This document shows, in pieces, positions 1 through 64,000 of a stretch of DNA of 64,000 nt (within the stretch, counting starts at the first letter, position 1; each line of letters begins with the position of its first letter). The stretch is taken from positions 4,048,263 through 4,112,262 of the forward strand of contig JAWPML010000001.1 of NCBI GenBank assembly GCA_033344915.1. Direction: 5' to 3'. Under the pieces are notes generated by a model. That model was not told the origin of the DNA and searched no databases. It saw nothing but the letters and a program-made list of their open reading frames with translations. The DNA comes from Acidimicrobiales bacterium. Its GTDB lineage: Bacteria; Actinomycetota; Acidimicrobiia; Acidimicrobiales; Aldehydirespiratoraceae. The translations under genes were made by a program, and so were the position numbers.

Positions 1-1
1 G

Positions 2-832
2 CTCGAACGCGGCCGCACCCTCTCGTTCGAGTTCTTTCCGCCCAAGACCCACGAGGCCCGGTCCAAGCTGCGCGCCACGGTCGACCTGCTCGAGAAGGCC
101 GAACCCGACTTCGTCTCCGTCACCTACGGCGCCGGCGGCACGACCCGTGAGACCACCCGCGACACGGTGCTCGACTTCATCGAACACCGCACCTTCCCGG
201 CGATGCCCCACCTCACGTGCGTCGGGCACAGCTACGCCGAGGTCGTCGACCTGATCGACGACTACAAGGCCCACGGTGTGCACAACATGCTCGCCCTCGC
301 CGGCGATCCCCCCGAGGACGGCAGCCCCAATCCCGGCGACTTCCGCTACGCGCTCGAGCTCGTCGAGGCGTTGCGGGAGCACAGCGACATGTCGATCGGC
401 GTCGCCGCGTTCCCGGAGATCCACCCCCGCTCCGTCTCGCGTGAATCGGACCGACACCATCTCGCGGAGAAGCTCGACGCGGCGGACTTCGGCATCACCC
501 AGTTCTTCTTCGACCCCGCCGACTACTTCGCCATGATGGAGGACCTCGCGGCGCTCGGTTGCGACACACCGGTGCTTCCGGGCGTGATCCCGGTGATCAA
601 TCCGGCGAGCGTCCGTCGTTTCGCCGACATGAACGGCTCGGCGGTCGACGAGGAGCTGTGGAGCCGCCTCGAGGCGGCTGCCGATGCCGACGAGCGGCTC
701 GAGATCGCCGTCGACGCGACGGTCCGCCAGATCGACGAGTTGCTGGCCGGGGGCGCCCCCGGCGTCCACATCTACACGCTCAATCAGGCTGCCGCGACCG
801 TCCGGATCTGCGAGCGGATCGACATCCGCTGA
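2..832 (+). CDS. metF: 5,10-methylenetetrahydrofolate reductase, 5'-truncated by window edge
   Basis: The reading frame is open from base 2, so the start lies outside the window and about 276 C-terminal residues are visible. The early FEFFPPKT and SVTYGAGGTTRE segments are hallmarks of the MetF TIM-barrel, where they contribute to FAD and folate binding. The enzyme reduces methylene-THF to methyl-THF for methionine synthesis in the cytoplasm. ITQFFFD in the middle and the C-terminal GVHIYTLNQ segment also fit the family, and the visible length is nearly the full 290-300 residues usual for bacteria. The gene ends 39 bp before icd, which has its own promoter. Only the missing N-terminus is in doubt. 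Confidence 0.96.
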   Translation, partial: LERGRTLSFEFFPPKTHEARSKLRATVDLLEKAEPDFVSVTYGAGGTTRETTRDTVLDFIEHRTFPAMPHLTCVGHSYAEVVDLIDDYKAHGVHNMLALAGDPPEDGSPNPGDFRYALELVEALREHSDMSIGVAAFPEIHPRSVSRESDRHHLAEKLDAADFGITQFFFDPADYFAMMEDLAALGCDTPVLPGVIPVINPASVRRFADMNGSAVDEELWSRLEAAADADERLEIAVDATVRQIDELLAGGAPGVHIYTLNQAAATVRICERIDIR

Positions 833-871
833 CGTCTCGTTTCGGGGGCGCATCGGTATAAGGTCGCCCGC

Positions 872-2050
<1,179 letters not shown>

Positions 2051-2068
<18 letters not shown>

Positions 2069-2124
2069 CGGTGCGAGGGGTCCGGCGCTCCGTCGCCGGC
2101 GACGACATCGTCGACCGCCTCTGA
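2051..2124 (+). repeat. 18-bp direct repeat of the icd 3' end, stop codon included
   Basis: ATCGTCGACCGCCTCTGA occurs at 2051-2068, as the last codons of icd, and again identically at 2107-2124 in the intergenic region. The copies begin 56 bp apart. Gene-end duplications of this kind are produced by site-specific integration into the 3' end of a gene; icd is a known integration target of prophage e14 in E. coli. No integrase or element is present here, so the origin is uncertain. Confidence 0.6.
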
Positions 2125-2167
2125 AAATCGTCGCGGCCTCGTGGGGGGCCGCCGATACCGTGGCTCC

Positions 2168-3943
2168 GTGACAGAAGTGGTCGGGGCGCGCCTCGAAGGC
2201 GGCGAGGTCGAGCATGTGTGGCGACGGGGCGGTCGGCTGATCGCCCGGTCCCTGCGCGCCCATCCGTGGCCGCACCTGACGGCCATGGTCGCGGCGCTGC
2301 TGTTCGTCCTGGCGGCGGTGGGCGGCGCCTGGGTGCTGCGCGCCATCACCGACGATCTGATCGTCCCGGCGTTCGACGACGGCCGGGTGGACGGGGGCGA
2401 CGTCTGGCGGGCCGTGGCCGCGCTGGTCGGCGTGTCGATGGCCCGGGGGGCCACGGTGGTCATGCGCCGGCTCTTCCTGTCCATGGCCGAGTACCGCACG
2501 CAGCGCGACTGGCGCCGGGATCTCCTCCGGCACTATCTCGAGGTGCCCCTGCGCTTCCACCGCTCGAAGCCCACCGGGGAGCTGCTGGCGCACGCCGACA
2601 TCGATCTCGTGCAGGCCACCATGGTGCTGAAGCCGCTGGCGTTCTCGGTCAGCGTCGTGCTGCTGGTCATCGTCGCCATCGTCAGCATCCTGCTCGTCCA
2701 CTGGACGCTGGCGCTCATCGCCGCCGTGCTGTTCCCCGCCCTGGTCGTGCTCAGCCGCATCTACACGGCGAAGGTGGAGGGCCCGGCCGCTCTCGCCCAG
2801 CAGCGGGTCGGCGAGGTCTCGGCGGTCGCCCATGAGAGTTTCGACGGTGCCCTCGTCGTGAAGACCCTCGGCCGCCAGGAGGACGAGGTCCGCCGCATGA
2901 CCGAGGCGTCCGACCGTCTGCGTCAGGCGCGGATCCACGTCGGTCGGCTGCGGGCCAACTTCGAACCGGTCATCGACGCGTTGCCGAACGGCGGGATCGT
3001 CCTGCTCATCCTCACCGGCACGTGGCTGATCTCGCGGGGCGACGCGACCCCGGGCGACATCGTGTTGGCGGCGAGCCTTTTCGGTCTCCTCACGACCCCG
3101 CTGCGCGTCTTCGGGTTCTTCCTCGAGGAGATGCCCCGGTCGGTGGTGTCGCTCGAACGCGTCGACCGGGTGATGGCGTATCCCGTCGAGCCACGCGGTG
3201 GTCAGGGCGGGCTGGCCGAGACCCCGCTGGACGTCGTGGTGGACGGACTCACGGTTCGCTACGGCCACCACGACGTGCTGCGCGACGTCTCGTTCACGGT
3301 GGCCGCCGGTGAGACCGTCGCGATCGTCGGCGCGACCGGATCGGGCAAGACGACCCTCGTCGAGTCGATCGTCGGCCTCCTCGATCGCGAACGGGGAACC
3401 GTGCACATCGGTGGGGTCGACGTCGAGCAGCTCGCCCCCGAGGAACTGGCCGCCCGCGCCGCGCTCGTCTTCCAGGAGGCGTTCCTCTTCGCCGAGTCGG
3501 TCGCGGAGAACGTCGGCATGGGCCGCGCGTCGGACGACGTCGTCGCGCGGGCGTTGGCGATCGCCCGGGCCACCGAGTTCGTCGAGGCGATGCCCGAGGG
3601 CGCCGACACCGTGGTCGGCGAGCGCGGCCAGACCCTCTCCGGCGGGCAGCGACAACGGGTCGCCCTGGCCCGCGCCCTGGCCCGCTCTCCCCGCCTGCTG
3701 CTGCTCGACGATGCCACCAGCGCGGTCGATCCGCTCGTGGAGGCCGAGATCCTCGACAACCTCCAGCGCGAGCTCGACACGACCCTGCTCGTCGTGGCCC
3801 ATCGCATCTCGACGATCACGCTGGCCGACCGGGTCGTGTACCTCGACGACGGCCGGGTCGTGGCGATCGGCACCCATGCCGAGCTGCTCGGGCGCGACGA
3901 CTATCGCACGCTCGTCACCGCCTACGAAGCGGAGTCGTCATGA
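2168..3943 (+). CDS. ABC exporter half-transporter (TMD-NBD), subunit 1
   Basis: This 591-residue protein has an N-terminal six-helix transmembrane domain (about residues 25-320) and a C-terminal ATPase. Walker A is GATGSGKTT (about 388), the signature is a perfect LSGGQRQR (about 490) and Walker B is LLLLDDATS, where Asp replaces the catalytic Glu. The partner encoded next has the complementary defects, so the pair fits a heterodimeric exporter with one degenerate ATP site, as in TM287/288 or BmrCD. The GTG at 2168 is preferred over an upstream GTG at 2141 because TACCGT (2156-2161) ends 6 nt before it, as for other leaderless starts here. The stop overlaps the next start (ATGA). The substrate cannot be told. 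Confidence 0.9.
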   Translation: MTEVVGARLEGGEVEHVWRRGGRLIARSLRAHPWPHLTAMVAALLFVLAAVGGAWVLRAITDDLIVPAFDDGRVDGGDVWRAVAALVGVSMARGATVVMRRLFLSMAEYRTQRDWRRDLLRHYLEVPLRFHRSKPTGELLAHADIDLVQATMVLKPLAFSVSVVLLVIVAIVSILLVHWTLALIAAVLFPALVVLSRIYTAKVEGPAALAQQRVGEVSAVAHESFDGALVVKTLGRQEDEVRRMTEASDRLRQARIHVGRLRANFEPVIDALPNGGIVLLILTGTWLISRGDATPGDIVLAASLFGLLTTPLRVFGFFLEEMPRSVVSLERVDRVMAYPVEPRGGQGGLAETPLDVVVDGLTVRYGHHDVLRDVSFTVAAGETVAIVGATGSGKTTLVESIVGLLDRERGTVHIGGVDVEQLAPEELAARAALVFQEAFLFAESVAENVGMGRASDDVVARALAIARATEFVEAMPEGADTVVGERGQTLSGGQRQRVALARALARSPRLLLLDDATSAVDPLVEAEILDNLQRELDTTLLVVAHRISTITLADRVVYLDDGRVVAIGTHAELLGRDDYRTLVTAYEAESS

Positions 3944-5766
3944 CCGCGGTGCCCGGCCAGCCCGACCTCGACGACCCGGTGCGCCTCCTCGACGACGATT
4001 CCGTCGACGACGTCTCGGCGATCATGGTCCTGCGCCGCGGGCTGGCGATCAGCCCCGAACTGCGGACCGGCCTCCGGGTCACGGTCGCCCTCGCCCTCGT
4101 CGCGGCGGTCGGTCGCCTGATCATCCCGATCACCATCCAGCAGGTCCTCGACCGTGGCGTACTCAGCGACGACGGGTATCGCCCCGGGTTCGTCTGGGCG
4201 GTCTCGCTGGGTGCGTTCCTCATCGTGATCGGAGTGATGGCGGCGAGTCGTGTCGCCCACATCCGCCTCGTCATCGCGGCCGAGGCCGTCCTGCTCGGCC
4301 TCCGGACCCGGGCCTTCGCCCACATCCACAAGCTGAGCCTGGCCGACCACAGCGAGAGCCGCCGCGGCGTGCTGGTGAGCCGGGTGACCTCCGATGTCGA
4401 GTCGCTCGCCCAGTTCACCCAGTGGGGGGCGATCAGCTGGATCATCAACTCGGCGATCATCTCCGGCGCCCTGCTCGTGATGCTCGTCTACAACTGGCAG
4501 CTCACCCTGGTGGTCATCGCGTGCCATCTGCCGCTGTTGCCCTTCCTCAAGTGGGTGCAGGTGAAGCAGTTCAGCGCCTACAGCCTCGTGCGCACGCGCG
4601 TGGCCGAGACGCTCGGCGAGACCTCCGAAGCGGTGACCGGTGCGCCCGTGATCCGGGCCTACGGCTACGACGCACCGGTGCGGGCCCGGCTCGACGACGC
4701 GATCGACAACCAGTACCGATCGCAGATGCGCTCGACGATCTGGTTCGCCGGCCTGTTGCCGGTCGTGGACTTCTTCTCGTCACTGTCGCTCGCCGCCGCG
4801 GTCGGCGTGGGTGTCTGGTACGCCGACATCGTCGACGTGGGGGTCGGCGAACTCGTCGCGTTCCTGTTCCTCGTGAACCTGCTGCTCAACCCGATCGCCG
4901 AACTCGGCGAGGTCCTCGACCAGACCCAGACCGCGTTGGCCGGCTGGTGGAAGATCCTCCGCGTGCTCGACGTCCCGATCGACGTCGAGGAGCCGGAGCT
5001 CGGCGCTCACCTCCCGAGCGGCCCGCTGGCGGTCGCCGCGACCGGCGTCAGCTTCCGCTATCGCACGGGCGAACAGGTCCTCCACGACGTCGACGTGCGG
5101 ATCGAGGCCGAGGCGAACGTCGCGATCGTGGGTGAGACCGGCAGCGGCAAGACCACGTTCGCCCGCCTCCTGGCCCGACTCGCGGACCCGATCGAGGGGG
5201 TCGTCGAGATCGGCGGGCTCGATCTCCGGACGGTCGACCCGGCGTCGCGCCGCGCCGCCATCCGCATGGTCCCCCAGGACGGCTTCCTCTTCGACACCAC
5301 GATCGAGGAGAACATCCGCTACGGCCGGATCGGCGCCTCCCGCGCCGACGCCGAGGAATCGATCTCGTCGCTCGGTCTCGGCGCCTGGTTGGCGAGCCTG
5401 CCCCTCGGCATCGACACCCCGGTCGGCGAACGCGGCGGCCGGCTCTCGGTCGGCGAACGCCAGCTCGTGGCGCTCGCCCGGGCCCAGGTCGCCGACCCCG
5501 GTCTGTTGCTGCTCGACGAGGCGACCTCCGCGGTCGATCCGGAGACCGAGGAAGCCCTTGCGTCAGCGCTGGCGCGGCTCGCGGTCGGACGGACCACCAT
5601 CTCCGTCGCCCACCGTCTCTCCACGGCGGAACGGGCCGATCTCGTACTCGTGTTCGACGCCGGCCGCATCGTGCAGCAGGGCCACCACGACGAACTCGTC
5701 GCGGTCGACGGGATCTATCGCGGGCTCCACGAGTCCTGGATCGGCAACACCCGCTCCTCGGGCTGA
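3940..5766 (+). CDS. ABC exporter half-transporter (TMD-NBD), subunit 2
   Basis: This 608-residue half-transporter is coupled to the previous gene by a 4-base overlap. A transmembrane domain (about residues 45-340) precedes the ATPase. Walker A is GETGSGKTT (about 398), the signature is altered to LSVGERQ (about 502), and Walker B LLLLDEATSAVD keeps the catalytic Glu. The degenerate site of the dimer would therefore be built from subunit 1 Walker A/B and this altered signature. The consensus site would use this subunit's Walker motifs with the LSGGQ of subunit 1. The last 52 bp overlap the end of the convergent GT87-like gene. The exported compound (drug, lipid or peptide) is unknown. Confidence 0.9.
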   Translation: MTAVPGQPDLDDPVRLLDDDSVDDVSAIMVLRRGLAISPELRTGLRVTVALALVAAVGRLIIPITIQQVLDRGVLSDDGYRPGFVWAVSLGAFLIVIGVMAASRVAHIRLVIAAEAVLLGLRTRAFAHIHKLSLADHSESRRGVLVSRVTSDVESLAQFTQWGAISWIINSAIISGALLVMLVYNWQLTLVVIACHLPLLPFLKWVQVKQFSAYSLVRTRVAETLGETSEAVTGAPVIRAYGYDAPVRARLDDAIDNQYRSQMRSTIWFAGLLPVVDFFSSLSLAAAVGVGVWYADIVDVGVGELVAFLFLVNLLLNPIAELGEVLDQTQTALAGWWKILRVLDVPIDVEEPELGAHLPSGPLAVAATGVSFRYRTGEQVLHDVDVRIEAEANVAIVGETGSGKTTFARLLARLADPIEGVVEIGGLDLRTVDPASRRAAIRMVPQDGFLFDTTIEENIRYGRIGASRADAEESISSLGLGAWLASLPLGIDTPVGERGGRLSVGERQLVALARAQVADPGLLLLDEATSAVDPETEEALASALARLAVGRTTISVAHRLSTAERADLVLVFDAGRIVQQGHHDELVAVDGIYRGLHESWIGNTRSSG

Positions 5767-6959
5767 CGCGCCAGGAGCACCGCGACGGCAGCGAACGCGA
5801 ACACGACGAACGGCGCGAGCGGGGAGGCATCGACGACGCCCTTCCCCAGGTGCACCAATCCCAGCGCCCACACCCCGGCGACGATGCGCACGTCGATGTG
5901 CCCGCGGTCGAGCAGGACCAGCGTGGCGAAGAGCAGTAGGGCGCTGTCGTAGTAGATCGTGTGCGGTCCGACGAGCAGGAGCCCGGCGGTGGTGATCGCG
6001 AACCGGGCATCGAGGGCGAGTCGCCCCTGCCACCACACGGTCGTCAGCACGGCGATCACGGCGGCGGACACGAGCCCGCCGACGAGGAGCGCAGCGGTGC
6101 TCTCGGTGCCCCACAGGGCGTGCAGGAAGCCGATCGGCGCGATCTCGTTCGCCGCGTTCACCTCGGCGTCGGCTTCGAGCAGGGGACGGACGCCGTCGAG
6201 CCAGTCGGTGATCCACGCCGGGCCGAGCAGCGCGGTGTTGACGAGCCAGACGCCGATCGCCCCCGCGCCGGCCCAGGTGACGGCGCGCCAGTGTCGTCCT
6301 AGAAAGAGCAGGCCGACGAGCGGGATCGCGTACTGGGGTCGGAAGAGCAACAGGGCGAGCGCGAGGCCGGTCAGTGCCTCGCGATCGTCGTGCAGCGTTC
6401 GCCAGACGGCGGCGAGGAGGAACAGCGAGAGCGCGGTGTTCTGTCCGCCCCCGACGCCGACGAACACGGGGTAGGCGGTCATCACGGCGGCGAGCGTGAG
6501 AGGGAAGTAGCGGTCGACGGCGGGGACGAGCGGCCGGAGCAGCTGCAACGTCCCGACGAGGAGGCCGACCATGAGGGCCGTGTGGACCGCGTACGCGACC
6601 CGGTACGGCAGCGCGGACAGGGGGGCGTAGGCCGCGGCGACATGGGGTGCGTAGGGGAACATGATGAACCCGTCCTCGTCGCCGAGGAGATCCACCTGCG
6701 CCGCCTGCTGGACCTCCAGGTTCCACAGCTGGTCGATGTCGCCATCGGCGACGATGGTGCCGGCGCCGTAGAACGCGGGGAAGTCGCCGCCCACCCGGCC
6801 GGACGCGGTGTCGGACCCGGAGCCGCTGACCAGGACGAGCACGAACGCGAGGGCGAGCGCGCCGAGGAGCGCCTTCGGGTACCGGGAGAGTCGTTCGTCG
6901 GGCGCGGCCGGGGCGGGTGCGGTCAGCGTCGTCACAGTGTCCAATCGGCGGGAGACCAC
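5715..6959 (-). CDS. GT87 (DUF2029)-like polytopic membrane glycosyltransferase
   Basis: This protein of up to 414 residues has about ten predicted membrane helices. The first extracytoplasmic loop carries GGDFPAFYGAG, an acidic motif placed like the catalytic Asp region of GT-C enzymes. DUF2029/GT87 members include polyprenyl-phosphate-mannose-dependent mannosyltransferases of mycobacterial lipomannan synthesis. That is family knowledge; the substrate here is inferred only. FRPQYAIPL in the middle is also typical. A GTG start at 6959 gives the listed length, but a GTG at 6935 is equally plausible. The gene ends inside the convergent ABC transporter gene with a 52-bp overlap and no intervening terminator. 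Confidence 0.75.
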   Translation of the reverse strand: MVSRRLDTVTTLTAPAPAAPDERLSRYPKALLGALALAFVLVLVSGSGSDTASGRVGGDFPAFYGAGTIVADGDIDQLWNLEVQQAAQVDLLGDEDGFIMFPYAPHVAAAYAPLSALPYRVAYAVHTALMVGLLVGTLQLLRPLVPAVDRYFPLTLAAVMTAYPVFVGVGGGQNTALSLFLLAAVWRTLHDDREALTGLALALLLFRPQYAIPLVGLLFLGRHWRAVTWAGAGAIGVWLVNTALLGPAWITDWLDGVRPLLEADAEVNAANEIAPIGFLHALWGTESTAALLVGGLVSAAVIAVLTTVWWQGRLALDARFAITTAGLLLVGPHTIYYDSALLLFATLVLLDRGHIDVRIVAGVWALGLVHLGKGVVDASPLAPFVVFAFAAVAVLLARQPEERVLPIQDSWSPR

Positions 6960-6973
6960 CGAGGATTGAGGGG

Positions 6974-8191
6974 CTAGGCGCCCCGGGTGGACCGCTTCAC
7001 CTCGTACATGGCGTCGTCGGCGGTGGCGAGCAGCCGGGCGGCCGTGGGGTGGTCGCCGGTCATCGCGCTGCCGATGCTGACGCCGACCTCCACGAGTTGG
7101 TCGCCGGCGAAGATCGACTCGCTCAGCGCCGCACGGATGCGATCGGACACTTCGTCGCGGATCGCCTCGTCGGCGCGGGGCAGCACGACGACGAACTCGT
7201 CACCGCCGAGGCGGCCCACGAGGTCGCCCGGTCGCAGCGAGCGCTCGAGACGCCGGGCCACCTCCACGAGGACCTGGTCGCCGGCCGCGTGCCCGATCCG
7301 GTCGTTCACCGCCTTGAAGCCGTCGAGGTCGCAGAACAGCACGACGATCTCGTTCTGGAAGCCGTCGTCGACGAAGTCGTCGAGCTTGGCGAGCAGGGCT
7401 CGACGGCTCAGCAGGCCGGTGAGGCCGTCGTGGTCCGCCATGTGGCGTAGCGCCTGCTGGGTGGTCTTCAGGTCCGTGATGTCGGTGGCGGACACGACGT
7501 AGGCGGCCACCAGCGGATCGTTACGGAGATCCGTGATCGACAGGTCGACGGTCACGAGCTCGCCGTCGGGGCGGATCATCCGCGCCTCGAGCCGCTCCGT
7601 CCGCTCCGATCGGAGCATCGCGCCGCGGACCAGGGCCCGGTCGTTCGCCTCGACGAGCATCTCGAACGGCTCCCCGGCGACGAGCGCGAGGTCGTGGTGC
7701 AGCATCCGCGACAGTTCGGCGTTGGCCCGCAGGATGCGGCCCTCTTCGTCGAGGGTGACGAGCAGCGAGGTCGCATGGTGGACCAGGGCGCGCAACTGTT
7801 CGGGATTGCCGCCCCCCAGCTCGAGCTGCTGACGGTCTGCCACGTCGCGCAGCACGACCACGATGAACCCGTCGTCGCCGTCGCCGGCCGGGACCATCCG
7901 CCCTCGGATCTCGAGCTGTCGCCAGGCACCGAGTCCGTCCTTGACCCGGACGTCGATCAGGGACCCGCGTTCCTGCGTGGCGACACCCTCGAACGCCGCG
8001 AACGCGATGGCATGGTCGTCCTCGTGCAGGAGCTCGAAGACGCTGCGACCCAGCCACGTGGCCGGGTCCAGCTTGATCAGATCGACCGCGGCGTGGTTGA
8101 CCCAGGAGATCGCACCATCGGGTTCGAGGATGACGATCGCGTCCGGAAGCTCCACCGCGATGCGTCCGAGATCGGTGGTGAACCCAGGCAT
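6974..8191 (-). CDS. PAS-PAS-GGDEF diguanylate cyclase
   Basis: This 405-residue, apparently soluble protein has two PAS sensor domains (about 5-115 and 125-235) and a C-terminal GGDEF domain (about 240-400). The active-site motif GGDEF is intact in [17 protein letters not shown] lies five residues upstream, matching the RxxD inhibitory site at which c-di-GMP feeds back. The protein should make c-di-GMP in response to a signal bound by its PAS domains; the ligand is unknown. The ATG at 8191, preceded by GGAG, is preferred over an upstream frame beginning with a run of Arg codons. It is transcribed divergently from mdh and upstream of the GT87-like gene (14 bp apart), so the two may be cotranscribed. 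Confidence 0.9.
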
Positions 8192-8306
8192 GGGTCTCCG
8201 TCGGCGGCGGCGCACATCCCTTCAATGGGCCATTCGGCCCGGTTCGACGCTAGGTTTTCGTGGGTTTTGCCCACAATCTCAACCATCCGTACACGGAGAA
8301 GAAATC

Positions 8307-9293
8307 ATGAACGAGCCCGTTCGCGTTGCCGTCACCGGCGCCGCCGGCCAGATCGGCTACAGCCTCCTCTTCCGCATCGCCAGCGGCTCGATGCTCGGCC
8401 CGGGTCAACCGGTCATCCTCCAATTGCTCGAGATTCCGCCCGCGATGGGCGCCCTCGAAGGTGTCGCCATGGAGTTGGATGACGGCGCGTTCCCGCTGCT
8501 CGCCGGTATCACCCAGAGCGACGATCCGAACGCCGCGTTCGACGGGGCGAACATCGCCCTGCTCGTCGGCTCGCGCCCCCGTTCGAAGGGCATGGAGCGC
8601 AAGGACCTCCTCGAGGCCAACGGGGCCATCTTCACCGTCCAGGGCAAGGCCCTCAACGACAACGCGGCGGACGACATCAAGGTGCTCGTCGTCGGCAATC
8701 CGGCCAACACCAACTCGCTCATCGCCATGAACAACGCGCCCGACATCGACGACGCCCGCTTCACGGCCATGACCCGCCTCGACCACAACCGGGCGAAGGC
8801 TCAGCTCGCCCAGAAGCTCGATGCCTCGGTCAACGACATCACCCACATGACGATCTGGGGCAACCACTCCGCCACGCAGTACCCGGACCTGTTCCACTGC
8901 GAGGTCAACGGCCAGAACGCAGCGGCCGCCGTCGGTGATCAGGACTGGCTGGAGAACACCTTCATCCCCACGGTGCAGCAGCGGGGCGCGGCGATCATCG
9001 AGGCCCGCGGCCTCTCGTCGGCGGCGTCGGCGGCGTCGGCCGCGGTCGACCACGTCCACGACTGGGTGCTCGGCACGCCGGACGGTGACTGGGTCTCCAT
9101 GGCAATCCCGTCGGACGGCAGCTATGGCGTGCCCGAGGGGCTCATGTCCTCCTTCCCGGTCACCTGCTCGGGCGGCGAGTACTCGATCGTGCAGGGGCTC
9201 GACATCGACGAGTTCTCGCAGAGCCGGATCGACGCGACCGTCGCCGAGCTCGCCGAGGAGCGCGACACCGTCCGGGATCTCGGACTGATCTGA
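8307..9293 (+). CDS. mdh: NAD-dependent malate dehydrogenase
   Basis: This 328-residue protein interconverts malate and oxaloacetate in the TCA cycle. The Rossmann motif [10 protein letters not shown] starts at residue 11, the mobile-loop arginines lie in [13 protein letters not shown], and catalytic His is in IWGNHSATQ (about 187). It belongs to the LDH-like MDH group typical of Actinobacteria and Thermus. The start is fixed by a GGAGAAGAA ribosome site just upstream of the ATG. This is a leadered gene: TAGGTT at 8251-8256 is a possible -10 about 50 bp upstream. It stands alone between the divergent GGDEF gene and clgR, which has its own promoter. Confidence 0.96.
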
Positions 9294-9325
9294 GCGCATC
9301 GCCACAGCCGGGTACGCTCGTCGGC

Positions 9326-9658
9326 ATGGCCGAGTCGGTACCGGACGACACGAGCGAAGCGGGCGCGGACATCGTGCTCTTCCCGGTCGGTGGCCGGGAC
9401 ATGCGATGGCGCGACGTCGTCGGCGACGTGCTGCGTGACGAACGCCGGCGGCAGGGCCGCACGCTCGCGGAGATCGCCGAGACCGCCGCGGTCTCCGTGC
9501 CGTATCTCTCCGAGATCGAGCGGGGCCGCAAGGAGGTCTCCTCCGACGTCCTCCACGCGGTCCACACCGCGCTCGGGTTGGACCTCGGCGACGTGCTCGA
9601 GCGATCGACCCGCCGGCTACGGCCGCAAGGCCAGGGCCCCGTCCTGCTCGCCGCCTGA
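9326..9658 (+). CDS. clgR: ClgR-type XRE regulator of clp genes, ending in Leu-Ala-Ala
   Basis: This 110-residue protein has an XRE helix-turn-helix from about residue 35 to 90, including QGRTLAEIAETAAVSVPYLS and EIERGRKEVSSDVL. Both match ClgR, the actinobacterial activator of clpP1P2 and clpC. The C-terminus is GPVLLAA. In Streptomyces and Corynebacterium, ClgR is itself a ClpP substrate recognised through a C-terminal Ala-rich end, so a negative feedback loop with the convergent clpP genes is likely. The last 42 bp, which encode this tail, overlap the 3' end of clpP. TACGCT (9313-9318) ends 7 nt before the ATG, implying leaderless initiation. Confidence 0.88.
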   Translation: MAESVPDDTSEAGADIVLFPVGGRDMRWRDVVGDVLRDERRRQGRTLAEIAETAAVSVPYLSEIERGRKEVSSDVLHAVHTALGLDLGDVLERSTRRLRPQGQGPVLLAA

Positions 9659-10249
9659 CGCCGGCATCCGATCCACGACACGATCGGCGATCCCGTAGTC
9701 CACCGCCGCCGGGCCGGCGAGCACGAGAGCCCGGTCGGTGTCCGTTCGGATGTCCTCGACCGTTCGCCCGGAGTGGGTGGCGAGCAGTGTCTCGGCCTCG
9801 ATCCGTACCCGCGCCAGTTCTGCCGCCTCGAGTGCCAGATCACTGATCGAGCCTCGCGTGCCCTCGGTGTGGGGCTGGTGGAGCAGCACCCGGGCATGAG
9901 GGAGCACCGCCCGCTTTCCCGGGGCCCCGGCGGCCAGCAGGATCGCCGCAGTGGAGGTGGCCTGGCCGATGCACAGCGTCGCCACGTCGGCGGCCACGTA
10001 CTGCATGGTGTCGTAGACCCCCATCATGGCGCTGAACGAGCCGCCCGGGGAGTTGAGGTAGAGCTGGATGTCGGTCGCCGACTCGGCGGCGAGGTGGAGG
10101 ATCTGAGCGACGATCACGTTGGCCACGCCGTCGTCGATCGGCGTGCCGACGAACACGATCCGCTCGCCGAGCAGGCGGCTGTAGATGTCGGAGACCCGTT
10201 CGCCCCGCGGGGTCGACTCGACCACGGTGGGAATCGTGTAACTGCTCAT
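9617..10249 (-). CDS. clpP: ATP-dependent Clp protease proteolytic subunit (second gene of pair)
   Basis: This 210-residue ClpP-fold serine protease has catalytic Ser99 in GQATSTAA, His124 in VLLHQPH and an Asp in the segment before LAGPAAVDYG. The fold motif YLNSPGG is intact. Actinobacteria carry two ClpP paralogues that assemble into a mixed double ring fed by ClpX or ClpC. Its ATG overlaps the stop of the upstream clpP (ATGA), so the two are made in a fixed ratio. The Gly-Gln-Ala-Thr context of the Ser departs from the usual GMAAS, so substrate preference may differ. Its 3' end overlaps clgR by 42 bp. Confidence 0.93.
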   Translation of the reverse strand: MSSYTIPTVVESTPRGERVSDIYSRLLGERIVFVGTPIDDGVANVIVAQILHLAAESATDIQLYLNSPGGSFSAMMGVYDTMQYVAADVATLCIGQATSTAAILLAAGAPGKRAVLPHARVLLHQPHTEGTRGSISDLALEAAELARVRIEAETLLATHSGRTVEDIRTDTDRALVLAGPAAVDYGIADRVVDRMPASGGEQDGALALRP

Positions 10250-10857
10250 CGATCCGATCCCACCAGTCCGATGCGGCGGGTGGGGCGCGCCGGCACGATC
10301 TCGTCGATCGACGACACGACATGGTCGACGAACCCGTACGCCTTGGCCTGTTCGGCGTCGAACCACCGGTCGCGCCCGACATCGTCGATCACCTGCTCGA
10401 TCGGGTGGCCGGTGTGGCGGGCGATGATGCCGCGCATCCGGTCGAGGGTGGCGGCGAGGTTGGCGGCCTGGATCTCGACGTCGGCCGCCGAACCGCCCAA
10501 CCCGGCCGACCCTTCGTGCATGACCACCTGTGCGTTGGGGAGCGCGTAGCGCTTCCCCGGGGCACCCGCGCACAGCAGGATCTGACCCATGCTCGCGGCG
10601 AAGCCGACGGCCACCGTTGCGACGTCGTTGGGGATGAGCTGCATCGTGTCGTAGACGGCCAGCCCGGCGAGGACCGATCCGCCGGGGGAGTTGACACAGA
10701 GGCAGATGTCGCTGTCGGGGTCGTCGTCCGCGAGCACGAGGAGCTGGGCGACCAGCCGGTTGGCGCTCTCGTCGCCGACCTCCTCGCCGAGCAGCAGGAT
10801 GCGCTGTTCGAAGAGGCGGTCGGTGAGTGCGGGAGCCGAGTTGGAGGAGAGGGTCAT
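10246..10857 (-). CDS. clpP: ATP-dependent Clp protease proteolytic subunit (first gene of pair)
   Basis: This 203-residue ClpP paralogue has catalytic Ser89 in GFAASMGQ, His114 in VVMHEGS and an Asp in the DDVGRDRWF segment. CVNSPGGS marks the fold. The usual His-Gln-Pro after the catalytic His is His-Glu-Gly here, followed by a Gly-rich loop, whereas the downstream paralogue keeps HQP. The two subunits are therefore clearly differentiated. CACACT (10864-10869, minus strand) ends 6 nt before the ATG. GTTCGCC at 10875-10881 (minus strand) resembles one half of the reported ClgR motif. A 17-bp palindrome (10897-10913) separates this gene from the divergent glycosylase gene. Confidence 0.93.
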   Translation of the reverse strand: MTLSSNSAPALTDRLFEQRILLLGEEVGDESANRLVAQLLVLADDDPDSDICLCVNSPGGSVLAGLAVYDTMQLIPNDVATVAVGFAASMGQILLCAGAPGKRYALPNAQVVMHEGSAGLGGSAADVEIQAANLAATLDRMRGIIARHTGHPIEQVIDDVGRDRWFDAEQAKAYGFVDHVVSSIDEIVPARPTRRIGLVGSDR

Positions 10858-10896
10858 GTCCCGAGTGTGGCAACGGCGAACGGTGGGGAGGAGCCG

Positions 10897-10913
10897 TTCT
10901 GCCAGAGGCAGAA
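10897..10913. promoter_or_regulatory. Perfect 7-3-7 palindrome between clpP and the DNA glycosylase gene
   Basis: TTCTGCCAGAGGCAGAA has two perfect 7-base arms around a 3-base centre. It lies 29-45 bp upstream of the predicted leaderless start of the glycosylase gene, over the expected -35 region. It also lies 40-56 bp upstream of the clpP start on the other side. The placement suits a dimeric regulator acting on one or both promoters. No regulator can be assigned from the sequence. Confidence 0.6.
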
Positions 10914-10941
10914 TCGCACCTCGGGGCCTAGCCTTTCGTCC

Positions 10942-11778
10942 ATGCCGGAGTTGCCGGAGATCACCGCCCACGCCGAACGGCTGGCGGACAACTGGTTGGG
11001 GGCCGAGCTGACGGCCTTCCGTCCGCTCCACCTGACCGCGCTCAAGACCTACGCACCCCGCCCCGACGACGCGTACGGCCGCGCCCTGACGGGGACGGGG
11101 CACCGCGGAAAGTACCTCTACCTGCACTTCGACGACCTGACCTTCGTCATCCATCTCATGCAGGGTGGCCGCCTCCGGCCGGACCCCAAGCAGGCGAAGA
11201 AGCCCCGCGGCGGTATGGCCCGCTGGGTCTTCGCCGACGGCGGCGCCCTGTTGCTGACCGAGGCCGGCACGGAGCACAAGGCCGGTGTCTGGCTCGTGGC
11301 CGGTGACCCCGAGGGCCAGGAGCCGGTCGATCATCTCGGCCCGGACGCGACGTCGATGAGCCGTGACGACCTGGCGGCGGCGCTGGCGTCCGAGAACACC
11401 CGCGTCCACGGTTTCCTGCGCGATCAGCGCCGCATCGCCGGGATCGGCCGGCTGCTGTCGAACGAGATCCTCTGGACCGCGAAGCTCTCGCCGTTCGCCA
11501 TGACGAAGAAGCTTCCCGCCGACGACATCCACCGGCTCCACGACGCGATGCAGTCCGTCATTCGGCACCACATCGAGTTCGAACGCACGCTCGACGACAT
11601 CGGGAAGTCGGCGGACCGACCGAGCGCGGTGCACCACCGGATCGGCTTTCCGTGCCAGGACTGCGACGACGAGGTCCGCTCCGTGGAGTACCGGCGCTAC
11701 ACGGTGGCGTACTGCCCGACGTGTCAGACGGGCGGCAAGGAGCTGGCGGACAACACCACGAGCAAGTTCCTCAAGTAG
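10942..11778 (+). CDS. Formamidopyrimidine/endonuclease VIII-type DNA glycosylase
   Basis: This 278-residue base-excision repair enzyme begins MPELPE, in which Pro1 (after Met removal) is the Schiff-base nucleophile and the following Glu is catalytic. GHRGKYLYLHF supplies the conserved Lys. A C-terminal zinc finger has CQDC and CPTC pairs, preceded by the Arg-containing EYRRYTVAYC strand that contacts the lesion. HLMQGG and the H2TH region (GIGRLLSNEIL) are also present. The protein may be Fpg or Nei-like; the sequence does not settle the lesion preference. TAGCCT (10929-10934) ends 7 nt before the ATG. The last 8 bp overlap the convergent SCP2-like gene. Confidence 0.88.
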   Translation: MPELPEITAHAERLADNWLGAELTAFRPLHLTALKTYAPRPDDAYGRALTGTGHRGKYLYLHFDDLTFVIHLMQGGRLRPDPKQAKKPRGGMARWVFADGGALLLTEAGTEHKAGVWLVAGDPEGQEPVDHLGPDATSMSRDDLAAALASENTRVHGFLRDQRRIAGIGRLLSNEILWTAKLSPFAMTKKLPADDIHRLHDAMQSVIRHHIEFERTLDDIGKSADRPSAVHHRIGFPCQDCDDEVRSVEYRRYTVAYCPTCQTGGKELADNTTSKFLK

Positions 11779-12118
11779 CGCGGAGCAGGGCGCCCAGCTG
11801 GGCCAGTGCCTCGCGGTTCGCGAGCAGGGCGGCGATGTCGCCGCCGACGCGGAGGTCGCCGTCCAGGAAGGCGCGTTGGGCGGACCCGTCCCCGGCCGCG
11901 AGCCGTGCCGCCACCTCACGACTGGTCGCCACCGACACATCGGCGTCCGGATCGGGCCCGGCGGCCACGGTGACCTCGCCGTCGGCGATGACGACGTGCC
12001 ACACCGCCTCGTCGTCGAAGCGCTGCTCGATGCGCAGCGCGAGCTCGGCGGGCGGGGAGAGGTCGGCGGCGCGGGCCTGGAGGCGGGCGAGCCAGCTCGC
12101 GGGATCGAGGTCAGCCAC
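11771..12118 (-). CDS. Small SCP2-like sterol/lipid-binding domain protein
   Basis: This 115-residue protein is made almost entirely of an SCP2-like fold: the HVVIADGEVTVAAGPDPDAD strand region, then SREVAARLAAG and the FLDGDLRVGGDI segment common in actinobacterial SCP2-like proteins. Such proteins bind hydrophobic ligands in the cytoplasm; no catalytic residue is expected. The ligand is unknown. The GTG start at 12118 is preceded by TAGCCT (12125-12130, minus strand) with a 6-nt gap, implying a leaderless mRNA divergent from the RDD gene. The 3' end overlaps the glycosylase gene by 8 bp. Confidence 0.75.
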   Translation of the reverse strand: MADLDPASWLARLQARAADLSPPAELALRIEQRFDDEAVWHVVIADGEVTVAAGPDPDADVSVATSREVAARLAAGDGSAQRAFLDGDLRVGGDIAALLANREALAQLGALLRAT

Positions 12119-12124
12119 GTGGTC

Positions 12125-12149
12125 AGGCTAGGGGCTGCGCTCCTAGCCT
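12125..12149. promoter_or_regulatory. Divergent pair of identical TAGCCT -10 boxes
   Basis: TAGCCT is read on the minus strand at 12130-12125, 6 nt before the GTG of the SCP2-like gene. It is read on the plus strand at 12144-12149, 7 nt before the TTG of the RDD gene. The two predicted transcription starts are only 39 bp apart, leaving no room for leaders. Confidence 0.7.
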
Positions 12150-12156
12150 CGGCTTC

Positions 12157-12636
12157 TTGACGACGCGAGAACTCCCGGCCGGGCTCGGCTGGCGCTTCGG
12201 CGCCCGGATCATCGACGTGGTGGCGTTGACGTGGCTCGTGGTGTTCGTGCTGGTCGAGATCGACCAGCGGCTGCTGGGCGGCGACCCGCTCGGTCAACGG
12301 CAGGCCCGGCTCGGGTTCGACTCGGCCCGGTCCGTCGTGCTCCTGCTCGTCATCGTGGCGGCGTACGAGGTCGTACCGGCGGTGCTGTGGGGGGCCACCG
12401 CGGGCAAGGCGCTGCTGGGACTGCGCATCCGGCTCACCAGCCGGGCCCCGGGCGCACTGATGGCCCTCGGTCGCGCCGCGGTGCTGTACCTCCCGCTCAT
12501 CTTCCTCGGCGTGTTCGGGTTGGTCGTGGTGCTGGTGCTGCTCGTCTCGATCGTGATCGCGGCCGACGGGCGGGGTCTGCACGACCGCCTCCTCGGTACC
12601 CTCGTGGTGTCCCTGCCCCGTGAGGATGAGCGTTGA
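12157..12636 (+). CDS. RDD-family membrane protein
   Basis: This 159-residue protein has about three hydrophobic helices (about 25-45, 60-85 and 110-140). It has the RDD signature arginine and aspartates: LGWRFGARIIDVVAL near the start and AADGRGLHDRLLGTLVV near the end. GKALLGLRIR between the helices is also typical. RDD proteins are small inner-membrane proteins of mostly unknown role; some are linked to cation exchange. The TTG start is supported by TAGCCT (12144-12149) 7 nt upstream. Its stop overlaps the TTG of the di-heme protein gene, so the two are probably expressed together. Confidence 0.85.
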   Translation: MTTRELPAGLGWRFGARIIDVVALTWLVVFVLVEIDQRLLGGDPLGQRQARLGFDSARSVVLLLVIVAAYEVVPAVLWGATAGKALLGLRIRLTSRAPGALMALGRAAVLYLPLIFLGVFGLVVVLVLLVSIVIAADGRGLHDRLLGTLVVSLPREDER

Positions 12637-14111
12637 TCCTTTCCCGACTTCGACTGGCCGCCCTCGTGCTCGGTGTCGCCCTTCTGCTGCTCGCGTGTGG
12701 TGACGATTCGGGCGCGCCCGCCGGCGACGTCGATGCGGGGGCGACGGGTGACGCGGGCGGCCAGGCACTGGAGTCGGTCCGCACCGTCCGCACCGGCGGC
12801 ATGGGCACGGCGTTCGACGACAGCGAGCGGGCGTTCAGCCTCACGGCCCGCAACGTGAACCACTACGAGCGCCAGGCGTTCGCCGACGGCAAGGACGTGT
12901 TCGAAGCGACCTGGGACCCGCGTCCGGGCGAGGAGTTCTCCGGCCTGGGACCGAACTTCGACGCCCGCGCGTGCGCCAACTGTCACCTCGAGGACGGCCG
13001 CTCCGCCGGCCCGGCCGGCGATGGGCCGTTGCCGACCGGGATGACCGTGCGGCTGACCACCGATGATCCGTCGATCATCGACCACTACGGCGCCGGGCTC
13101 TCGTCCCAGGCGTTCGACGGCGATCCGGAAGCACTGGTGACCGTCGCCTACGAGGAGATCGCAGGCGTCTACGACGACGGCACGCCGTATTCGCTGCGCC
13201 GACCGATCTACACGGCGACCGTCGCCGAGGGCCCCGGGCTCCCTGACGACGCGGTGCTCGGCGTGCGCGTCGCTCCGCAGCTTCCCGGCATGGGCCTGCT
13301 CGAGCTCATTCCGGATGCCGATCTCGTCGCACTCGCCGACCCCGACGACCTCGACGGCGACGGCATCAGCGGCCGTCTCGGTGAGGCCGTGCATCTACTC
13401 ACCGACGAGCCGGCCATCGGTCGATTCGGGTGGAACGCGACCCAGCCGACCGTCGAACAGCAGACGGCGACTGCGCTCTTCAACGACATGAGCCTGACGT
13501 CGCGCTACTTCCCGTCGGATCTCTGCGACCGTTGGGCGCCCTGCCTGCGGGCGGGGGTGCCGCTCTCGACGGAGTACAACGTCGAGGACTACGGGGACCC
13601 GAACTTCGGTGTCCAGGAGCCGGCCGGCGGCGAGGTCACGGACCGACAGCTGCTCGATCTCACCGTCTACACGCAGATCCTCGCGGTTCCGGGGGCTCGC
13701 GACATCGGCGATCCGGTCGTCGAACGCGGCAGCGAGCTCTTCATCGACGCCGGCTGCGCGAGCTGTCACACCGGCGGCTACACGACCCGGAAGGGGCCGA
13801 TCCAGGGTCTCAGCAACCAGCTCATCCAGCCCTACTCGGATCTGCTGCTCCACGATCTCGGCATCGAGTTGGGTGACCGGACCGTGGGCGGCGAGCTCGT
13901 GGCGACGGAATGGCGCACGCCGCCGCTGTGGGGCATCGGCCTGCTCGACACCGTGAGCGGCCACACGACCCTGCTGCACGACGGCCGGGCCCGCGACTAC
14001 GAAGAAGCCGTGTTGTGGCACGGCGGTGAGGCGACCGCGAGCGCCGATGCATTCCGGGCGATGTCCGCGGACGACCGCGCGGCCCTCCTGGCGTTTCTCG
14101 AATCGCTCTAG
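12633..14111 (+). CDS. Di-heme c-type lipoprotein, DUF1111/thiol-oxidoreductase-like
   Basis: This 492-residue exported protein has a lipoprotein signal ending LLLLAC (Cys22) and two CxxCH heme-c sites: ACANCHLEDGR (about 113) and GCASCHTGG (about 374). The spacing and the GMGLLELIPD and GRFGWNATQPT segments match the DUF1111 di-heme oxidoreductase family, which is distantly related to cytochrome c peroxidases (MauG/CcpA). It would act outside the membrane in electron transfer or peroxide handling. In other bacteria the family often accompanies imelysin-type iron proteins, none of which is seen here. The TTG start overlaps the RDD stop (TTGA). A GC-rich hairpin follows the stop. Confidence 0.82.
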   Translation: MILSRLRLAALVLGVALLLLACGDDSGAPAGDVDAGATGDAGGQALESVRTVRTGGMGTAFDDSERAFSLTARNVNHYERQAFADGKDVFEATWDPRPGEEFSGLGPNFDARACANCHLEDGRSAGPAGDGPLPTGMTVRLTTDDPSIIDHYGAGLSSQAFDGDPEALVTVAYEEIAGVYDDGTPYSLRRPIYTATVAEGPGLPDDAVLGVRVAPQLPGMGLLELIPDADLVALADPDDLDGDGISGRLGEAVHLLTDEPAIGRFGWNATQPTVEQQTATALFNDMSLTSRYFPSDLCDRWAPCLRAGVPLSTEYNVEDYGDPNFGVQEPAGGEVTDRQLLDLTVYTQILAVPGARDIGDPVVERGSELFIDAGCASCHTGGYTTRKGPIQGLSNQLIQPYSDLLLHDLGIELGDRTVGGELVATEWRTPPLWGIGLLDTVSGHTTLLHDGRARDYEEAVLWHGGEATASADAFRAMSADDRAALLAFLESL

Positions 14112-14127
14112 GCCCCGGACCGGGGCC
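14111..14127. terminator. GC-rich hairpin between convergent genes
   Basis: GGCCCCGGACCGGGGCC forms a compact stem directly after the stop of the di-heme protein gene and 6 bp from the end of the convergent beta-helix gene. It can serve both directions. There is no U-run, which is common for actinobacterial terminators. Confidence 0.6.
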
Positions 14128-14132
14128 GCTGG

Positions 14133-15566
14133 TCAGGGACGCTCGGGGACCTGGATGGCGTCCAGATCGAGCACCATGGGGACGTCGATGGCCGGCATCG
14201 GCGGATCGGTGAGCGGGTCGCCGGGCATGGTCTCGAAGTTCAGCTCCGGGGCGGGGATGTCCTTGTAGTCCACCGGGTCGAAACCGACGTTGAACTTCTC
14301 GAGCAGCTCGAGCAGCGTCAACAGTTCGGCGGTGTCGGCGCCGTCGCACGGCAGCACCGTCTCGATGTCCGCCGGCGTGGTCGCGCCGGTGGTGTTGCCG
14401 GAGAAGCAGTTGCCGTTGCCGCCGTTCTCGTTGCTGTACAGCGCCATCAGCAGGTCAGCCTCGAGTGTGGATCCCTCGATGACGTTGTCCCGGATGATGT
14501 TGTCCGCCGCGAGATGGTCGCGGCCGTTGCCGTTGGCGAAGATCGCGTCGATCCAATCGACGACGATCACGCCGGCCCGTTCGTTGTCCACGATCAGGTT
14601 GCGTTCGACGATGTTGTTCGTCGTGCCCGTCAAGACCACGCCGCTGCCGAGACCGGTCTGGAAGCCGGTGTTGCGGCTCGGGACCTCGGTGTTGTTGTTG
14701 TCGTGGATGTAGTTGCCGATGATCGTGGTGCCCGCGTTGGGGGCGAGCTCCTCGCCGTCCTGGCTGTTCGGCACGACACCGATCATGTTGTCGTAGAACT
14801 CCGAGTTCGCCACGATCGTGCCGGTCGAGTTCGTGCCCGAGTAGCCGAGCTGGCTGTTGACGCCGACGACGTCGTAGAGCAGGGCGTTGCAGGGGTTGCA
14901 CTGGCCGATGTAGAAGCTCGAGTCGTCGCTGGCGCCGGCATACGCGTGGTCGATCTGGCCGTTCACGGCGTTGAACGCGTACATGCCGTAGACGCCGATG
15001 TTGTGGGCCGTCACGTAGGAGGCGCGATAGCCGTCGACGAGGATGTCGCTGCCGTAGTCGCCCGTCCAGAAGAGACCGTTGCCGGTGTAGTTGCGCACCG
15101 TCAGGTTCTCCACGGCGACGCCGTTCGAGAACACGATGACGCCGTTCTCCATGCCGTCGGCGTGTTCGCCGTCGAGGATCACGGTGTTGCGGTCGACGCC
15201 GCGGATGACGATGTTGTCGGTCTGGACGACGACGGCCTCGTGGTAGACGCCGGCGTCGATCAGCACGAGATCGCCCGGCTCGGCGGCATCCACCGCCGCC
15301 TGGATGGTGGGGTAGTCCGCCGGGACGTTGTGGGTCGTCCAGTCCTGCTCCGGGGGCGTGTCGCCGTCGTCGCCGGTGTCGTCGGAGCCCGTGTCGTCAC
15401 CGGAGTCGTCGGCCGTGTCATCAGAGCCGGTGTCGTCGCCGCCGTCGTCGGTGTCGCCGGACACGACGTTGGCATCGTTCGAGTCGCCGTCGTCACCGCA
15501 GGCGGCGGCGATGAGGCCGAACACGGCGAGGAGGGCGAGGAGCTTGAGCAGTGGGCGTCGCAACAT
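14133..15566 (-). CDS. Secreted right-handed beta-helix lipoprotein
   Basis: This 477-residue protein has a lipobox ending AAAC (Cys23), an Asp/Gly/Ser/Thr-rich linker to about residue 75, then a parallel beta-helix. The helix begins with DYPTIQAAVDAAEPGDLVLI, the NosD/pectate-lyase-like opening, and continues with repeated strands rich in Asn turns (NIVIRGV, GVAVENLTVRN, IVERNLIVDNERAGV, ADNIIRDNVIEG). A Cys pair, CNPC, sits near residue 227. No polysaccharide-lyase catalytic set can be assigned, so the role may be binding, carbohydrate processing or metal handling. TAGCAT (15575-15580, minus strand) lies 8 nt before the ATG. The cupredoxin gene lies 61 bp upstream on the same strand. Confidence 0.8.
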   Translation of the reverse strand: MLRRPLLKLLALLAVFGLIAAACGDDGDSNDANVVSGDTDDGGDDTGSDDTADDSGDDTGSDDTGDDGDTPPEQDWTTHNVPADYPTIQAAVDAAEPGDLVLIDAGVYHEAVVVQTDNIVIRGVDRNTVILDGEHADGMENGVIVFSNGVAVENLTVRNYTGNGLFWTGDYGSDILVDGYRASYVTAHNIGVYGMYAFNAVNGQIDHAYAGASDDSSFYIGQCNPCNALLYDVVGVNSQLGYSGTNSTGTIVANSEFYDNMIGVVPNSQDGEELAPNAGTTIIGNYIHDNNNTEVPSRNTGFQTGLGSGVVLTGTTNNIVERNLIVDNERAGVIVVDWIDAIFANGNGRDHLAADNIIRDNVIEGSTLEADLLMALYSNENGGNGNCFSGNTTGATTPADIETVLPCDGADTAELLTLLELLEKFNVGFDPVDYKDIPAPELNFETMPGDPLTDPPMPAIDVPMVLDLDAIQVPERP

Positions 15567-15627
15567 GGACGCCGATGCTACGGGTTTGTCGCCGCGCCCG
15601 CAGACTCGGGGCGAACCGCGTTCGGCT

Positions 15628-16134
15628 TCAGCCGGCGCCGACGATCACGTAGCCGGTCTGTCCGCGGGTGCTCGTGCCGTGGATCGAGCAGTAGAACGGG
15701 TAATCGCCGGGGGCGTCGAGAACCAACGCCTGCGGGCCCCCGGCGAGCGCGTCGTCGGAGATCGGCGGGAAGGCACCCTCGGCCGACGGGCGCACGTTGT
15801 GGGTGTTGGCCCCGCGGTTGACGAACACGATCTGGGTGCCCGGATCGACCCGGAAGAAGCGGGCGTCGAAGACGTTGTCGCGGATCTCGATCTCCACGAT
15901 GTCCTGACCACGGAAGTCGACGAACTTGTCGGCGGACGGGCGGGGGAAGTCCTCGGCGATCGGCGGGAAGACCGTGGTGGTGGTGACGACGCTCTCGTCC
16001 TGGGTGCTGTCGCTCGGTGGGGCCGTGGTCGTCGTCTGGGCGGTGATCTCGAAGACGAGCGGGTCGTCGGTGGCACACCCGAGCAGGGCGAGCGACGTGA
16101 GGCCGATAAGCAGGGCGCGGCGGAGCGTGTGCAC
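15628..16134 (-). CDS. Cupredoxin-like lipoprotein with a predicted Gln axial ligand
   Basis: This 168-residue exported lipoprotein has a lipobox ending LLGC (Cys20), a Thr/Ser-rich linker and one cupredoxin domain (about 70-168). Copper ligands are His in ANTHNVRP and Cys and His in FYCSIHGT. In plastocyanin-like relatives the fourth ligand is the Met of a CxxHGTxxxGM pattern; here that position is Gln (HGTSTRGQTG), as in stellacyanin-type sites. It probably carries electrons outside the membrane, perhaps with the di-heme or beta-helix protein nearby (inference). TAGTCT (16141-16146, minus strand) ends 6 nt before the GTG. Confidence 0.82.
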   Translation of the reverse strand: MHTLRRALLIGLTSLALLGCATDDPLVFEITAQTTTTAPPSDSTQDESVVTTTTVFPPIAEDFPRPSADKFVDFRGQDIVEIEIRDNVFDARFFRVDPGTQIVFVNRGANTHNVRPSAEGAFPPISDDALAGGPQALVLDAPGDYPFYCSIHGTSTRGQTGYVIVGAG

Positions 16135-16198
16135 CCGATGAGACTACGAGGGGCCACGGTGGCGACGACCAGTCGGCCCGGTGCCCGGGCGCGGCACG

Positions 16199-16999
16199 TC
16201 AGCGGGTGATGGCCAACTGGCGGGACTGGGCGAGAAGGCGTCCGTCACTGGACCAGATGTCGCAGTCCTCGTCGGCGAAGCCATCCGCCACATGGCGGGT
16301 CGTGCACTCGGCGTAGACCCGCTCGTCGGGCGGCGCCGGATCGAGGGGGAGCGAGGCCCGGATGTGGACGGTGAGGTCGACCGTCGGCATCGCGGCCCGC
16401 TCCGTCATACGCGGGAAGCCCGCCGGCGGGAGGGCGTCGGCGATGGCGACGAGTTCGATCGCGTCCAATGGTCGTGGCTCCGCGGCGCGGATCCACTGGC
16501 CGACGCGCGACGAGCCCTCACCGGAGAAGAAGGGCGCGTCGGTGATCGGATGACCGGTCCAGTTCCGTGCCACGGGCGGTCGGACGCTGTCGTGATCGAC
16601 GCCCTCGTCGTCGGCATGGGCCGACAGGGGCACCGACCATCCGGCCACGGCCGACTCCCAGGGGATCGAGAAGGCGGCGATCGCCGAGCAGATCGGTCGG
16701 TCACCCTGGGTCATCGTGGCGTGAACGGTCGACAGGCTGCGACCGGAACGGATGACGTCGACCGAGATCTCCGCCTCGTCGAACTCGGGCCGGGCCAGGA
16801 AGTGCACGGTCAGCGAGCGGAGGCCGCGAGCCGGATCGGCGATCGTTTCGGTCATGGACCGGGCGATGAGCGCCGCCAGGTAGCCGCCGTTGGGTCCGGC
16901 GACGATGTTCCAGCGGTCGAGCAGCGTGGTGCCGTAGCGATCGTCGCCGAGTGCGGTGACGGCGGTGTCGGCGTCGAAGTCGGGGAGTTCGTCGGTCAC
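16199..16999 (-). CDS. TesB-like acyl-CoA thioesterase (double hotdog)
   Basis: This 266-residue protein has two hotdog halves. The N-terminal half contains WNIVAGPNGGYLAALIARSM and LTVHFLARPEFDEAEI, typical of the thioesterase-like 4HBT_3/TesB group. The second half contains PTVDLTVHIRASLPL and DEDCDIWSSDGRLLAQSRQLA, where the acidic segment matches the usual catalytic region. It would hydrolyse acyl-CoAs in the cytoplasm; chain preference is unknown. The GTG at 16999 opens the conserved domain, with CAGGAT about 7 nt upstream as a weak -10. It diverges from the unknown gene at 17045 across a 45-bp gap. Confidence 0.8.
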   Translation of the reverse strand: MTDELPDFDADTAVTALGDDRYGTTLLDRWNIVAGPNGGYLAALIARSMTETIADPARGLRSLTVHFLARPEFDEAEISVDVIRSGRSLSTVHATMTQGDRPICSAIAAFSIPWESAVAGWSVPLSAHADDEGVDHDSVRPPVARNWTGHPITDAPFFSGEGSSRVGQWIRAAEPRPLDAIELVAIADALPPAGFPRMTERAAMPTVDLTVHIRASLPLDPAPPDERVYAECTTRHVADGFADEDCDIWSSDGRLLAQSRQLAITR

Positions 17000-17044
17000 G
17001 GGCCCAATCCTGCCGGGCGGCGTGGCGTCTGCCACCCTGGCGTG

Positions 17045-17707
17045 ATGCACGTCACCGAGGCGGACGACCGGGGTGTCCCGAGGGCCGCCGACATCGATCT
17101 GATCGAGGTGGACTTCGTGGCCGAGGACCGATCGATCGCGGGGTGGCTGCGGCTCGACGTCCGCCGGACGGCCGGCGCCACGCGCTTCCTGGTGGCGCTC
17201 CTCCCCGCCGGCGAGGACCCCGTGGTGGTCGTCGACCACGACCTCCCGGTCGTCTCCGGCGCCTTCGAGTTCCGCGCCCCGGGTGTGTGGACCGAGTTCT
17301 GCTGCGAGACGCCGCTCGACCACTGGACCATCGGGCTCGAGGCCTTCGGTCTCGTCGTCGACCCGGCCGAGACGATCACGCCCGCGACCTACGGCGAGCG
17401 GGTGCCCGTCGGGCTCGATCTCGACCTGGACACCGTCGGTGCGCCCGAGGGCGACGCGTCCTCGTTCGGGATGGACATCCGTGTCCACGGCGAGGTTCTG
17501 ATCGCGGATCGGACGTGGGATCTCGACGGCACCGGACGGCGGCGGCGGGCGTCACACGATCGGTCGCGCCCGCAGGAGCAGGCGATCGAGGCGGCCCTCA
17601 CGGTGGGCCTGCCGAACGACGATGGCGTCCTCGTGCCCGTGCGACGCGGGTGGGTCGGGGGGAACCGACCCGGTTGGGTCGACCTGCCCGCTCAGTCGGC
17701 CGTGTAG
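17045..17707 (+). CDS. Uncharacterised protein, beta-rich, cytoplasmic
   Basis: This 220-residue protein was not recognised. It has no signal peptide or membrane segment. It begins with a beta-rich half containing GWLRLDVRRTAGATRFLVAL and FEFRAPGVWTEFCCETPLDH, suggesting a lipocalin-like or ligand-binding barrel, though this cannot be confirmed. The C-terminal third is Arg-rich (DGTGRRRRASHDRSRP). An ATG at 17045 and a GTG at 17042 are both possible starts. CACCCT at 17033-17038 may be a -10 box. The 3' end overlaps the convergent DUF368 gene by 16 bp. Because the adjacent genes handle acyl-CoA and polyprenyl lipids, a lipid link is possible but unproven. Confidence 0.6.
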   Translation: MHVTEADDRGVPRAADIDLIEVDFVAEDRSIAGWLRLDVRRTAGATRFLVALLPAGEDPVVVVDHDLPVVSGAFEFRAPGVWTEFCCETPLDHWTIGLEAFGLVVDPAETITPATYGERVPVGLDLDLDTVGAPEGDASSFGMDIRVHGEVLIADRTWDLDGTGRRRRASHDRSRPQEQAIEAALTVGLPNDDGVLVPVRRGWVGGNRPGWVDLPAQSAV

Positions 17708-18606
17708 CGGGCGCCGACCCGGGCAATCCCGAGCACGACGATCGCCGCGAGCACCGCCAGCAGGCTGGGCCCGACCCAGTCGCCCGCCTCGGCCGGCCAT
17801 TCGAGGCCGGTGCCGTCGATCACCTCCGTCTGGTCCTCCGAGATCACGCCGACACCGTTCGGCCAGGGCCACAGCACCCGCAGCGATCCGACCATGAGCC
17901 CGATCAGTGCCGCCATGACGGTGTCGAACGCCCGATCCATCACGAAACCGAGGATCGAGGAGAACACGGCGAGTCCGATGACACACCCGAGCCCGATGAG
18001 GAGGACGTCCACGATCTCCCGTTCGTCGATCGTGTGGATCACGGCCGCGTACATCCCGATCATCAACAGGATGAAGGACCCGGAGATGCCGGGGAGGATC
18101 ATGGCGCAGATGGCCAGCGCGCCAGCGCCGACGAAGACCAACGGCGACGGGTCGAGGACCGGCCCGGACTGGTAGCCGAGCAGGAGGAAGACGAGGACCG
18201 CGACGGCGGCGATGATCAGCCCGGCCTGCGCCGTTCGCTCCGTCAGCAGGCCCAGCGCGACCACGATGGAGGCGACGACGAGCCCGAAGAAGAGTCCGGC
18301 CATCGCCTCGGGGTTGTCGTGCAGCTGGGTCTCGATGACCGACGCCAGGGCGCCGACCGCGATCAGGATGCCGAGGCCGAGCGGGACGATGAACCAGAAG
18401 TCGATGGCGCGCATGCGGGTCCAGAAGCCCTTCACATCGCCGCGCAGCAGCGTGCCCAGCGCCCGGGCGCCGTCGCGGATCGTGTCGATCAGCTTCTGGT
18501 AGATCCCCAGGACGAGGGCGATCGTGCCGCCGGACACCCCCGGCACCACATCCGCGGCACCCATGAGGAATCCGCGGACGAGTTGGGCACCGGCCTTCTG
18601 GATCAC
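17692..18606 (-). CDS. DUF368 membrane protein, PopT-type undecaprenyl-phosphate translocase candidate
   Basis: This 304-residue polytopic membrane protein opens with RGFLMGAADVVPGVSGGTIALV, the DUF368 signature. A second inverted copy, ALAICAMILPGISGSFILLM, lies near residue 185. The two ProGlyxSerGly re-entrant motifs are the family hallmark. DUF368 (PopT) and DedA proteins were shown to recycle undecaprenyl phosphate to the cytoplasmic face for cell-wall synthesis. About 8-9 helices are visible. The GTG at 18606 is preferred because TACTGT (18615-18620, minus strand) precedes it by 8 nt. That box interlocks with the -10 of the divergent hydrolase gene. Confidence 0.88.
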   Translation of the reverse strand: MIQKAGAQLVRGFLMGAADVVPGVSGGTIALVLGIYQKLIDTIRDGARALGTLLRGDVKGFWTRMRAIDFWFIVPLGLGILIAVGALASVIETQLHDNPEAMAGLFFGLVVASIVVALGLLTERTAQAGLIIAAVAVLVFLLLGYQSGPVLDPSPLVFVGAGALAICAMILPGISGSFILLMIGMYAAVIHTIDEREIVDVLLIGLGCVIGLAVFSSILGFVMDRAFDTVMAALIGLMVGSLRVLWPWPNGVGVISEDQTEVIDGTGLEWPAEAGDWVGPSLLAVLAAIVVLGIARVGARYTAD

Positions 18607-18614
18607 GGGGGCCG

Positions 18615-18624
18615 ACAGTACCGT
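18615..18624. promoter_or_regulatory. Interlocked divergent -10 boxes
   Basis: TACTGT on the minus strand (18620-18615) precedes the DUF368 GTG by 8 nt. TACCGT on the plus strand (18619-18624) precedes the hydrolase ATG by 8 nt. The two hexamers share bases 18619-18620, so RNA polymerase cannot open both at once. The predicted leaderless transcripts start only 27 bp apart. Confidence 0.65.
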
Positions 18625-18632
18625 TGGCGCCG

Positions 18633-19511
18633 ATGACTGACGCGGCAAGCGAGGCAGCACGAGGCGAGGCGGTCCGGGTCGGCGACGTCGACCTGTGGGC
18701 CGACATCCAGGGACCGGTGGACGGCGAGGCCGTGGTGTTGATCGCCGGGTCCGACGCGCCCGGGTTCCGGTGGTCGTCGGCGATCGTCGATCCGCTCGTG
18801 CGCGACGGCTACCGCGTGCTCCGCTTCGACCATCGTGACTGCGGTCGATCGACCCGGTTCGGCCCCGACGACGCCTACCGCCTCGACGACATGGTCGCGG
18901 ACACCGTCGGTCTGCTCGACCACTTCGGCATCGAGGCGGCGCACGCCATCGGCCGGTCGATGGGCGGCATGATCGCCCAGCTCCTCGCGTTGGACCACCG
19001 GGAACGGGTCCGTTCCCTCACCCTGTTCGGGTCGAGCCCCGCGCCCGGCGACGATCGACTTCCCGGCCCGCTCGACGAGTTCCTCGAGAAGATGACGGAG
19101 CGACTCTTCGCGGGCCCGCCTCCGGACCGCGAGGGCCGTGTGCGCTGGCTGGTCGAACTCGACGAGCTGCTCAGCGGGCCGGGCTATCCCGTCGATGGGC
19201 CACGCCAGGCGGCGTTGGCGGACGCGGAACTCCGCACGGGCTGGGCGCCCGAGACCGGCCACGGGATCGCCGTCCATTCCAGTCCGGGCCGCCTCGATCG
19301 GCTCGCGTCGATCGACGTCGCCACGATGATCGTGCACGGCACGGCCGATCCCGTCTTCCCGCCGGCCCACGGGCGGGCGCTCGCGGCCGGCATCGAGGGC
19401 GCGGTGCTCGTGGAGGTCGAGGGGCTCGGCCACGATGTCCCCGACGCGCTCGCCCGGGACCTGATGCCACGGCTCCTCGCCCATCTCGGGGAGGCCAAAA
19501 CGGCCAGATGA
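18633..19511 (+). CDS. Alpha/beta-hydrolase
   Basis: This 292-residue hydrolase has the full triad: nucleophile Ser in AIGRSMGGMIAQ (about 111), Asp in GTADPVFP (about 242) and His in GLGHDVPDAL (about 270). The strand-turn FDHRDCGRSTRF and the oxyanion region IAGSDAPGF resemble the RdmC/methylesterase-like branch. The substrate is unknown; esters or epoxides are typical. The ATG at 18633 is chosen because TACCGT ends 8 nt upstream; a TTG at 18624 would fall inside that box. The stop codon lies within the 5' arm of a strong hairpin. Confidence 0.85.
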   Translation: MTDAASEAARGEAVRVGDVDLWADIQGPVDGEAVVLIAGSDAPGFRWSSAIVDPLVRDGYRVLRFDHRDCGRSTRFGPDDAYRLDDMVADTVGLLDHFGIEAAHAIGRSMGGMIAQLLALDHRERVRSLTLFGSSPAPGDDRLPGPLDEFLEKMTERLFAGPPPDREGRVRWLVELDELLSGPGYPVDGPRQAALADAELRTGWAPETGHGIAVHSSPGRLDRLASIDVATMIVHGTADPVFPPAHGRALAAGIEGAVLVEVEGLGHDVPDALARDLMPRLLAHLGEAKTAR

Positions 19512-19540
19512 GACACCCCGGGGCGGGGGTGCCTCATCTG
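19505..19540 (+). terminator. 15-bp-arm hairpin after the hydrolase gene
   Basis: The arms at 19505-19519 and 19526-19540 pair with a single mismatch around a 6-base loop. The 5' arm includes the hydrolase stop codon. No U-run follows, but the long GC-rich stem is a convincing terminator. Confidence 0.75.
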
Positions 19541-19914
19541 TGAAGGAAGGTCCTCACCACGCCGTCGCAGCATTGGAATCTTCTCTCTGGAGCGCTTCTC
19601 CTCACACCTTCGTAGAGGTGCTTCGGGCGCGAGAAGCTCGTGGGAGCGGTTCCTGCCACGTTTCGTCGTGGGTTCGTATGGCGGTATCTGAGGCGCACGG
19701 TTTCCGTTGGCCGGATCGTGCCGTGCTTCGAAGCGCCGTCCTCCCTTCGGTCACCGATCCTGACGGTGCGTCGAGGCGAGTGCGTCGAGCGGGTGACACC
19801 GGCAGAACCAACTGGATGTGACGTTTGTCACCGTCGCGCCGGAGGCGGAGAACGTCAAGGGGAACCTCGCGCGGTGGCCGATTGTGAACCCGCGTACGAG
19901 CGCGGCCGGTCGGG
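19541..19914. other. 374-bp non-coding region between convergent genes
   Basis: This stretch separates the ends of the hydrolase gene and of sdhB and is exceptional in such a compact window. No open frame in it looks like a protein. It contains several small stem-loops in a row, for example CACCT/AGGTG near 19600-19620, GCTTC/GAAGC near 19620-19638 and CCACG/CGTGG near 19656-19671, plus GTGAC-GTTT-GTCAC at 19818-19831. I found no tmRNA, RNase P or SRP signatures. It may encode a structured RNA or only terminators. Confidence 0.4.
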
Positions 19915-20681
19915 CTACTGCGACGCCAGCGAGCGGTTCTTGATCTTCGCCTTGACGTAGTCGCGGTTCATGAACGCGATGAAGTCGAGGCTGATCTCCT
20001 TCGGGCAGGCGTCGTGGCACTCGCCATGGTTCGTGCACGACCCGAAGAAGTCCTCCATGGTCTCGACCATGGCCTCCGTGCGCTTCCACCGTTCGGACTG
20101 GCCCTGGGGCAACACGTTGAGGTGGCCGAGCTTGGCGGAGGTGAAGAGCTGGGCGGCGGAGTTCGGACACGCGGCGACGCAGGCACCGCAGCCGATGCAG
20201 GCCGCGGCGTCCATCGCCGTGTCGGCGACCTCCTTGGGGATGAGGGTCGCGTTCGCGTCCTGGGGCGTGCCGGTCGGGACGGAGATGTAGCCGCCCGCCT
20301 CGATGATCCGGTCGAACGCCCGCCGGTCGACCATCAGGTCCTTCAGCACCGGGAACGCCTCGGCCTTCCACGGCTCGATGACGATCTCGTCGCCGTCGTG
20401 GAACTTGCGCATGTGGAGCTGGCACGTCGCCGTGGCCTTTTCCGGGCCGTGGGCCTGACCGTTGATCATCACGCCGCACGTGCCGCAGATGCCTTCACGG
20501 CAGTCGTGCCCGAAGGTGACGGGTTCGACGTCGTCGGCGATCAGTCGTTCGTTGACCATGTCGAGCATCTCGAGGAACGACGCGTCCTCGGGGATGTCGT
20601 GCGCGTCGACCTCGAGGAACGCCCCCTGCGAGTGGGGCCCGTCCTGGCGCCAGATCTTCAGCTTGAGGTTCAGCATGCCGC

Positions 20682-20685
<4 letters not shown>
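19915..20685 (-). CDS. sdhB: Succinate dehydrogenase iron-sulfur subunit
   Basis: This 256-residue subunit carries all three Fe-S clusters: [2Fe-2S] by CREGICGTC with a fourth Cys in ATATC, [4Fe-4S] by [12 protein letters not shown], and [3Fe-4S] by [13 protein letters not shown] plus the preceding cluster-II Cys. It passes electrons from SdhA to the membrane quinone site. The GTG at 20685 overlaps the sdhA stop (GTGA) and has GGAG 6 nt upstream; an ATG at 20676 is a weaker alternative. It is the last gene of the sdhCAB operon. The order C-A-B and the single large membrane subunit mark the type B, Bacillus/Wolinella-like complex. Confidence 0.95.
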
Positions 20686-22600
<1,915 letters not shown>

Positions 22601-22601
<1 letters not shown>

Positions 22602-23422
22602 CAGTCGCCTCCTCCTTCGCTGTGGTCCACATCGGTGTCGATCACGTCCTCGGTGAACCCGATCGGATCGGCCCGATTGTCCTCGTCGATCAGGCCGAAC
22701 TGCACGGCGAGCGGGAAGCTCAGGTTGCCGACCAGGATCACCCCGGCGAGACCCTGGGCGATCCCCCGACGCAGCGAGTTGAACCGGGGGTTGTTGATGC
22801 CGAGGCTCTGGAACATCGACCATGCGCCGTGGAAGATGTGGATCGCCAGGGCGACGTTGGCGGCGATGTAGATCAGCGCGATCGGGACGGCACTCATCGA
22901 GCTGTAGACGTTGTGGTACGGATCGCCCCGGACCCAGTCGTCATCGACCCAACCCCAGGTGAGGTCGGCGAGGTGGAACAGGACGTAGAGCAGGATGATC
23001 GGGCCGGTCCAGCGCATGGTGCGGCTGGCGAACGTCGCCGCGGTGTAGGTGCGGGCGCCGACATAGGCGCTGTCGGCCTTGTGGCTCATCCGGCTCAGCG
23101 ACCAGGCGCTGTGGATGTGGACGGCGAACATGCCGATCAGCCCGAGCCGCATCACCCACAGCAGGAACGTGCGGGGGGCGAGGTGGCCGCCGAGGTCACG
23201 CAGGGCCTCGGCGTAGGCGTGCACCTGGTACGGGCCCTCGTAGAGGTGGAGATTGCCGATCATGTGCACGAGGACGAACCCGAGCAGCCCGATGCCGGTG
23301 ATCGCCATCGCGTACTTCTTGCCGACGGCGGTCTGGTAGATGTTCAGCGGCCACGGGAGTCGTGGCGGCCGTTTCCGGACCGGTGCCACGTCGTGTCGCG
23401 ACGGTGATGTTGCCTGTGCCAT
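22601..23422 (-). CDS. sdhC: Succinate dehydrogenase cytochrome b558 membrane subunit
   Basis: This 273-residue protein has five membrane helices, about 40-60, 90-115, 140-165, 180-205 and 225-245. Heme-ligand histidines are placed as in the b558 family: [37 protein letters not shown] and [13 protein letters not shown]. The subunit anchors SdhAB and reduces menaquinone through two b hemes, probably using the membrane potential as in other type B enzymes (family knowledge). The ATG at 23422 has an AAGGTG site upstream. A promoter should lie in 23423-23499 after the GH2-like gene; TACCGT and GATACC there are candidates. Confidence 0.94.
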
Positions 23423-23499
23423 TCCGGTGCACCTTCTTCTCACGCGGGTATCGCGCACGGTACTTCCCCGGCACGGCTGCGGCCCACTTCTGCCCGCCG

Positions 23500-25605
23500 C
23501 TACCTCACCGGTGCGGAGTAGCGGTTCGTGACCGAGAGGTCGGCGCCGGTGAGGTCGAGATCGACGACGATTCGGTCCGTCCCGTCCGGCACGACGAACG
23601 AGAGCTCGCCGATGCGTGAGCACTCGTCGGCGGCGATGGCGCCACCCCAGGCCTGGGTCTGCGTGTCGATCGTCTCGCCGGTCCCGTCGTGGGAACGCAC
23701 CGTCGCCCGCACCACGGCGTCGTCGATCGTTTCGCGCCGGTCGGACACCACGTGGATCGCCACGGCCAGGGCCTCGCCCCGGTGCGCGACGGCCGGAAGG
23801 GGATCGGCGACCACGATGACCGGTCGACAGGCGTCCACCAGGGCCTGCCACGCGGGTTTCGGGCGGCGATCGTGGTCGAGCACGCCGAAGCCGCCGGCCG
23901 GTGACGGATCGGCGAGGTAGAACTGGGCGAAGCCGCCGGTCGGCCGGTACTTGAGCCGGCGCAGCAACTCGACGCTCGTGCGGATCACCTCGGCCTGGGC
24001 AGCCTGGGTGAGCCGGGCCCAGGCCGCGCCGTCCTCGACACCGGTGGGCGGGACGAGGTGGTGCAGCGACCCGACGGACGCGCCCAACGCCGCGGCGAGG
24101 GCCTCCCAGTCGACGGCGGGCCAACGCGGATCCGCCACGAGGTCGCTCCCGGGGTCGACCGACGCCGCGCCGAACGCCGTCACGAACCGGGCCATGCGCG
24201 GCACCCGGGCCGCGGTGGCGGCGAGGTCGCCGGCTCGGCCCTCGTGCCAGCCGAACCAGAGGTGGCTGGTGGTCCCGTCGAACGACGGGAAGTGCGGCGG
24301 CACCGCCGTGTGGGAGATGACCGGACGGGAGCCGTCGGTGCGGGTGAGCACCCGCTTGACCGAGCGGTCGAGGATGTCGCGGTTCCACGACGGCGGTTGC
24401 TGTCCGACGACCGGCGGCGTCGCCGTGGGCGGGGTCGGTCGCCGGAAGGGTTCGTCGTGGACGCACCACACGGCGAGGGCCGGATGGTGCCCGAGGAGGT
24501 CGACGGCTTCGCGTGCCTGTCGGGTGGCCTGCCCCCGCACGCCACGGGCCATGACGCCGCGCAGTGGCATCTCCTGCCACAACAGCACGCCGAGCTCGTC
24601 GGCGGCGTCGTAGAGCTCCGGGCGGGCGATGTGGGCGATCACCCGGAGCAGGTCGAGCCCGGCGTCGCGCGCGGCACCGACGTCGCCCGCGACCTGCTGG
24701 GCGGTGGCGTCGCCGGGGCGGGGCGTGGTCGGGAGGATGCCGGCTCCCTTGAGGAAGAGCCGTTCACCGTTGACCGAGACGGTCCAACCCTTCATGGCGA
24801 CGGACCGGAACCCGACGCGCACCGCCCGGTGGTCGTGGACGACCTCGTCGACGACGACGTCACAACGCAGATCGTGCAACGGTTGGTCGCCGAGTCGGTG
24901 GGGCCACCACAGGGCCGGGGCGGGCACGTCCAGCGTCCACTCGATCCGGTTCTCGCCGACCGCCGCCGAGTGGACGTGCTCGTGCTCGTGTCCCGCGACG
25001 CGGGTGCGCAGGGTCACCGTTCCGCCGTCGGGGACGTCCAGCACGCAGCGCATGGACATGCGGGCGCGGGTCGGATTCGCGTCGAGGCAGATGGCGCGGA
25101 AGAACCGGATGGCCACGCTTCCGGTCTCGTGGATGTGCACCCGGCCCCAGACGCCGCCCGGGTTCTCTCCGGCGGCCCCGGAGAGCTCCGGGTCCTGGAG
25201 GGCGCCCATCATGCCGGTGCGACCGTCGGGATCGCCGAAGCGACTGCAGTTCACGTCGATCCCGAGCACGTGCTCGCGTTGGTCGGCCAGGAGGTCGGTG
25301 ATCTCGAAGCGGTGGGGGACGAAGTAGCCGTCGGTGTTGCCGACATACCCGCCGTCGAGCCAGACGTCGCCCTGTTGCGCGATCCCGTCGAGACACAGGA
25401 AGCGGCGACGCCCCTCGGGGACGGGGCCGAGTTCGAATCGGGTCCGGTGCAGCACCGAGCGGGCCGCGGTCAGCCCCTCGACCGTCGACCAGTGCCCCGG
25501 CACCGGTACCGCGCTCCACCCGCGATCGTCGAGGTCGGGCTCGTGGAACGTGCGCCGTAACTCCTCGGTCGCCGGAGCGGCCCGCCACACCCCCGACAGA
25601 TCCAT
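23500..25605 (-). CDS. GH2-family (beta-mannosidase-like) protein with altered catalytic site
   Basis: This 701-residue protein has the GH2 layout: an N-terminal jelly-roll (RRRFLCLDGIAQQGDVWLDG), an Ig-like domain and a TIM barrel starting near SVNGERLFLKGAGILPTT. At the acid/base site the usual Asn-Glu is Asp-Glu (AVWCVHDEP). At the nucleophile site the expected TEFG reads FVTAFGAAS, with Ala in place of Glu (codon GCG, one base from GAG). A conventional retaining mechanism therefore looks impossible. There is no signal peptide. TAGCCT (25614-25619, minus strand) lies 8 nt before the ATG. It ends 78 bp before sdhC on the same strand and is divergent from the MoxR-type ATPase gene. Confidence 0.8.
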   Translation of the reverse strand: MDLSGVWRAAPATEELRRTFHEPDLDDRGWSAVPVPGHWSTVEGLTAARSVLHRTRFELGPVPEGRRRFLCLDGIAQQGDVWLDGGYVGNTDGYFVPHRFEITDLLADQREHVLGIDVNCSRFGDPDGRTGMMGALQDPELSGAAGENPGGVWGRVHIHETGSVAIRFFRAICLDANPTRARMSMRCVLDVPDGGTVTLRTRVAGHEHEHVHSAAVGENRIEWTLDVPAPALWWPHRLGDQPLHDLRCDVVVDEVVHDHRAVRVGFRSVAMKGWTVSVNGERLFLKGAGILPTTPRPGDATAQQVAGDVGAARDAGLDLLRVIAHIARPELYDAADELGVLLWQEMPLRGVMARGVRGQATRQAREAVDLLGHHPALAVWCVHDEPFRRPTPPTATPPVVGQQPPSWNRDILDRSVKRVLTRTDGSRPVISHTAVPPHFPSFDGTTSHLWFGWHEGRAGDLAATAARVPRMARFVTAFGAASVDPGSDLVADPRWPAVDWEALAAALGASVGSLHHLVPPTGVEDGAAWARLTQAAQAEVIRTSVELLRRLKYRPTGGFAQFYLADPSPAGGFGVLDHDRRPKPAWQALVDACRPVIVVADPLPAVAHRGEALAVAIHVVSDRRETIDDAVVRATVRSHDGTGETIDTQTQAWGGAIAADECSRIGELSFVVPDGTDRIVVDLDLTGADLSVTNRYSAPVR

Positions 25606-25613
25606 GGGGCGGA

Positions 25614-25655
25614 AGGCTAGGCGCTTGTTTGTCGGACTGTCCGCCCGGCTAGGGT
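25614..25655. promoter_or_regulatory. Divergent promoter region, GH2-like gene and MoxR-type ATPase
   Basis: TAGCCT on the minus strand (25619-25614) serves the GH2-like gene. TAGGGT on the plus strand (25650-25655) lies 7 nt before the ATPase ATG. CGGACTGTCCG at 25633-25643, a 5-1-5 palindrome, sits between them in the spacer of the plus-strand promoter and may be an operator. Confidence 0.55.
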
Positions 25656-25662
25656 CGCCGCC

Positions 25663-27081
25663 ATGTCGAGACCAGAGACCCTCGGTGCCCTGCGCGACAG
25701 CGGTTGGGTGTCCACGCCGCTCCGCGAGGAGATCCGCCGCAACGCGATCGAGCGGATTCGGTCCGGCGAGCCGCTGTTCCCCGAAGTCCTCGGCTACGAG
25801 AACACCGTCACGCCCCAGCTCGAGAACGCCCTCATCGCGGGGCACGACATCATCTTCCTCGGCGAGCGGGGCCAGGCCAAGACGCGGATGATCCGTGGTC
25901 TCACCGGCCTGCTCGACGAGTGGATGCCGATCGTGGCGGGGTCCGAGATCAACGACGACCCCTACGCACCCATCTCGCGGTACGGGCGGGACCTCGTCGC
26001 CGAACAGGGCGACGACACGCCGATCGCCTGGGTGCACCGCGACGAGCGCTACGGCGAGAAGCTCGCCACCCCGGACACCGCGATCGCGGACCTCATCGGT
26101 GAGGTCGACCCGATCAAGATCGCCGAGGGTCGCTACCTGTCCGACGAGCTGGTGCTCCACTACGGCCTCGTGCCCCGCACCAACCGCGGCATCTTCGCGA
26201 TGAACGAGCTGCCCGATCTCGCCGAGCGCATCCAGGTCGGCCTGCTCAACGTGCTCGAGGAACGCGACGTGCAGATCCGCGGCCACAAGGTGCGCCTGCC
26301 GCTCGACGTCATGCTGGTCGCCTCCGCGAACCCGGAGGACTACACCAACCGCGGCCGGCTCATCACGCCGCTCAAGGACCGCTTCGGCTCCCAGATCCGC
26401 ACCCACTACCCGCTCGATGTCGACACCGAAGTGGCGATCGTCGAGCAGGAAGCGGACATGCCGACGATCGACGGCGTCGACGTGGCCGTGCCGAGCTTCA
26501 TGACGGAGATCTGCGCCAACATCAGCCACGCGGCGCGTGCCAGTCAGCAGGTCAACCAGCGCTCCGGCGTCTCCGTGCGGCTGTCCATCTCGAACACCGA
26601 GGTGATGGTGGCCAACGCGGTGCGCCGCAGCCTGCGCTCCGGTGCGACCCATGTCGTACCCCGCGTCGTCGACCTCGACGCGCTGCCCGCGTCAACCTCC
26701 GGCAAGATCGAGATCGAGACGCTCGACGAGGGCCGTGACCACGAGATCCTCGAGAACCTCGTGCGGGCCGCGACGCTCGCGGTCTTCAAGGACCGCGTGC
26801 CGCCCGACACCCACCGCGCCGTCGTCGACGCGTTCGAGGGCGACGTCGTGGTCGACACCGGCGAGGACGTCACCGACGAGGCCTACGCCGGCCTGATGGA
26901 GCAGATCCCCGCCTTGGCCGTGCCGGTCAAGGCGCTGCTGGCCGACGAGGACGCCGCCGACGCCGAGTCGCCGGCCATGGTCGCCAGCGCGATCGAGCTC
27001 GTGCTCGAGGGTCTGCACCTCTCCAAGCGGCTCAACAAGGACGGCTCCGGCCAGAAGTCGCAGTTCCGAAGCCGCAGCTGA
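25663..27081 (+). CDS. MoxR/ChlI-type AAA+ ATPase
   Basis: This 472-residue AAA+ protein resembles the magnesium-chelatase-like MoxR group. Walker A is GERGQAKT (67-74). The Walker B region reads GIFAMNELPDL, with Asn-Glu where Asp-Glu is usual. ASANPEDYTNRGRLITPLKDRFG supplies sensor 1 and the Arg finger. Such ATPases work with VWA-domain partners to remodel proteins or insert cofactors. The likely partner is the VWA gene at 29867, which is separated from it by an opposing three-gene operon. TAGGGT (25650-25655) precedes the ATG by 7 nt. Its stop abuts the stop of the convergent GH1-like gene as TGATCA. Confidence 0.85.
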   Translation: MSRPETLGALRDSGWVSTPLREEIRRNAIERIRSGEPLFPEVLGYENTVTPQLENALIAGHDIIFLGERGQAKTRMIRGLTGLLDEWMPIVAGSEINDDPYAPISRYGRDLVAEQGDDTPIAWVHRDERYGEKLATPDTAIADLIGEVDPIKIAEGRYLSDELVLHYGLVPRTNRGIFAMNELPDLAERIQVGLLNVLEERDVQIRGHKVRLPLDVMLVASANPEDYTNRGRLITPLKDRFGSQIRTHYPLDVDTEVAIVEQEADMPTIDGVDVAVPSFMTEICANISHAARASQQVNQRSGVSVRLSISNTEVMVANAVRRSLRSGATHVVPRVVDLDALPASTSGKIEIETLDEGRDHEILENLVRAATLAVFKDRVPPDTHRAVVDAFEGDVVVDTGEDVTDEAYAGLMEQIPALAVPVKALLADEDAADAESPAMVASAIELVLEGLHLSKRLNKDGSGQKSQFRSRS

Positions 27082-28296
27082 TCAACCGCGGGCGGCGTCG
27101 CGGAACGTGGCGGCAGCCGGGCGGTGGGATCGGTCACGGCGCAGGAGGCCCCGCGGGGCGTCGAATCCCTTCTTCCACTCGTAGCCGTCGACGCCCGCGT
27201 CGTGGAAGTAGCCGCAGAGACCGACGTCGGCGGCGGCTTCGCGCACATGGGCGAGACCTCGCGCGAGCTGATCGTCCTGCCAGGCGTCGTCGGTCGTGGC
27301 GATGCCGTGGCCGGCGACGGCGATCGAGTGATCGGGGAGTGTCTCGACAGTGCGGTGGATCGCCTCGGCCAACTCATCCGGCTCGGGCGCGAAGCCGTCG
27401 GCCGCTCGGCGGGCATCGGGCGGCCACGGCCCCAACGCGCCCTGCGGGCCGACGCCGATCGGGTGATCGTGGACGATGCCGACGATGTCGACCTCGTTCA
27501 CGAAGGCGGGGACCTCCGTGGTCGGCCGACCCTCGATCTCGAGCATGCCGTTCGCGTGGGCGCGCAGCCAGGTGCCCCAGAGCAGATCGTCCCAGCGGCG
27601 GGTCGCCTGCTCGGCCTCGACCGGGATGCGGCCGTCCTCCTCGGCCCGCGCGTGCACCGGGTCGGCGCGCCACGTGGTCATCACCGACTGGCGACCGGAC
27701 GACAGCAGCCGGACCGCGTCGTGCACGGCGAGGATCGCGCCCTCGACGGCCTCGCGCATCCACCGGGGATCGGTGCGCCCGGGTGGTCGGGTCCCGAGTC
27801 CGTAACCCCGCAGGGCCCAGCCGATGGGGTCGTCGATCGGCACGAAGCCGTCCGCGAACTCGTCGAGTTCCTCGGCGACGCGGTCGACGTGGCGGGCCCA
27901 GAACCGGCCGCGGGCGCCGGCATCGCGGTGCCCGCCCTCGTCGTCGAGATACCACCCGGGCAGCGAGGTGTGCTGGAGCGTGAGCCAGTTGCGCAGGCCG
28001 GCGTCGCGAGCCGCGGCGAGGATGTCGCGGTACCGATCGAGCGCGTCGCTGTCGAGGCGTCCCTCCTCGGGTTCGATCCGGGCCCACTCGATCGTGACGC
28101 GCCAGTCGGTGCAGCCGAGCTCGGCGAACTGGGCGACGTCGTCGCGGAAGTCCTCGTGGAGGCCGAACCCGTCGCCCGAGCGCGGGGCGCGGCCGTCGCT
28201 CTCCCACTCGGACCAGTCGGCGTAGGGCGACACCCCCTCGGCGGAGACCGATGAGGAGGTGACGCCCCAGCGGAACTCAGCGGTTGGTGAAGACAC
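27082..28296 (-). CDS. GH1-fold protein lacking both catalytic glutamates
   Basis: This 404-residue protein follows the GH1 beta-glucosidase barrel: FRWGVTSSSVSAEG at the start, WRVTIEWARIEPEEG, WLTLQHTSLPGWYLDDEGG and a C-terminal WKKGFDAPRGLL. The acid/base motif TFNEP is replaced by VPIDDP and the nucleophile motif VTENG by VAGHG. Neither catalytic Glu is present, so ordinary glycosidase activity is unlikely. Cytoplasmic binding or a new chemistry is possible. The GTG at 28296 overlaps the end of the maoC-like gene by 20 bp, so it is translated as the last gene of a tetR-maoC-GH1 operon. That context suggests acyl-CoA or lipid metabolism rather than sugar use (inference). Confidence 0.8.
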   Translation of the reverse strand: MSSPTAEFRWGVTSSSVSAEGVSPYADWSEWESDGRAPRSGDGFGLHEDFRDDVAQFAELGCTDWRVTIEWARIEPEEGRLDSDALDRYRDILAAARDAGLRNWLTLQHTSLPGWYLDDEGGHRDAGARGRFWARHVDRVAEELDEFADGFVPIDDPIGWALRGYGLGTRPPGRTDPRWMREAVEGAILAVHDAVRLLSSGRQSVMTTWRADPVHARAEEDGRIPVEAEQATRRWDDLLWGTWLRAHANGMLEIEGRPTTEVPAFVNEVDIVGIVHDHPIGVGPQGALGPWPPDARRAADGFAPEPDELAEAIHRTVETLPDHSIAVAGHGIATTDDAWQDDQLARGLAHVREAAADVGLCGYFHDAGVDGYEWKKGFDAPRGLLRRDRSHRPAAATFRDAARG

Positions 28297-29116
28297 CGGC
28301 GTCGAAGACGACGCGGTCGCCGACCCGGGTCTGGAACAGCGTCTCGTCGCCCTCGTTCCACATGTGGACGTCGAGCGTTTCGCCCGGCATCACCGGTGAC
28401 TTGAACCGGCCTCCCATCGAGCCGAAGCGGTCCGGGTCCGAGTCGCAGAGTCCGTGCAGCAGGGCACGGCCGGTGAAGCCGAAGGTGCACAGCCCGTGCA
28501 GGATCGGCTTGTCGAAGCCGGCCATCGCCGCGAACGACGGGTCGGAGTGCAGCGGGTTGCGGTCGCCGTTGAGGCGGTAGAGCAGCGCCTGGTCGTCCCT
28601 CGTCTCGTAGCTGATCACCTGGTCGGCGTCCCGTTCGGGCAACGCCCAGTCGCTCGCCGGGCCGCGGTCGCCGCCCCACCCGCCCTCGCCCGAGATGAAG
28701 AGGCCGCTGCGCGAGGTCCACAGCGGGTTGCCGTCCGCGTCGGTCACGGTGGTCTCGAGTCGGACCAGCGCCGCCTTGCCCTTGTCGTAGATCGCGGCGA
28801 CCTTTCCCTGGCCGACGGCGGTCCCCGCCGGCGGCACGGTCTGGTGGATCTCGATCGCCTGCTCGCCGTGCAGCAGCGCCGCGAGGTTGAAGTCCCCGAA
28901 CTTCGGCATGCCGCCGGAGCCCATCACGACGACCTGCGTCGGCAGCGCCTTCTGTTCGGTCTCCTGGGTGTTCTCGGTGGTGAACTCCAGCTCGAACCCG
29001 GTCGGGTCGGTGACGCCCGCGCCGACGCCGAGGGCGTAGAGCAGGCTGTCGTCCGACGTCCAGGTGATGGTGCCGGGTTCGGACGTGTTGCCGACGGCGT
29101 TCGGGTCGATGGGCAT
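28277..29116 (-). CDS. MaoC-like (R)-enoyl-CoA hydratase, double hotdog
   Basis: This 279-residue protein has the hydratase-2 motif RLNGDRNPLHSDPSFA (about 190) with the Asp-x4-His dyad that adds water to trans-2-enoyl-CoA. GFDKPILHGLCTFG follows, as in HTD-type 3-hydroxyacyl dehydratases of mycobacteria and in peroxisomal MFE-2. The N-terminal half is a second, non-catalytic hotdog. It would act in fatty-acid or sterol side-chain metabolism. The ATG at 29116 has AGGAG 5 nt upstream. It lies 32 nt downstream of the tetR gene and overlaps the GH1-like start by 20 bp. Confidence 0.88.
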   Translation of the reverse strand: MPIDPNAVGNTSEPGTITWTSDDSLLYALGVGAGVTDPTGFELEFTTENTQETEQKALPTQVVVMGSGGMPKFGDFNLAALLHGEQAIEIHQTVPPAGTAVGQGKVAAIYDKGKAALVRLETTVTDADGNPLWTSRSGLFISGEGGWGGDRGPASDWALPERDADQVISYETRDDQALLYRLNGDRNPLHSDPSFAAMAGFDKPILHGLCTFGFTGRALLHGLCDSDPDRFGSMGGRFKSPVMPGETLDVHMWNEGDETLFQTRVGDRVVFDAGVFTNR

Positions 29117-29148
29117 GGTTTCTCCTGTCGATGGGTGGTGTGGGCGGT

Positions 29149-29775
29149 TCAGGGGGTGGGCGCGGCGAGCGTCGCCATCGCCATCGCGGTGATGCGGTCG
29201 GCGAGCCGATCGGCATCGAGATCGGCGGTCGCCGTTGTCGTGATCAGGCCGATCGCCCCGGACACGAGCACGCGGGCGTCCGCGTCGGTCAGCTCGGGTC
29301 TGGCCGAGCGGAGTTCGTCGCTCCACTCGGTCGACCAGGCCCGGAGCCGACGGGTCATCGGCGATCGGCGCTGCGAGGACAGATGGCGGGCTTCGCTCGT
29401 CCACACCGAGATCAGCGCCGAGCGTTCGAGGGCGACGCGGACATAGGCGCGGACATAGCCCTCGAGGACACCCATCGGGCCGGAACCCGAGACGCGGGCG
29501 TTCTCGTTCGCCTCGTGGACCTCGTCCGCGGCCATCTGGATGGCCTCCAGGAGGATCTCCTCCTTCGAGGAGAAGTGGCGATAGATGGCGGGACCGCTGA
29601 CGTCGACGGCCTTGCCGATGTCGTCGACCCCGGTTGCGGGATAGCCGCGCTCGTGGAACAGGTCGATCGCGGCCGCGAGGATCAACTCCCGGCGGTTCGA
29701 CGGTCGCCGCGACGGCGCCGCGTCGACCGCGTCCGCGAGGGCGTCGTCATCGAGTGGGCGGGCGGCGTCCGACAT
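29149..29775 (-). CDS. TetR-family transcriptional regulator
   Basis: This 208-residue regulator has an N-terminal helix-turn-helix: RELILAAAIDLFHERGY, then VDDIGKAVDVSGPAIYRHFS and SKEEIL, in the canonical TetR order (about 28-75). The C-terminal half is helical and should bind an effector. It is the first gene of an operon with the MaoC-like and GH1-like genes, so the effector is probably an acyl-CoA (inference from context). A palindrome centred on AACGTT lies 4 bp upstream of its ATG and is the natural autoregulatory operator. The VWA gene is divergent and starts 92 bp away. Confidence 0.9.
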   Translation of the reverse strand: MSDAARPLDDDALADAVDAAPSRRPSNRRELILAAAIDLFHERGYPATGVDDIGKAVDVSGPAIYRHFSSKEEILLEAIQMAADEVHEANENARVSGSGPMGVLEGYVRAYVRVALERSALISVWTSEARHLSSQRRSPMTRRLRAWSTEWSDELRSARPELTDADARVLVSGAIGLITTTATADLDADRLADRITAMAMATLAAPTP

Positions 29776-29778
29776 GGT

Positions 29779-29794
29779 TAGTGAACGTTAACAA
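29779..29794. promoter_or_regulatory. Candidate TetR operator upstream of tetR-maoC-GH1
   Basis: TAGTGAACGTTAACAA is an imperfect palindrome centred on AACGTT, with GT/AC flanks and one mismatch per side in the inner 12 bp. It starts 4 bp upstream of the tetR ATG, so bound repressor would cover the promoter. The spacing and size match operators of actinobacterial TetR regulators of lipid genes. Confidence 0.6.
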
Positions 29795-29866
29795 GAGTGA
29801 GGAGGCGGGTCGAAGCCGAGGCGGGACGATGGGTCCGAGGCGGTGACGGCGGGTTAGGGTCCGGAC

Positions 29867-31903
29867 ATGGTCTTCCGTCGTCGTCGCCGCCAGCGGCGTC
29901 AGCCGCCCCACTTCACCTATTCGCGTTGGGACGGTTCGCAGACGGGCTTCCAGGTCGACGCCGACCATCTCTTCGACGAGCTCGCCGACGACCTGCTCTA
30001 CCACGGCGACGTCAACAACGCCCTGCGCCAGATGATGCAGGGCGGCATGCAGGACATGGACGGGCGCCGGATGGAGGGCATCCGCGACATGCTCGACAAG
30101 CTGCGCGAACGCCGCCGCGACATCCTCGACAAGCACGACCTCGGCGGCGTGTTCGACGACATCGCCGACGCGCTGCGTGAGGTGGTCGAGGAGGAGCGTC
30201 AGGCGTTGAACGACATGGTCGAGAACGCCGCCGACTCCGGCGACGAACGGCGAGCCGAGCTCGCGAGCGACTCGGCCACGATGAAGAACATGGAGCTCGA
30301 CATGCTCCCGCCCGACCTCGCCGGACAGGTCAAGGGGCTGCAGAGCTACGAGTTCGAGAGCGAAGAGGCACAGCAGAAGTTCGAGGAGCTGATGGACAAG
30401 CTCCGCGAGCAGCTGATGCAACAGCAACTCGACCAGATCGCCGACGGCGTCAACAACATGTCGCCCGAGGACATGCAGCGCATGAAGGACATGCTGGCCG
30501 AGCTCAACAACATGCTCGAGCAGCGGGCCAACGGGGTCGAGCCGGACTTCGAGAAGTTCATGGAGGACTACGGGGACTTCTTCCCGGAGAACCCGCAGAC
30601 CCTCGACGAGCTGCTCGAGGTCATGGCCCAGCGGATGGCACAGGCCCAGCAGATGATGAACTCCATGTCGCCGGAGCAGCGCCAGCAGCTCCAGGAGCTG
30701 AGCAACCAGCTCATGGAGGACATGGACCTCAACTTCCAGATGAACCAGCTGGCCGACAACCTGCGCGAGCAGTTCCCCCAGATGGGCTGGGGCCAGGGCT
30801 ACGACTTCCAGGGCCAGGACCCGCTCGACATGCCCCAGGCGATGGACATGATGGGCGAGTTGGGCGACATCGATCAGCTCGACAACCTCCTGCGGGGTGC
30901 CACCAATCCCGGCGCACTCGCCGAGGTCGACATCGACCGGGCCCGTGACCTGCTCGGCGACGAGTCGGCCGAGTCACTCGAGCGCATGGCCGAGCTGGCG
31001 CGCATGCTCGAAGAGGCCGGGCTGATCGAGAACCGCGAGGGGCGCTACGAACTGACGCCTCGGGCCATCCGCAAGATCGGCAACGGTGCCCTCGAAGAGA
31101 TCTTCAAGCAGATGTCCGACGACATGATGGGCAAGCACGAGCTCCACAAGGCGGGCCAGGGCCACGAGCGGGAGTACGAGACCAAGGCCTACGAATACGG
31201 CGATCCGTTCAACCTCCACATCGAACAGACGCTGCGCAACTCCATCGCCCGGTCCGGCGGGGGCACGCCGGTCCGTCTCCATCCGGACGACTTCGAGATC
31301 GAGCGCACCGAACAGCAGGTGCGGTCGGCCACCGTGCTGATGCTCGACATCTCGATGTCGATGGCGATGCGGGACAACTTCCTGCCCGCGAAGAAGGTCA
31401 CCATGGCCCTCCATTCGCTGATCTCCAGCCAGTACCCACGCGACTTCCTCGGGATGGTGTCGTTCAGCGAGGTGGCCCGCGAGTTCAACGCCGCCACCCT
31501 CCCCGAGCTCAGCTGGGACTATGTGTACGGCACCAACATGCAGCACAGCTTCCAGCTGGCCCGCAAGATGCTCGCCCGTGAGACCGGCACGAAGCAGATC
31601 ATCATGATCACCGACGGCGAGCCCACCGCCCACATCACGAAGTCCGGCCAGCCGTACTTCAACTATCCGCCCTCACAGGAGACGGTGGACCTCACGCTCG
31701 CCGAGGTCGCCAAGTGCACCCGCGAGGACATCCGCATCAACACCTTCGTGCTCGATGTCACCCACTACCTGCGTCACTTCGTGGAGCAGATCTCCCGCAT
31801 GAACGGCGGCCGCGCCTTCTTCACCACCAACGACAACCTCGGCGACTACATTCTCCATGACTTCGTCGAGCACAAGAAGTCGATGGTGCGTGGAAGGCGA
31901 TAG
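29867..31903 (+). CDS. VWA-domain protein, partner of the MoxR-type ATPase
   Basis: This 678-residue cytoplasmic protein ends in a von Willebrand A domain (about 485-675) whose metal site is LMLDISMSMAM (DxSxS, about 493), with later TNM and ITDGEPT elements. The middle (about 60-330) is strongly helical and rich in Met, Gln, Glu and Asp, with related segments such as MSPEDMQRMKDML and MSPEQRQQLQELS. The N-terminus is basic (MVFRRRRRQRRQ). In actinobacteria such proteins are encoded with ChlI-like ATPases, as here at 25663. The ensemble is thought to act as a metal-dependent chaperone. TAGGGT (29855-29860) precedes the ATG by 6 nt. Confidence 0.85.
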   Translation: MVFRRRRRQRRQPPHFTYSRWDGSQTGFQVDADHLFDELADDLLYHGDVNNALRQMMQGGMQDMDGRRMEGIRDMLDKLRERRRDILDKHDLGGVFDDIADALREVVEEERQALNDMVENAADSGDERRAELASDSATMKNMELDMLPPDLAGQVKGLQSYEFESEEAQQKFEELMDKLREQLMQQQLDQIADGVNNMSPEDMQRMKDMLAELNNMLEQRANGVEPDFEKFMEDYGDFFPENPQTLDELLEVMAQRMAQAQQMMNSMSPEQRQQLQELSNQLMEDMDLNFQMNQLADNLREQFPQMGWGQGYDFQGQDPLDMPQAMDMMGELGDIDQLDNLLRGATNPGALAEVDIDRARDLLGDESAESLERMAELARMLEEAGLIENREGRYELTPRAIRKIGNGALEEIFKQMSDDMMGKHELHKAGQGHEREYETKAYEYGDPFNLHIEQTLRNSIARSGGGTPVRLHPDDFEIERTEQQVRSATVLMLDISMSMAMRDNFLPAKKVTMALHSLISSQYPRDFLGMVSFSEVAREFNAATLPELSWDYVYGTNMQHSFQLARKMLARETGTKQIIMITDGEPTAHITKSGQPYFNYPPSQETVDLTLAEVAKCTREDIRINTFVLDVTHYLRHFVEQISRMNGGRAFFTTNDNLGDYILHDFVEHKKSMVRGRR

Positions 31904-31980
31904 CGCTGAACGACCCTCAGCCTCAACGTGACACCGCCGCCGCCGATGGGCAGGGGGTGAGTGCATCCGGAGGGGAGACC

Positions 31981-34900
31981 GTGCGTCCCGAAGTCGGTTC
32001 CGAAGCGTGGCACCAGTTGATCGCGGGCGAGCTCCAGCGGTCGGTGGTCGAGCTCGCCGATGCCCCCCTCGACGGGTTCGACGAGGTGCTGGTCGACGTG
32101 TTCGGCCGGTTCGGCCGCCTTCTCGGGGCGAATACGGTCGGCGAGGCCACGACGACGGACGAAGGCGTCGTGTGGTTCGACGACACGCTCACAACGCTGG
32201 AGGAGGTCGAGGCGTTCGGTGTGATCGCCCGCTCGCTGGAAGAGGTCACCGGCCTCACCACCGTGAAGGGTCCGCGAGGCTGCCCCATCGTCGCCGCGCC
32301 GGCGAACAGCGGAGGGTTCTCGAAGTTCACCGCCTTCATCGGCGAGCCCGGCTGCGTGCCCGGCGTGGACATCCTCCGCGCCCTCGGGATGCTCAGCGCG
32401 ATCGTGGGTGCCGCCCGCCAGCGCATCTGCGCCGAGCGCGAGCTGCGCGACCGGGCCGAGCGCCAGGACCGTCTCAACGAGCTGTCGGAGATGGCGGCCA
32501 CGGCCACACCGGATCCCGAGACGCTCGAAGCCATGCTGGAGCTGGCGCGCACGTCGCTCGACACCACTGCCGCCTCCACGCTCGTGCGCGACGGCGACGA
32601 GTTCGTGCTCGTCGCGTCGACGGACGTGTTCGGCGAGCGACCGGTGCCGATCGGCACGCGGACCAGCGACACCGTTGCCCGCTTGCTCGAGAGCGCCAAC
32701 GCCGGCCATCTGGTGCGCCCGCTCGAGGACTTCGTGCGATCGCCCGACGCGCTGGTCAACTCGGTCGGCGACGTGCTGGTCGTGCCCCGCTACGTCGGTA
32801 CCGAGGTGGCGGGCGTCGTGGTGTTCATGGACGCCCGCAACCGCACGTGGCTCGAGGAGGACATCGAGTTCGCGAAGTCCGTCTCGCGCAGCATCCAGAA
32901 TCTCGTGCTGCGAACCGACATGGATGCCCGCCTCCGCCGTCGACACGAGCTCGATCGGATGATCTCGGCGGTTGCGACGATCGCGGCGCGGACCACCCTC
33001 GAGGCACTCGACGAGGTCATGGAGGAGACGCTCCGACTCGCCATCGAGGGATTCGGGCTCACGGGCGCGAGCATCTGGGCCTCCGTGGACGATCGGGCCG
33101 TGCGGGTGGCCTCACGCGCTGCCGACGGCGAGCTCAGCCACGATCGGGTCAGTGCACCCTTCGACGAGGATGGCGGGCGACGACTCGTCGAGAGCGGTGT
33201 CCGATTCGTCGAGGTCTCCTCCTTCGAACTGGACGGTCCGCCGTTGACGCCCTCCGGGACGGGGCTGGTCGTCCCGATCGGGGTCGCTCCCAGCGGCTTC
33301 GTGGTCTTCATCGCCGACGACAAGACCTGGACCGACGACGAGATCGCCGCGGCGAAGGCCCTGGCGTCCCTCGCCGAGCAGACGCGTGTGCGCCTCCGGG
33401 GAGACGCCGCGATCCACGAGCGCCTCCGGGGCGAGGCGCTCACGGCCGCGGTTGCCGCCGCGGCCGTCGACACGACCACGGCCAACGTGGACGAGCGGGT
33501 CGCGACGATCCTGCGGCTCGTGCAGGACCACTTCGGCGTGGTCGAAGCGTCGATCTGGCGGTTCGGTCCCGACACGATCTGGTGCGACGCTGCCGTGCGA
33601 ACGGACGGACGTCCCGCCGCGGCGGGGTGGACGATGCCGCTGCCACCTGGCGACGGCATCCGATCACGGGGCTGGGGGATCATGCGGCTCGGGTCGCTCG
33701 ATCTGGGCGACAACCGGCAGCTCGATCCGGACGACACCAAGCTCCTGGTGGTCGGCTACGGCAGTGCCGTCGATCTCATCGGCGGAGTGGTACTCACCGA
33801 CCACACGGGCCGCTGGTGGCACGAGGAGGACATCGCGACGGTCCGCAGTGTCGGCGCGATCATCGGGCAGCTCCACCTCCGTATCCAGTACGCCCGTCGA
33901 CTCGAACGCCAGCAGTCGATCGAACGGGTGCTCGCCGACACATCGGCGCGCTTCGTCCACGCCACGCTCGACGATGCGAACCAGGTCGTGGAGGACGGGC
34001 TCGAGGAGCTGCGCCGCCACTTCGGCCTGGCGTCGCTCACCCTGCTCCACCTCGATCGTCCTTCCCTGCAGATGCAGGTGTCGTGCGAGGTGACCGAAGA
34101 CGGCCTGGCGATGCTCGCCTCGCTGCCGCCCCTCGACCGCGATGCACCCGCCATGGCCCGGATCCTCGATCCCGCCGCGAGTAGCCGCTGGCCGCTGAGC
34201 GATCTCTTCCCGACCGCACCGGCCGGCATCGAGACCATCGTGCTCCCCACCGTTCGTGGCCGCGACGTCGTGATGCTCGTCGCGACGGTACGCGCCGGGA
34301 GCACCTTCTCCGAGGACGCGGAGCCCTCGTTGCTTTCGATGGTCGGTTCGATCGCCCAGCTGCGCCGTCGTCTCCTGCTCGAGCGGCACTCCCGGCGGCG
34401 GGCGGAGGCCGATCAGCTGGTCGGCTCGATCGCGCGATCGTTCATCGAGCAGCCTCCTCACGACCACAACAGTGCCGTCGCGGAGGCACTCGAGCGCATC
34501 GGTACGTTCTTCGGGCACGTCGCGATCAGCTACTGGGACGTGCCGGCCGACGAACCCTTGCGTCGCGTCTTCGGATGGTCGGACCCGGACCACGCCGACC
34601 TCGATGCCTCCCGGATCGAGGTCTCCGGCGCGGGTCACCCATTGTCGAGTCTGCTCGCGACGTCGGCCGAGTCCGAGGTCGTGGAGCTCGGCGCCCACGC
34701 GCCGATCCCTGAACTGAGCAGCCACACGATGCTGATCCAGCGTTTCGGGTACGACGACTTCGAGTGCGGACTCGCGGCCCAGATCGCCCGGCCGAAGCAC
34801 CAGATCGACGATCTGGACATCCAGCTCGACGTGCTGGAGAACGTCACGCGGCTCGTCGAGCAGCTCTGGCAACGGGCGGACGCCGAGTTGCTCGTCAGCC

Positions 34901-37074
34901 GCAGACTCCAGCACGAGGATCGGCTCCGTCGATTCGCCACCACGCTCCTGTCCGTCGATGCGGATTCCAACGAGACGGCCGAGGCGGCGTTCGCCGAGCT
35001 TGTCGCCTCGGTCGGCGTCGATCAGGCCACCATCTGCCGCTTCGCGGCGGGGCCGGAAGGATTCGACTGTGACGCGGTGCTCCATGTCGCGAAGGACGGC
35101 GTCGGCGCGCTCGACGAGCGCTTCCAGTCGTTCGTCCTGCCGCTCGGGTTCACGGACCCCGCCACGGCGCCGCACTTCTCCGCGTCCGCCACCCAGTGGC
35201 CGATCGACGAAGCGCCGGCCGGGACCCAGCAGATGCTGCGAGCCACGGTCCCACCGGGCCCGCGTCAGATCGCGTTCCTGCCCGCGCCGGGTTCGGACCA
35301 TCGGGGCGACGGCAGCTACCTCACCCTGTCGCGACCGGGCAATGGCCCCTTCGCGGCCGAGGATCTCGAGCTGTTCCGGTCGGCCCACTCCATCCTCGTG
35401 CAACACGAGGCCCGGGTGGCCGCGGAGCGCTACTTCGGTGCGGCCTTCAATTCCGCGCCCGTCGGGATCAGCCTGCGCGACCGCGACCTCCGGTTGCTGC
35501 ACTGCAACGCCGCCTACTGTGATCTGCTCGGGCGCAGCCACGACGCACTCGTGGGGACGGACCTCCACGAGGTGATGCCGCGTGACATGGCCGATCAGCG
35601 GGTCGAGCAGCTCGCCGATGCCCACGAGGGCAGCAGCGAGACCGAGTCGGTCTACCGGCGTCCGGACGGCACGATCCGTTGGGCATCGGTGCGTTCGACC
35701 GCCATCACGATCCCGGGCCGCCGTGGTCCTCTGTATCTCAGCTACGCCGAGGACATCACCGACCGCCGCCGCAACCGCGAGATGCTCGAGTACCAGGCGA
35801 CCCATGACGAGCTCACCGGTCTCCCGAACCGGCGATCACTGGTCGCGGAGATCGCCCAGGAGCTGGCGCACCAGAGCGACTGTGCAGTGCTCGTTCTCGA
35901 CCTCGACCGCTTCAAGGTCGTCAACGACTCGCTCGGACACAGTGTCGGTGATCAGCTCCTCATCACCTGCTCGGACCGGATCCGCCTGTCCCTGCGGCCC
36001 GGCGATGGTCTCTGCCGGCTCGGCGGCGACGAGTTCGCGATCCTGCTCCGCGCCCCCGCCGACGCCCATGCCGCCGGCGTGGTCGCCGACCGACTCCTCA
36101 CCCTGTTGCGCGAGCCGGTGATCGTCGGCGACGACGAGGTCTTCCCGAGTGCCTCGATCGGCATCGCGATCCCGAACGAGGGTGACTCCGTCGAGGACCT
36201 GCTTCGTCATGCCGACGCGGCCATGTACCAGGCGAAAGGCCTGGGCCGGGATCGCTGGGAGGCGTTCGACGGGTCGATGCGCCAGGCCGTCGTCGATCGC
36301 ATCCGCACCGAGACCGATCTGCGGCGGGCCATCGAGAACGGTCAGCTCGAGGTGCACTATCAACCCGAGTTCCTGCTCGAGACCGGCGAGATCGTGGGCA
36401 CCGAGGCGCTGGTCCGTTGGCGCCACCCGGAGCGGGGTCTGCTCGCCGCGGGCTCGTTCATCAGCCTCGCCGAGGAGACCGGTCTCGTCGTCGACCTCGG
36501 ACGCTGGGTCCTCACCCAGGCCACGTTGCAGGGGGCCGCGTGGCTCGCGGCCGGTCACGACATCATCACCCGCGTCAACTTGTCGGCCCGCCAGCTGCGC
36601 GGCGCCGTGGTCGCGGAGGTCGAGGAGGCATTGCGCCACGCCGGGCTTCCCGCCAACCGCCTGTGTCTCGAGCTCACCGAGACGGCGATCATGGACGACG
36701 TGCAGGAGTCCGCGCGCATCCTCGCCCGGTTCCGTGAACTCGGGGTGCAGGTCGCGATCGACGACTTCGGCACCGGTTTCTCGTCCCTCGCGTACCTGAA
36801 ACGGTTCCCCGTGGACATCCTGAAGATCGACCGCACCTTCGTGGACGGTGTGGGAGTCGATCCCGACGACACAGCCATCGTCCGATCCGTGATCGGTCTG
36901 GCCCGCACCCTGCGGTTGGAGGTCGTCGCGGAGGGCATCGAGGACGCGTCCCAGGTCGGGGAACTCGTCCGGCTCGGGTGCGTGCGGGGGCAGGGCTTTC
37001 ACCTCGCGCGTCCGGCTCCGGCGGAGGATGTCTCGATGCTCCTGGCCGGCACCAGGGCGCCCATTCGCGAGTAG
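31981..37074 (+). CDS. Giant multi-GAF-PAS-GGDEF-EAL signalling protein
   Basis: This protein of about 1697 residues has no membrane segment. Its first 1130 residues hold several GAF-like sensor units, each beginning with a helix such as RRHELDRMISAVATIAARTTL or LEALAxxx-type repeats and ending in a loop like WTDDEIAAAKALASLAEQ. A PAS domain follows (about 1147-1260), then GGDEF (CRLGGDEFAILL, about 1347) with an RPGD inhibitory site, then EAL (GTEALVRWRHPERG, about 1474). ELTETAIMDD, IDDFGTGFSSL, LKIDRTFV and EGIED keep the EAL metal and catalytic residues, so both c-di-GMP synthesis and breakdown are possible. The GTG at 31981 follows GGAGGGGAG; a GTG at 31957 is also possible. Confidence 0.9.
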   Translation: MRPEVGSEAWHQLIAGELQRSVVELADAPLDGFDEVLVDVFGRFGRLLGANTVGEATTTDEGVVWFDDTLTTLEEVEAFGVIARSLEEVTGLTTVKGPRGCPIVAAPANSGGFSKFTAFIGEPGCVPGVDILRALGMLSAIVGAARQRICAERELRDRAERQDRLNELSEMAATATPDPETLEAMLELARTSLDTTAASTLVRDGDEFVLVASTDVFGERPVPIGTRTSDTVARLLESANAGHLVRPLEDFVRSPDALVNSVGDVLVVPRYVGTEVAGVVVFMDARNRTWLEEDIEFAKSVSRSIQNLVLRTDMDARLRRRHELDRMISAVATIAARTTLEALDEVMEETLRLAIEGFGLTGASIWASVDDRAVRVASRAADGELSHDRVSAPFDEDGGRRLVESGVRFVEVSSFELDGPPLTPSGTGLVVPIGVAPSGFVVFIADDKTWTDDEIAAAKALASLAEQTRVRLRGDAAIHERLRGEALTAAVAAAAVDTTTANVDERVATILRLVQDHFGVVEASIWRFGPDTIWCDAAVRTDGRPAAAGWTMPLPPGDGIRSRGWGIMRLGSLDLGDNRQLDPDDTKLLVVGYGSAVDLIGGVVLTDHTGRWWHEEDIATVRSVGAIIGQLHLRIQYARRLERQQSIERVLADTSARFVHATLDDANQVVEDGLEELRRHFGLASLTLLHLDRPSLQMQVSCEVTEDGLAMLASLPPLDRDAPAMARILDPAASSRWPLSDLFPTAPAGIETIVLPTVRGRDVVMLVATVRAGSTFSEDAEPSLLSMVGSIAQLRRRLLLERHSRRRAEADQLVGSIARSFIEQPPHDHNSAVAEALERIGTFFGHVAISYWDVPADEPLRRVFGWSDPDHADLDASRIEVSGAGHPLSSLLATSAESEVVELGAHAPIPELSSHTMLIQRFGYDDFECGLAAQIARPKHQIDDLDIQLDVLENVTRLVEQLWQRADAELLVSRRLQHEDRLRRFATTLLSVDADSNETAEAAFAELVASVGVDQATICRFAAGPEGFDCDAVLHVAKDGVGALDERFQSFVLPLGFTDPATAPHFSASATQWPIDEAPAGTQQMLRATVPPGPRQIAFLPAPGSDHRGDGSYLTLSRPGNGPFAAEDLELFRSAHSILVQHEARVAAERYFGAAFNSAPVGISLRDRDLRLLHCNAAYCDLLGRSHDALVGTDLHEVMPRDMADQRVEQLADAHEGSSETESVYRRPDGTIRWASVRSTAITIPGRRGPLYLSYAEDITDRRRNREMLEYQATHDELTGLPNRRSLVAEIAQELAHQSDCAVLVLDLDRFKVVNDSLGHSVGDQLLITCSDRIRLSLRPGDGLCRLGGDEFAILLRAPADAHAAGVVADRLLTLLREPVIVGDDEVFPSASIGIAIPNEGDSVEDLLRHADAAMYQAKGLGRDRWEAFDGSMRQAVVDRIRTETDLRRAIENGQLEVHYQPEFLLETGEIVGTEALVRWRHPERGLLAAGSFISLAEETGLVVDLGRWVLTQATLQGAAWLAAGHDIITRVNLSARQLRGAVVAEVEEALRHAGLPANRLCLELTETAIMDDVQESARILARFRELGVQVAIDDFGTGFSSLAYLKRFPVDILKIDRTFVDGVGVDPDDTAIVRSVIGLARTLRLEVVAEGIEDASQVGELVRLGCVRGQGFHLARPAPAEDVSMLLAGTRAPIRE

Positions 37075-37100
37075 TCCTCGCAAAAAACCCCTTCGCGGCC

Positions 37101-37136
37101 TTTACAAGAGCGGAAACACAGTGATGTAATTACATC
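37101..37136 (+). promoter_or_regulatory. whiB promoter with a palindrome over its -10 box
   Basis: TTTACA (37101-37106) and TGTAAT (37125-37130), 18 bp apart, form a good -35/-10 pair. The -10 lies within GATGTAATTACATC (37123-37136), a perfect 14-bp palindrome that is AT-rich in a GC-rich genome. A dimer bound there would block the promoter. Confidence 0.6.
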
Positions 37137-37154
37137 CGTGGCAGCAGGGCGGAG

Positions 37155-37174
37155 GGGATCCACATCCGGATCCC
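37155..37174 (+). other. Hairpin in the whiB mRNA leader
   Basis: GGGATCC (37155-37161) and GGATCCC (37168-37174) form a perfect 7-bp stem with a 6-base loop. It sits 13 nt before the GGAGG ribosome site, within the predicted leader. Confidence 0.5.
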
Positions 37175-37195
37175 GTCGAGCGCCACGGAGGATTC

Positions 37196-37489
37196 ATGGC
37201 CATCACTTCCGACACCGAAGCCGAGGAGAAGGCGTGGCAGGACTACGCCAACTGTCTCGGAGTCGATCCTGATCTGTTCTTCCCCGAGCGGGGAGCGTCC
37301 ACCCGCGAGGCGAAAGAAGTCTGTCGAGGGTGCGTCGTTCGCGACGACTGCCTCGAATACGCCTTGCAGAACGGCGAGAAGTTCGGCATCTGGGGCGGGA
37401 TGAGCGAGCGGGAGCGCCGCCGGATCCGCCGTCAGCGGGCCCTGGCCCGTGCCGCGGCAGCTGCCCAGGCCGGCTCCGTCACCGCCTGA
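37196..37489 (+). CDS. whiB: WhiB-family Fe-S regulator
   Basis: This 97-residue protein has four cysteines (20, 43, 46, 52) in the C-x22-C-x2-C-x5-C pattern that holds a [4Fe-4S] cluster. They are followed by the GIWGG turn (64-68) and a basic tail RERRRIRRQRALAR for DNA binding. WhiB proteins are actinobacterial redox-sensitive regulators that bind the main sigma factor. Unlike most genes here it has a leader of about 60 nt with a GGAGG site, a palindrome on its -10 and a hairpin, indicating layered control. It stands upstream of tatA and the ECF sigma/anti-sigma pair. Confidence 0.92.
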   Translation: MAITSDTEAEEKAWQDYANCLGVDPDLFFPERGASTREAKEVCRGCVVRDDCLEYALQNGEKFGIWGGMSERERRRIRRQRALARAAAAAQAGSVTA

Positions 37490-37509
37490 TCGACCCGATT
37501 GCGCTCAGG

Positions 37510-37529
37510 GTCGGCCGTCACCGGCCGAC
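37510..37529 (+). terminator. Perfect 8-bp hairpin after whiB
   Basis: GTCGGCCG (37510-37517) and CGGCCGAC (37522-37529) pair perfectly across a TCAC loop, 20 nt after the whiB stop. It separates whiB from the tatA transcript. Confidence 0.7.
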
Positions 37530-37606
37530 AATCTTCGTGAGCGGCTTTCGTCGAATCTTGCGCGGCCCTCATACGTTCTTCACGTCTGAAGGGGTACTGT
37601 CGGACC

Positions 37607-37789
37607 ATGCTCGCCATCATCAACGGAAATGAATGGATCTATCTGCTGATCCTCGTCGTCGTCGTGTTCGGGGGCGCCAAGATTCCGCAGCTCGCTCGCT
37701 CACTCGGGCAGGCCCAGAACGAATTCAAGAAGGGTCTGTCGGAGGACGCCGACGACAACGACGAGGACGACGCCAAGTCCAGCAAGTGA
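37607..37789 (+). CDS. tatA: Twin-arginine translocase subunit TatA
   Basis: This 60-residue protein has one N-terminal membrane helix (IYLLILVVVVFGGAKIP), the family FGGAKIPxLARSLGQ hinge and amphipathic helix, and an acidic tail. It forms the channel of the Tat pathway for folded proteins. The usual FG motif is intact. TACTGT (37595-37600) ends 6 nt before the ATG, so the mRNA should be leaderless. The ECF sigma gene follows after 12 bp and could be cotranscribed. tatB and tatC are not in the window. Confidence 0.92.
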   Translation: MLAIINGNEWIYLLILVVVVFGGAKIPQLARSLGQAQNEFKKGLSEDADDNDEDDAKSSK

Positions 37790-37801
37790 TCCACCGTCAC
37801 C

Positions 37802-38323
37802 GTGCCCGGTGACACCCAGCGAGGATCGGCCGATGCCGTTCCCACGTGGGAGGAGGTCGCGCGTGACCACTTCCGATTCATGTATGCCGTCGCGTACCGA
37901 CTGGCGGGGAACCAATCCGATGCCGAGGACGTTGTCCAGGAGGCGTTGCTCCGGGTGAAGCGGGGCCTCGTCACCTACACCCCCGGCTCACTCCAAGGAT
38001 GGCTCGCCCGCATCGTGACCAACGTGTTCCTCGACGAGACCCGGCGCCGCAAGCGGCGACCGCAGACGGCCCTGCCCGACGACCCCGATCGCGTGATCGC
38101 GGGCGGACCCGCCGCGGACGAGGACCTCGCCATGCGGTCGCTGCCCGACCACATCCAGACCGCCGTGAACCAGCTGGCGGACGAGTTCCGCACCGCCGTG
38201 GTGCTCTGTGACGTGGCCGGGCTCAGCTACGACGAGATCGCTACCCACACGGGCGTGCCGGTCGGGACGGTCCGCTCGCGGGTCCACCGCGGCCGCTCGC
38301 GACTGCGGGAGCTGCTGACATGA
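37802..38323 (+). CDS. ECF (extracytoplasmic function) sigma factor
   Basis: This 173-residue sigma factor has region 2 (FMYAVAYRLAGNQSDAEDVVQEALLRV) and region 4 (GLSYDEIATHTGVPVGTVRSRVHRGRSRL), with no regions 1.1 or 3. It directs RNA polymerase to stress promoters. Its stop overlaps the ATG of the membrane anti-sigma gene (ATGA), so the two are made together. The GTG at 37802 lacks a clear ribosome site or -10 box and lies 12 nt after tatA, so it is probably expressed from the tatA promoter. A GGGAAC-N18-GTA sequence upstream of the nearby second whiB is a plausible target. Confidence 0.92.
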   Translation: MPGDTQRGSADAVPTWEEVARDHFRFMYAVAYRLAGNQSDAEDVVQEALLRVKRGLVTYTPGSLQGWLARIVTNVFLDETRRRKRRPQTALPDDPDRVIAGGPAADEDLAMRSLPDHIQTAVNQLADEFRTAVVLCDVAGLSYDEIATHTGVPVGTVRSRVHRGRSRLRELLT

Positions 38324-39162
38324 TCGGCGAGTTGCTGTCCGCCCACCTCGATGGTGAGCTCGACGACGCCGAGCGGGCCGCGGTCGACGCTGCGCTCGCC
38401 GCCGACGCCGCGCTCGCCGCGGACTACGAGGACCTGCGGCGGGTGCGGGCGTTGTTGCGCGGCGAAGCGGTCGACCCGCCCGGCGGCGTTCAGGAGCGCG
38501 TCGTCGCGGCCGTCGACGCCGTGCGTGCGGTCGATGCGGTCGAGGATGCGCCCGCCGTCGTCGTCTCGCTGCGAGCGCGGCGCCGCGTCCCCACGTTTGC
38601 CGCCGCTGCCGCCGCGTTGGTGATCATCGCCAGTGTGGTGGGTGGTGTGGGCGGGGCGAACGCACTGCCCGCGATCGGTGACCTCGTCTCCCAGCACGAG
38701 GTCGCAGCGGCCGTCGTGGAGGGCGCCCCGATGCCCGACGAGATGATGGCCATGGCCGAACTCCCGATGGACGACGCGATGGCGGCTGCGCCGCCGATGC
38801 CGGGGGACGTCGAGATGGCCCACGCCTTCTCGAACGGGCCGACGATCCATCTCGTCTACGTCACGTCCGCCGGCGAGCCCATCTCGGTGTTCCGCCACGA
38901 AGGCGACGCCGACGTCGATGCCCTCGGGTCGGGGTCCGTCGTCCGCGCCGATGAGGCGTCGATGTGGTCGGCGCCGCGCGACGGCGCCTACGTCGCGGTC
39001 ATCGACGGCAGCGGGTACGTCTGGGTCGTCGTGAGCGCCGAGCCCCACGACGCGATGATGGACGACATGATGCACGACCTGCCGAGCCGGTCGCCCTCGT
39101 TCGGCGAACGACTCCGCGATGCGGCCGACGTCGTGGCCGAACCGTTCCGCGTCTGGGACTAG
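38320..39162 (+). CDS. Transmembrane anti-sigma factor with Met-rich external domain
   Basis: This 280-residue protein has a cytoplasmic N-terminal domain (1-85) starting MIGELLSAHLDGELDDAE, the usual sigma-binding anti-sigma fold. It has no HxxxCxxC zinc motif. One membrane helix (91-113) leads to an external domain. Residues 138-166 contain eight Met among Asp and Pro (PMPDEMMAMAELPMDDAM is the core). A second cluster, HDAMMDDMMHDLP, lies near residue 250. Such Met/Asp/His clusters are seen in periplasmic copper proteins and in Met-oxidation sensors, so it may sense copper or oxidants (inference). It is translationally coupled to the sigma gene and ends 6 bp from the convergent whiB. Confidence 0.85.
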   Translation: MIGELLSAHLDGELDDAERAAVDAALAADAALAADYEDLRRVRALLRGEAVDPPGGVQERVVAAVDAVRAVDAVEDAPAVVVSLRARRRVPTFAAAAAALVIIASVVGGVGGANALPAIGDLVSQHEVAAAVVEGAPMPDEMMAMAELPMDDAMAAAPPMPGDVEMAHAFSNGPTIHLVYVTSAGEPISVFRHEGDADVDALGSGSVVRADEASMWSAPRDGAYVAVIDGSGYVWVVVSAEPHDAMMDDMMHDLPSRSPSFGERLRDAADVVAEPFRVWD

Positions 39163-39168
39163 AGGGTC

Positions 39169-39414
39169 TCAGCTCGCGAGCGCGATGGTCTCCTGGCGAC
39201 GCGCCTTCAGGATGCGACGCCGCTGGCGCTCGCTCGTGCCACCCCACACGCCGTGGTCGATGCGGTTCCGCAGCGCGTACTCGAGGCAGCGCTCCTGGAC
39301 CGGACAGCCGTCGCAGATGCGGCGGGCCACCTCCACACCGACGCCGTCGGAGGGAAAGAAGGTGTCCGGGGGGTGGGTGGCGCAATTTCCTGCGGCCATC
39401 CAACTGGTGTCCAT
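39169..39414 (-). CDS. whiB: WhiB-family Fe-S regulator (second copy)
   Basis: This 81-residue protein has cysteines at 11, 34, 37 and 43 in the WhiB cluster pattern, the turn HGVWGGTSERQRRRI and a basic tail. It is short and close to the WhiB1/WhiB2 type. The ATG at 39414 is supported by an AAGGAG site; an upstream in-frame start at 39444 is not needed. The leader should be about 65 nt if the ECF-type promoter at 39488-39514 is used. It is convergent with the sigma/anti-sigma operon, so the sigma factor could reach it as a target. That would make this a small regulatory unit with two WhiB proteins at its edges. Confidence 0.92.
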   Translation of the reverse strand: MDTSWMAAGNCATHPPDTFFPSDGVGVEVARRICDGCPVQERCLEYALRNRIDHGVWGGTSERQRRRILKARRQETIALAS

Positions 39415-39487
39415 GGGGGATTCTCCTTGGGCTCGGGTCCGCACGCTGACGCCCGCACTGCCGAAAGCCCGCTCTCGGTAGTGGTAG

Positions 39488-39514
39488 TACGCCCAGATGA
39501 CGGGGAAAGTTCCC
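39488..39514 (-). promoter_or_regulatory. Candidate ECF-sigma promoter of the second whiB
   Basis: On the minus strand GGGAAC (39514-39509) is followed after 18 bp by GTA (39490-39488). This resembles the GGAAC-N17/18-GTT promoters of group IV sigma factors. A partial palindrome ACGGGGAAAGTTCCCGT (39500-39516, plus strand) covers the -35. The rest of the 39415-39644 gap holds no gene. Confidence 0.5.
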
Positions 39515-39644
39515 GTAAAACATGATTCGACCGACCCATGCCACCCACTGAAGCGATATCCCCACTCTGCGTGTGAATTTCCGGAGAGTTCGCGGAACCA
39601 GCGGGCGTGAGGCGGGACGAAGCTGCTCGTTTACACTGGCGTCC

Positions 39645-39929
39645 ATGACCGACACCGCAGACCTCGAGACCGACGAGCCGCCGATCGGCCAGGCGACCAT
39701 CGTCTATCTCGGTCCGACCGCGCCCCACTGGGAGATCCGGGCCGTGTACGGCGAGCGCGACGTGATGGACGGCTTCCGCGACCGGGTCAACGCCCGACTC
39801 CTGCTCCTCCCGCCGCACGATCCCCAGTTCCGTCGCAATCGCGAGCGGGTGAACCGCGACGGTGAGCGCGAGCGCATCGTCGTCGAGTGGGACCTCGGCT
39901 ACCCGGAGGACGACGAGGCCACTGCGTGA
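39645..39929 (+). CDS. Small uncharacterised protein
   Basis: This 94-residue acidic protein was not recognised. After an acidic N-terminus it has IGQATIVYLGPTAPHWEIRAVYG, likely two beta strands, and an Arg-rich stretch RRNRERVNRDGERERIVVEW, then an acidic end. No signal peptide or Cys is present. TACACT (39632-39637) ends 7 nt before the ATG, which makes this start convincing and implies a leaderless mRNA. The ROK kinase and ppk follow within 23 bp, so it is probably the promoter-proximal gene of that operon. Its function cannot be judged from sequence alone. Confidence 0.65.
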   Translation: MTDTADLETDEPPIGQATIVYLGPTAPHWEIRAVYGERDVMDGFRDRVNARLLLLPPHDPQFRRNRERVNRDGERERIVVEWDLGYPEDDEATA

Positions 39930-39951
39930 CGCCGGGGACGGGCGGCAACGC

Positions 39952-40887
39952 GTGATCTCCATCGGCGTCGATCTCGGCGGCACCAAGACCATGGCGGTCC
40001 TCGTCGAGGACGGCCGCATCATCGACGAGGCGAAGAAGTCGACGCCGCGCGTCGGCGGGCCCGACGACGTGCTGGACGCCATCGCCGCGGTCGTGGCGAA
40101 GATCGACCCGGACCATCGCGCCCCGGCGATCGGCGTCGGCGTGCCCGGCCCGGTCCGTCCCGGCACCGGCGTGCTCCCGGTGGCGAGGAACCTCCCGGGT
40201 TGGGATCACGACGTCGACGTCGCCGCGGGGCTCGCCGAGCGGTGCGAAGGCCGACGCGTCGTGGTGGACAACGACGTGAACGTCGGCACGCTCGCCGAGG
40301 CGCGGATCGGTGCCGGGGCCGGCGTCGCGGACCTGCTCGGCGTGTTCATGGGCACCGGCGTGGGCGCCGGACTGGTGCTGGACGGCCGGCTCCGGCAGGG
40401 CCCGCGTGGCGTTGCCGGCGAGCTGGGCCACGCGTACGTCGCGTTCCGGGACCTCCACGACGCGGCGGTCGGTCGCGGCGAGCTGGAAGACTATGCCGGT
40501 CGCCGGATGATGGAGGCGCGCGCCCGCGCCCACCACGACGCCGGTGAGGCGACGGCGCTGGTCGAGCTCGTGGGCGACGGACGCATGAAGTCGAGCACCT
40601 GGGCGAAGGCCCTGGAGGCCGAGGACCCCGTTGCGGCCCGGCTCGTGGACGATGCGACAGAGGCCATGGCCGCCGCACTCGCCAGCGCCGTCGCCCTCGT
40701 CGACGTGGAGCTGATCGTGCTGGGTGGCGGGATGGCCGAGCGGCTCGGTGAGCCGTTTCGGGCCGACCTGGAAGCGCGCGTCGCCGCCCGCGCCTTCGCC
40801 GGCGTGGGCGCGCCGGTGCGTTCCGCGATGCTCGGTGACACCGGCGGTGCACTGGGGGCCGCCCTGCTGGTCGAGGTCGCCGCGTGA
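39952..40887 (+). CDS. ROK-family sugar kinase lacking the zinc-cysteine motif
   Basis: This 311-residue kinase has phosphate-binding GVDLGGTKTMAVLVEDG at the start, the catalytic Asp in VVDNDVNVGTLAEAR, FMGTGVGAGLVLDGRL and the family GVAGELGHAYV. The CxCGxxGC zinc motif that normally follows GELGH is absent; the region reads GRGELEDYAGRRM. It is probably a glucokinase or N-acetylhexosamine kinase that does not depend on that zinc. The GTG start lacks a strong ribosome site. Its stop overlaps the GTG of ppk1 (GTGA), a tight coupling that raises the possibility of polyphosphate or phosphoryl-donor links (inference). Confidence 0.85.
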   Translation: MISIGVDLGGTKTMAVLVEDGRIIDEAKKSTPRVGGPDDVLDAIAAVVAKIDPDHRAPAIGVGVPGPVRPGTGVLPVARNLPGWDHDVDVAAGLAERCEGRRVVVDNDVNVGTLAEARIGAGAGVADLLGVFMGTGVGAGLVLDGRLRQGPRGVAGELGHAYVAFRDLHDAAVGRGELEDYAGRRMMEARARAHHDAGEATALVELVGDGRMKSSTWAKALEAEDPVAARLVDDATEAMAAALASAVALVDVELIVLGGGMAERLGEPFRADLEARVAARAFAGVGAPVRSAMLGDTGGALGAALLVEVAA

Positions 40888-42968
40888 ACGAGTCGTCGCG
40901 CTCGGCTCGGGTCGGCGGCTGGGACGTCAACGACACCGACCTGCTCAACCGCGAGCTCAGTTGGCTCGCGTTCAACGCCCGGGTGTTGGCCCTGGCGGAC
41001 GACCCCGACACGCCCCTGCTCGAACGCGTGGCGTTCCTCGCCATCTACGCCAGCAATCTCGACGAGTTCTTCCAGGTACGCGTCGCCGGCCTCGACGACC
41101 AGGTCGCGGGCGGGATCTCCACGCCCGGGCCGGACGGCCGCACGCCGCGCGAGCAGGTCGCGGCCATTCGTGACGTCGTCACCGAACTGGGGGCTCGGCA
41201 CGAGGACGCGATCGTCGACGACATGATGCCCGCCTTGCGGGACGCCGGGATCGAACTCGTCGCCGCGGCCGACCTGACCGACGCCGAACGGGCCGAGCTG
41301 GCCGAGCACTTCCGCCAACGGATCTTCCCGATCCTCACCCCCTTGGCGGTGGACCCCGGCCATCCGTTCCCCTACATCTCCGACCTGTCGCTGAACCTCG
41401 CGGTGGTCGTGCGGGACCGGGTCGACGGCCGGTCCCTCTTCGCCCGGGTCAAGGTGCCGAACACCATCGACCGGTGGCAGAAGATCGGCGACGGGCGCTA
41501 TGTCGCGCTCGAAACGGTGATCGAGGCGCATCTCGACCAGCTGTTCGAGGGCATGGAGATCATCGAGTCGCATCTGTTCCGCGTCACCCGCAACGCGGAC
41601 CTCACGCTGGAGGACGCCGAGGCCGACGATCTGCTCGCCGCGGTGGAGATGGAGCTGCGTCGCCGTCGGTTCGGGCGGGCCGTGCGGCTCGAGGTCGCGG
41701 CGACGATCTCCGACGCCGTTCTCGACCTCCTGATCCGGGAGCTCGACCTCGAACCCCACGAGATCTACCCCACGGCGGCGCCGCTCGACGCGACCTCGCT
41801 GTTCGAGATCGCCGGGCTCGATCGTCCCGAGTTGAAGTGGCCGGACTGGCAGGGCGTCGTGGAGCCCGCGCTCGTCGGCGAGGACGGACCGGCGGAGTTC
41901 TTCGCGGCGATGCGCCGCGGCGATGTGTTCCTCCACCACCCGTACTCGTCGTTCGGATCATCGGTGGTCGAGTTCATCCGACAGGCCTCGCGGGACCCGC
42001 AGGTGCTGGCGATCAAGCTGACGCTCTACCGCACGTCGGGCGACAGCACGATCATCGACGCGCTGATCCGGGCGGCCGAAGGCGGCAAGCAGATCGCCGT
42101 CCTCGTGGAGCTCAAGGCGCGCTTCGACGAGGCGGCCAACATCGGCTGGGCCCGGCGGCTGGAGCAGGCCGGCGTGCACGTGGCCTACGGGATCGTCGGT
42201 CTGAAGATCCACTCGAAGATCTGCATGGTCGTGCGCCAGGAGGGCGATGGCATCCGGCGCTACTGCCACGTCGGCACGGGCAACTACAACCACCACACGG
42301 CCCGCATCTACGAGGACTTCGGGGTCCTGACCGCGGACGCCGAGGTGGGCGACGATCTCGCCGACCTCTTCAACGGACTGACCGGCTACAGCCACGCGCA
42401 ACAGTTCGCCCGCCTGCTCGTCGCGCCGCACCACCTGCGCTCCGAGCTGTACCGCCTCATCGACCGGGAGATCGAGTCGGGTCGGGGGCGCATCGTCATG
42501 AAGATGAACAGCCTCGTCGACGCCGACATGATCGCGAAGCTCTACGAGGCGTCGCAGGGCGGCGTGGACATCGATCTCGTCGTGCGGGGCATCTGCTGTC
42601 TGCGTCCGGGTGTGCCGGGTCTGTCGGACCGCATCCGCGTCCGTTCCGTGGTCGGGCGCTACCTCGAGCACTCGCGGATCTATCGGTTCGGCAACGGGAA
42701 CGGCCCCGGCGAGCCGTTGACCTACATCGGCAGTGCCGACCTGATGACCCGCAACCTCGACCGCCGGATCGAGGTCCTCCTGGAGCTGCGGGACGAGGCG
42801 ACGCTCGCCCGGTTGCAGGAAGCGATCGACGTGAACCTCACCGACGATCGCCTCGCGTGGACCCTCGACGGGTCCGGGGTGTGGACGAGACGTCGGGGTA
42901 CGGTCGGCGTCGATGCCCACGAGCGGTTCCAGCAGCTCGCGCGGGCGAGGAGTGCGGCCCATGCGTGA
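40884..42968 (+). CDS. ppk1: Polyphosphate kinase 1
   Basis: This 694-residue enzyme reversibly makes polyphosphate from ATP. The N domain begins NRELSWLAFNARVL, followed by FLAIYASNLDEFFQVRV. The autophosphorylated His is in VGLKIHSKICMV and the second catalytic His in YLEHSRIYRFG. RNADLTLEDAEADDLL and YSSFGSSVVEFIRQASRDP are also family blocks. Length and motifs match full PPK1 of the cytoplasm or inner membrane. The GTG overlaps the ROK stop and the end overlaps the Nudix start by 8 bp, so ROK, ppk1, Nudix and MFS form one operon. A ppk-Nudix neighbourhood also occurs in mycobacteria (ppk1-mutT1). Confidence 0.97.
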   Translation: MNESSRSARVGGWDVNDTDLLNRELSWLAFNARVLALADDPDTPLLERVAFLAIYASNLDEFFQVRVAGLDDQVAGGISTPGPDGRTPREQVAAIRDVVTELGARHEDAIVDDMMPALRDAGIELVAAADLTDAERAELAEHFRQRIFPILTPLAVDPGHPFPYISDLSLNLAVVVRDRVDGRSLFARVKVPNTIDRWQKIGDGRYVALETVIEAHLDQLFEGMEIIESHLFRVTRNADLTLEDAEADDLLAAVEMELRRRRFGRAVRLEVAATISDAVLDLLIRELDLEPHEIYPTAAPLDATSLFEIAGLDRPELKWPDWQGVVEPALVGEDGPAEFFAAMRRGDVFLHHPYSSFGSSVVEFIRQASRDPQVLAIKLTLYRTSGDSTIIDALIRAAEGGKQIAVLVELKARFDEAANIGWARRLEQAGVHVAYGIVGLKIHSKICMVVRQEGDGIRRYCHVGTGNYNHHTARIYEDFGVLTADAEVGDDLADLFNGLTGYSHAQQFARLLVAPHHLRSELYRLIDREIESGRGRIVMKMNSLVDADMIAKLYEASQGGVDIDLVVRGICCLRPGVPGLSDRIRVRSVVGRYLEHSRIYRFGNGNGPGEPLTYIGSADLMTRNLDRRIEVLLELRDEATLARLQEAIDVNLTDDRLAWTLDGSGVWTRRRGTVGVDAHERFQQLARARSAAHA

Positions 42969-43413
42969 CCTTCGGGCGAAGCTGACCGAGGTCCATCCCG
43001 ACGTCGAGGTGTGGGCGGCGGGCGGCGTCGTCATCCGCGACGCCGGCGGCGAGCTCGAGGTGCTGCTGGTCCACCGCCCGGAGCAAGCGGACTGGTCGTT
43101 CCCGAAGGGGAAGCTGGACCCCGGCGAGACCCTCGGACGCACAGCCGAGCGCGAGGTCCGAGAGGAGACGGGCTACCGCTGCAACCGGCTCCAGCGCCTT
43201 CCCGAGGTGCGCTATGTCGCCAAGGGCAAGCAGAAACTGGTCGTCTACTGGACGATGGAGATCCTCGACGGCACGTTCGAACCGAACGACGAGGTCGATG
43301 CCCTCGGGTGGTTCGACCTCGTCTCGGCCGGCCGCGTGCTGACCTACGACCGTGACGTCGACCTGCTCGACGCGATCCGGCCGACCCAGGCGCACCTTAG
43401 GATGCGGGCGTGA
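42961..43413 (+). CDS. Nudix hydrolase, MutT1-like without phosphatase domain
   Basis: This 150-residue protein has a full Nudix box, GKLDPGETLGRTAEREVREE followed by TGYR, preceded by WSFPKGK. EVLLVHRPEQADW and the Nudix position next to ppk1 match the N-terminal domain of mycobacterial MutT1, which hydrolyses diadenosine polyphosphates and oxidised nucleotides. The C-terminal histidine-phosphatase domain found in MutT1 is absent. Substrates could be ApnA or 8-oxo-dGTP (inference). It overlaps ppk1 by 8 bp and the MFS gene by 4 (GTGA). Confidence 0.88.
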   Translation: MRDLRAKLTEVHPDVEVWAAGGVVIRDAGGELEVLLVHRPEQADWSFPKGKLDPGETLGRTAEREVREETGYRCNRLQRLPEVRYVAKGKQKLVVYWTMEILDGTFEPNDEVDALGWFDLVSAGRVLTYDRDVDLLDAIRPTQAHLRMRA

Positions 43414-44957
43414 CCGACTCGGGCTGGCGCCCACTCCGGCGACCCCAGCCCGAGACGCGAGGGGCCGAAGGATTCGTCGTGACGCCCTTCGTGCGTCTCG
43501 CACGGGTCCACGCCGTCGCGGCCGCGTCCGACGGCGCCATCACCGCCGCCCTCGCCGGTTCGATCTTCTTCTCGATCAGCCCGGAGGAGTCACGCGGTCG
43601 GGTCGCGCTCGCCCTCCTGTTGACGATGGCGCCCTTCGCGGTCGTGACCCCGCTCATCGGGCCGGCGATCGACCGGGTGCGGGGCGGTCGGCGGATGATG
43701 ATCCTGGCGACCCTCGTCGGCCGGGCGATCATCGCCTTCTTCATGATCCAGCACTTCGACACGTTGCTGCTGTTCCCCGAAGCGTTCGGCATCCTGGTGC
43801 TCCAGAAGGGCTATGCGGTGGCGAAGAGCGCTGTCGTGCCCCAGCTCGTGCGCAGCGAGCAGGATTTCGTCGGGGCCAACAGCCGGCTCGCGCTGCTGAG
43901 CTCGATCGCAGGCCCGTCCGGCGCGGCCGTGGCGGGGCTGTTCTCGATCCTCGGCGGGCCCGCGGTCGCCGCCGCGATCGCGATGATCGGCTTCATCGTC
44001 TCGACCGTGCTCGCGGTCCAGCTCCCGAAGGTGGTCGTGGCGGATTCGCCGTTGGAGGCGGACGAGAAAGCCGAGCTGCGTGACGCCCGCATCCTCCTCG
44101 CCGCCACCTCGATGGCGGTGATCCGCGGCGCGGTCGGCTTCGTCACGATGCTCGTCATGTTCGAGCTGCGCGGTGGCAAGGACGGCGTGGACGTGAGCAC
44201 CGAGGGCGCGGCGTTCGGCGGCTCCACGGCGACCGTGCGCGACATCGACATCACCGGCGATCCCCGTGCCTCCCTGCTCGATTTCGCGCTCGTCGGCCTG
44301 TTCGCCGTCGGCGGTTCGCTCAGCGGGGCCCGCCTCGCCCCGGCCATCCGTCAGCGGATCACCGAGGAGCGGATGCTGGCCGGGGCGCTCGGCATCATCG
44401 TGGCCGCCAGCGTGTGGGCCGGGCTCACGGGCGACATCCTCGGCACCGCGCTCCTCGGGTTCTCCGTCTCGTTCGGCACCGTCACCGGCAAGCTGGCGTT
44501 CGACGCCCTGGTGCAGCGCGACGCGCCGGGGGCGAACTACGGGCGGTCCTTCGCCCGGTTCGAGGCCCGCTTCCAGCTGTTCTTCGCGATCGGCGCCTTC
44601 ATCCCTGTGATGATCCGCATGCGCGTGCCGTTGGGCGCCTGGGTGGTCGCGATCGCGGCCGGCGCTGCGCTCGTGTCGTACGTCGCCGGTGGCCCGGGCC
44701 GCGGTGGCTGGCAACGGCGACGACCCGCGGTGCCCGAGTCGGCGACGCCGGAACCCGACGGGGAGGACGACACCGCGGAGCTCACCGACGAGGACCTGCA
44801 GGCGTCGCAGCCCGCACCGCCGGCGGCCGCGACGGAGCTCGCCGCCCCGGACTACTGGGACGACACGACGCCCTACGTGTCGTCGATCGACGGGGTCGAA
44901 GTCGATCCGTCACCGCCCCCGACCGACAGCCGAGACGGCGACGACGCCCGCTACTGA
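43410..44957 (+). CDS. MFS transporter with long acidic C-terminal tail
   Basis: This 515-residue protein has about 12 membrane helices (residues about 35-440) with loops rich in Gly and Arg, as in MFS exporters (FVTPFVRLARVHAVAAASDG, SVSFGTVTGKLAFDALVQRD). A hydrophilic acidic tail of about 80 residues follows (EDDTAELTDEDLQASQ and so on). It may be a lipid or drug exporter; the substrate is unknown. The GTG overlaps the Nudix stop, but TAGGAT (43398-43403) also ends 6 nt before it, so it may have its own leaderless promoter inside the Nudix gene. The last 7 bp overlap the convergent DUF2342 gene. Confidence 0.82.
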   Translation: MTDSGWRPLRRPQPETRGAEGFVVTPFVRLARVHAVAAASDGAITAALAGSIFFSISPEESRGRVALALLLTMAPFAVVTPLIGPAIDRVRGGRRMMILATLVGRAIIAFFMIQHFDTLLLFPEAFGILVLQKGYAVAKSAVVPQLVRSEQDFVGANSRLALLSSIAGPSGAAVAGLFSILGGPAVAAAIAMIGFIVSTVLAVQLPKVVVADSPLEADEKAELRDARILLAATSMAVIRGAVGFVTMLVMFELRGGKDGVDVSTEGAAFGGSTATVRDIDITGDPRASLLDFALVGLFAVGGSLSGARLAPAIRQRITEERMLAGALGIIVAASVWAGLTGDILGTALLGFSVSFGTVTGKLAFDALVQRDAPGANYGRSFARFEARFQLFFAIGAFIPVMIRMRVPLGAWVVAIAAGAALVSYVAGGPGRGGWQRRRPAVPESATPEPDGEDDTAELTDEDLQASQPAPPAAATELAAPDYWDDTTPYVSSIDGVEVDPSPPPTDSRDGDDARY

Positions 44958-46162
44958 GCCGCGTCGGGTTCGTCGTCGTCGGGGAGGTCGATGCGGGCGA
45001 GCCAGAGCCCCGGCGCGTCGACCTCGTTGGGCGTCGGCAGGTTGCCGGGTTCGGCGAACAGGCGGTTGAGCCCGTCGGAACCGGCGCGCTCGACGATGCC
45101 GGCGACGAACGCGGTGCCCCGTTCGTACTGCGCCCGGTCGAGTTCGAGGCCGAGGATCCGTTCGACGAACCGATCGCTCGCGTCCGCCTCGACCCGGCGG
45201 CGCCGCAGCGCTTCGGTCAGCATGGCGTAGCTGCCGATGAGGGTGCCGCCGGTCTGATCCATCACATGATCCACATAGCCGGTGACGGCGGCGACGAGCG
45301 CGGTGAGCTCCGGCTGGAGCGCCTCCTGGGCCGGTGAACGAACGGCACCCAGGATCTTGTCGGGGTCCGACAGCGTCTCCTGCAGCTCGGCGAGGGCGTC
45401 CGGTCCGGCGGACAGGTCCAGCTCGTCGAGTCCGGCGCCGATACCGGCCGGATCCTGTTCGAAGCCGCCGGCATGGCGATGGAGCAGGTCCGTGAGCCGC
45501 TCGCGCACGTGGGGGACGTTGAGGACCGCGTGGTGGGCCACCTCGTGGAGGCAGACCCACAGCCGGAGATCGTCGCGATCGAGCGACCACTCGGCGCCGA
45601 AGTGGTCGACGTTGCGCAGCAGGACGAGCAGGGGAGCGTCGGGCGGACGGGGCACCGGCAGTGAGTAGCCGCCGAGCGCGCTGCGGGCGAGGTTGCCGAC
45701 CATCGAGCCCGTGGTCATGCCGAGCATCATCGGGCCCATCATCTGCGAGAACCCGGCCATCATCTGCGCCATCGGGTCGGACTCGGGGACGTCGTCCGGC
45801 AGGGCCATGGTTGCGGTCATCGCCGCGGCGAGGGTCTCGAAGAGCGGGCGATAGTCATCGATCGTCTGGTCGGCCCACTGGGAGCGGTTGGCGACGGTGA
45901 CCCGCAGCGCACCATGGCGAGCGACCGGGAGGTCGGTCGCATCCTGCACCCGGAGCTCGGCGACCCGGACGAGCTCCTCGAGGGCGATGCGGTCCGCCGG
46001 GTCGATGTTCGCCTCCGACTCACCGTCGTTGGCGATGGTGCGGGCGAGCTGACGAGCCGCGTCCGTGCCACCCCCCGCCTGGCCCTGGAGCATCCGCATC
46101 AGCTCACCGATGAACGGGATCCCGCCGAAGGGATCGCCGTCGGGTGGCAGATCGTCGCTCAT
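44951..46162 (-). CDS. Zinicin-like metallopeptidase, DUF2342 (F420-associated) family
   Basis: This 403-residue protein has a HExxH zinc motif in WVCLHEVAHHAVL (about 207) and the family patch PFIGELMRMLQGQAG at the start. Actinobacterial members have been annotated as coenzyme-F420-biosynthesis-associated hydrolases; the biochemical role is not settled. DMxxDDxPxxDP-rich segments and a Gly-rich SLPVPRPP loop are typical. It has no signal peptide and should be cytoplasmic. In mycobacteria the same gene (Rv3195) neighbours the YlbL and UPF0182 homologues, which here lie downstream at 51749 and 54865. TACGAT (46169-46174, minus strand) precedes the ATG by 6 nt. Confidence 0.88.
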   Translation of the reverse strand: MSDDLPPDGDPFGGIPFIGELMRMLQGQAGGGTDAARQLARTIANDGESEANIDPADRIALEELVRVAELRVQDATDLPVARHGALRVTVANRSQWADQTIDDYRPLFETLAAAMTATMALPDDVPESDPMAQMMAGFSQMMGPMMLGMTTGSMVGNLARSALGGYSLPVPRPPDAPLLVLLRNVDHFGAEWSLDRDDLRLWVCLHEVAHHAVLNVPHVRERLTDLLHRHAGGFEQDPAGIGAGLDELDLSAGPDALAELQETLSDPDKILGAVRSPAQEALQPELTALVAAVTGYVDHVMDQTGGTLIGSYAMLTEALRRRRVEADASDRFVERILGLELDRAQYERGTAFVAGIVERAGSDGLNRLFAEPGNLPTPNEVDAPGLWLARIDLPDDDEPDAAQ

Positions 46163-46205
46163 GACGGCATCGTAGGTGTGTGCCCGCCCCGTTCCTCATC
46201 ACCAC

Positions 46206-47261
46206 ATGACCCGCGTCGTCGTCACCGGCGCCGCCGGCGCGATCGGGTCCCGGGTCGTGCGTCAGCTCGCCCGCACCGACGGCATCGACGTGTTGGCGGT
46301 CGATCGCGTCGGCACGCCCGTCGCGCCGGACATCGAATCCAAGCGGGTCGATCTCGCCGCGGGGCCGCTCGCGTCGATCTTCGCCGGGGCCGATGTGATC
46401 GTGCACCTCGCGTCGGCCGCGACGCCCGGCCTCCCGGATCCGACCGCGGAGGAGCTCGACCTGGCCATCGCCCAGCGGGTCCTCGACGGGGCGGCCGAAG
46501 CCGCCGTCGGGCAGGTGGTCATCCTCTCGACCGCGATGGTCTACGGGGCGTGGGCCGCCAACCCGGTGCCGCTCACCGAGGACGCGCCGGTGCGACCGAA
46601 CCCGGACCTGTCGTGGGCGGTCGCCCGCGCCGAGGTCGAGCGGCTGGCGCTCGAATGGGGAAGTGCCCGTCCCGACGCGGCGGTGGCGGTGCTCCGACCG
46701 ACCGCGATCGTGACCGACGATGCCCTGGGCGGACTCGCCCGCGTCCTGCACTCCGCCCGCGTCGGTGTCGCGGCCGACGGTGACCCGCCGGTTCAATACC
46801 TCCATCTCGACGATCTGGCGGCGGCCGTGGTCGCCGCGGTCACGGGCCGCCTCGACGGCGTGGCGAACGTGGCCCCCGACGGCTGGATCCCGCCCGACAA
46901 CCTCTCCGACCTCGAGGGTCCGAAGCCGCGGCTGCGGGTGCCCTCGTGGGTCGCCCGCGCGTTGGCGGCGGCCCGCTGGCGCTTCGGTGTCGCCCCGATC
47001 CCGCCCGGTGTCGTTCCCTACACGTCCCACAGCTGGGTCGTGAACAACGACCGCATGCGCGAGCTCGGTTGGTCGCCGAGCTACTCCAACGAGGAGGCGT
47101 GGGTCGTCAGCCACGAGCCCGGCCCGCTCGATCGGATGCCGGCCCGTCGGCGTCAGGAACTCGCGCTCGTCGCCTCCGTCCTCGCGATCGTCGGCGTGGT
47201 CGTCGGCGCGGTGCTGATCGTGCGCCGGCTGCGTCGCTCAGGCCGCGTGGTCGAGGACTGA
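46206..47261 (+). CDS. NAD-dependent epimerase/SDR-like protein with C-terminal membrane anchor
   Basis: This 351-residue protein has the extended-SDR nucleotide motif VVVTGAAGAIGSRVVRQL and VIVHLASAATPG. STAMVYG aligns with the catalytic Ser/Thr region. Where YxxxK is expected it reads SWAVARAEVERLA, with Trp and Arg in place of Tyr and Lys, so ordinary oxidoreduction is doubtful. A single helix (about 325-345, LVASVLAIVGVVVGAVLIV) and a basic tail suggest membrane attachment with the enzyme domain in the cytoplasm. The ATG at 46206 starts directly at the Rossmann strand. The 3' end overlaps the HtrA-like gene by 24 bp. Confidence 0.8.
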   Translation: MTRVVVTGAAGAIGSRVVRQLARTDGIDVLAVDRVGTPVAPDIESKRVDLAAGPLASIFAGADVIVHLASAATPGLPDPTAEELDLAIAQRVLDGAAEAAVGQVVILSTAMVYGAWAANPVPLTEDAPVRPNPDLSWAVARAEVERLALEWGSARPDAAVAVLRPTAIVTDDALGGLARVLHSARVGVAADGDPPVQYLHLDDLAAAVVAAVTGRLDGVANVAPDGWIPPDNLSDLEGPKPRLRVPSWVARALAAARWRFGVAPIPPGVVPYTSHSWVVNNDRMRELGWSPSYSNEEAWVVSHEPGPLDRMPARRRQELALVASVLAIVGVVVGAVLIVRRLRRSGRVVED

Positions 47262-48365
47262 GTCGAGTTCGACCACGCAGGTGATCGACTCGCCGTCGCG
47301 ATCGACCTCGATCGCGACCGTGGTACCGGGTTCGTAGCTGCGCAGCGAGGCGACCATGGCTTCCATGCTGTCGACCGGATTCTGGCCGATCGCCGTGACG
47401 ATGTCGCCGACCTCCACCCCACCCGATGCCGCCGGCCCGTCCTCGGTGAGGGCGGTGATGAGCGACCCCAACGGCTCTTCGGCATGGGTGCGGGCGGTGA
47501 CGCCGAGCCACGGATGGTCGGCCGCGCCATCGGCGATGATGTCGTCGGCGACGGCGCGGGCGATTCGGATCGTGACGAGCGCCGCCGGCGCGGTGTCGGC
47601 CGTCGCGGTGGCGACCCCGACCAGTGACCCGGACGCGTCGTAGGCCGGACTCCCCGGCGCGATCTCACCGAGTCGCCCGTCGAGTTCGACGATGCCGACG
47701 ATGGATGCGCCGTCCTTCAGGGCCGTCGCCGATGCCGGTTCGACGACGGTCTGGGTGCTCTCCGCGCCGTTCTGGAGCGCGATCGTGACGACATCGCCGG
47801 CGGCGAGGTCCGCGTCGGCGTCCGGGGCCGGTGCGCTCGGCATCGTCGTGTCGAGCCGGATCACCGCGATGTCGGTCGCCGCGTCGTGGCCGACGACGAC
47901 GCCGTGGGCGGTGGTGGCGCCGAACGACACCATGACCTCGTCGGCGCCGCCGACCGCCTGCCCGCTGGTGATCACGTAGCCGTCGCGCACGGCGAGCGCG
48001 GCGCCGAGGGTCTCCGTCGAATCCGGCGCGCGGACCAGGATCATGTTCGCGGGGGCGGCGTCGAGCCCGAGCAGAGCGGCGACCGCGGTGGTCGACGGCA
48101 GCGCACCACCGGCGGGCCCGACCGACGCGAGGTCGGCGGACACCGTGACCTCGGTCGGGCCGGACTGGCTCAGCCACAACACGGCGGCGGCACCGGCCAC
48201 GCCCAGGATCGAGATCCCGGCCCGGCGGCGCCGGCGGCGTCGCGCCGTCGTCACGATCTGCCGCGCCTCCATCGCTGCTTCGGCGGGGTGACGCCACACG
48301 CGGTCGGCGCGCGGGAGCGGCGGCCGTCCCGCGGGCTCCGCGCCGTCCGTCTCCCCGTCTGCCAC
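47238..48365 (-). CDS. HtrA-like membrane-anchored PDZ protein with a degenerate protease site
   Basis: This 375-residue protein has a Pro/Arg-rich cytoplasmic N-terminus, one membrane helix (about 48-65), a trypsin-like fold and a C-terminal PDZ domain (HPWLGVTARTHAEEPLGS and SGGVEVGDIVTAIGQNPVDS). The triad is broken. The His site reads YVITSGQAVGG rather than TNAHVV, and the Ser site reads APGSPAYDASG rather than GNSGGP. The Asp site (ATDIAVIRL) is kept. It is probably a non-proteolytic chaperone, scaffold or ligand-sensing PDZ protein at the cell surface. TACGCT (48374-48379, minus strand) lies 8 nt before the GTG. Confidence 0.82.
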   Translation of the reverse strand: MADGETDGAEPAGRPPLPRADRVWRHPAEAAMEARQIVTTARRRRRRRAGISILGVAGAAAVLWLSQSGPTEVTVSADLASVGPAGGALPSTTAVAALLGLDAAPANMILVRAPDSTETLGAALAVRDGYVITSGQAVGGADEVMVSFGATTAHGVVVGHDAATDIAVIRLDTTMPSAPAPDADADLAAGDVVTIALQNGAESTQTVVEPASATALKDGASIVGIVELDGRLGEIAPGSPAYDASGSLVGVATATADTAPAALVTIRIARAVADDIIADGAADHPWLGVTARTHAEEPLGSLITALTEDGPAASGGVEVGDIVTAIGQNPVDSMEAMVASLRSYEPGTTVAIEVDRDGESITCVVELDSVLDHAA

Positions 48366-48480
48366 GATCCGCGAGCGTACCGATGCGAGGCGACCTGGGG
48401 GGCGCGCCCCGCTCCCGGTCCGGCCGGCACGGGGGTCGGTGGGGTGGGCGGTGGTGATGCCGGGCATACGATTGGTCGCC

Positions 48481-48975
48481 GTGCTGATCCCTCCTTCCGA
48501 CACCGACGATTGGCTGGGCCTGACCGAGGCCGTTCTCCCCGTCGGTGCCGCCGCCGACTGGGCGGTTCTGCCCCGCTGTGGCGCGGTGGTGCTGTTCAGC
48601 GGCACCGCGCGGGATCACGCACCGGGCCGTGAGGGCGTGGAGCAGCTCGAGTACGAGGCGTACGAGGAGCATGTCGTCCCGCGGCTCACCGAGATCGCGG
48701 CGACGATGCGCGAACAGTGGCCCACGCTCGGTCGCGTGGCGTTGCTCCACCGAGTCGGGATCGTGCCCGTCGGGGAGTCCTCCGTGGTGGTGGTGGCCTC
48801 GGCCCCCCATCGCGTCGAGGCGTTCGCCGCGGCTCGGTTCGGTATCGACACGCTCAAGGCCACCGTGCCGATCTGGAAGCGCGAGACGTGGAAGGACGGT
48901 GAGTCCTGGGGCCTCGAGGCCCAGCACATCACCGAGGTCGCAGGCGATGCCGGGAGCACCGGGGGCGCCGCGTGA
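48481..48975 (+). CDS. moaE: Molybdopterin synthase catalytic subunit MoaE
   Basis: This 164-residue protein fits MoaE: GAVVLFSGTARDHAPG, LEYEAYEEH, HRVGIVPVGESSVVVVASAPHR and VPIWKRE, with the catalytic Lys in the last segments. With MoaD it adds sulfur to precursor Z for molybdenum cofactor. No moaD or other moa gene is in the window. The GTG at 48481 follows TACGAT (48467-48472) by 8 nt, so it is the likely start. It overlaps the next small membrane-protein gene by 4 bases, and that gene is followed closely by mreB, so the three are probably one operon. Confidence 0.93.
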   Translation: MLIPPSDTDDWLGLTEAVLPVGAAADWAVLPRCGAVVLFSGTARDHAPGREGVEQLEYEAYEEHVVPRLTEIAATMREQWPTLGRVALLHRVGIVPVGESSVVVVASAPHRVEAFAAARFGIDTLKATVPIWKRETWKDGESWGLEAQHITEVAGDAGSTGGAA

Positions 48976-49181
48976 ACTCCGCCGCCCTCTTCCTGCTCGT
49001 CGCCGCGCTCGCCGCGGTCCTCGGATCGTTCGTGATCTACGCCGTCAATCGGGTCCGGCGGCCGAGTCCGCTGGACTTCCAGGAGCAGCTGCGGGCCATC
49101 GCTCCGTCGACGGGCAAGGGGACGGGCGAACAACCGAGCGGTATCGTTCCCCTGGACCCCGGGGCCGACGAGGAGCGCTGA
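48972..49181 (+). CDS. Small single-pass membrane protein
   Basis: This 69-residue protein has one N-terminal helix (ALFLLVAALAAVLGSFVIYAV) and a short polar tail (RVRRPSPLDFQEQLRA). The GTG start overlaps the moaE stop (GTGA). Its TGA stop is in the same frame as the CTG that opens mreB, only 3 bases before it. This raises the possibility that it tethers or regulates MreB, or that stop readthrough makes a fusion, but neither is shown. Family unknown. Confidence 0.6.
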   Translation: MNSAALFLLVAALAAVLGSFVIYAVNRVRRPSPLDFQEQLRAIAPSTGKGTGEQPSGIVPLDPGADEER

Positions 49182-49184
49182 ACC

Positions 49185-50198
49185 CTGGCACGAGACCTTG
49201 CGATCGATCTGGGGACGGCCAACACGCTGGTCTACGCCCGGGGTGAGGGCATCGTCTTGAACGAGCCGTCCGTGATCGCGCTCAACAGTCGCAACGGCGA
49301 AGTGCTCGCGATGGGCCACGAGGCGTGGCAGATGATCGGCCGCACGCCGAGCTACATCGTTGCCGTCCGGCCGCTGCGCAAGGGCGCGATCACCGACTTC
49401 GACGTCACCCAGCGCATGATCCGGCTGCTGTTGCAGCGGGTCGGCGTGTCGCGGCTCAACCGGCCCCGCGTCGTCATCTGCGTGCCCTCCGCCATCACCG
49501 CCGTCGAGCGTCGGGCCGTGACCGAGGCCGCCAAGCGCGCCGGTGCCGCCGATGCCCGGCTCATCGAGCAGCCGGTCGCCGCCGCCATCGGTGCCGACCT
49601 GCCGATCAACGAGCCCATCGGCAACATGGTGATCGACATCGGTGGTGGCACCACCGAGACCGCCCTCATCTCCCTCGGCGGCGTCGTGGCGCTCGAGGCG
49701 GTGCGGGTCGGCTCGTTCGACATCGACAACGCGATCCAGGGTTACGTCCGCCGGGAGTACGGCATCGCGGTCGGTGAGCGCACCGCCGAGGAGATCAAGA
49801 TCGTGCTGGGCTCCGCCGACCCCACCGAGGACGAGGTCAACGCGGAAGTGCGGGGCCGCGAGCTGATGAGTGGGTTGCCGAAGACCGTCATCCTCACGCC
49901 GGGCGAGATCCGGGAGGCCATCGACGAACCGGTCACCGCGATGGTCGATTCCGTCCTCTCCTGCCTGGCGCAGGCACCCCCGGAGCTCGCCCAGGACCTC
50001 ATCGTGCAGGGCATCCACCTCGTCGGTGGCGGCGGCATGCTCAAGGGAATGGACAGCCGTCTCTCCCGCGAGGCCGAGGTGCAGGTCCGCCTGGTCGACG
50101 CGCCGCTCGAGGCCGTCGCCTACGGCGCCGGTCGGGTCATCGAGCACTACGAGTCCGTGCAGGCGATGTTCATGGAGGGCGGCAGCTCCCGCCGCTGA
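49185..50198 (+). CDS. mreB: MreB/Mbl-type actin-like rod-shape protein with CTG start
   Basis: This 337-residue actin homologue polymerises under the membrane and guides cell-wall synthesis. The phosphate-1 motif DLAIDLGTANTLVYARG lies at the extreme N-terminus; IGGGTTE, RPRVVICVPSAITAVERRAV and AVTEAAKRAGA follow. The only frame-consistent start upstream of the motif is CTG at 49185, because TGA at 49179-49181 closes the frame and the first ATG/GTG/TTG (TTG 49257) would delete the nucleotide site. GAGGAGC about 9 nt upstream supports CTG. A perfect hairpin at 50202-50223 follows the stop. Confidence 0.93.
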   Translation: MARDLAIDLGTANTLVYARGEGIVLNEPSVIALNSRNGEVLAMGHEAWQMIGRTPSYIVAVRPLRKGAITDFDVTQRMIRLLLQRVGVSRLNRPRVVICVPSAITAVERRAVTEAAKRAGAADARLIEQPVAAAIGADLPINEPIGNMVIDIGGGTTETALISLGGVVALEAVRVGSFDIDNAIQGYVRREYGIAVGERTAEEIKIVLGSADPTEDEVNAEVRGRELMSGLPKTVILTPGEIREAIDEPVTAMVDSVLSCLAQAPPELAQDLIVQGIHLVGGGGMLKGMDSRLSREAEVQVRLVDAPLEAVAYGAGRVIEHYESVQAMFMEGGSSRR

Positions 50199-50201
50199 TC
50201 G

Positions 50202-50223
50202 ACGCGGGGATCACTCCCCGCGT
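50202..50223. terminator. Perfect 8-bp hairpin between mreB and the HEAT-repeat gene
   Basis: ACGCGGGG (50202-50209) and CCCCGCGT (50216-50223) pair across a 6-base loop. It lies between the convergent stops (TGA at 50196 and TCA at 50228) and can terminate either strand. Confidence 0.75.
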
Positions 50224-50227
50224 GCAC

Positions 50228-50827
50228 TCAGTCCAGGGGCCCGAGCAACTCGTCCACCGCGTCGCGGACCTGACGATCGCGGTCCTCGCGGGCCCGGGCG
50301 AACGCGGCGTCGACCTCCGGACCCTCGAACGGCGCCAGGCACAGGACCGCGCGTCGGCGTACCGCCGGCTTGTCCCGGGTCGCGGTCAGGATCGCCTCGA
50401 GGCCGCGTACGTCGCCGATGGCGCCGAGGGCCGCCACCGCGGCTTCGCGCACGAGCGGGTCGTCGTGGTCCGTCGCCACGGTGGCCAGGGCGGTGATCGT
50501 GGCTTCGTCCGGACCGGGGCGTTCGCCGAGGGCCCACGCCGCGGCTTCGACCACCATCGGCTCGGTGTCGTCGAGCAGGGCGCGCACGGGCGGCCCGTCG
50601 CGACGGGCCGCGAGCTCCAGCGCGGCGATGCGGACGCCCGGATCCGGATCCGCGAGGGCGGCGCCGAGCACCGACTCGCGCAGATCGCCCAGCCGGTCGA
50701 GGGACCGCATCGCGGCGATGCGCACCCGCGGATCGGCGTCGTCCCAGGCGGCTTCGGCCGTGGCGCGATCGCCGGTGTGGCCGGCAACGGCGGCACGGCG
50801 GCGGCGGTCGCGGGCGTCGTCGTTCAC
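50228..50827 (-). CDS. HEAT-repeat protein
   Basis: This 199-residue protein consists of about five HEAT repeats, for example DPRVRIAAMRSLDRLGD, DPGVRIAALELAARRD, EPMVVEAAAWALGERP and DPLVREAAVAALGAIGD. Such alpha-solenoids are protein-binding scaffolds; some bind phycobilins or act in regulation. No enzyme domain is attached. The GTG at 50827 is preceded by TAGGGT (50834-50839, minus strand) with a 6-nt gap. It is convergent with mreB behind a shared hairpin. The binding partner is unknown; MreB regulation is only a positional guess. Confidence 0.85.
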   Translation of the reverse strand: MNDDARDRRRRAAVAGHTGDRATAEAAWDDADPRVRIAAMRSLDRLGDLRESVLGAALADPDPGVRIAALELAARRDGPPVRALLDDTEPMVVEAAAWALGERPGPDEATITALATVATDHDDPLVREAAVAALGAIGDVRGLEAILTATRDKPAVRRRAVLCLAPFEGPEVDAAFARAREDRDRQVRDAVDELLGPLD

Positions 50828-50862
50828 GGCCCGACCCTAGCGACGGCCATGGGCCGAAAGCC

Positions 50863-50890
50863 TCAAGCGGACCGGGGGTTCTGCCGACGG
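50863..50890 (+). promoter_or_regulatory. FliA/sigma-28-like promoter
   Basis: TCAAGCGG (50863-50870), a 12-bp spacer, then GCCGACGG (50883-50890) resembles the TAAA-N15-GCCGATAA promoters of FliA/WhiG sigma factors. It lies 36 bp upstream of the ATG at 50926, leaving room for the GGAG site. Confidence 0.45.
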
Positions 50891-50925
50891 GAGGAATCGG
50901 CACCCATCCGTCGAAGGAGTCGACC

Positions 50926-51351
50926 ATGAGCCACATCGTCATCCACGAGGACACGCACAACGTCACGCAGTACGCACCGTTCGACGACGTCCAGTCGGCC
51001 GCGGCCTACCTGGAAGAGCTCCACAACGCCGACGGCCCGACCAACGCCCGCCTCTTCGCGCTCGAAGAGGTGCAGTTCGCCGTCCGTTCCTACGTGAAGG
51101 TCGAGATCGACGCCGCCGGTCCCATTTCCGAGGTCGACCCGGCTCCGGTGTTCACCGATGCGCCGGCCGAGCCCGTGGTGACCGCCGAGACCGGCGAGCG
51201 GGCCGAGGACGACGACTGGGACGACGACGCCGACACCGTCGAGTACGTGGAGGCTGCGATGGCTCCGGTCGATGCGTACGCGCCGCCCCCGGTCGATGAT
51301 CTCGACGAGGCCGCGCCGGGTGAGGTGCGACGCGGGCTCTTCGGACGCTGA
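50926..51351 (+). CDS. Uncharacterised 141-residue protein with conserved-looking C-terminal RGLFGR
   Basis: This 141-residue acidic protein begins MSHIVIHEDTHNVTQYAPFDD and FALEEVQFAVRSYVKVEID, a small alpha/beta domain (1-70). An acidic linker (EDDDWDDDADTVEYVE) and a C-terminal RRGLFGR follow. It is not secreted. The ATG has an AAGGAG site and a possible sigma-28-type promoter, unlike the leaderless majority. No homologue is recognised. A motility or late-growth role would follow from that promoter if it is real. Its stop abuts the stop of the convergent gene as TGATCA. Confidence 0.65.
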   Translation: MSHIVIHEDTHNVTQYAPFDDVQSAAAYLEELHNADGPTNARLFALEEVQFAVRSYVKVEIDAAGPISEVDPAPVFTDAPAEPVVTAETGERAEDDDWDDDADTVEYVEAAMAPVDAYAPPPVDDLDEAAPGEVRRGLFGR

Positions 51352-51738
51352 TCAGCCGATCGCCTGCTCCAGCAGGAATCCCAGGGCGAGGAAGAACAGA
51401 CCCACCACGGTCGCCAGCAGCACGCCCAGCGTGATGATGATCACCGCGAGCACGATGATGGCGCGGACCCGCTCCCACATCCGGACGTAGGCCTTCTTGC
51501 CGACCACCGGTTGGTCGACCCGCTTGCGAACCAGACCGATGGCGCGCAGGGAGTCCATGACGATGGAGTTCTCGTCGTCCACCGGGGCCGTGCGCAGCAC
51601 ATCGATGCGAGTCACCCGGCGTGCGGTGCCGGTAACGCGCACGACCGTGGCAGGCTGAAGCGCCGCCGGCGGCCGCCGGCCGAAGACGATGAATCCCGCC
51701 CCGAGGACGAGCACGGACACGATGACAGAGGTGAACAC
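51352..51738 (-). CDS. Two-helix membrane protein of unknown function
   Basis: This 128-residue protein has a helix at its start (FTSVIVSVLVLGAGFIVFG), a cytoplasmic stretch with ATVVRVTGTARRVTRIDVL and a hydrophobic C-terminal hairpin (IIVLAVIIITLGVLLATVVGL and a second half). The frame stays open upstream to 51822, so the start is uncertain; GTG at 51738 is favoured because it avoids overlap with the divergent YlbL-type gene. No family was recognised. With starts 10 bp apart, both genes may share a promoter region. Confidence 0.55.
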   Translation of the reverse strand: MFTSVIVSVLVLGAGFIVFGRRPPAALQPATVVRVTGTARRVTRIDVLRTAPVDDENSIVMDSLRAIGLVRKRVDQPVVGKKAYVRMWERVRAIIVLAVIIITLGVLLATVVGLFFLALGFLLEQAIG

Positions 51739-51748
51739 GCCGTCGCCG

Positions 51749-52873
51749 ATGCTACCGCCGCCAGATGCCCCGGACGCGCGCGCCGACCGGCGCCGACCAC
51801 GCTGGCTCACCCGGTCGGGCACCGCGGTGCTGGTCCTCGTCTGTCTGGTCGCGCTCTCGTTCGTGGTGCCGGCGCAATGGCTCGGCCGCGTGGTCCCCGG
51901 TCACGCGATGATCGACGATCCGACGGTCGCCCAGAAGCCGGGTTCGGCCCGTGCCACCAACGCCCGCGTCGAGATCAGTGCCGCCGATGTCGACGATCCG
52001 GACGGGGCGATCCTCTTCACCACGGTCGCGCTCGACAGCACGATCACCGTGTTCGACTGGTTGCGAAGTGAGTTCGACGACGACATCGTTCTGCGCCCTC
52101 GGGTCGAGGTGCTCGGGACCCGCAGCATCGAGGAGAACCGCGAGCGCAACCTCGAGATGATGCGGGTCTCCAAGGACGGCGCGGTCGTCACCGCCCTCGA
52201 GTATCTCGGTTTCGACGTCATCGACGAGACCGGTGTCGCCTTCGAATCCGTCATCGACGACGGACCGGCCCACGAGATCCTCGAACCGGGCGACGTGATC
52301 GTCGCGATCGACGGGGACCCGGTCACCAGCGTCACGTCGCTGCTCGACATACTCGCCACGAAGGTGCCGGGCGACGTGGGCGTCATCACCGTCGACAACA
52401 TCGACACCGGCGAGATCCGTGATGCCGAGCTCACCTGGGGGGAGAACCCCGAACGGGAGGGCGCCTTCATCGGCATCGCCAATGTGGTCCCCCGCCAGGA
52501 GGAGCTGCCGCTTCCCTTCGACGTGTCGATCGACTCGGGGAACATCGGTGGCCCCTCGGCGGGACTGGCCTTCACGCTGACGATCATCGATCTCCTCACG
52601 GAGGGGGACCTCACCGGCGGGCAGAACGTGGCGGTGACCGGCACGATCGAACCGGGCGGCAACGTCGGCAACGTCGGCGGCGTCGGGCAGAAGGCAGCCG
52701 CCGCCCACGAGGCCGGAGCGGTGGCGTTCGTCGTGCCCGTCGAGTCCGTGGAGATCGCCGAGGAGCACGCGCGCGACATGCCGATCATCGGCGTCGAAAC
52801 CCTGGAGGAGGCGCTGGATGCCCTCGCCTCGCTCGGTGGTGACACGACCGATCTCACGCTCGTCTCGGGCTGA
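51749..52873 (+). CDS. YlbL-type membrane Lon-like protease with PDZ domain
   Basis: This 374-residue protein has an N-terminal helix (GTAVLVLVCLVALSFVVP, about 25), a PDZ domain (DDGPAHEILEPGDVIVAIDG, about 175-240) and a C-terminal Lon S16-type domain. Catalytic Ser is in NIGGPSAGLAFTL (about 270) and catalytic Lys in GGVGQKAAAAHEAG (about 314). The active domain should face outside. YlbL proteins degrade membrane or secreted proteins, and homologues lie beside UPF0182 in mycobacteria. Starts at 51749 (ATG) or 51731 (GTG) are possible. Gene order with DivIVA-like and UPF0182 genes suggests one envelope cluster. Confidence 0.87.
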   Translation: MLPPPDAPDARADRRRPRWLTRSGTAVLVLVCLVALSFVVPAQWLGRVVPGHAMIDDPTVAQKPGSARATNARVEISAADVDDPDGAILFTTVALDSTITVFDWLRSEFDDDIVLRPRVEVLGTRSIEENRERNLEMMRVSKDGAVVTALEYLGFDVIDETGVAFESVIDDGPAHEILEPGDVIVAIDGDPVTSVTSLLDILATKVPGDVGVITVDNIDTGEIRDAELTWGENPEREGAFIGIANVVPRQEELPLPFDVSIDSGNIGGPSAGLAFTLTIIDLLTEGDLTGGQNVAVTGTIEPGGNVGNVGGVGQKAAAAHEAGAVAFVVPVESVEIAEEHARDMPIIGVETLEEALDALASLGGDTTDLTLVSG

Positions 52874-52942
52874 GCAGGCCTCCCCGGCCCGACGCGGCGG
52901 GGGATACCCACCTCCGGTCTCCGGCATCCCTACGATCAGGGT

Positions 52943-54805
52943 GTGAATTCGGCCGACGACATCGACCCCACGCGCCTCGAGAGTGCCTCCTTCGAGATGG
53001 TGCGGCGGGGCTTCGACCCCTCCGAGGTCCGCGCCGAGATGCAGCGCGCCGCCCAGGAGATCCGCCGTCTGCGCCTGGAGCGCGACGAGCTCTCGGGCCG
53101 TCTCGCGGAGTACGACGGGGTGTCGGCCGAACAACTCGAGGCGCATCGGGTCGCGGAGGCGCTCGGGGCGGAGGCGACGCAGGTGATCGAGGCGGCGCAT
53201 CTCGCCGCGAGGGAGCGGGCCGAACGGGCCGAACGCGAAGCTGACGCCGTCCGCGAGGAAGCGCTCGCCGCGGCCGAGGCCACCCGAGCCGAGGCCCAGG
53301 CTGCTCGCGACGAGCTGCTCGCGGAGGCCCAGAAGGAGTCGGAGACCATCGTCAACGAGGGTCGCGAGCGCGGCCGGGAGATGGTCGCCGAGGCGCAGGC
53401 GGTCCGCGAGCGGATGCTCAAGGACCTCGCCCGCAAGCGACAGACCGGACGGGCCCAGGTCGAGCAGCTCCGAGCCGGGCGTGACCGGCTCATGGAATCG
53501 CTGTCCATCGCCCAGGCGAGCCTCGACACCGCCGTGACCGATCTGATCGCGTCGGTGCCCGAGGCCAGATCGTCGGCCGAACGCGCCGGCCTGCGGGTGA
53601 CATCGGAGCCGACCCCCACGGTCGACGAGCTCGAGGGTGAGATCGAGGCGGCTCGCCTCGTCGGGCATCCGCTCGTCGACGACGTCGTGGATCCCGGACC
53701 GATCGACGAGGCGTTCATCACCGGCGAGGTCGAGGCCCTGACCCATCTCGACGTGCTCGACGACCCGGTACTCGACAACCCGGTACTCGACAACCCGGTA
53801 CTCGACAATGATGTGCTCGACGACGTGCTCGAGGGCGATGTCCCTGACGACGATGGGGACGCAACCGAACCCGACGACGCGGTGCCGGAGCCCGATTCCG
53901 GCGCGGAGGACAGTGCGCCCCCCGAAGACAGTGCGCCCCCCGAAGACCGTGCCCCCCACGAAGACAGTGCCGAGCTGTACGACGTGGAGGCCGAAGAGCC
54001 CGTCCCGGAGCCGGAGCCCGAGCCCGAGGAACCGGCGGCCGACGTGGACGACGTGTTCGCGAAGCTGCGTTCCGCCCACGAGGCCGACGACGAACCGGAG
54101 CCCCCCGAGGCCGAGGCCTCGGCCGAATCCGAACCCGAGCCCGAACCCGAGCCGGACTCGGAGCCCGAACCCGAGCCGGACGCCGACACGGAGGGTCTCG
54201 ACGTCGCCCGGGCCGGTGCTCGCAAGCGGGCGGCCGACGCGGCAGCCAAAGCCATGAAGAAGGTGCTGGTCGAGGAGCAGGGCACCCTGCTCGACGGAAT
54301 CCGCCGTAGCGGGGCCGACGCCCTGAGTCTCGTGATCGACGACGATGCGAGCCATCGTGCCGACTACGAGAAGGCGGCGGCGCCGGCGCTCAAGGAGTTG
54401 GCTTCCGAGCTCGGCGGATCGAAACGGGCGAAGCTCACCGCGGCCTACGACCAGATCGACGCGATCGCCCTCGCGCCCGTGCGCCAGCGGCTCCGCGATG
54501 TCGCCGACCGGGTCGACGACGACGACGAACTCTCGGACACCGTGCGGGCGCTCTACCGCGAGTCCCGGGGTCGGCGCCTGAACGAAGCGGCGGCGGCCGC
54601 CGCCGTGGCCGTCGACGGACTCGTGGTGATCGCCACGGCGTCGGGACCGGTCCAATGGCGGGTGGAGTCCGGAGGGCCCTGCGGGCCGGACTGTGCGGAC
54701 AACGAACTGGCGGGGGAGCTCGCGGCGGGCAAGCAGTTCCCCACCGGCGACGCCCACCCGCCGGCCCATCCCGCCTGTACGTGTTGGCTCGCGCCGGTCG
54801 ACTGA
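52943..54805 (+). CDS. DivIVA-like coiled-coil protein with C-terminal phage head-morphogenesis-like Cys/His module
   Basis: This 620-residue protein starts with a DivIVA-like segment, LESASFEMVRRGFDPSEVRA, then a long coiled coil (about 20-190). A very acidic, Pro-rich, repetitive linker follows (about 230-420), then a helical region (about 420-565). The C-terminus has GGPCGPDCADNEL and GKQFPTGDAHPPAHPACTCW, the CxxC...PPxHPxCxC pattern of Mu gpF/SPP1 gp7-type head-morphogenesis proteins, where it binds metal. No phage genes are near. The likely role is a polar or septal scaffold, with the terminal module of unknown use. TACGAT (52931-52936) precedes the GTG by 6 nt. Confidence 0.8.
   Translation: MNSADDIDPTRLESASFEMVRRGFDPSEVRAEMQRAAQEIRRLRLERDELSGRLAEYDGVSAEQLEAHRVAEALGAEATQVIEAAHLAARERAERAEREADAVREEALAAAEATRAEAQAARDELLAEAQKESETIVNEGRERGREMVAEAQAVRERMLKDLARKRQTGRAQVEQLRAGRDRLMESLSIAQASLDTAVTDLIASVPEARSSAERAGLRVTSEPTPTVDELEGEIEAARLVGHPLVDDVVDPGPIDEAFITGEVEALTHLDVLDDPVLDNPVLDNPVLDNDVLDDVLEGDVPDDDGDATEPDDAVPEPDSGAEDSAPPEDSAPPEDRAPHEDSAELYDVEAEEPVPEPEPEPEEPAADVDDVFAKLRSAHEADDEPEPPEAEASAESEPEPEPEPDSEPEPEPDADTEGLDVARAGARKRAADAAAKAMKKVLVEEQGTLLDGIRRSGADALSLVIDDDASHRADYEKAAAPALKELASELGGSKRAKLTAAYDQIDAIALAPVRQRLRDVADRVDDDDELSDTVRALYRESRGRRLNEAAAAAAVAVDGLVVIATASGPVQWRVESGGPCGPDCADNELAGELAAGKQFPTGDAHPPAHPACTCWLAPVD
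53765..53809 (+). repeat. 15-bp tandem repeat, three copies, in the DivIVA-like gene
   Basis: CCGGTACTCGACAAC is repeated three times (the last copy ends in T), encoding PVLDN units. Such perfect repeats are prone to slippage and may vary in number among strains. Confidence 0.85.
53906..53971 (+). repeat. 18-bp tandem repeats encoding EDSAPP
   Basis: About three and a half copies of an 18-bp unit encode EDSAPP, EDSAPP, EDRAPH and EDSA. Copies one and two are identical. They lengthen the acidic linker of the DivIVA-like protein. Confidence 0.85.
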
Positions 54806-54864
54806 CCACACGGATCGGCGGCGCCGAGTCCGCCACGCGCTGAGCGGCCGATAGCCTGCACCCG

Positions 54865-57800
54865 ATGCGCGCTGCTGATGATCTGCCCCGTCGCGAGCCT
54901 GGAGCCGGGAGCGGTCGCGGGCGAGTGATCGCCGTCGTCGCCGTGATCGTCCTGATCGTCCTGGCGACGTCGCTCTCGGGCCTCGCCGGCTTCTACACCG
55001 ACTATCTGTGGTTCGAGTCGCTGGGCCAGTCGGCCGTCTGGCGGCGGGTGCTCGGCGCCAAGGTCGTCCTCACGCTGATCTTCGGCGGCATCTTCTTTGT
55101 GTTCATGTGGCTGAACCTCTTCCTCACGGACCGCGCCGCGCCGACCTTCCGCCCGGCCGGGCCCGAGGAGGAGCTGCTCGCCCGCTACCACGATGTGGTC
55201 GCCGGTCGGAAGGGACTCGTCCGCACGGGCGTGTCGTTGCTGTTCGCCCTGATCGCCGCCGCCGGCGTGTCGTCGGAGTGGGAGACCTGGCTGCTCTTCA
55301 CCAACCGGCAGGACTTCGGCATCGAGGACCCGCAGTTCGGCCAGGACATCGGTTTCTACGTGTTCCAGCTCCCGTTCCTCACCTTCGTGGTGAGTTGGGC
55401 GTTCGCCGCGTTCGTGATCATCTTCATCCTGACCGCGGTGAGTCACTATCTGAACGGCTCGATCCGGATCACCGCGGTCGCCGGGAGCCGGGCGACGCCG
55501 AACGTGAAGGTCCACCTCTCGGCGATCCTCGCCGTGCTCGCCCTGATCAAGGCCGCCGACTACTGGTTGGACCGCTATCAGCTCACCCTGTCCGACCGCG
55601 GCGTCGTGGACGGTGCGCTCTACACGGACGTCAACGCCCAGCTTCCCGCGATCTACCTGCTGATCGCGATCTCCCTGTCCGCCGTGGTCCTGCTGGTCAT
55701 CAACCTCCGCCTCCGGGGCTGGACGATGCCCGTGCTGGCCGTCGGGTTGTGGGCGTTCACCGCGATCGTCGTCGGCGGGATCTATCCCGCCTTCGTGCAG
55801 CGCTTCCAGGTCGAGCCGAACGAGACCACCCGCGAGGCCGAGTTCGTGGCCCGCAACATCGAGGCGACGAACTTCGCCTTCGGTCTGGACACCATCCAGC
55901 CCGTGGACTTCACCTACACCGAGGAGCTGACGGCCGAGCAGTTGCGCGAGCACGGTGACGCAGTCGCCAACGCGCGGCTGCTGGATCCCGTCGCCGTGCA
56001 CCCGACGTTCGAGCGCGAGCAGGCCGAGCGGGAGTTCTACCGCTTCGTCGGCGAGGAGCTGTTCGATCCGGGTCGTCGCGCCGGCGCGGATCCCCAGCTC
56101 TACCTCGACACCGACCGCTACGAGATCGACGGCGAGCTCCGTCAGGTCGTCGTCGGCGCCCGCGAGCTCGACCTCGGCGGGGGGTTGAGCTGGGAGCGCC
56201 AGCACGTGCGGCTGACCCACGGTTACGGCATCGCGATGGCGACCGCCGACTCGACCACGAGCTCCGGATCCCCGGACTTCGTGGTGGCCGGTCTCCCCAC
56301 GACGTCCGACGAGTCGATCGACATCGAGATCGAGAACCCGCAGATCTACCACGGTGAGGATCTCGGCGGCTACGCCCTCGTCGCCACGACGGTCGACGAG
56401 ATCGACTATGTCGACTCGGTCACCGGCACCGACGTGCCCTACCTCTACACCGGCACCGGCGGCGTCGAGATGAGTTCGTTCCTCCGCAAGGCGGCGTTCG
56501 CACTCCGCTTCCGCGAGATCGACCCGCTCATCTCCAACTTCGTGGATGACGGCACCCGCATCATCTACAACCGCGACGTCCACAACCGGGTGGAGGCGCT
56601 CGCCCCCTTCCTCGACTTCGATGCCGATGCGTATCCGGTGCTCGTCGACGGCCGCATCTTCTACGTCATCGACGGCTACACCACGTCGGACCGCTTCCCC
56701 TACAGCGAGAGCAGCGACAACGGACGTCTCCGTGACGGCGGACTCGCCGGTGCGGACTTCAACTATGTCCGCAACTCCGTGAAGGCCGTGGTCGACGCCT
56801 ACGACGGCACCGTCTCGTTCTACGTCATGCCGATCGACGATCCGATCATCCGGGCGTGGCAGGGCGCGTTCCCGAATCTGTTCTCCGATTTCGAGGAGAT
56901 GCCCGAGGCGCTGCGCGACCACCTGCGCTACCCACAGGACCTGTTCCGGGTCCAGACCAACATGTACGCCCGGTACCAGGTCAACGATCCCGAGGCGCTC
57001 ATCATCGGCACCGAGGCGTGGGCGGTCTCGCAGGACCCGGGCCGTTCGGTGCGCGCCGGCGGCACGGCCGAGACGAGCGTCGACGATCTCGGGGTGGAGA
57101 CCACCCGCGAGCAGCGCGTCAACCCCTACTACACCCTGATGCAGCTTCCCGGGGAGGAGGAGGACTCGTTCGTCACGCTGCGCACGTTCGTGCCGTCGTC
57201 CGACGACGACACCCGCAAGGAGCTCGAAGCCTTCATCGTGGGCGAGACGACCGCCGATGGACGGTCGCGCCTCGTCAGCTACGAGATGAATTCCGCGTCC
57301 GTGCCCGGTCCGGTCCTGGTGGCCACCAGCATCGGCCAGAACGACGAGATCTCCGCGCTCCTGACGCTGCTCGACGCCAACGGGTCGGCCGTCGAGTTCA
57401 GCGACGTCCTGCTCATCCCGATCGACGATGCCATCCTCTGGGTGCGGTCGCTCTACGTCGCAGCCGAGGGCACCAGCGTGCCGACGCTCGAGAGCGTCAT
57501 CGTGTCGGTGGGTGAGGGCGAGCAGCTCGCGATCGGCAAAACGTTCCGGGAAGCGCTCGAGAACCTCTTCCCGGGCGAGCAGTTCGACGATCTCGTCGCC
57601 GTCCCGGCCGGGGGTGAGCTGGCTCCGATCATCGATCCGCCCCCGACCAACGGTGACGGCGATCCGCCGCCCGACGACGGCCTGCCGGACACGGAGGCCG
57701 AGCTGCTGATCGAGATCGACAGGGAGTTCCGTGCCGCGGACGAGGCGCTCGCCGAGGACCCGCCGGACCGCGTCGCCTGGGCCGAGGCGCAGGATCGCAT

Positions 57801-57876
57801 CGCCGAACTGCTCGACCACTTCCGTTCGCTGAACGAGCCGCCCGAGCCGGTCGATCCCGGCGAGGTCGACAGCTGA
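54865..57876 (+). CDS. UPF0182 family membrane protein
   Basis: This 1003-residue protein has seven membrane helices in its first 330 residues (for example IAVVAVIVLIVLATSLSG, VVLTLIFGGIFFVFMWL). A large external domain follows, with family blocks such as RNIEATNFAFGLD, TAEQLREHGDAVANARLLD and NPYYTLMQLPGEEEDSFVTL. Pro/Asp-rich sequence ends the protein. UPF0182/COG1615 proteins are widespread in actinobacteria, of unproven function; an envelope role is assumed. TAGCCT (54852-54857) ends 7 nt before the ATG. The stop overlaps the CTG that opens the phosphorylase gene. Confidence 0.93.
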   Translation: MRAADDLPRREPGAGSGRGRVIAVVAVIVLIVLATSLSGLAGFYTDYLWFESLGQSAVWRRVLGAKVVLTLIFGGIFFVFMWLNLFLTDRAAPTFRPAGPEEELLARYHDVVAGRKGLVRTGVSLLFALIAAAGVSSEWETWLLFTNRQDFGIEDPQFGQDIGFYVFQLPFLTFVVSWAFAAFVIIFILTAVSHYLNGSIRITAVAGSRATPNVKVHLSAILAVLALIKAADYWLDRYQLTLSDRGVVDGALYTDVNAQLPAIYLLIAISLSAVVLLVINLRLRGWTMPVLAVGLWAFTAIVVGGIYPAFVQRFQVEPNETTREAEFVARNIEATNFAFGLDTIQPVDFTYTEELTAEQLREHGDAVANARLLDPVAVHPTFEREQAEREFYRFVGEELFDPGRRAGADPQLYLDTDRYEIDGELRQVVVGARELDLGGGLSWERQHVRLTHGYGIAMATADSTTSSGSPDFVVAGLPTTSDESIDIEIENPQIYHGEDLGGYALVATTVDEIDYVDSVTGTDVPYLYTGTGGVEMSSFLRKAAFALRFREIDPLISNFVDDGTRIIYNRDVHNRVEALAPFLDFDADAYPVLVDGRIFYVIDGYTTSDRFPYSESSDNGRLRDGGLAGADFNYVRNSVKAVVDAYDGTVSFYVMPIDDPIIRAWQGAFPNLFSDFEEMPEALRDHLRYPQDLFRVQTNMYARYQVNDPEALIIGTEAWAVSQDPGRSVRAGGTAETSVDDLGVETTREQRVNPYYTLMQLPGEEEDSFVTLRTFVPSSDDDTRKELEAFIVGETTADGRSRLVSYEMNSASVPGPVLVATSIGQNDEISALLTLLDANGSAVEFSDVLLIPIDDAILWVRSLYVAAEGTSVPTLESVIVSVGEGEQLAIGKTFREALENLFPGEQFDDLVAVPAGGELAPIIDPPPTNGDGDPPPDDGLPDTEAELLIEIDREFRAADEALAEDPPDRVAWAEAQDRIAELLDHFRSLNEPPEPVDPGEVDS

Positions 57877-59498
57877 CCGATCGGCTCGGCCTGCTCCGCC
57901 GTCTCTACGGCGCGTCGGCCGACGGCCTGGCCCGTGAGATCGACGTCCGCATCGCCGGCGTGGAGCGGCCGGCCCGGGACCGGGCGCGCTGGACCGAGCA
58001 CGATGCCTGGCTGATCGCTTACCCCGATCACTTCGGGGCCGGCGGTGTCCGCGCGGTCGCCGAGGTGGTGGACCGGTTGGCGCCGACCCTCAACGGCGTC
58101 CACATCCTGCCCTTCCATCCGTCCTCGGGCGACGGCGGTTTCAGCGTGGAGGACTACGCCGTCATCGACCGGGCGTTCGGGGAGTGGCGCGACCTCGCCG
58201 ATCTCGGCGCCCGGCACCGGCTGATGGTGGATGCGGTGATCAACCACGTCTCGTGCCGTAGTGAGTGGTTCCGGGCCTGGCTCGCCGGGGAGCCGGCCGT
58301 CGACGGGTTCTTCCGCGTGGTGCCGGCGGCCTCCGATCTCGGCGCCGTCGTTCGGCCTCGCGCCGGCGCGCCGGTTGCCTCTTTCGAGCGAGGGGGTACG
58401 GCGGTCGATGTGTGGGCGACCTTCAGCGCCGACCAGGTCGACCTCGACTATCGCAGCCCGGCGGTCCTGCTGGCGGTCGTCGACGTCCTGCTGCGTTATG
58501 TCGTCGCGGGCGCCGACGCCATCCGGCTCGACGCGATCGCCTACCTCTGGAAGGACCCGGCCCGGCCGTCGATCCACGAACGCGAGACCCACGCCCTCGT
58601 CGCGGTGATCCGCAGCATCCTCGACGACATCGACCCGTCGCTCGTGTTGATCACGGAGACGAACGTTCCCCATGCCGACAACGTGTCCTACTTCGGCTCG
58701 GCCGCGGAGCCGGAGGCCGACGCGGTCTACCAGTTCACGCTGGCTCCGGTGGTGCTGCATGCCGCCCTCACCGGCGATGTCGCCCCCCTGCGGTCGTGGG
58801 CGGCAGAACTCGAGCGCCCGGCCGGCGCGACCTTCGTGAACTTCCTGGCGAGCCATGACGGCGTCGGCGTGCGCCCCGCCCGTGGGTGGCTCGACGACGA
58901 CCAGATCGAGGCGCTCGCCCGGAGCTGTCGCGCCGTTGGTGGCGTGGTCAACGAGGCGGAGTCCGGCAGTGGTCCCGAGCCCTACGAGCTCGCGGCGACC
59001 TGGCGAGCGCTGTGCGGGCACGGGGTGGACGACACGACGGCGCGGGCCCGGGTCGTGGCGACCCATGCGGTGATGTTCGCCCTCGCCGGCGTGCCGCTCG
59101 TCTACGCCCCATCGCTCGCGGGCTCGCCGAACGACACGGCTCGCTACGCCTCCTCCGGCCACGGGCGGGATCTCAACCGGGGCCGGTTCGCCTCACCGGC
59201 GGACTTCCTCGGTGAGGTGTCGTCGTTCGGGTCACCCCTCGTCGCCATGCTCGACCGGCGACGGTCCTGCCCCGCGTTTCATCCCGACGCGGACCAGACG
59301 ATCCATCCGCGAAGCGACGCCGCGATCGTGATCGAGCGTCGGGCCGGATCGTCTCGAGCGCTGGTGGCGGTGAACTTCGGGCCGCAGGCCGCGACGGTGG
59401 AGATCGGCGATGGGTGGTGTGATTCCGCCGGTGTGGTCCTCGACTCCACCGTCTCCGTGGATCCGCTCGCGGTCGTGTGGCTTGTGTCCGATTCCTGA
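57873..59498 (+). CDS. GH13 sugar phosphorylase (YcjM/sucrose-phosphorylase-like), CTG start
   Basis: This 541-residue protein resembles the GH13_18 phosphorylases that cleave sucrose-type or glucosylglycerate sugars with phosphate. DGGFSVEDYAVID, nucleophile Asp in GADAIRLDAIAYLWK (about 217), acid/base Glu in VLITETNVPHADN (about 261) and NFLASHDGVG (about 327) are intact. The first in-frame GTG (57960) begins mid-domain. A CTG at 57873 overlaps the UPF0182 stop (CTGA) and restores LTDRLGLLRRLYGAS, which aligns with ITDYLDEIYGG of E. coli YcjM. The substrate is not resolved by sequence. Confidence 0.85.
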   Translation: MTDRLGLLRRLYGASADGLAREIDVRIAGVERPARDRARWTEHDAWLIAYPDHFGAGGVRAVAEVVDRLAPTLNGVHILPFHPSSGDGGFSVEDYAVIDRAFGEWRDLADLGARHRLMVDAVINHVSCRSEWFRAWLAGEPAVDGFFRVVPAASDLGAVVRPRAGAPVASFERGGTAVDVWATFSADQVDLDYRSPAVLLAVVDVLLRYVVAGADAIRLDAIAYLWKDPARPSIHERETHALVAVIRSILDDIDPSLVLITETNVPHADNVSYFGSAAEPEADAVYQFTLAPVVLHAALTGDVAPLRSWAAELERPAGATFVNFLASHDGVGVRPARGWLDDDQIEALARSCRAVGGVVNEAESGSGPEPYELAATWRALCGHGVDDTTARARVVATHAVMFALAGVPLVYAPSLAGSPNDTARYASSGHGRDLNRGRFASPADFLGEVSSFGSPLVAMLDRRRSCPAFHPDADQTIHPRSDAAIVIERRAGSSRALVAVNFGPQAATVEIGDGWCDSAGVVLDSTVSVDPLAVVWLVSDS

Positions 59499-59528
59499 CG
59501 GAACCGACGTCCGGTCGCTGACGGACGC

Positions 59529-59549
59529 TTGTGTTCGATCTCGACACAA
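59529..59549 (+). promoter_or_regulatory. Short palindrome in the upstream region of the lipoprotein gene
   Basis: TTGTGT (59529-59534) and ACACAA (59544-59549) form a 6-bp inverted repeat with a 9-bp centre. The 59499-59706 gap has no gene; this element and the two hairpins below are its only visible structure. Confidence 0.35.
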
Positions 59550-59583
59550 TGGGAATCAGTTCTTGGGCGGCGGTCCGAGAACT

Positions 59584-59612
59584 CCGGTGTGGGGCGCGGC
59601 GGCCCCCACCGG
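59584..59612 (+). terminator. GC-rich hairpin, probably ending the phosphorylase transcript
   Basis: CCGGTG-T-GGGGC (59584-59595) pairs with GCCCCCACCGG (59602-59612) with one bulged T. The hairpin is about 90 bp after the phosphorylase stop. Confidence 0.6.
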
Positions 59613-59625
59613 AACCCTCGTGGCT

Positions 59626-59652
59626 CGGGTCTCTCCCTTCGGGAGGGGCCCG
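59626..59652 (+). other. Second hairpin, 12-bp stem with TTC loop
   Basis: Bases 59626-59637 pair with 59641-59652 with three GU-type pairs and a 3-base loop. It is 14 bp after the first hairpin, so it may be a tandem terminator or a structure in the lipoprotein mRNA leader. Confidence 0.5.
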
Positions 59653-59706
59653 AAGTCGCGTCGGGGCGTACTACCGTTGGGCATCCATTCGCCCGGAGGT
59701 CCCCCC

Positions 59707-60336
59707 ATGGTCGTGTCCACTCGTGCCCGTCTCGCCGTGCTGTTCGCCGTACTCGCCCTCGTCGCCGCTGCGTGCGGCGACGACGGCGGCGGCGGCGGCG
59801 ACGATCAGGCCGGGGGAGACGACGGTGTCGTCACCGATGAGACCACGACGACATCGACGACCACCACCGTGCCGGGGACGACCCAGCCGATCCCGGACGA
59901 CGGCACCGCGCTCGTCGACCTGCAGGTCTCGGTCGTCGAGTTCGGCGACGAGGGCTTCGTCACCATCGTGAACCAGGGCGACGAGGACGTCGATCTCAAC
60001 GGCATCAACCTCTGCCAGTTCCCCAACTATCAGGATCTCGGCACGATCGTCGACGGCGCCACGCTCGCGGCGGGAGCGTCCATCGACATCGCCGCCGAAC
60101 ACTGGGGCGGCCTCGACGCCGCGAGCGGCGAAGCCGCGCTGTACGAGGGCTCGAACTTCGGGTCGCCGGACGGCATGCTGTCCTACGTGCAGTGGGGCGA
60201 GGGTGGCCACGAGCGGGCCTCCGTCGCCGCCGACGCCGGTCTCTGGCCTTCGGCCGACGCCTTCGTCACACCGGATCCGGCCTTCAACAACATCGAATCG
60301 GGTGGCTTCGCGGCCGATCCCGAGTCCTGGAGCTGA
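59707..60336 (+). CDS. Secreted lipoprotein with lamin-tail-like domain
   Basis: This 209-residue protein has a lipobox VAAAC (Cys23), a Gly/Asp/Thr linker and a beta-sandwich domain (DLQVSVVEFGDEGFVTIVNQ, DEDVDLNGINLCQFPNYQDLG) like bacterial lamin-tail domains, which display ligand- or DNA-binding surfaces outside cells. The ATG at 59707 has a GGAGGT site. It stands alone after two hairpins, and its stop is one base from the stop of the convergent glutamate-synthase-like gene. Function unknown. Confidence 0.72.
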   Translation: MVVSTRARLAVLFAVLALVAAACGDDGGGGGDDQAGGDDGVVTDETTTTSTTTTVPGTTQPIPDDGTALVDLQVSVVEFGDEGFVTIVNQGDEDVDLNGINLCQFPNYQDLGTIVDGATLAAGASIDIAAEHWGGLDAASGEAALYEGSNFGSPDGMLSYVQWGEGGHERASVAADAGLWPSADAFVTPDPAFNNIESGGFAADPESWS

Positions 60337-60337
60337 G

Positions 60338-61852
60338 TCAGGCCGCCAGCGTCGCGGCGAGACGCTCGCGGCGTTCGTCGTCGAACCAGCGTGGGTCGAC
60401 GGGGAGGGCGTCGGCCCCGCTGATCATCCTGCCCTCGGCGTTGCGCAACGCGATCTGGTCCAGCCGGATGAGGCTCGGATGCTCGACGCCCATGGCGTGG
60501 GACAGCGCCAGCAGGTCGTGGCGTAGGGCGCGGATGTAGCCGGCGGTCCGGTTGGCCTTGTCCGTGGGATCGAGGCCGCGGACGAGGCGGCGCTGCTGGG
60601 TGGCGACCCCGGTGGGGCAGTGGCCGGTGTGGCACTTCTGCGCCTGGATGCAGCCCACCGCCAGCATCGCCTCGCGGCCGACGGCGATCAGGTCGACGCC
60701 CATCGCCAGGGCGATCGCCGCGTCGGGAACGAAGCCCAGCTTCCCCGCGCCGACGAACACGACGTCGTGGTGCAGTCCTCGCTCGGCGAACGCGTCGAAG
60801 ACCACCGGGAAGCCGTCGCGGAAGGGCAGGGCGACATGGTCGGAGAACACCAGCGGCGCTGCACCGGTGCCGCCCTCGCCGCCGTCGACGGCGACGAAGT
60901 CCGGGCCCCGCCCGTCGCGGGCCATCATGTCGGCGAGGTCCGTCCAGAAGCCGGGATCGCCGACGGCGGACTTGATGCCGACCGGGAGGCCGGTGGCATC
61001 GGCGATCGTCTCCACGAAGTCCACGAGGCCGGCGATGTCGCCGAACGAGGCGTGGCGGCTGGGGCTGCGGACGGTCACCCCGACCGGCACGCCGCGCGCC
61101 GCGCTGATCTCCCGCGACACCTTCTCGGCGGGGAGCACACCGCCGAGCCCCGGCTTGGCGCCCTGACTGAGTTTGATCTCGATGGCTCGCACCGGTGTGT
61201 CCACGATCGATTCGAGCAGCGCGTCCATCGAGAATCGTCCGTCGCCGTCGCGGGCGCCGAAGAGCCCGGTGCCGATCTGGAACACGAGGTCGCCGCCCTT
61301 GCGGTGATGGTCGCTGATGCCGCCCTCGCCCGTGTTGTGCGTGCAGCCCGCCAGTGCGGCTCCCCGGTTCAGCGCCTCGATCGCCGGGCCGCTGAGGGAG
61401 CCGAAACTCATCCCCGAGATGTTCACGATCGATGCCGGCCGGAACGCGCCCGCCCGACCGGTGCGGGCGCCGATCACCTTGGCGCCGGGAAGCGGGTCGG
61501 GCGAGGCATCGAGCGGTCGGTCCGCCGCCACGATCGGGAAGGCGCTGTGGCGGAAGGTCGGGTAGCCGACCGCCTCGGTGCGATTGTCCGTCCCGAAGCC
61601 GAAGTAGGGGTTCTCACCCTTGGCCGAGGAGTAGACCCAGCGGCGTTGATCGCGGCTGAACGGACGTTCCTCGTCGTTGTCGGTGACGATGTACTGCCGG
61701 AGTTCGGGCCCGACCCGCTCGAGCAGGTAGCGAAGGTGGCCGACGATCGGGAAGTTCCGCAGGATCGCGTGCTTCTTCTGGGTCACGTCGTACAGGGCGA
61801 GCAACACCAGCGCGCCACCGACGATCACCAGAACCCAGAGCCACCACGGCAT
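60338..61852 (-). CDS. FMN-binding glutamate-synthase-like (GltB central domain) membrane-tethered protein
   Basis: This 504-residue protein has an N-terminal helix (WLWVLVIVGGALVLLALY) and then the glutamate-synthase FMN barrel: VNISGMSFGSLSGPAIEALN, HNTGEGGISDHHRKGGDL, KLSQGAKPGLGGVLP, VDGGEGGTGAAPLVFSDHV and the [3Fe-4S] cysteines in GCIQAQKCHTGHCPTGVAT. The amidotransferase domain is missing, as in the YerD-like branch. The physiological reaction is not known; it may transfer electrons in glutamate or other amine metabolism. TACGGT (61859-61864, minus strand) is 6 nt before the ATG. Confidence 0.88.
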   Translation of the reverse strand: MPWWLWVLVIVGGALVLLALYDVTQKKHAILRNFPIVGHLRYLLERVGPELRQYIVTDNDEERPFSRDQRRWVYSSAKGENPYFGFGTDNRTEAVGYPTFRHSAFPIVAADRPLDASPDPLPGAKVIGARTGRAGAFRPASIVNISGMSFGSLSGPAIEALNRGAALAGCTHNTGEGGISDHHRKGGDLVFQIGTGLFGARDGDGRFSMDALLESIVDTPVRAIEIKLSQGAKPGLGGVLPAEKVSREISAARGVPVGVTVRSPSRHASFGDIAGLVDFVETIADATGLPVGIKSAVGDPGFWTDLADMMARDGRGPDFVAVDGGEGGTGAAPLVFSDHVALPFRDGFPVVFDAFAERGLHHDVVFVGAGKLGFVPDAAIALAMGVDLIAVGREAMLAVGCIQAQKCHTGHCPTGVATQQRRLVRGLDPTDKANRTAGYIRALRHDLLALSHAMGVEHPSLIRLDQIALRNAEGRMISGADALPVDPRWFDDERRERLAATLAA

Positions 61853-61921
61853 GCCCCGACCGTAGTGGTGCCCGCACGCGTCGGACGGGCACCACGACCG
61901 AGGCCGTGATGCCCGTCCGGT

Positions 61922-61941
61922 CGGACCGGGGGAGCGGTCCG
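61922..61941 (-). terminator. Hairpin after the secreted-protein operon
   Basis: GGACCG/CGGTCC arms (61923-61928, 61935-61940) with one further pair on each side and a 6-base loop lie 11 bp past the stop at 61952. They can terminate the minus-strand transcript. Confidence 0.55.
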
Positions 61942-61951
61942 GGGCAGTTGC

Positions 61952-62701
61952 TCAGGCGACGGCGCTCAACGCATCCCGCAGGGCGGCCGCGGCGGCCTTG
62001 GCGTCGTCGCTGGCGGCCTCGAGTTCGGCGTGGGTCGTGCGCAGGTCGCTGCGAGCAGCGTCGAGGACCGGGCCGCCGACCCCGTCGTTGAAGCTCTGCG
62101 GCGTGACCGCGAGGACCGCGTCGGCGACCCCGTCGTTCGCCGCGTTGGCCGCGTCGAGGTGGATGAGGGACTGGTCGCGGAGGGCCTGGGCCTCGCTGAT
62201 GTCGACGCCGGCCGCTTCGGCCCGCTCGAGGGCTTCGTCCAGCTGGTCGATCACGTCACTGCCGGCCCGCACGGCCGCCTGGGACCGGTCGGCACCCACC
62301 GTCAGATGGGTCTGGGGCAGGACGACGAGATACACGCGGTAGCCCGGGGCGACCGTGGCACAGAGGCGAATCACGGCCTGTGGTTCGTCCGCGGCCTCGA
62401 CCTGGTTCTGCAGCACGGTCAGGCCGGTCTGCGTCGAGTCGATGATGCCGTCGATGGCGAGTTCGTGGGCCGGGGTGAGGGCCACGACGTGCTCGACGCG
62501 GGCCTGTGCCCTCGCGAGATCGTCGAGGCGCTTGTCGATCGCCTCGTGGCAGGCCCTCTTGAGGTCCGGCAGCGAGTGCTCTGCGGACTCGGCGTCGGCT
62601 TCCGGTTCGACGTCGTCCTGGGCCATCGCCGGATTGGCGAGACCGAGGGTCAGACAACCGACGAGCAGAGCGCCGGCGAGGGTGGGGAATCGGGACTTCA
62701 T
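61952..62701 (-). CDS. Secreted protein of unknown function with helical domains
   Basis: This 249-residue protein has a Sec signal (LAGALLVGCLTLGLANPAMA, cleavage near AMA) and a mature part that is nearly all helical (RLDDLARAQARVEHVVAL, ELEAASDDAKAAAAALRDAL), with two Cys far apart. Family unknown. It is preceded by AGGAG and lies 51 nt after the previous lipoprotein gene on the same strand, so both are one operon under the PhoP-type repeat. Co-expression suggests that it works in the cell wall with that lipoprotein. Confidence 0.65.
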   Translation of the reverse strand: MKSRFPTLAGALLVGCLTLGLANPAMAQDDVEPEADAESAEHSLPDLKRACHEAIDKRLDDLARAQARVEHVVALTPAHELAIDGIIDSTQTGLTVLQNQVEAADEPQAVIRLCATVAPGYRVYLVVLPQTHLTVGADRSQAAVRAGSDVIDQLDEALERAEAAGVDISEAQALRDQSLIHLDAANAANDGVADAVLAVTPQSFNDGVGGPVLDAARSDLRTTHAELEAASDDAKAAAAALRDALSAVA

Positions 62702-62752
62702 GGTTTTCTCCTGTGTTTGGGAAGGGGTGGGCGGGGACCGGGGGGCGACACC

Positions 62753-63232
62753 TCAGCCGGACGCCTGGGCCTCGGCGTCGGCAGCGAGGTCGGATCCGAC
62801 GCCGTCGATCTCGTCGTCGAGCCCGGCGAGCAGATCGTCGAGGGCGTCGAGCGCGTCCTGGGCCGCGGTGACGGCGGCATCGTCGACCGGATCGACTGGA
62901 GGCACGGTGGTCGTGGGCACGGTGGTCGACGGCACGGTGGTCGTGGGCACGGTGGTCGACGGCACGGTGGTCGTGGGCACGGTGGTCGTGGGCACGGTGG
63001 TCGTGGGCATGGTGGTCGTGGGCACGGAGCTCGCGGGCGCGGTGGTCGACGGCACGGTCGTCGACGGCGGGACCGTCGAGGTCGTGGCGTCGACGGGCTG
63101 CTCCTCGATCTCGGCGGTGATCGCGGCCGTCGGGTCCGGCGTCGTGTCCGCCTCGTCGGCGGACGGGCCGCAGGCCGTCAGGGTGAGGGCGGCGAGGGCG
63201 AGGGCGGTGGCGGGGAGGTGGCGGGAGAACAT
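62753..63232 (-). CDS. Lipoprotein with VPTTT repeat region
   Basis: This 159-residue protein has a lipobox LTAC (Cys21), a long Thr/Pro/Val-rich stretch of 5-residue repeats (about 53-112) and a C-terminal helical part with DALDALDDLLAGLDDE. The repeats look like a flexible cell-wall spanner, possibly O-glycosylated or extended. CACTGT near 63240 (minus strand) is 7 nt before the ATG and a PhoP-type direct repeat lies 43-60 bp upstream. It is the first gene of a two-gene operon. Confidence 0.7.
   Translation of the reverse strand: MFSRHLPATALALAALTLTACGPSADEADTTPDPTAAITAEIEEQPVDATTSTVPPSTTVPSTTAPASSVPTTTMPTTTVPTTTVPTTTVPSTTVPTTTVPSTTVPTTTVPPVDPVDDAAVTAAQDALDALDDLLAGLDDEIDGVGSDLAADAEAQASG
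62897..63076 (-). repeat. 15-bp degenerate tandem repeat, about 12 units
   Basis: Units of the type ACCGTGCCCACGACC encode TVPTT/TVPST with small variations. They run for 180 bp in the lipoprotein gene. Length variation between strains is likely. Confidence 0.85.
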
Positions 63233-63268
63233 GTTCCCGACAGTGGGCCCGCCGTGCGTGCAGCCGAC

Positions 63269-63292
63269 GAGGAAGCTGTGAGGAAGCTGTGA
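63269..63292 (-). promoter_or_regulatory. PhoP-type direct repeat upstream of the lipoprotein operon
   Basis: On the minus strand TCACAGC (63292-63286), TTCC, TCACAGC (63281-63275) forms a perfect 7-4-7 direct repeat. It is identical to the motif reported for M. tuberculosis PhoP (TCACAGC-N4-TCACAGC). It spans -43 to -60 from the predicted start, the right place for an OmpR-family activator. Confidence 0.6.
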
Positions 63293-63312
63293 GGGCGGCT
63301 CTTACCCGTCGC

Positions 63313-63828
63313 TTACCGAAGGCGCTGGATTTCCCACAACAGCTGCGATTCGCCGTGGATCAGGCGCGCCTCGACCTGGCGGAAGCCGAGCTTGTTCAGG
63401 ACGCGGGCGCTGGCGGTGTTCTCGGGGTCGGTGATGGCGTGGATCAGGTCGCCGGTGTAGCGCTCCCATGCGTCCGCCAGGATCACGTGGCCCGCCTCGG
63501 TGGCGAGTCCCTTGCCCCAGTGCCGCTTCGACAGCGTGAAGCCGAACTCGACCGGCGCGCCGTCGACATCGAACAGGTGCTGGAGACCGGCCTCGCCGAT
63601 CAGTCCGCCGGTCTCGGCATCGCGGATCGCCCACAGGCCCCAGCCCTCGGCCTTCCAGCAACGTTCGGCGGCCGCGAGGGCGGACTTGGTCTGATCACGG
63701 GTGCGCACGCCGCCGTCGACGTAGGCCATGACGTCCTCGTCGCCGTAGAGCGCCCCGACCTCGTCGAGGTCGTTGGCACTGAGCGGCAGGAGAATCGTCC
63801 GTTCGGTTCGCAGCGGTGATGCGCTCAC
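63313..63828 (-). CDS. GNAT acetyltransferase, RimJ/RimL-like
   Basis: This 171-residue acetyltransferase has the acetyl-CoA motif HWGKGLATEAGHVIL (Arg/Gln-x-x-Gly-x-Gly/Ala class) and ENTASARVLNKLGF, typical of the RimJ/RimL group. TPLRTERTILLPLSANDLDEV at the start also fits. It may acetylate a ribosomal protein N-terminus or a small amine; the substrate is not known. The GTG at 63828 follows CACGAT with a 6-nt gap (63835-63840, minus strand). It is divergent from the TauD-like gene and lies 80 bp from the lipoprotein operon start. Confidence 0.88.
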   Translation of the reverse strand: MSASPLRTERTILLPLSANDLDEVGALYGDEDVMAYVDGGVRTRDQTKSALAAAERCWKAEGWGLWAIRDAETGGLIGEAGLQHLFDVDGAPVEFGFTLSKRHWGKGLATEAGHVILADAWERYTGDLIHAITDPENTASARVLNKLGFRQVEARLIHGESQLLWEIQRLR

Positions 63829-63881
63829 CCCCCGATCGTGTCACTCTGGAGCGCGAAAGGGGAGCGCAATGGGCAGGTCTC

Positions 63882-64000
63882 GTGGGAATTGAGTGTCAGC
63901 CGGTCACCGGCACCCTCGGCGCGGAGGTCACCGGCGTCGACATGGCGAACCCGACCGACACGATGATCGACGAGTTGAAGAAGGCGTGGCTCGACCACAA
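63882..64000 (+). CDS. TauD/TfdA-type 2-oxoglutarate dioxygenase, 3'-truncated by window edge
   Basis: Thirty-nine residues are visible, beginning MGIECQPVTGTLGAEVTGVD, which is the family N-terminus (PxTGxLGAEVxGVDL), then LKKAWLDH. The enzyme uses Fe(II) and 2-oxoglutarate to hydroxylate substrates such as taurine; the HxD iron motif would be beyond the edge. The start is read as GTG at 63882, since the frame is closed to ATG/GTG upstream. The gene is divergent from the acetyltransferase gene. Confidence 0.75.
   Translation, partial: MGIECQPVTGTLGAEVTGVDMANPTDTMIDELKKAWLDH

Follow-up and report, generated by a model that had tools for sequence, protein, structure and literature searches.

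Gene content and surroundings of the locus

The gene at the centre of this analysis occupies positions 27082-28296 on the reverse strand of a 64,000-nucleotide stretch of Acidimicrobiales DNA (the window), which comes from a 4.48 Mb genome in a single contig, and encodes a glycoside hydrolase family 1 (GH1)-like protein of 404 amino acids from a GTG start. Its stop codon directly abuts that of a convergent gene (25663-27081, forward strand) for a MoxR-type, or Mg-chelatase-like, AAA+ ATPase; the MoxR label is our own, the Mg_chelatase and AAA_5 models scoring above their Pfam cut-offs and the AAA_3 and bpMoxR models below theirs. On its other side lie two further reverse-strand genes, a lineage-specific one for a MaoC/MFE-2 hydratase-2 protein (28277-29116) and one for a TetR-family regulator (29149-29775), which is present in the window's clade and is SACE_7040/FasR-like at scores below the equivalog cut-offs. 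These are followed on the forward strand by a gene for a VWA-domain protein (29867-31903), the partner gene of the ATPase; its Pfam label is weak (VWA_2, 25.1 bits against a cut-off of 27), and in other actinobacterial classes the VWA gene is found near the ATPase gene on the same strand. Beyond the ATPase gene, the reverse strand encodes a GH2 beta-mannosidase-like protein (23500-25605 from a presumed ATG start at 25605; residue numbers below follow the 703-residue frame of 23500-25611), then sdhC (22601-23410), for a succinate dehydrogenase/fumarate reductase cytochrome b subunit of the b558 family that recurs beyond the GH2-like gene, sdhA (flavoprotein; ORF 20682-22823, the protein beginning near residue 75) and sdhB (iron-sulfur subunit; ORF 19915-20775). 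Downstream of the VWA gene, a forward ORF of 1705 residues (31957-37074) reads as a run of GAF domains with PAS-GGDEF-EAL after them, and matches to it lie past the VWA gene in several related loci.

The GH1-like protein matches Pfam PF00232 (E 1.2e-16, 60.6 bits, gathering cut-off 22.6) and scores 94.9 bits against NCBIfam BGL, far under the equivalog cut-off of 478.5; the families named in searches with it are solely glycoside hydrolases of GH1 and related folds. An AlphaFold2 model built with 61 sequences has a mean pLDDT of 95.2 and a pTM of 0.93, and its best PDB match is 1vff (Z 48.9, rmsd 2.1, 386 residues aligned, 25% identity). Among the best 50 structural matches, GH1 structures score Z 45.8-48.9, with alignments running from residue 2-6 to residue 404. 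Both the family score and this nearly end-to-end alignment of the model agree with the original prediction of a GH1 fold, and by sequence and predicted structure the protein is a member of the family with the complete fold. It reads as a single bacterial domain in which a signal sequence is not obvious. One further Pfam GH1 match lies elsewhere on the chromosome of the same genome (L245, C1:4234641-4235090), in a GH1-clan ORF of 405 residues whose NEP and SET motifs look intact.

At E 1e-40 or better, the family profile matched 108 of the 397 genomes of the order, intact sisters included, and gave no match at that threshold in the other 289, so that the locus is not universal. The 80 named relatives are metagenome-assembled genomes, mostly labelled Acidimicrobiales, Acidimicrobiaceae or Acidimicrobiia, and the actinobacteria concerned are for the most part uncultured. 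Loci from the same genome or nearly identical to another were dropped (L004, L080, L091, L105, L122, L168, L169, L170, L173, L174, L178, L179, L181, L186, L187, L192, L195 and L196), and loci L001-L030, whose genomes are largely covered by longer loci, were kept out of the residue, tree and gene-order counts. The truncated rows L040, L061, L109 and L121 were left out of the residue counts and retained in the gene-order and neighbour counts, which in turn omit the partial GH1 rows L045, L046, L114 and L124. The relatives' loci were scanned with the neighbour genes of the window, the counts for succinate dehydrogenase being counts of SdhC matches.

VWA or MoxR was seen, within the stretch covered, in 85 of the 89 dereplicated loci with a degenerate GH1-like protein, and wherever a degenerate locus shows both (62/62) the GH1-like gene lies between them, as does the GH1 gene in all seven intact loci described below. 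This constant position with respect to both partners makes the locus a MoxR/VWA-associated one. The GH1-like gene runs opposite to MoxR in 71 of 75 degenerate loci and opposite to VWA in 70 of 72, an arrangement that does not imply co-transcription; the same-strand exceptions (VWA in L073 and L074; MoxR in L069, L071, L072 and L074) could be local inversions or assembly effects. With degenerate and intact loci taken together, the GH2-like gene is present in 56 of the 64 loci that extend 2.5 kb beyond MoxR, and an SdhC homologue in 37 of the 51 that extend 4 kb. Outside the class, eight of nine larger MoxR stretches (L234-L236, L238-L242) have VWA nearby on the same strand and zero GH1 or GH2 matches, the ninth (L237) being too short to tell; L243, a stretch from within the order, resembles them in having MoxR and VWA without GH1 or GH2. 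Three same-order loci (L229, L230, L232) combine MoxR and GH2 with an absent or weak GH1 match, so not every member of the order has the GH1-like gene. L228, from the same class outside the order, has a GH1 gene whose active site is degenerate in another way (pattern HEQQYG); this gene stands between VWA and MoxR, SdhC follows directly beyond MoxR, and there is no GH2 match.

The original prediction had placed the gene in a tetR-maoC operon and hence in a fatty-acid context. The coupling to MaoC is real in the window, where the MaoC stop (28277-28279) and the GH1-like start (28294-28296) fall within a 20-base overlap, and the operon is there as described. It is not general: a same-strand MaoC gene is found in 44 of the 89 degenerate loci (within 150 bases in 43) and TetR in 15, against 85 with VWA or MoxR. 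On these counts we reject MaoC and TetR as defining partners, and the fatty-acid context is not supported as the defining setting. A role alongside MaoC and TetR in a lipid pathway, be it acyl-CoA or glycolipid metabolism, would draw on the overlap and on these partial associations; we consider it very improbable, since 45 of the 89 degenerate loci have no same-strand MaoC in the stretch covered (some stretches being short) and none of the seven syntenic intact loci has MaoC.

Catalytic positions and pocket of the GH1-like protein

Active GH1 enzymes carry their nucleophile Glu in the motif [TI]-E-N-G and their acid/base Glu in T-F-N-E-P. The corresponding segments of the window protein are VAGHG at 327-331 and VPIDDP at 152-157, as first read, and the family alignment places G329 in the nucleophile column, D156 in the acid/base column and D155 in the Asn column preceding it, so that neither catalytic position holds the Glu of an active enzyme. 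The earlier statement that both catalytic glutamates are lost thus stands for the nucleophile; at the acid/base position the alignment points to a conservative change from E to D, with the carboxylate retained. The same pattern runs through the relatives more regularly than chance would give. In the 68 core rows, defined as degenerate rows at least 42% identical to the window protein and therefore selected in favour of its residues, position 156 is always D (68/68) and position 329 is G in 41, A in 21, S in 5 and E in 1; across all 86 degenerate rows, the counts are D 79, E 6 and R 1 at position 156, and G 56, A 22, S 6, E 1 and Q 1 at position 329. With D in all core rows at one position and G, A or S in 67 of 68 at the other, the normal retaining pair is absent from a GH1 fold, as had been proposed. 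L101 is the single member with Glu at 329 (in AECG) and still has Asp at the acid/base position; its close relatives L104 and L118 have Gly, and the Glu is possibly a reversion.

The loss extends to the sugar-binding site. Conserved residues of the GH1 -1 subsite are Q20, H121, N165, Y296, W398, E405 and W406; in the window protein S18, D155, D277 and D366 replace the Q, N, Y and W, and H109, E373 and W374 are still present, W374 being retained in 65 and E373 in 32 of the 68 core rows. We compared the core rows with 22 of the 24 intact rows, namely 16 sister rows and six ordinary GH1 rows (L041 and L042 omitted). Among 54 positions near-invariant in the intact rows, 35 persist in at least 90% of core rows and 9 in an intermediate share; the other 10 persist in under 10%: T12, S68, F110, N155, E156, Y277, E329, W366, N371 and F382. 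Seven of these ten belong to the old catalytic motifs or the sugar pocket, namely N155, E156, Y277, E329, W366, N371 and F382, which we take to correspond to N165, E166, Y296, E352, W398, N403 and F414 of GH1. The replacements are uniform among the core rows, with Y277 changed to D in 63/68, W366 to D in 66/68, N371 to G in 67/68 and F382 to R in 66/68. Of the 86 degenerate rows, 62 have D156, D277, D366 and R382 together and the other 24 miss one or more of the four; none of the 24 intact rows has the full set. From their GH1-equivalent positions, the four residues presumably face one another in one pocket. Drift after a loss of function does not give so uniform a pattern. A His/Asp metal site (H276-D277-H278, H330, H365), an idea that came from the close clade (H276 28/28; H278 26/28, two unread), was rejected as a family-wide feature (H276 31/68, H330 30/68 and H365 48/68 core rows); the set D156, D277, D366 and R382 holds better across the core rows.

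Several functions could be imagined for such a protein. It is highly improbable that it has remained a retaining glycosidase in which D156 would serve as acid/base and the role of nucleophile would fall to a different residue or to an external anion: the whole fold is kept, W374 and, less often, E373 persist and L101 has its Glu at 329, but the nucleophile has been lost together with four sugar-site residues (Tyr, Trp, Asn and Phe), and single mutants at either Glu of Streptomyces griseus SGR_2426 are drastically less active, according to excerpts of PMC12369401. Hydrolysis of glycosides has thus likely been lost, judging from the residues present, while some catalysis could remain through the E to D change at the acid/base position.

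The rebuilt pocket might also catalyse another reaction, glycoside-related or not, for example as an inverting hydrolase or phosphorylase in which D156 would be the acid and a new Asp the base, the cavity at 329 would hold water or phosphate and R382 an anion. The uniform D/D/D/R replacements, unlike drift, and the carboxylate at the acid/base position in every core row speak for such a new enzyme, as does the change of the nucleophile to Gly or Ala, which is a classical way of removing the retaining mechanism. Most other residues of the -1 subsite (the equivalents of Q, N, Y, W and F) are gone, however, which makes it unlikely that a hexose would sit there as it does in GH1; position 329 varies among G, A and S, and the family searches named glycoside hydrolases only. 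We regard a new enzyme as improbable. A similarly low likelihood attaches to a pure scaffold, in which new Asp/Arg salt bridges would plug the empty pocket and the protein would serve as a surface to which MoxR, VWA or the GH2-like protein binds. That complementary charges co-occur (D156, D277 and D366 with R382), that the replacements hit pocket residues and spare those of the fold, and that in the Klotho proteins a GH1 fold has turned into a protein-binding receptor (excerpts of PMC10628560) would suit a scaffold; the charges are unbalanced, though, with three Asp against one Arg.

The gene is under purifying selection. Nei-Gojobori dN/dS was computed for 15 pairs, 11 of them within clades and four with the window gene as one member, one of these four covering just 142 codons. 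All values lie between 0.06 and 0.20, a range similar to that of the neighbouring MaoC gene (0.03-0.22); of the 14 pairs that also include MoxR, 11 give the GH1-like gene the higher value. No internal stop was found in the GH1-like gene of relatives inside any match listed. The catalytic residues are lost and the gene is kept by selection, so the window protein appears to be a pseudoenzyme. That it might be a decaying relic without function would sit with the several differing catalytic states across the order, yet we reject decay of this kind on the low dN/dS and the fixed replacements, and the fixed position and the stop-free matches listed add to this; we give it practically no weight. The degenerate proteins are instead a group spread through Acidimicrobiales, not a local oddity. 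Of the substitutions and the operon, which the original prediction suggested looking for in related genomes, the substitutions recur across the order and the operon is not general.

Intact relatives and the history of loss

Seven dereplicated loci (L033, L035, L158, L159, L161, L164, L166) carry an intact GH1 gene in the same position between VWA and MoxR, its motifs being [IV]NEP for the acid/base, AE[CHA]G for the nucleophile, and W..DNYEW. In six of these loci the state of the GH2 neighbour is readable, and both of its catalytic glutamates are kept in all six. The original prediction had counted intact orthologues against itself; syntenic intact relatives do exist, but they are distant: among the rows tabulated, any with both glutamates shares at most 43% identity with the window protein, and in the tree the main degenerate branch does not include them. 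They indicate that the ancestor was probably an enzyme, one that lost its catalytic residues in place, given that an intact GH1 persists at the same locus in other lineages; they say nothing for activity of the window protein itself.

The GH2-like neighbour looks inactive as well. It retains the acid/base E387 and has A479 at the nucleophile position, and so lacks the pair of glutamates expected of an active retaining enzyme, which agrees with the earlier description of a second inactive-looking glycosidase nearby. Its model (pLDDT 89.0) is of low confidence next to the old active site, at 389-409 and 440-443, and is matched best by the GH2 exo-beta-mannanase 6byc (Z 35.1, rmsd 3.4, 654 residues aligned, 20% identity), matches within 1 Z of it being counted as tied. 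A second match to the protein was absent from its own genome at E 0.01. We looked for a uniform replacement signature in the GH2 rows and found none; the end states (n=63) are EA 18, EE 13, AA 11, DQ 7, QA 6, DA 3, EG 2, TA 1, TE 1 and AE 1, and the GH2 tree itself requires at least four changes of nucleophile state.

Both states are readable in 64 rows, the window included, and since these rows are related the following counts are not independent: both proteins are degenerate in 51, GH1 is degenerate with GH2 intact in 7, both are intact in 6, and GH1 is intact with GH2 degenerate in 0. The 0 against 7 suggests an order of loss. An independent-pairs test of joint loss yielded four pairs, two of them going the same way (p 0.5), which is too few for power and lends joint loss no support. 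In a GH1 tree computed without the catalytic columns, for which shallow clades were additionally thinned to leave 80 rows, 54 degenerate rows form one branch (SH-aLRT 98) and L190 stands apart, giving two changes, and an AU test does not reject a single degenerate clade (p 0.42). The MoxR+VWA tree requires at least five changes of GH1 state and three of GH2 state. The two trees conflict in how intact and degenerate rows are interleaved (for example L161 among L120, L183 and L184), a conflict that old paralogues, gene exchange or repeated loss could all explain. Taken together, the main loss in GH1 seems to date far back and to be shared, and those in GH2 seem to be several and more recent, the GH2 neighbour having lost its own catalytic residue separately from GH1. 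A second degenerate GH1 group (L120, L183, L184, L185, L233), with VLDP or ILDP, LLGTG and the pattern D-R-E-G, may be an independent loss; in the three of its loci that were read (L120, L183, L184) the GH2 neighbour is intact.

A possible role beside the MoxR-VWA pair, and known relatives

The loss of the parts needed for catalysis, the selection on the gene, the new residues in the active site and the fixed place within a chaperone gene pair together make it very probable that the GH1-like protein has taken on a new job. As to what this job is, the reading we prefer, with a probability of about one half, is that of a GH1 pseudoenzyme whose rebuilt pocket would make it a ligand-responsive adaptor or client-specificity subunit of a MoxR-VWA chaperone, a proposal drawn from sequence and from analogy with known ATPase-VWA pairs. 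A GH1 beta-glycosidase gene would have come between the MoxR-type ATPase and VWA genes in the Acidimicrobiales lineage, and a GH2 beta-mannosidase-like gene would have been placed on the other side of the ATPase gene; the synteny and the intact syntenic relatives support these arrivals. In the lineage of the window the retaining pair was lost (E to D, and E to G or A) and the old sugar pocket turned into the charged site D156, D277, D366 and R382, sequence changes that are fixed in most of the degenerate clade. It is plausible from these residues that the rebuilt pocket binds a ligand, which we would expect to be a small charged molecule or a protein peptide, and that the protein responds to it in its work as adaptor or specificity subunit. 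By analogy with RavA-ViaA, the client might be the SDH/FRD-type complex encoded next door; this link is speculative, what is observed here being gene proximity only. More tentatively, and as something we would not expect to hold in full, the site of three Asp and one Arg might have a new catalytic or sensing function, the protein might be a third MoxR-VWA component servicing succinate dehydrogenase, and the GH2-like protein might likewise be on its way to a pseudoenzyme.

The locus resembles RavA-ViaA and NorQ-NorD in that an AAA+ ATPase and a VWA protein are encoded together. It differs from RavA-ViaA in that the pair is split by the GH1-like gene, usually flanked by the GH2-like gene and often by sdhC. 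In excerpts of PMC10585395, RavA-ViaA is reported to repress Escherichia coli fumarate reductase through a contact between ViaA and FrdA, and the same source mentions results of another group that contradict this effect. The locus offers an entry point to a MoxR-VWA system often found next to sdhC.

The solved GH1 enzymes nearest in sequence are the Pyrococcus horikoshii beta-glycosidase 1vff, 4r27 and SGR_2426 (8kap). The window protein shares with solved GH1 enzymes the whole (beta/alpha)8 fold and the scaffold motifs; unlike them, it has Gly at the nucleophile position, Asp at the acid/base position, and replacements at the sugar-site Tyr, Trp, Asn and Phe. For SGR_2426, the excerpted text of PMC12369401 gives E168 as candidate acid/base and E318 as nucleophile and reports drastically decreased activity of the E168Q and E318G mutants; entry 9u98 would be the E318G mutant, going by its printed sequence and that text. 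The window protein naturally carries the same Glu-to-Gly change.

To our knowledge, the GH1 pseudoenzymes known so far are the animal Klotho proteins, and a search of open-licence papers on GH1 pseudoenzymes, inactive glycosidases and MoxR/AAA+ proteins in Acidimicrobiia did not find the present group among the papers listed. Klotho and beta-Klotho lack the catalytic glutamates and are used for binding, according to excerpts of PMC10628560, and Klotho was matched by the GH1-like protein in phmmer (3.8e-10). Klotho is an extracellular tandem receptor, whereas the window protein is a single bacterial domain with a pocket signature of its own in a MoxR-VWA locus. The group would thus be a bacterial case of a GH1 pseudoenzyme running through an order and, because intact relatives still stand at the same locus, one can follow and test, one residue at a time, how an enzyme became a non-enzyme. 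It also serves as a warning that family-based annotation will label these proteins glycosidases.

Two glycosidase families, GH1 and GH2, decay side by side at this one locus. The GH2-like neighbour shares the fold of GH2 exo-beta-mannanases and beta-mannosidases (6byc, 2je8), and its natural Ala at the nucleophile position parallels the laboratory mutant E575A (6byg) of a solved enzyme. Over residues 3-638 it also matches the PADLOC model CARF_Beta-galactosidase_LolE_TM (E 1e-43), the score of 147 bits exceeding that of its best PDB sequence match (59.8 bits), and a related GH2-like domain may therefore sit in CARF-containing CRISPR accessory proteins.
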